A stretch of 14,012 nt of DNA. Source: an uncultured bacterium (lineage in GTDB: Bacteria > Patescibacteria > Paceibacteria > UBA9973 > Zambryskibacteraceae). The notes under the pieces were generated by a model. The model worked only from the letters and a program-made list of their open reading frames with translations, did not search any database and had not been told where the DNA came from. The position numbers and the translations under genes were made by a program. Positions 1 to 14,012 of this stretch are shown piece after piece (the first letter of the stretch is position 1; every line of letters begins with the position of its first letter). The stretch covers positions 1 through 14,012 of the forward strand of contig CAIXDB010000097.1 of the NCBI GenBank assembly GCA_903918125.1, in the 5' to 3' direction.

Positions 1-168
1 GGAGATGCCGTTGTTCGACAACTTAGTTGTCTTGTTGAACTTCGGGAAACATACGAGGATGGAAACTATTTGATTGTCGGTCATGGAACAGCTCTACGAA
101 TCCTTCTTGAGTCTGTAGGTAGGGGCGGACAAATTACACGAGACGATGCAGTTAAGATTGAGTGGTAA
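1..168 (+). CDS. Histidine phosphatase superfamily protein (phosphoglycerate mutase-like), 3' end only
   Basis: The window opens inside this gene, in frame from base 1, and shows its last 55 codons before TAA at 166-168. The peptide contains IVGHGTALRILL, which matches the second conserved histidine block of the histidine phosphatase (GpmB/CobC-like) superfamily, where the His helps form the phosphate pocket. The segment DDAVKIEW near the end fits the usual C-terminal strand of these small enzymes. The first catalytic block (RHG) lies outside the window, so the substrate cannot be guessed: a sugar phosphate, phosphoglycerate, nucleotide or phosphoprotein are all possible. A stem-loop with a T-rich tail follows, so the transcript probably ends before trmD. 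Family placement is fairly sure; function is not. Confidence 0.65.
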   Translation, partial: GDAVVRQLSCLVELRETYEDGNYLIVGHGTALRILLESVGRGGQITRDDAVKIEW

Positions 169-177
169 GAGTATGTC

Positions 178-210
178 AACTGGCGGTGCATATGTGCTGC
201 CAGTTTTAAT
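178..210 (+). terminator. Probable intrinsic terminator after the histidine phosphatase gene
   Basis: A 7-bp stem (AACTGGC at 178-184, GCCAGTT at 199-205) encloses a loop with a small internal GCA/TGC pairing and is followed by TTTTAATT. It lies 10 nt after the stop and just before the trmD promoter. Confidence 0.6.
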
Positions 211-246
211 TGTACAAAAAGTAGAATTTATGGTACTTTAAAAAAA
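210..246 (+). promoter_or_regulatory. trmD promoter, predicted leaderless start
   Basis: TACTTT at 234-239 is preceded by TGG, making an extended -10. A weak -35 (TGTACA, 211-216) sits 17 nt upstream. The ATG begins at 246, six bases after the -10, where transcription itself would start. No Shine-Dalgarno sequence is present. Confidence 0.5.
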
Positions 247-941
247 TGAATTTTCATATCATCACATTGTTTCCGCAAAGTTTCGACTCGTACATTGGCG
301 AGTCGATTATTTCGCGTGCCATCGAGGACAAGAAAATCAACGTCGCGTTCTACAATCCGCGTGATTTTTCGGACAACACATTTCGACACATCGACCAGAA
401 ACCGTACTCGGGTGGTCCGGGCATGGTCATACAAGCCGAGCCGGTGATAAAAGCCATTGAAAAAGTGTTGAAGACGATTGAATCAAGAGATAGAAAAAAT
501 GCGAAGAAAGCGTCAAGGGGAACCCTTGACATGAAGTCAAAGACAAAAATTGTCTGGCTCAGTCCGGGTGGAAAACAGTTCGACACGGACTATGCAAAAA
601 AGGTGGCGCAGAAATTCACCGATATTATATTTATTTGCGGGCGATATGAAGGCATCGACGCTCGGGTCAAAAAAGTGTTCAAAACGGAAGACGTTTCCGT
701 CGGACCGTACGTGTTGACCGGCGGGGAATTGCCGGCAATGATCATGCTCGACTGCATTTCGCGACAAGTGGAAGGTGTGCTTGGGAATTTCAACTCGCTC
801 GAGGAATCGCGCGTTTCGTCGCACGATGTCTACACTCGTCCAGAAGTGCTTGAATATGCCGGGAAAAAATATCGCGTGCCGAAGGTCCTCCTCTCCGGCG
901 ATCACAAAAAAATCGAGGAATGGCGCATGAAACGGAAATAA
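246..941 (+). CDS. trmD: tRNA (guanine-N1)-methyltransferase TrmD
   Basis: TrmD methylates G37 next to the anticodon using S-adenosylmethionine, which prevents +1 frameshifting. The 231-residue product shows the SPOUT trefoil-knot blocks: PYSGGPGMVIQAEPV (residues 53-67), LSPGGK (105-110), CGRYEGID (131-138) and the GGELPAM stretch leading to Asp169 in LDCISR, the expected general base. The C-terminal RVPKVLLSGDH segment is also typical. An insertion of roughly 15-20 residues, rich in Lys and Arg, lies between the first and second blocks (about 76-100) and carries a DNA palindrome at 512-530. Start at 246 is chosen because MNFHIITLFP is the usual TrmD N-terminus and the -10 lies six bases before it. 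In many bacteria trmD sits beside rpsP or rplS; here its neighbours are a phosphatase and a hydrolase. Confidence 0.96.
   Translation: MNFHIITLFPQSFDSYIGESIISRAIEDKKINVAFYNPRDFSDNTFRHIDQKPYSGGPGMVIQAEPVIKAIEKVLKTIESRDRKNAKKASRGTLDMKSKTKIVWLSPGGKQFDTDYAKKVAQKFTDIIFICGRYEGIDARVKKVFKTEDVSVGPYVLTGGELPAMIMLDCISRQVEGVLGNFNSLEESRVSSHDVYTRPEVLEYAGKKYRVPKVLLSGDHKKIEEWRMKRK
512..530. repeat. Short perfect palindrome inside trmD
   Basis: GTCAAGGG (512-519) and CCCTTGAC (523-530) form a perfect 8-bp stem with a GAA loop. It lies within codons 89-95, in the variable insertion of TrmD. It may be a small inserted repeat or simply a coding-region hairpin. Confidence 0.6.
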
Positions 942-954
942 TTTTCACAATCTC

Positions 955-990
955 ATGTACCATTCATAGTAGCTTGTTACAATAAAACTA
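955..990 (+). promoter_or_regulatory. Promoter of the MBL-fold hydrolase gene, predicted leaderless
   Basis: TACAAT at 978-983 preceded by TGT forms an extended -10. Six bases separate it from the ATG at 990. The -35 region is weak (ATGTAC, 955-960). No Shine-Dalgarno sequence precedes the start. Confidence 0.55.
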
Positions 991-1637
991 TGAACATCAA
1001 AAAATATGGACATTGTTGTTTGCTTATCGACACCGGCAGTGTGAGAATACTGACCGACCCGGGAATGTTTTCGACGACACAGAACGAAGCGCGCGACGTG
1101 GACGTCATTTTGATTACACACGAGCACGCCGACCATTTGCACGTCGATTCGGTCAAGGAAATTTTGAAACATAATCCGAAAGCGATTGTTGTGACGAACA
1201 CGGCAGTCGGGAACATTCTCGAAAAAGAGGGAATTGTCAATAATAATATGTTGCGAAAAGTCGGCGATGGAGAAAAGACGGATGTGAACGGCGTCGTGCT
1301 CGAAGGTTTTGGCACGAAACACGCGGAGATTTACGAACAGCTCGGTCAGGTTGAAAACACCGGGTATTTTATCGACAACAAACTTTTCTACCCCGGTGAT
1401 GCGTTTTACGATCCGAAACGTCCGGTGGATATCCTCGCTCTGCCAGTGGCTGGTCCATGGATGAAAATAGGCGAGGCCATTCGCTACGCACTTGCGCTCA
1501 AACCGCGCACGGCGTTTCCCGTCCACGACGCCGTGCTGGCAAACCCCGGCATGTCCGGCATGTGGTTTACCAAAATTTTCTCCGAGCAGGGTATCGCATA
1601 CGTACAACTCAACGCCAGCGAGACGAAGGAGTTTTAA
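990..1637 (+). CDS. MBL-fold metal-dependent hydrolase
   Basis: This 215-residue protein belongs to the metallo-beta-lactamase fold. The zinc-binding signature HEHADH is at residues 44-49, followed by Asp137 in YPGDAF and His179 in FPVHDA, so the ligand set for a two-metal site appears present. GHCCLLIDTG at the N-terminus resembles the GHS(C/A)xLIE start of the UPF0173/UlaG-like branch, whose members cleave phosphoester or lactone bonds, but the substrate here is unknown. It is a single cytosolic domain with no signal peptide. It starts 48 nt after trmD on the same strand with its own extended -10, so it may be read both from trmD and independently. No intrinsic terminator follows it before the next promoter at 1651. 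Confidence 0.88.
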   Translation: MNIKKYGHCCLLIDTGSVRILTDPGMFSTTQNEARDVDVILITHEHADHLHVDSVKEILKHNPKAIVVTNTAVGNILEKEGIVNNNMLRKVGDGEKTDVNGVVLEGFGTKHAEIYEQLGQVENTGYFIDNKLFYPGDAFYDPKRPVDILALPVAGPWMKIGEAIRYALALKPRTAFPVHDAVLANPGMSGMWFTKIFSEQGIAYVQLNASETKEF

Positions 1638-1650
1638 AATTTGTCCTCCC

Positions 1651-1678
1651 TTGACGTCTAGGGCTAAAAGAGTAATCT
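1651..1678 (+). promoter_or_regulatory. Promoter of the orphan gene at 1744
   Basis: TTGACG (1651-1656) and TAATCT (1673-1678) are spaced by 16 nt. Transcription from here would give a leader of about 60 nt before the ATG at 1744, unlike the leaderless arrangement of most neighbours. Confidence 0.45.
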
Positions 1679-1743
1679 GGCGGAAGAAGTACAAACTCTG
1701 TCCCGTGACGAAAGCTCGGGGCATAACCCAAAGGAGGCCTATC

Positions 1744-2832
1744 ATGGCCACGAAAGACAACGCAAACGTACCGGAAGTCGCGCCAATGTCGCCCTTCCAC
1801 ATTCTTTTCAGCAATGACATTGTTCCAAAGGAAAACTGGAATGATTGGCTTAAACTGTGGTTCGAAGCTCGGACCCTGTCGCAATATATCAGTCGGCTTC
1901 ATTGCGGCTTTGATGCCTCGATGGAATGGAATCGGTGGAACCGCGAAAAGGAATACGATGAGATCGATCGCTTGATTTTCTATTTCTGGGTGGCGGAGGG
2001 TTGGAGGGATACTGATCTTCTCTGTAAGCCCGGCGACCGGAACGAGAAATACCATCTTGGTTATGATAAGGATGGTAGGCGTATCGACAAAGACATGTCT
2101 GAAGTACGCCAGATGATTTCGAGCAAGGCATTCGAAATGCTCTGTTCGAACCTTTTCAACACGGATACAAGCCTTCCGGCGAGAGTTGGTCGCGACGAGG
2201 ATTTCCACCCTGTGTGGTATGTTGTCACGAGCGAGAGACTTTTTCCACACGTGAAGTCTTTTTTCCGGGTTCAGGAGCAATACGCTTTTCATCCCGGAGA
2301 AAATCTTATTATGCCAAATCTTCGCCGATCCGGTTGTTTGAGTGGCATCTCCAACAACGAGAAAGTGGCTGTGGAGTTTCTCTTGAACTTGGCGCGGTTT
2401 ATCTGGCGCTGGGGTCCCGGACAGACACCCTATTTTGGAGAGCGTGAGGATGCTAAACGGCAGGCGTGGGAAACTTCGGTCAAGATCAAACGTGACCGGC
2501 TCGATGAGGCCAAACCTTGGATGATTGAGGTTTTGGACCAGCTTGGTCGTTTGGACATTTTGCGGGAGTGGCTCCTCAAACTCGATAAGCCGTGCCTCAC
2601 CAAACTCAAAGAAATCGCTTTTCGCAACAAGCTGTATAAGTATGAGCGGGACGAGGAGCGGAATGTCGAGACGCTTGACGAGGCTTGCTTTCTGGACTCG
2701 AAGGCAGCGTGGCTTCTGAAAGAGTACGAAGTCAAAAAGAAGGAGAGTGATCGGCTTTCCAAAATCCGCGAAGCAAAGCGGAAGAAGACCGAGCTCGATC
2801 GGACCATCGCAGATCTTTCCGGCAAGAAGTAG
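1744..2832 (+). CDS. Hypothetical protein, 362 aa, unrecognised
   Basis: I do not recognise this protein. The start at 1744 is set by a strong Shine-Dalgarno sequence (AAAGGAGG, ending 7 nt upstream); reading further upstream would run through the end of the hydrolase gene and the promoter. The product is rich in Trp and aromatic residues in its first 80 positions (for example NWNDWLKLWFEA and FYFWVAEGWRD). A middle part (about 190-260) contains the basic helix NLARFIWRW, and a strongly charged C-terminal tail of Lys, Glu and Arg (about 325-362) looks like a coiled coil. There is no signal peptide or clear membrane span, so it is probably cytosolic. It ends with TAG followed in frame by TGA. 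A terminator hairpin follows, making it a single-gene unit. The clear leader and ribosome binding site contrast with surrounding genes. Confidence 0.8.
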   Translation: MATKDNANVPEVAPMSPFHILFSNDIVPKENWNDWLKLWFEARTLSQYISRLHCGFDASMEWNRWNREKEYDEIDRLIFYFWVAEGWRDTDLLCKPGDRNEKYHLGYDKDGRRIDKDMSEVRQMISSKAFEMLCSNLFNTDTSLPARVGRDEDFHPVWYVVTSERLFPHVKSFFRVQEQYAFHPGENLIMPNLRRSGCLSGISNNEKVAVEFLLNLARFIWRWGPGQTPYFGEREDAKRQAWETSVKIKRDRLDEAKPWMIEVLDQLGRLDILREWLLKLDKPCLTKLKEIAFRNKLYKYERDEERNVETLDEACFLDSKAAWLLKEYEVKKKESDRLSKIREAKRKKTELDRTIADLSGKK

Positions 2833-2838
2833 TGAACA

Positions 2839-2869
2839 GGGCGGGGCTTACAAGTTCCGCCCATTTTGT
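2839..2869 (+). terminator. Intrinsic terminator after the orphan gene, overlapping the gap promoter
   Basis: GGGCGGGGCTT (2839-2849) pairs with AAGTTCCGCCC (2852-2862), allowing two G-U pairs, and is followed by ATTTTGTT. The 3' half of the stem holds the proposed -35 of the gap promoter. Confidence 0.7.
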
Positions 2870-2875
2870 TATACT
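2847..2875 (+). promoter_or_regulatory. Promoter of the gap-rpiB-rpe-tkt operon
   Basis: CTTACA (2847-2852) and TATACT (2870-2875) are spaced by 17 nt, and TGT before the -10 makes it extended. The ATG is 29 nt after the -10, so this mRNA should carry a short leader. No Shine-Dalgarno sequence is visible in it. Confidence 0.65.
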
Positions 2876-2904
2876 ATTTTCATATCCGTTAAATCAAAAC
2901 TTGT

Positions 2905-3933
2905 ATGAAAACAATCAAAGTTGCCATTAATGGCGGGGGGAGAATCGGGCGAGCGTTTTTCAGGATTGCGCACACGCGCGAGGATGTGGATGTCGTGGCG
3001 ATCAACGACCTCGGAAACATAGACAACATCGCCTACCTTTTGAAATACGACACTGCGTATGGGCAGAAATTTCAGTCGGTCATTGTTTCGCCGGACAAGA
3101 AAAAAATAATCGTTGACGGCAAGGAAGTACAGTTCCTGTCGGAAAAAGATCCGGCGATGTTACCGTGGAAGAGTTTGGGTATCGACGTGGTGGTGGAATC
3201 GACCGGCTTCTTCACATCGTTTGAAAAAGCTCGCGCGCATGTCACGGCTGGTGCGAAAAAGGTGGTCATCACCGCGCCGGCAAAGGACAACGCGAGCGCG
3301 GCCGACGAAGGCACGGTGCTCATGGGCATCAACGAAGACAAACTCTCGACCTGCTCGATCACCTCGAACGCATCGTGCACCACGAACGCAGGCAGTCCCT
3401 TGATTCAGATTTTGAAAGAAAAAATCGGCATCGAAAAAGCGATTCTCAACACTGTGCACGGATACACGGCGAGCCAGGGAATCGTTGACGGGCCAGCGAG
3501 TAAGGATTTCAAGGAGGGTCGTGCGGCGGCGCAAAACATTGTGCCGACCTCGACTGGTGCGGCTATTGCGGTGACAAAAGTCATCACCGATCTCGCGGGC
3601 AAGTTCGACGGCATTTCCATCCGCGTGCCGGTTATCGCGGGCTCAATAGTGGATGTGACGTTCATCGCCTCGCGACCGACGACGCGCGACGAAGTGAACG
3701 ATATTTTGAAAAAAGCGGCTGGCGAGGAACGCTGGGCGAAAGTGTTCTCAGTTACCGAAGACCCGATTGTTTCCTCTGACATTCTCGGCTCGCGTTTCGC
3801 ATCCATCGCCGACCTCGGCCTGACTCGCGTCGTGGACGGCAACTTGGTGAAAGTCATGGCGTGGTACGACAACGAAATGGGGTACACCTACGCGCTCATG
3901 GAGCATGTAGTAAAGACCGCGAGCTACTTGTAA
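2905..3933 (+). CDS. gap: Glyceraldehyde-3-phosphate dehydrogenase, type I
   Basis: GAPDH oxidises glyceraldehyde 3-phosphate to 1,3-bisphosphoglycerate with NAD in glycolysis. The 342-residue product has the Rossmann start VAINGGGRIGR (usual form NGFGRIGR) and AIND with Asp35, which suggests NAD rather than NADP. The catalytic motif SNASCTTN has Cys158 as nucleophile, and His185 in TVHGYT is the general base. NIVPTSTGAA and WYDNEMGYT are conserved family blocks. The second cysteine often found in CTTNCLAP is replaced (CTTNAGSP), a known harmless variant. It is the first gene of the operon; rpiB follows after 20 nt with no terminator. The ATG is placed at 2905 because the protein begins directly with the nucleotide-binding strand. 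Confidence 0.97.
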   Translation: MKTIKVAINGGGRIGRAFFRIAHTREDVDVVAINDLGNIDNIAYLLKYDTAYGQKFQSVIVSPDKKKIIVDGKEVQFLSEKDPAMLPWKSLGIDVVVESTGFFTSFEKARAHVTAGAKKVVITAPAKDNASAADEGTVLMGINEDKLSTCSITSNASCTTNAGSPLIQILKEKIGIEKAILNTVHGYTASQGIVDGPASKDFKEGRAAAQNIVPTSTGAAIAVTKVITDLAGKFDGISIRVPVIAGSIVDVTFIASRPTTRDEVNDILKKAAGEERWAKVFSVTEDPIVSSDILGSRFASIADLGLTRVVDGNLVKVMAWYDNEMGYTYALMEHVVKTASYL

Positions 3934-3953
3934 AAATTTCGGTATTTAAAAAT

Positions 3954-4412
3954 ATGATTATCTATATTGCATCAGATCACGCCGGGTTTGAAATGAAGCG
4001 CGGGCTCATCGCGCATTTGTCGCAGAGCGGGCATCACGTGTATGACTGCGGACCGGAAACGTACGACCCAGCGGACGATTATCCGGACTACATTTCTCGC
4101 GCGGCGCATTATGTGTCGGAGAAGTCGCAAGACATCGAGGTGTTCGGCATCGTGCTCGGCTGGTCGGGACAAGGCGAGGCGATTGTTGCCAACCGTTTTC
4201 CCGGCGTGCGCTGTGTGGTCTACTACGGTGGCACGAAATACGTCCTGACACTCTCGCGCGAACACAATGACGCGAATGTTTTATCGCTCGGCGCGCATTT
4301 TATTACCACGCAGGAAGCGACGGTCGCCGTTGACCTCTGGCTCGGCACGAAATTTTCCGGCGAGGCGCGACATGTTCGGCGTTTGAAGAAAATCGATAAT
4401 TTAAAAATTTAA
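3954..4412 (+). CDS. rpiB: Ribose-5-phosphate isomerase B, mycobacterial (Glu) type
   Basis: RpiB interconverts ribose 5-phosphate and ribulose 5-phosphate. The 152-residue product begins IYIASDHAGFEMK, the family signature, and has SREHNDANVLSLGA, matching the conserved HNDANVLxLG block. The usual catalytic-cysteine motif CGTGIGMSIAAN is replaced by LGWSGQGEAIVAN at 68-80, so no cysteine is available there. Glu75 instead occupies the position used as base in the Mycobacterium tuberculosis enzyme (GGSGNGEQIAANK). The ATG at 3954 is chosen over upstream in-frame codons because those overlap gap and the homologous N-terminus starts here. There is no Shine-Dalgarno sequence. A hairpin lies between this gene and rpe. 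Confidence 0.9.
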   Translation: MIIYIASDHAGFEMKRGLIAHLSQSGHHVYDCGPETYDPADDYPDYISRAAHYVSEKSQDIEVFGIVLGWSGQGEAIVANRFPGVRCVVYYGGTKYVLTLSREHNDANVLSLGAHFITTQEATVAVDLWLGTKFSGEARHVRRLKKIDNLKI

Positions 4413-4422
4413 GTACGTGAAA

Positions 4423-4445
4423 GTGTCAAAGACTGCCTTTGACAC
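4423..4445. repeat. Perfect 9-bp hairpin between rpiB and rpe
   Basis: GTGTCAAAG (4423-4431) and CTTTGACAC (4437-4445) form a perfect stem with a five-base loop, ACTGC. No T-run follows, so it is not a standard terminator. It lies 14 nt before the rpe ATG and could be an RNA-processing or stability site, or a short palindromic repeat. Confidence 0.65.
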
Positions 4446-4459
4446 GTAAATACAAAAAC

Positions 4460-5128
4460 ATGACACAAGTATTGCCGGCGATAATTCCAAAAAGCAAAAC
4501 GCAACTCGAAGAAGAGATGAATCGAGTAGCGGGTTTTGCACGACTGGTGCAGGTGGACATTGCCGACGGGACGTTTGCACCTGTCAAAACGTGGCCGTAC
4601 AATGGCCAGGATACGGACTTTTTTGAGGAGCTTAAACGCGAAGACGCTGGCTGGCCGAAATGGGAGAGCGTTGACGTCGAGCTGCACCTGATGGTCGGCA
4701 GGCCGGAGGACATGCTCCTCGACTGGATTCACACCGGTGTGGTCAGTGTGGTCGCGCATATCGAGGCGACGGAAAATTTTCAACACATCATCGACACGTG
4801 TCACGAATACAGCGTCGCGGTGGGAATCGCACTCAAACCTTCGACGGACATCGCGCTCATCGCACCTTTTGCGTCGCACGTCGACTTCATACAAGTCATG
4901 GGCAATGATAATATCGGACATCACGGCGTGGCACTCGAAAATATCGCGGTAGAAAAAATAAAAACATTGCACGAACTCTACCCGGAACGTATAATTAGCA
5001 TCGATATCGGCGTGACAGAAGACACGGCGCGGACACTCGTTGATGCAGGTGCATCGAAACTCATCGTCGGCTCGGCGATACTGGACGCACACAACCCGCG
5101 AGAAGTGTTTGAAAGTTTGTCATCATAA
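4460..5128 (+). CDS. rpe: Divergent ribulose-phosphate 3-epimerase
   Basis: Rpe interconverts ribulose 5-phosphate and xylulose 5-phosphate on a TIM barrel using a divalent metal. In this 222-residue product the barrel motifs are recognisable but altered: LPAIIPKSK for APSILSAD, VQVDIADGTFAP (30-41) for IHVDVMDGHFVP, ELHLMV with His76, VMGNDNIGHHG for MSVNPGFGGQ, and IDIGV with Asp182 for VDGGV. Asp33, His76 and Asp182 are kept, but the first metal-binding His is Gln31 and the glycine-rich phosphate loop is changed. LIVGSAIL near the end fits the second phosphate loop. The ATG at 4460 is preferred to a TTG at 4439, which lies inside the hairpin stem. Context strongly supports a pentose-phosphate role; an epimerase with another substrate remains possible. 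Confidence 0.82.
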   Translation: MTQVLPAIIPKSKTQLEEEMNRVAGFARLVQVDIADGTFAPVKTWPYNGQDTDFFEELKREDAGWPKWESVDVELHLMVGRPEDMLLDWIHTGVVSVVAHIEATENFQHIIDTCHEYSVAVGIALKPSTDIALIAPFASHVDFIQVMGNDNIGHHGVALENIAVEKIKTLHELYPERIISIDIGVTEDTARTLVDAGASKLIVGSAILDAHNPREVFESLSS

Positions 5129-5132
5129 ACAT

Positions 5133-5360
5133 ATGTCCTTAAAATTTAAAAAATGGATTAAAATTATACTAGCTACAGCAGGTTTATTTATTTTTGTGAT
5201 ATTTTTATTTAACATTTACACATATTTTTTTACAGTTCATGACTATACTTCTTGTATAAAAGCAGGAGGGGAAAGTGGGCAAATTAATGGTGATAACTCC
5301 GTTTGCTTTGACTCAAATGGGAAACCATTTTTTCTTCATGCCATACCAATATTACCATAA
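5133..5360 (+). CDS. Small single-span membrane protein with a Cys-pair tail
   Basis: This 75-residue protein has a basic N-terminus, one membrane span at about residues 9-29, and a short outer tail with Cys41 and Cys58 in the pattern SCIKAGGESG...NSVCFDSNGKPFF. From memory, a similar C...AG...C...GK.F tail occurs in small uncharacterised proteins of Patescibacteria; its role is unknown. The two cysteines could form a disulfide outside the membrane. The gene begins 4 nt after rpe and ends 4 nt before the transketolase N half, so it is cotranscribed and may be translationally coupled. It is much more AT-rich than its neighbours: 54 of 180 bases are G or C over 5161-5340 (30%). This suggests a later insertion into the operon. 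Confidence 0.75.
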   Translation: MSLKFKKWIKIILATAGLFIFVIFLFNIYTYFFTVHDYTSCIKAGGESGQINGDNSVCFDSNGKPFFLHAIPILP

Positions 5361-5364
5361 AATC

Positions 5365-6264
5365 ATGATCAACAATCTCACAGATGAAAAAATAAAATTC
5401 ATGACGGAGAAGGCGCGGGACATTCGCGTGTCCATTATCGAAATGCTCGTGGCGGCCGGCTCGGGACATTCCGCGGGACCGCTTGGCATGGCGGACGTGT
5501 TCACCGCGCTCTATTTTCACATCCTCAAACACGACCCGAAAACGCCGGAATGGCCGGGACGCGACCGACTCATCCTGTCGAACGGTCACATCTGTCCGGT
5601 GCTGTATGCGACCATGGCGCACGTCGGATATTTTCCGGTTGATGAGCTTTTGACGCTTCGCAAATTCAAGTCCCGCTTGCAAGGTCACCCGCATCGCGAC
5701 TTTTTGCCGATGCTCGAAACGAGTTCGGGACCCTTGGGCGCCGGGCTTTCGCAGGCCGTCGGCATGGCGCTCGGCGACCGCATGGATCGCGGCGTGACGT
5801 CCGGCAGGTTTTTCTATTGTCTCATGGGCGACGGCGAGCTCGACGAGGGACAAAACTGGGAGGCGGCGATGCTCGCATCAAAGGAGAAACTCGGCAACCT
5901 CATCGCTATCGTCGACCGCAACAACATCCAAATCGACGGCTACACCGAGGACGTCATGCCGCTCAACTCTGTCACGCACAAATTCGAAAGTTTTGGTTGG
6001 CACGTCGAGGAGATTGACGGACACAACTTTTCGGAAATTATCGCCGCAGTCGGGCGTGCACAGGCAGTCTTCGACGCCCCAAGCATGATTGTGGCGCGAA
6101 CCATTCCCGGCAAAGGCGTGTCGTTCATGGAGCGCGACTACAAATGGCACGGTAACCCGCCCGGCACGGAAATCCCCGGAGAACCGCCGGCAAAGGAACA
6201 AGCGGCGATAGCACTCCGCGAGTTGCGAACATTGGGAGGACAGATAACAAGTGAACATGAATAA
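5365..6264 (+). CDS. Transketolase, N-terminal (thiamine diphosphate-binding) subunit
   Basis: This is the N-terminal half of a split transketolase, which moves two-carbon units between sugar phosphates using thiamine diphosphate. In the 299-residue product, AGSGHSAGPLGMADV (31-45) and SGPLGAGLSQAVGMA are cofactor and substrate blocks. GDGELDEGQNWEA begins at 155 and leads to DRNNIQIDG (184-192), the metal/diphosphate-binding motif with the conserved GDG and Asn. IPGKGVSFME and the WHG segment fit the end of the domain. It pairs with the C half at 6558; between them sits a small membrane gene. The ATG at 5365 is four bases after the previous stop, and longer upstream readings would overlap that gene. 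A related 1-deoxyxylulose-5-phosphate synthase is less likely, because the split with these motifs is typical of transketolase. Confidence 0.93.
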   Translation: MINNLTDEKIKFMTEKARDIRVSIIEMLVAAGSGHSAGPLGMADVFTALYFHILKHDPKTPEWPGRDRLILSNGHICPVLYATMAHVGYFPVDELLTLRKFKSRLQGHPHRDFLPMLETSSGPLGAGLSQAVGMALGDRMDRGVTSGRFFYCLMGDGELDEGQNWEAAMLASKEKLGNLIAIVDRNNIQIDGYTEDVMPLNSVTHKFESFGWHVEEIDGHNFSEIIAAVGRAQAVFDAPSMIVARTIPGKGVSFMERDYKWHGNPPGTEIPGEPPAKEQAAIALRELRTLGGQITSEHE

Positions 6265-6272
6265 TAAAAAAT

Positions 6273-6551
6273 ATGGAACCAACAAAATATAAAAAAATAA
6301 TTATTTCTCTCGTTTTTGGATTTGCATTTCCTTTAGCACTTTGGTTTCCTCTTGGAGGATTGATACAGGTTGAGTGGGATAATTATACTTTAGAAAGTTT
6401 AATATTACTTGTAATTTTTATTATTTTCTTTGTGAGTTATTTTTGGTTAGTGCATAAATATAGAAAATTTATTTCCATATTATATTTTATATTGGGTGTT
6501 TTTAGCACAATAACTTTCATTTTGTTTGCTCTAAATCACAATTGGTTTTAA
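6273..6551 (+). CDS. Small three-span membrane protein, AT-rich
   Basis: The 92-residue product is almost entirely hydrophobic, with predicted spans near residues 9-31, 41-60 and 66-88 joined by short charged loops (HKYRK). I recognise no family. The ATG lies 8 nt after the transketolase N half and the stop is 6 nt before the C half, so it interrupts two subunits that must work together. Its base composition stands out: 63 of 240 bases are G or C over 6301-6540 (26%), against 35 of 60 at 6601-6660 inside the next gene. That contrast, repeated in the gene at 5133, points to acquisition or to a class of membrane genes with distinct codon use. No ribosome binding site is seen. Confidence 0.7.
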   Translation: MEPTKYKKIIISLVFGFAFPLALWFPLGGLIQVEWDNYTLESLILLVIFIIFFVSYFWLVHKYRKFISILYFILGVFSTITFILFALNHNWF

Positions 6552-6557
6552 AATATC

Positions 6558-7559
6558 ATGCTTAACGAATCACAAAAACTGAACCCGAAATTGTGGAACA
6601 AGAATGTCGAGCAAGTGCCGATACGAAACGGTTTCGGTGAGGGTTTGGTGCTCGCGGGCGATGCAAACCCGGACGTGGTGGCGCTGTGTGCGGACTTGGT
6701 TGAGTCGACGCGCATGGACGCATTTCAGAAAAAATTCCCCGAGCGTTTCATTGACGTCGGCGTGGCGGAGCAGAATCTTGCATCGACAGCATCCGGTCTC
6801 GCGGCAATGGGAAAAATTCCGTTTATCTCGAGCTATGCAATGTTTTCACCGGGCAGAAACTGGGAGCAGATTCGCACGACCATCGCCTACAACAATCGCG
6901 CGGTAATCATTGCCGGCTCGCACGCGGGTGTCAGTGTCGGTCCGGACGGCGGGACACACCAGGCAATCGAGGACATTGCGCTCATGCGAGTCCTTCCGCG
7001 CATGACTGTCATCTCGCCGTGCGACGCTATCGAGGCGCGCAAGGCGACTCTCGCCTCAATCGACTCGACCACGCCCGTCTACATTCGCCTCTCGCGCGAA
7101 AAATCTCCAATCATCACGACCGACGACACGCCGTTTGAAATCGGAAAAGCGCAACTGTATTACGGCAGTATGGGAGACAAAGCTGACGTGGGGATTATCG
7201 CGACCGGAGCACTTGTCCATCGCGCACTGAAAGTTGCCGAGCAGCTGAAGCGCGACGGCATTTCGGCAAAAGTGCTCAACGTCGCCACCATCAAACCGCT
7301 CGACGTCGAAGCTGTTACGGCACTGGCTCACGAGTGTGGCGCAATCGTCACCGTCGAGGAACATCAAATCGCCGGCGGTCTCGGAGGTGCTGTCGCAGAG
7401 TGCCTCGCCGAGTTACTGCCAACCCCTATCGAATTCATCGGCGTGCACGACCAGTTTGGTCAGTCCGGTACGACCGCGGAACTTCTCGAGCACTACGGCA
7501 TGGGCGAGTTGCACATTCTCGCAGCTGCGAAAAAAGTAGTAGGAAGAAAAAGTCTGTAA
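6558..7559 (+). CDS. Transketolase, C-terminal (pyrimidine-binding) subunit
   Basis: This is the second half of the split transketolase. The 333-residue product contains the pyrimidine-binding domain with GVAEQN, where Glu71 contacts the thiamine ring, then FISSYAMFSPGRNWEQIR and GSHAGVSVGPDGGTHQ, which match the substrate-binding loop. The C-terminal part, with GALVHRALKVAEQL and VEEHQIAGGLGGAVAE, is the transketolase C domain. The length is normal for the separate subunit. It is the last gene of the operon and ends 2 nt before a strong bidirectional terminator. The paired N half is upstream at 5365, so an active enzyme would be a heterotetramer of the two products. Confidence 0.94.
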   Translation: MLNESQKLNPKLWNKNVEQVPIRNGFGEGLVLAGDANPDVVALCADLVESTRMDAFQKKFPERFIDVGVAEQNLASTASGLAAMGKIPFISSYAMFSPGRNWEQIRTTIAYNNRAVIIAGSHAGVSVGPDGGTHQAIEDIALMRVLPRMTVISPCDAIEARKATLASIDSTTPVYIRLSREKSPIITTDDTPFEIGKAQLYYGSMGDKADVGIIATGALVHRALKVAEQLKRDGISAKVLNVATIKPLDVEAVTALAHECGAIVTVEEHQIAGGLGGAVAECLAELLPTPIEFIGVHDQFGQSGTTAELLEHYGMGELHILAAAKKVVGRKSL

Positions 7560-7561
7560 CA

Positions 7562-7607
7562 AAAAAAGATGGGCATCATCCTCGCGAGGATGATGCCCAT
7601 CTTTTTT
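7562..7607. terminator. Perfect bidirectional terminator between the tkt operon and the PfkB gene
   Basis: The 46 bases are perfectly self-complementary about a centre at 7584/7585. A GC-rich stem (GATGGGCATCATCCTCG and its complement) is flanked by an A-run on one side and a T-run on the other, so it works in both directions. The kinase stop codon overlaps its right edge. Confidence 0.95.
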
Positions 7608-8613
7608 AAATTTTCTTCAAAACATAATCCGCCGGAGCATTTTTTAGATATTCTTGGAGTTTGTCAGCAGTGAGCAGACCTTTCTGCGCGCCGATTTGTT
7701 GGACGACAGACATTGAGTTCACCGGTCCCCAGGTGAGCGCTTCATCGAGCGACTTGCCCATTGCCAGGCACGCGACAACGGTCGAGAAAAATGCGTCGCC
7801 TGCACCGGTGCGTTCGACCGGATCGTGCGGATAGACGGGAATGAAAAAGAAATCGTCGGCAGAAACGGTCGTGTCCAATCCGTACGCGCCGTCAATACCG
7901 TCGGTCACGAGTACTACTTTCGGTCCGAGTTTCGAGAGACCGGTCATCAACACTTTCACGTCGCGACTCGATAACCCAAGAATTCTCTGTGCTTCCTCGA
8001 CGTTACAACACATGGCATGAGCGCGACTATATATATGTGCGAGTTTTTCTGCGCCCTGTTTGATATCAAAAATCCCGGGTTGAAAAGCAAGTTTGACGGA
8101 CGGATTTTGGTCGAGGTACTGTGCGATGTCTTCGTACAAATGAAATGAATTTTCGCCGAGCGAGCTGACGTACAGCCATTTCGGCGCGTCGTCACCCTGC
8201 GGAATGCCGTCGAGCGTGTATGCGTATTTTTCGTGTTTGATTAAAATGGTGCGGTCGACGTCGTACCAAAGCACGTAGTGGTAGTTGGTTTTCATTCTGG
8301 AAGCGACTCGCACCAGGTCGGTCGCAACATTGTTTGATGTAAATTCCGCAACGCAATCGCGTCCGTTTTGATCATCGCCAACGTACGTCAAAATTCCCGA
8401 TGCAAGTCCGAGTCGCGATACCGACACCGTCGCGTTGGCAGCGTTTCCCACCGCGTTGCAGACGGTCACTGACTCGTACGGAACTTTGTCGCCGTAGCGC
8501 ACTGCAAGTTTGCAATTTTTTTTGTCCGCGTCGCACAACAACTCTGCGTCGGTCAATCTGATAAAAGCATCGATAACTGTGTCGCCAATGGCGAGAACAT
8601 CTAATTTTTTCAT
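7606..8613 (-). CDS. PfkB-family carbohydrate kinase
   Basis: This 335-residue protein is a ribokinase-like (PfkB) sugar or nucleoside kinase. GNAANATVSVSRLG (56-69) matches the first PfkB signature, and RTGAGDAFFSTVVACL (268-283) matches the second, with GAGD forming the anion hole and Asp273 the catalytic base. VTDGIDGAYG (237-246) fits the ATP-site strand. The acceptor cannot be read from sequence: ribokinase, fructokinase, 6-phosphofructokinase (PfkB type) or adenosine-like kinases share these motifs. It lies between a transketolase operon and an aldolase gene, so a role in phosphorylating a hexose, pentose or fructose 6-phosphate is reasonable but inferred. The start is fixed by the promoter six bases upstream (TATAAT). 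Confidence 0.88.
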   Translation of the reverse strand: MKKLDVLAIGDTVIDAFIRLTDAELLCDADKKNCKLAVRYGDKVPYESVTVCNAVGNAANATVSVSRLGLASGILTYVGDDQNGRDCVAEFTSNNVATDLVRVASRMKTNYHYVLWYDVDRTILIKHEKYAYTLDGIPQGDDAPKWLYVSSLGENSFHLYEDIAQYLDQNPSVKLAFQPGIFDIKQGAEKLAHIYSRAHAMCCNVEEAQRILGLSSRDVKVLMTGLSKLGPKVVLVTDGIDGAYGLDTTVSADDFFFIPVYPHDPVERTGAGDAFFSTVVACLAMGKSLDEALTWGPVNSMSVVQQIGAQKGLLTADKLQEYLKNAPADYVLKKI

Positions 8614-8648
8614 AGTCGAATTATACCTATTTAAGAAAATAAAAACAA
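8614..8648 (-). promoter_or_regulatory. PfkB-kinase promoter, predicted leaderless
   Basis: On the minus strand TTGTTT (8643-8648) and TATAAT (8620-8625) are spaced by 17 nt, with six bases between the -10 and the ATG at 8613. The -35 lies in the T-rich tail of the terminator that follows the upstream minus-strand gene. Confidence 0.75.
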
Positions 8649-8676
8649 AGCGGACCTCGGCGCGTAGCGGAGGTCC
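8640..8676 (-). terminator. Intrinsic terminator of the zinc-finger gene
   Basis: Read on the minus strand, GGACCTC pairs with GAGGTCC (8670-8676 and 8652-8658) around an 11-base loop that can pair further, followed by GCTTTGTTTTTATTTT. It ends the gene at 8698-9141. Confidence 0.8.
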
Positions 8677-8697
8677 TATCGAAATGCACTAAACTTT

Positions 8698-9141
8698 TTA
8701 ACGAGGTTTTAAATCCTGGAAGAACACTACGATGTGTTTTTCATCTGACAAAGGTGCTTCTCCCAATATATTTGAGAATGATTGAATGGTGAAAAGTCTC
8801 CCGGAGATAACATACGTATTTTTACGTCGAATTCCAAAGGTTGTTTTTTGTTCACAACGGGCTCCGCATTTTTCGGCAACATCCTGAATGATTGCTAAAT
8901 TTTTCTCCACGTCGCCGGAAATTTTGATTCTCACATGAAGAGTTTTTTTGAGAAAAGCCATCAATTTTAATGCTTTGCTTCTGCAAGTCCTGCACGTCTT
9001 GATGTGGTTTGCCCACATACTGTATTCTTGGGTGGAGGGAGTCATCTCTTGGGTGATTTTCTGCCCATTCGCAATCATGGAGTGTATTCTCTCTGTAGGT
9101 GAAACATATCCACACTTTCTGAAATTTTTTTCAAAAAACAT
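8698..9141 (-). CDS. Small HxxxCxxC zinc-finger protein, function unknown
   Basis: The 147-residue protein contains HIKTCRTC at 46-53, giving His46, Cys50 and Cys53 in the HxxxCxxC spacing of anti-sigma (ZAS/zf-HC2) domains. Additional cysteines at 10, 92 and 96 could complete a metal site. Unlike many anti-sigma factors it has no membrane span. The remainder (about 67-147) alternates beta-like and helical segments, with VRIKISGDVEKNLAIIQDVAEKC resembling a small alpha-beta fold, and I recognise no family there. No sigma factor lies nearby. The gene is divergent from the aldolase gene, with 55 nt between start codons, and has its own terminator. A weak GAAAGG lies about 13 nt before the ATG. 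A cytosolic regulator is possible but unproven. Confidence 0.68.
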   Translation of the reverse strand: MFFEKNFRKCGYVSPTERIHSMIANGQKITQEMTPSTQEYSMWANHIKTCRTCRSKALKLMAFLKKTLHVRIKISGDVEKNLAIIQDVAEKCGARCEQKTTFGIRRKNTYVISGRLFTIQSFSNILGEAPLSDEKHIVVFFQDLKPR

Positions 9142-9161
9142 ACGTGTTTCTCGCCTTTCTT

Positions 9162-9197
9162 CTGGCAGACTATCATATATATGCTACAATATCCACA
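9162..9197 (+). promoter_or_regulatory. fba promoter, predicted leaderless
   Basis: CTGGCA (9162-9167) and TACAAT (9185-9190) are spaced by exactly 17 nt. TGC before the -10 makes it extended. Six bases separate the -10 from the ATG at 9197. Confidence 0.7.
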
Positions 9198-10090
9198 TGA
9201 AAACCAACACTAAAACATTACGCGAAGTTGTGCGCGAGGCACAGGAGAAAAAAGTTGCCGTCGGACATTTTAATATTTCAAACCTCGAGGGACTCTGGGG
9301 TGTGTTCCGCGCGGCGCAAGCGCTCAACGTACCGATAATCATCGGCGTGTCGGAGGGTGAGCGAGATTTCGTCGGCGTGCCACAAGTCGCGGCGCTGGTA
9401 AAAAGTTTGCGCGACGAGTTCGACTACCCGATTTTTCTCAACGGCGACCACACGTATTCGTTCGACCGCGTCAAAGAGGTCATTGACGCCGGTTTTGACT
9501 CGGTTATCATCGACGGTGCAGCACTTTCTTTTGACGAAAATATCGCGTTGACAAAAAAATGCGTCGAGTACGCGCGCGCAGTGACCAAGCAAACCGGTCG
9601 CGACATTCTCATCGAAGGCGAACTCGGGTTTATCGGTCAGTCTTCGAAAGTTCTCGACGCCATTCCCGACGGCGTTCTTCTCGACGACAAATCATTGACC
9701 GACCCGGCAAAAGCAAAAGAGTTCGTCACGGCGACCGGTATCGACATGCTCGCACCGGCAGTGGGGAATTTCCACGGCATGTTGCGCGGAGGTGTCGACC
9801 CGAAACTGAACATCGAGCGCGTACGCGAAATAGCCGAAGCGACCGGCGTACCATTGGTGCTCCACGGCGGTTCGGGCAATTCGCAGGACGACTTCACACA
9901 ATCCATCGCACAAGGGATTGCCATCGTGCACATCAATACCGAAATTCGCGTGGCGTACAAACAAGGCCTGACGCTCGCGCTTCAGGAAATGCCCGACGAA
10001 GTGGCGCCGTACAAGTTTCTCAAAGGCGCGGTCAAAGCGGTCCAGGACGTGGTTACGAAAAAGTTAAAAATTTTCAACGGGATTCAATAA
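9197..10090 (+). CDS. fba: Fructose-bisphosphate aldolase, class II
   Basis: This zinc-dependent aldolase cleaves fructose 1,6-bisphosphate to dihydroxyacetone phosphate and glyceraldehyde 3-phosphate. In the 297-residue product, AVGHFNISNLEG (21-32) matches the usual AFNxxN start and NGDHTYS carries Asp84 and zinc ligand His85. EGELG (140-144), NFHG with His193, and VLHGGSGNSQDDF with His223 complete the metal and phosphate site. INTEIR (247-252) matches INTDLR. The HLDHG block and the TSHG block are both altered, so a related tagatose- or ketose-bisphosphate aldolase is possible. The ATG at 9197 is favoured over a longer reading from 8948 because the promoter lies immediately before it and the family N-terminus starts here. 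Confidence 0.9.
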   Translation: MKTNTKTLREVVREAQEKKVAVGHFNISNLEGLWGVFRAAQALNVPIIIGVSEGERDFVGVPQVAALVKSLRDEFDYPIFLNGDHTYSFDRVKEVIDAGFDSVIIDGAALSFDENIALTKKCVEYARAVTKQTGRDILIEGELGFIGQSSKVLDAIPDGVLLDDKSLTDPAKAKEFVTATGIDMLAPAVGNFHGMLRGGVDPKLNIERVREIAEATGVPLVLHGGSGNSQDDFTQSIAQGIAIVHINTEIRVAYKQGLTLALQEMPDEVAPYKFLKGAVKAVQDVVTKKLKIFNGIQ

Positions 10091-10118
10091 CTCTATTAAA
10101 TTTTTTTTGCATGAAATA

Positions 10119-10148
10119 ACCGGCGAACACCTTGTGGTGTGCGCCGGT
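10119..10148. terminator. Hairpin between convergent fba and the membrane orphan
   Basis: A 13-bp stem with one mismatch (ACCGGCG..., 10119-10131, with 10136-10148) and a TTGT loop lies between two convergent stop codons. No T-run follows directly on either strand, although an eight-T run lies at 10101-10108, so it is a probable but imperfect bidirectional terminator. Confidence 0.55.
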
Positions 10149-10166
10149 CTTGGTCGAAGTGGGGGT

Positions 10167-10658
10167 CTACTGAAATACTCTCAAGGTGCTGAAGATTTTG
10201 ATGTACCCCTTCAACCTCTCAACGAGCATTCGAACTTCTTCCTCGGTCTTGTCGTAGGGTCCAAGTGGACCCGCCCCGATTGAATGTACAAGAATCGGGA
10301 CACTGTCAAAAAAGTTCAGAAAGATTGTTGTGTCGCCGACCGTCTTTTTTGAGCATGCCAACCGAATCTCAATCGTTTTGGTGCATATCAAACGCACCAT
10401 GCTAACTGAGATTTCACTTCGACAAGCTTTGGCGGTATCATCAAGTTCTCGAAAAATAACATTGGCTACCGCTTCCTGCTCGTCGAGCAAACGTTGCCGA
10501 TTATCACCAATGAGAATTGGTCGGGGATGAGTGGACGGCGCCATACCCACCGTTCTTTTCTGTTTTCGTTTCTCCACGATTTTTTCGTGGATATTGAGAC
10601 TAATCATTAGAAGTCCCAACACCACAATTCCTATCGCCAACATTCCCGGTTCTAACAT
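10167..10658 (-). CDS. Membrane-anchored hypothetical protein, 163 aa
   Basis: The protein begins with one hydrophobic span at about residues 5-22 (MLAIGIVVLGLLMISL), followed by a basic stretch (EKRKQKR), so the rest should lie in the cytoplasm. The soluble part has a helix around RQRLLDEQEAVANVIFREL and later strands rich in Ile, Val and Phe, with cysteines near the middle. I recognise no family. The start is well supported: GGGAGG lies 9 nt before the ATG, and a strong promoter sits upstream. It is one of the orphan genes here that use a normal leader and ribosome binding site. It stands alone between fba, with which it converges, and the small membrane gene at 10762, from which it diverges. 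Confidence 0.8.
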   Translation of the reverse strand: MLEPGMLAIGIVVLGLLMISLNIHEKIVEKRKQKRTVGMAPSTHPRPILIGDNRQRLLDEQEAVANVIFRELDDTAKACRSEISVSMVRLICTKTIEIRLACSKKTVGDTTIFLNFFDSVPILVHSIGAGPLGPYDKTEEEVRMLVERLKGYIKIFSTLRVFQ

Positions 10659-10696
10659 TTTTTTCTTCCTCCCTTTTTACTACCGTTCCATGTTGG

Positions 10697-10725
10697 ATTA
10701 TATCACCTTTAATGTGTAAAGTCAA
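10697..10725 (-). promoter_or_regulatory. Strong promoter of the membrane-anchored orphan
   Basis: On the minus strand TTGACT (10720-10725) and TATAAT (10697-10702) are spaced by exactly 17 nt. The start point would give a leader of about 30 nt carrying the Shine-Dalgarno sequence GGGAGG (10668-10673). Confidence 0.85.
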
Positions 10726-10746
10726 TCACGTAAAAAAAGCCTGATT

Positions 10747-10762
10747 TGCTATACTTATCGTA
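10747..10762 (+). promoter_or_regulatory. Promoter of the small gene at 10762, predicted leaderless
   Basis: TATACT at 10750-10755 is preceded by TGC, an extended -10, and followed by six bases before the ATG at 10762. No good -35 is seen. It is divergent from the strong promoter at 10697-10725. Confidence 0.65.
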
Positions 10763-11046
10763 TGAAAAAGTCCGAGCAAACATACGAGAAAGATGTCGAG
10801 TTCGAACAGGACGAGGAACTCCAAACTCTTGCCATTCCGAAACGACCGGAAGAAAAACCGGAGTCGATTATCGCGCAAGAAATGCTCAAACACAAAGTTG
10901 TGCCCTCGGCAAAACACGCAAACTGGGTACTCATCGGCGTGAGCATTCTTTGTTTGCTCGGTGCACTCATCATGTTTGGCTTGTACACCACCACTCCGGC
11001 GTACGTTCCACCACATCCGCAAATAATCGTACATCCGGCGCACTAG
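10762..11046 (+). CDS. Small single-span membrane protein, 94 aa
   Basis: The N-terminal 50 residues are charged and probably disordered (many Glu and Lys). One span follows at about residues 55-75 (VLIGVSILCLLGALIMFGLY), then a short Pro/His tail (PPHPQIIVHPAH). The charge pattern puts the acidic N-terminal part in the cytoplasm and the tail outside. I recognise no family. The ATG is set by the extended -10 six bases upstream. It lies just ahead of the L25 gene, which has its own promoter directly after this stop codon. Confidence 0.75.
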   Translation: MKKSEQTYEKDVEFEQDEELQTLAIPKRPEEKPESIIAQEMLKHKVVPSAKHANWVLIGVSILCLLGALIMFGLYTTTPAYVPPHPQIIVHPAH

Positions 11047-11083
11047 TTGATTTTTTCTTTGCCTTGGGCTATACTCTCGAACA
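11047..11083 (+). promoter_or_regulatory. rplY promoter, predicted near-leaderless
   Basis: TTGATT (11047-11052) and TATACT (11070-11075) are spaced by exactly 17 nt, and seven bases separate the -10 from the ATG. The -35 directly follows the stop of the gene before it. Confidence 0.75.
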
Positions 11084-11727
11084 TGACTACATTAGAAATA
11101 ACTGAGCGAAAAGCGTCCGAAAATGTTGGCGCACTCCGAAAAGCCGGCCTCATGCCCGCTGTTTTTTACGGCAAGAAAACTCCATCCACGCCGGTGACGC
11201 TCGTCCAAAAAGATTTCATCAAAGTCTGGAAAACTGCCGGCGAGTCGGGTGTGGTGACACTCAAAGGTGCCAAGCAGTCCCACGACGTGCTCATTACCGC
11301 AGTTGATATTGACCCGGTTTCAGACATCGTTCGACACGCCGACTTTTACGTATTTGAAAAAGGCAAGAAAATTGAAGTGTCCGTTCCGCTCGAATTCATC
11401 GGTATCGCTCCGGCTGTGAAAGATCTCGGCGGTTCGCTTGTTAAAGTGCTTCATGAAATCAAAATCTCCGCTTCACCGGAACATCTTCCACACGATATCA
11501 AAGTCGACATTTCGTCGCTCGCTACATTTGAAAGTCAGATTCTTGCAGGCAATATTCCAATGCCGGCCGGTGTGACACTCGTGGAAGATCCTGAGGAAGT
11601 CGTGGCTAGCGCCGCCGAGCCGAAGGCTGAGGAAGTCGAAGAAACCGCACCTGTGGATCTGTCCGCAATCGAAGTTGAGAAGAAGGGTAAAAAAGACGAG
11701 GAAGCTCCTGTCGAGCCTGCCGCGTAA
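11083..11727 (+). CDS. rplY: Large-subunit ribosomal protein bL25 (TL5/CTC type)
   Basis: bL25 binds 5S rRNA in the large ribosomal subunit. This 214-residue product is the long CTC/TL5 form: an N-terminal 5S-binding domain of about 90 residues, with the typical LRKAGLMPAVFYGKK (16-30), then a beta-rich second domain (about 95-180) with PVSDIVRHADFYVF and ISASPEHLPHDIKVDIS. A long acidic tail rich in Glu, Ala and Lys follows from about 180. The start is 11083, where MTTLEITERK matches the family and follows the promoter; a TTG reading from 11047 would begin at the -35 itself. The 186-bp structured element begins 2 nt after its TAA. Confidence 0.93.
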   Translation: MTTLEITERKASENVGALRKAGLMPAVFYGKKTPSTPVTLVQKDFIKVWKTAGESGVVTLKGAKQSHDVLITAVDIDPVSDIVRHADFYVFEKGKKIEVSVPLEFIGIAPAVKDLGGSLVKVLHEIKISASPEHLPHDIKVDISSLATFESQILAGNIPMPAGVTLVEDPEEVVASAAEPKAEEVEETAPVDLSAIEVEKKGKKDEEAPVEPAA

Positions 11728-11728
11728 C

Positions 11729-11914
11729 GAATTCCAAAATCTCTTTCTCGGTCACATGTTTTCCGAGACCGGAAATCGTCCCAGCGGACGATTTCCTTTG
11801 TCCTCAGCCTCGACTTGTCAATGAGCCCGTGTTGCACCGGGTCGTTGACAAGACCATGCTCGAGGCTTGCGGGGTCTCAGAAAACATGCGACACGAGACG
11901 AGATTTTGGAATTC
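11729..11914. repeat. Structured inverted-repeat element A
   Basis: The outer arms are 11729-11770 and 11873-11914, pairing at 34 of 42 positions. Between them lie two hairpins. The first is a perfect 11-bp stem (11771-11781 with 11786-11796, loop CAGC). The second is a longer stem built from AGCCTCGA (11806-11813) with its complement at 11860-11867, and CTTGTCAA (11814-11821) with TTGACAAG (11845-11852), capped by a GCCCG/CGGGT pairing. The left arm carries the 15-mer TCTTTCTCGGTCACA (11742-11756), whose complement recurs at 13362 and 13919. The element fills the space between the L25 gene and the coiled-coil protein gene, and its right end holds the likely -35 of that gene. I recognise no known family. 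Confidence 0.85.
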
Positions 11915-11940
11915 AGTTCATGTTTGTTATACTGTGGGCA
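11906..11940 (+). promoter_or_regulatory. Promoter of the coiled-coil/lytic transglycosylase gene, predicted leaderless
   Basis: TATACT (11928-11933) preceded by TGT is an extended -10, six bases before the ATG. A TTGGAA -35 (11906-11911, spacer 16) falls inside the right arm of element A. Confidence 0.65.
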
Positions 11941-13358
11941 TGCATCTCCCACGGTTTTTTTTGTTGTTGAAAGGTATGTTCGGCGTGCTTTGCGCGGTGT
12001 TGGTGTTTGGGTGCTTCGCGGTGTCGCTTGCTCACGCTCAGACCACGGACCAAACCGCAACTCCGACCACGGCTCAGACCGCCACACTCACTCCGCAACA
12101 GCAGGAGGCCGAGTACCAGGCCGAGCTCACTCAGACCGAAGCGGACATTGCCAAATGGCAAACTATTCTCAATAACACCAAAGCCGGCACTGCCTCGCTT
12201 CAGCACGATGCGGACGTGTTGAACGCTAAAATTCAGCAAGCAAAACTTTTCATCAAGCAAAAAAATATTGAGATTGCACAGTTGCAACAACAAATCGCCG
12301 ATAAAAACGCAAACATTGCGTCGCTCGAGGACCAGATCAACCAAGGTCACGACTCGCTCGCACAGCTCATCCGCCAATCAAATGAAATGGACAACTACAC
12401 CCTGCCGGAAGTGATTCTTGGTGCGCAAAACATTTCGGATTTTTTCAGCGACGTAGATACCTTTCAGGCGATTGATAAGTCGATGGCGGATTTGTTTGCC
12501 AAAATTCGCGCCACGGAAAATTTGACCGAGCAGGAAAAAGCGGCGCTTGCCGTGCAACAAAATCAGCAGGTCGACCTGGCGCAAGCGGCGGTTGTGCAAC
12601 AAAACCAAGTTCAGACGGATGAAAACCAGAAACAATATTTGATCACGGTCAACAAAACACAGGAAAAAACGTACGCCCAGGTGCTCGCAGACGAACAAGC
12701 CAAAGCGGCAAAAATTCGTGCGGCACTGTTCAGTCTCGCGGGTGGCACGTCGGCAATTTCATTCGGTGATGCGCTCACGTATGCGCAGGCGGCTGCGTCA
12801 AAAACAGGCGTGAATCCGGCATTCTTGCTCGCAATTTTGACCCAGGAGTCTAACCTTGGCGCCAACGTCGGCAAATGCTACCTCTCCGATCTGACCTCCG
12901 GATCTGGCTCGAGTGTCACGACAGGCAAGGTCTGGCCAAACTTGATGAAACCGACGCGCGACCTGCAGCCGTTCATCGCCATCACGCAGTCGCTCGGTCT
13001 CGACCCGCTGAAAACCGTCGTGTCGTGTCCTATTGCCGGCGCGGGCGGGTACGGTGGCGCGATGGGTCCGGCGCAGTTCATCGCCTCGACATGGCAACTG
13101 TTCGCCGATCGCTTGCAAGCGGTGCTCGGACATTTTGCCAACCCGTGGAATCCGCAGGACGCGTTCATGGCATCGTCTTTGTACCTTTCCGACCTCGGCG
13201 CAGTCAACGGTTCGTACTCGAGCGAACTTCGCGCGGCGTGTAAATACTACGGCAGTGGCGGGTCAACCTGCTCGTATGGCAGAAGCGTGGAAAACCTCGA
13301 AACGAACATTCAAAGCAACATCGACTACTTGAACCAATATGGCGTGGCGAAACAGTAG
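11940..13358 (+). CDS. Secreted coiled-coil protein with C-terminal lytic transglycosylase domain
   Basis: The 472-residue product has a signal peptide (about 1-33, cleavage after AHA) and a Thr/Gln linker. A long Gln-rich coiled coil follows (about 52-265); it includes LPEVILGAQNISDFFSDVD, which resembles the LL-G-S-FSDL hinge motif of PcsB/CwlO-type cell-wall hydrolases. The C-terminal domain (about 280-472) is a lysozyme-like lytic transglycosylase: LLAILTQESNLG with Glu303 as catalytic acid, then GAMGPAQFIASTW (373-385) and NPWNPQDAFMASSLYL (401-416), as in MltB-like enzymes. Four cysteines in this domain (313, 363, 434, 444) could form disulfides. The role is peptidoglycan cleavage, perhaps controlled through the coiled coil, as FtsEX controls PcsB. 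The ATG at 11940 gives the signal peptide and follows the -10 by six bases; an earlier in-frame ATG at 11829 would place element A inside the protein. Confidence 0.85.
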   Translation: MHLPRFFLLLKGMFGVLCAVLVFGCFAVSLAHAQTTDQTATPTTAQTATLTPQQQEAEYQAELTQTEADIAKWQTILNNTKAGTASLQHDADVLNAKIQQAKLFIKQKNIEIAQLQQQIADKNANIASLEDQINQGHDSLAQLIRQSNEMDNYTLPEVILGAQNISDFFSDVDTFQAIDKSMADLFAKIRATENLTEQEKAALAVQQNQQVDLAQAAVVQQNQVQTDENQKQYLITVNKTQEKTYAQVLADEQAKAAKIRAALFSLAGGTSAISFGDALTYAQAAASKTGVNPAFLLAILTQESNLGANVGKCYLSDLTSGSGSSVTTGKVWPNLMKPTRDLQPFIAITQSLGLDPLKTVVSCPIAGAGGYGGAMGPAQFIASTWQLFADRLQAVLGHFANPWNPQDAFMASSLYLSDLGAVNGSYSSELRAACKYYGSGGSTCSYGRSVENLETNIQSNIDYLNQYGVAKQ

Positions 13359-13360
13359 CT

Positions 13361-13383
13361 ATGTGACCGAGAAAGAAATTTTG
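13361..13383 (+). repeat. Solitary copy of the element core
   Basis: Positions 13362-13376 read TGTGACCGAGAAAGA, identical to the core of element B (13919-13933) and to the reverse complement of 11742-11756 in element A. Over ATGTGACCGAGAAAGA plus the next 7 bases it differs from A at one position. No second arm is found near it. It lies between the stop of the transglycosylase gene and the L31 promoter. Confidence 0.8.
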
Positions 13384-13385
13384 AT

Positions 13386-13424
13386 TTGCAAAAAAGCCCG
13401 GGTTTTGCTACTGTATCCAAGCAA
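13386..13424 (+). promoter_or_regulatory. rpmE2 promoter
   Basis: TTGCAA (13386-13391) and TACTGT (13409-13414) are spaced by exactly 17 nt, and TGC before the -10 makes it extended. Nine bases separate the -10 from the ATG, so the leader would be zero to three bases long. Confidence 0.65.
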
Positions 13425-13687
13425 TGAAAAAAGACATTCATCCACAAAACTATCGCCCGGTGCTTTTCATCGACAACTCAAACGACACTGAGTTTGTTAT
13501 TTCGTCGTCGGTTGCGACATCCGAGAAAGCGAAGGCCTCAGATGGTAAGGAATATCCTGTCTACCGACTGGAAATCTCCAGTGCTTCGCATCCGTTCTAC
13601 ACCGGTACCGAAAAGTCGCTCGACACCGCCGGTCGCGCCGAGAAATTCCGCGCACGTGTTGCAAAGGCCAAAGCGTCAAAAAAGTAA
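13424..13687 (+). CDS. rpmE2: Large-subunit ribosomal protein bL31, type B
   Basis: The 87-residue protein begins MKKDIHPQNYRPVLFID, the usual start of type B L31, and contains SSASHPFYTG (53-62), the family signature. It has no CxxC zinc motif, which separates type B from the zinc-binding type A. The C-terminal tail is rich in Lys and Ala. bL31 sits at the bridge between the ribosomal subunits. In bacteria that swap L31 forms, type B is used when zinc is scarce; here no type A copy is in the window, so it may be the only one. A short terminator and a new promoter follow. Confidence 0.93.
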   Translation: MKKDIHPQNYRPVLFIDNSNDTEFVISSSVATSEKAKASDGKEYPVYRLEISSASHPFYTGTEKSLDTAGRAEKFRARVAKAKASKK

Positions 13688-13710
13688 CTTTTGTTAGTTG
13701 GTTTTGAGAG

Positions 13711-13730
13711 AGCGATGCGAGTCGCTTTTT
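13711..13730 (+). terminator. Short intrinsic terminator after rpmE2
   Basis: AGCGA (13711-13715) and TCGCT (13722-13726) form a short stem, extendable by G-U pairs, with a six-base loop and a TTTTT run. It lies just ahead of the TATAAT at 13735. Confidence 0.6.
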
Positions 13731-13731
13731 C

Positions 13732-13740
13732 TGTTATAAT
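13732..13740 (+). promoter_or_regulatory. Extended -10 promoter upstream of element B
   Basis: TGT followed by TATAAT (13735-13740) is a consensus extended -10. No -35 is visible. Transcription would begin near 13747, so the RNA would carry the whole of element B before the gene at 13965. An ATG at 13751 is followed at once by TGA. Confidence 0.6.
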
Positions 13741-13754
13741 AAACTTAGTAATGT

Positions 13755-13945
13755 GAAATTGAAATCTCGTTGAGTGTCGCAAGCTTTTTTGAGCCTCTCG
13801 CAGGAGCTTGGAAAATAACGACGCAGGCGTGCGTGGCACACGCCGAGGAGATTATTTTCCTGAGCGACGAGAGCGAGCAAAAATCGCACCAGCGATTTAT
13901 TGTGTGCTCAAAAAAGCTTGTGACCGAGAAAGAGATTTCAATTTC
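13755..13945. repeat. Structured inverted-repeat element B
   Basis: The outer arms are 13755-13794 and 13906-13945, matching at 34 of 40 positions. They extend outward past a one-base bulge (AATGT at 13750-13754, AACATT to 13951). Inside are a hairpin with GGAAAATAA/TTATTTTCC and inner GGCGTG/CACGCC pairs (13810-13860), and a smaller AAATCG/CGATTT hairpin (13881-13898). The core TGTGACCGAGAAAGA lies in the right arm (13919-13933), whereas in element A its complement lies in the left arm, so B is inverted relative to A. It forms most of the predicted 5' leader of the gene at 13965. Confidence 0.85.
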
Positions 13946-13964
13946 AACATTCAAAGACACAAAC

Positions 13965-14012
13965 ATGGACCTCGAAAAATACCTACAAAATAATAAGACG
14001 TCATACCTTGCC
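13965..14012 (+). CDS. 5' end of a gene, possibly peptide chain release factor 1
   Basis: Only the first 16 codons are present, reading MDLEKYLQNNKTSYLA. That is too short to place by motif. The suggestion of release factor 1 rests on the frequent order rpmE-prfA in bacteria and on a loose likeness to the N-termini of release factors from Patescibacteria recalled from memory. There is no Shine-Dalgarno sequence before the ATG. The predicted transcript would begin near 13747 and so have a highly structured leader of about 220 nt. Confidence 0.35.
   Translation, partial: MDLEKYLQNNKTSYLA

Follow-up and report, generated by a model that had tools for sequence, protein, structure and literature searches.

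The window analysed here, a 14,012-nucleotide stretch of Patescibacteria DNA, holds two full copies and one solo arm of a strongly folded element. The full copies, A and B, are homologous and flank the transglycosylase and L31 genes in opposite orientations. We put at roughly 0.5 the probability that they belong to a lineage-restricted family of dispersed, intergenic palindromes of ~190 bp in which the folded single strand, most likely as RNA, is under selection. The conserved core of the elements, the matched changes in their stems and the solo arm carry this reading.

Extent, fold and homology of elements A and B

Element A (186 bp) runs from its L arm to its R arm over positions 11729-11914 of the minus strand, with a few additional closing pairs out to about 11726-11918, and element B (193 bp) occupies 13754-13946 of the plus strand. 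Both extents are drawn from the inverted-repeat list, the RNA folds and the alignment of the two copies, and both elements are intergenic, between open reading frames. The arms of A (11729-11770/11873-11914) are 42 nt long and 81% complementary, and those of B (13754-13794/13906-13946) are 41 nt long and 85% complementary. Among the 94 inverted-repeat pairs of the window, of which 25 were listed, these are the longest two.

The predicted RNA fold of 11725-11918 on the minus strand (A) has an energy of -118.6 kcal/mol (z -15.9), that of 13750-13950 on the plus strand (B) one of -94.1 kcal/mol (z -10.4); in neither case did any of 200 shuffles reach as low. The two predicted structures have a common architecture, in which a long closing stem leads through an internal loop to an apical three-way junction. 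Two hairpins leave the junction, one long and variable, the other small and holding AAATCG/CGATTT; in A the small one has 11 bp and spans 11771-11796 of the minus strand (RNA fold and hairpin scan). The arm list and the folds thus bear out the first-pass annotation, which had described a single architecture of long paired arms enclosing two hairpins.

The whole window was also scanned in 200-nt frames at 139 positions, 100 nt apart and with 25 shuffles per frame. First place went to the frame covering A, and the two frames cutting B ranked fourth and seventh. Ranks two and three fell near 7501-7700 and 10101-10300, areas that hold two other inverted repeats. One is a perfect 23-bp inverted repeat at 7562-7607 with no bases between its arms, located between two convergent genes and probably a bidirectional terminator. 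The other is a GC-rich hairpin (CCGGCGaACACC/GGTGTgCGCCGG) at 10119-10148, with the aldolase gene on one side and ORF 10167-10658 of the minus strand on the other; the fold of 10060-10170 on the minus strand has a z of -5.1.

The two strands of each element fold almost equally well (-118.6 versus -111.0 for A, -94.1 versus -90.6 for B) and differ little in their wobble pairs (2 versus 1 in A, 4 versus 3 in B), so that no strand preference is shown, and folds and wobble counts do not settle whether the active form is RNA or DNA.

Aligned in the sense minus for A and plus for B, the two elements score 109.5, whereas the best of 200 letter shuffles scores 52.5. In the opposite sense the score of 56.5 stays under its shuffle maximum of 60.5. 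Since only the matching sense beats the shuffles, A and B are homologous and oppositely oriented. That they flank the transglycosylase/L31 pair had been noted in the first-pass annotation and holds; their inverted arrangement is new.

An exact 15-mer that the annotation reported as shared by A and B, TGTGACCGAGAAAGA, was found again at 11742-11756(-) and 13919-13933(+), together with a third exact copy at 13362-13376(+) that had been missed. With up to three mismatches the window contains five matches, compared to 0.51 expected. The third copy belongs to a solo R arm at 13362-13387 of the plus strand, at the 3' end of the transglycosylase gene, which was delimited from the inverted-repeat list, the 15-mer search and the fold. 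It differs by one base from the 20-nt R core TGTGACCGAGAAAGAGATTT and is without an L arm partner; the fold of the surrounding stretch is weak (plus strand z -1.2, minus strand z -2.0), and the arm by itself has a z of 0.2. The opposite orientation of the full copies, taken together with this third, solitary arm, suggests dispersal.

The solo arm sits inside an 8-bp inverted repeat, ACAGTAGC/GCTACTGT, at 13352-13414 of the window, which takes in the stop codon of the transglycosylase and as a whole folds weakly.

A covariance model, R1, was built from A and B as had been proposed in the first-pass annotation. Within the window it recovers the two elements, each on both strands, and reveals no further copy in these 14 kb.

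A fixed core within changing stems

Each arm contains a 20-nt core. A (11737-11756, minus) and B (13919-13938, plus) share the R core TGTGACCGAGAAAGAGATTT without a single difference, positions obtained from the 15-mer search with the remaining bases read from the sequence. The L core AAATCTCGTnnnGTGTCGCA, located by an L core search, differs between the copies at 3 nt only, and appears as AAATCTCGTCTCGTGTCGCA in A (11887-11906, minus) and as AAATCTCGTTGAGTGTCGCA in B (13762-13781, plus); at up to three mismatches there are no L core copies in the window beyond these two. Within an element the two cores do not match perfectly. There are six mismatched positions in B, and the same six plus one in A, one of the core mismatch positions being a G-U pair in RNA.

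The stems on either side of the core behave differently. When the copies are compared without gaps, starting from the core in both directions and with G-U counted as a pair, all 8 pairs of the outer stem form in both copies, and 7 of the 8 are changed on both sides. All 13 pairs of the inner stem likewise form in both copies, 7 of them with both partners changed and 1 with a single partner changed. In the stem stretches compared outside the core, 21 of 21 positions are thus paired in both copies, and 14 of these 21 have changed on both sides. Conservation within the closing stem is lowest at the tips, which are still complementary. A MAFFT alignment with an RNAalifold structure has both sides changed in 20 of 46 predicted pairs; since it uses the same two sequences, it is not an independent proof, and with only two full copies known the covariation rests on a single comparison.

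Tips that change and stay complementary suggest that selection acts on the folded strand of A and B or that copying passes through it. An arm-to-arm correction process could also yield matched arms. It is disfavored, because such a process should have erased the core mismatches that the two copies share.

A fixed, asymmetric core inside covarying stems predicts one partner protein. It is conceivable, if rather unlikely, that A and B represent a new class of Patescibacteria elements, mobile or repeated, in which the folded strand is recognised, a dedicated protein reads the fixed asymmetric internal-loop core, and the other stems vary as long as they remain paired. If so, this would be a fold-guided type of element not met for Patescibacteria in the searches made. 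The genomes of Patescibacteria are small, and the family, should it be multicopy, could offer a handle on their regulation and rearrangement.

Genomic surroundings and searches for relatives

Element A starts one base past the stop codon of L25. Its other end overlaps a promoter-like site for the transglycosylase (TTGGAA-16-TATACT). The first hexamer, TTGGAA at 11906, lies within A's end and is followed after a 16-nt spacer by a TATACT -10-like box at 11928-11933 of the plus strand (consensus scan), six bases from the ATG at 11940, which we infer to be the transglycosylase start. The site is weak, since the consensus scan of the region found 2 promoter-like sites against 1.5 expected. In A's own sense, a TATAAC -10-like box lies upstream of the element at 11926-11931 of the minus strand, overlapping the plus-strand TATACT box; it was read by eye and is absent from the scan. 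As the sense strand of A is antisense to both neighboring genes, a cis role common to A and B is not obvious.

Upstream of B, a terminator-like hairpin follows L31 at 13706-13731 of the plus strand (11 pairs including wobbles, U-rich 3' side; z -2.8, 3 of 200 shuffles as good). Directly after it, an extended -10-like box, TGTTATAAT, was read by eye at 13732-13740 of the plus strand; the two-hexamer and consensus scan of the region lists neither feature. Because both precede B, the element may form most of a ~220-nt leader belonging to the gene after L31. From the next ATG (13965) runs a frame starting MDLEKYLQNN, of which 16 codons lie inside the window and which is presumably peptide chain release factor 1.

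A protein search with the transglycosylase scored 4609 proteins at E <=0.001. Among the matches listed, the nearest besides the window's own is 84% identical and another transglycosylase 77%, and the six organism-named entries in the best 120 of the 4609 are assigned to Paceibacterota, Minisyncoccia, the Parcubacteria group or the Patescibacteria group. The 15 distinct ORFs of the window that were scanned with Pfam include no transposase or integrase. Elsewhere in the window, no Pfam match was obtained for a 367-aa frame at 1729-2832 or for the ORFs 8698-9141(-), 10167-10658(-) and 10762-11046. The transketolase is split over two genes, an N-terminal part at 5362-6264 and a C-terminal part at 6558-7559, with a 92-aa ORF between the two halves (5362-7559).

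Rfam searches with the whole window (4227 families, gathering score) and with 11650-14012 (E up to 1) gave no match. Together with the common architecture and the two-sided changes in kept pairs, this supports the proposal of an unrecognised structured family in the first-pass annotation.

The exact 19-mer TGTGACCGAGAAAGARATT (one R) was sought in the genomes of 84,980 species (257 Gb), where it has 4 hits compared to 3.7 expected by chance. The records are titled Clostridia, Acidobacteriaceae, Tyzzerella and Lachnospiraceae; none is titled Patescibacteria, and none has an A/B-like fold as judged by eye. The absence of the exact word from Patescibacteria-titled records fits lineage restriction. 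The result covers the exact word in the Patescibacteria contigs searched and leaves room for diverged relatives.

In viral contigs the 18-mer matched 6 stretches, the two-arm pattern 1 and the L core 2, none with the fold. On a viral contig that matched the L core word (L014), repeated GTGTCGCA/TGCGACAC words at about 270-590 of the minus strand form a very long hairpin that is otherwise unlike A and B. Protein queries with the transglycosylase (twice), GAPDH, aldolase and L31 found no relative encoded on the viral contigs. By blastn, B has no match in plasmids, and the stretch around A matches three phage records over 28 bases of the L25 end (E 0.8). Protein searches gave no candidate for the minus-strand frame through B and one for the plus-strand frame of the element, none scoring at E <=10.

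The covariance model R1 was run on 14 sources, the window and 13 of 15 loci. Its six weak matches outside the window (best E 8e-4, in locus L007, where the searched word lies in a short hairpin) were judged to be chance. A run on four genomes gave no match and is uninformative.

In the literature searched, no text pairing Patescibacteria with 'miniature inverted-repeat' was found, nor the 15-mer TGTGACCGAGAAAGA. No description of a family of dispersed structured repeats in Patescibacteria came up either, in a broader literature that was sampled in part, several of the samples holding no paper on these bacteria. The combination of attC, integron and Patescibacteria led only to a river resistome study.

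Candidate explanations and known palindromic repeats

A classical MITE, i.e. a deletion derivative of an insertion sequence whose terminal repeats are bound by a transposase as duplex DNA, with the structure as a by-product, would account for the size, the intergenic sites, both orientations, the similar L and R cores and the solo arm. AATT is present on both sides of the outer stem in both copies and is readable as a 4-bp duplication; it is uninformative, because AATT is self-complementary and a perfect stem repeats it automatically. We nevertheless consider this origin unlikely. Transposon ends recognised as duplex should have fixed tips. Of the outermost 8 bp of A and B, 7 differ between the two copies with pairing kept, so the conserved terminal inverted repeats of a strict MITE are lacking. 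The distance from AATT to the core also differs between the copies, and no direct target duplication was seen adjoining their ends on reading the sequence. The lack of a transposase among the 15 ORFs scanned weighs little, as a MITE needs none nearby. The MITE-like label of the first-pass annotation is thus not supported in the strict sense; its other suggestion, a repeated structured RNA, fits better, although no strand preference speaks for it. A non-mobile RNA class, with A and B as paralogues that are close by chance, is again a low-probability reading. Such a small RNA or leader would use the internal loop as a ligand or protein site, in agreement with the two-sided pair changes that surround a fixed core, the -10-like boxes upstream of A and B in sense and the terminator-like hairpin before B. 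It sits poorly with the lack of an Rfam match, the antisense position of A relative to its neighbors and the presence of a solo R arm. For a widely kept RNA it would also be unusual that the core word occurs in no Patescibacteria-titled record, allowing for diverged relatives.

Integron attC sites are imperfect palindromes whose conserved boxes are asymmetric and whose apical stem varies, and they end in RYYYAAC/GTTRRRY boxes. In A and B, too, an asymmetric core is fixed while the stems on its two sides change freely, and the apical part is variable; in addition, single genes are set off by A, the solo arm and B. A site of this kind, recombined as folded single-stranded DNA by a recombinase that reads the asymmetric hairpin core while the stems vary, is improbable here. 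The conserved boxes lie away from the ends, the stem of B ends in ATGT/ACAT with no terminal RYYYAAC/GTTRRRY pair, the length exceeds what we take to be typical for attC, core genes instead of cassettes lie between the elements, and no integrase is found among the 15 ORFs scanned. Unrelated strong hairpins such as terminators, alike by chance, have hardly any likelihood left. Hairpins often follow genes, and the window has another perfect inverted repeat at 7562-7607, but the alignment score of 109.5 against a shuffle maximum of 52.5 refutes a chance likeness, and the identical 20-nt R core and the core mismatch positions common to both copies also speak against it. We presume that 6S RNA, hammerhead, kink-turn, DNA uptake sequence and bridge RNA do not apply; the same holds for a Tn3-like end at one position of A, which is not common to B.

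If A and B are a dispersed family selected as a folded strand, transcribed B would be a leader of the gene after L31, and transcribed A would lie in the spacer after L25. The element RNA would form a long hairpin, and a protein, for instance an RNase, could dock at its core internal loop or process the RNA there, which might tune the stability or processing of the adjoining mRNA. The two orientations and the solo arm could stem from occasional non-autonomous mobility or recombination.

Several enterobacterial and other repeats offer a comparison (PMC2229807). The Yersinia palindromic sequence YPAL/RU-2, enterobacterial and about 168 bp long, is like A and B in its size, intergenic location, high degree of base pairing and inverted repeats that are internal and not terminal; its ends are likewise without TA, and its targets lie in or beside dyad symmetry (PMC2229807). 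For YPAL, target duplications measure 3-26 bp and empty sites are known (PMC2229807), whereas no duplications were seen next to the ends of A and B. ERIC (IRU/RU-1, 127 bp) is also a dispersed intergenic element with an RNA hairpin, and an orientation-dependent effect on adjoining mRNA has been reported for it; unlike A and B it has TA at its ends, 7-bp terminal repeats and another length (PMC2229807), the sequences being compared here via Rfam. Correia/NEMIS elements have paired arms as well (24 bp in Correia), and RNase III cutting of their transcripts has been proposed, but they differ in their TA ends and target duplication, while the tips of A and B are variable (PMC2229807). Of the hallmarks of YPAL/ERIC-type repeats, a length of 100-200 bp, extensive base pairing and an intergenic position are found in A and B; a high copy number is a further hallmark, and the 14 kb contain two full copies and one solo arm. 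A and B are not to be filed as strict MITEs and appear to work most like YPAL or ERIC repeats.
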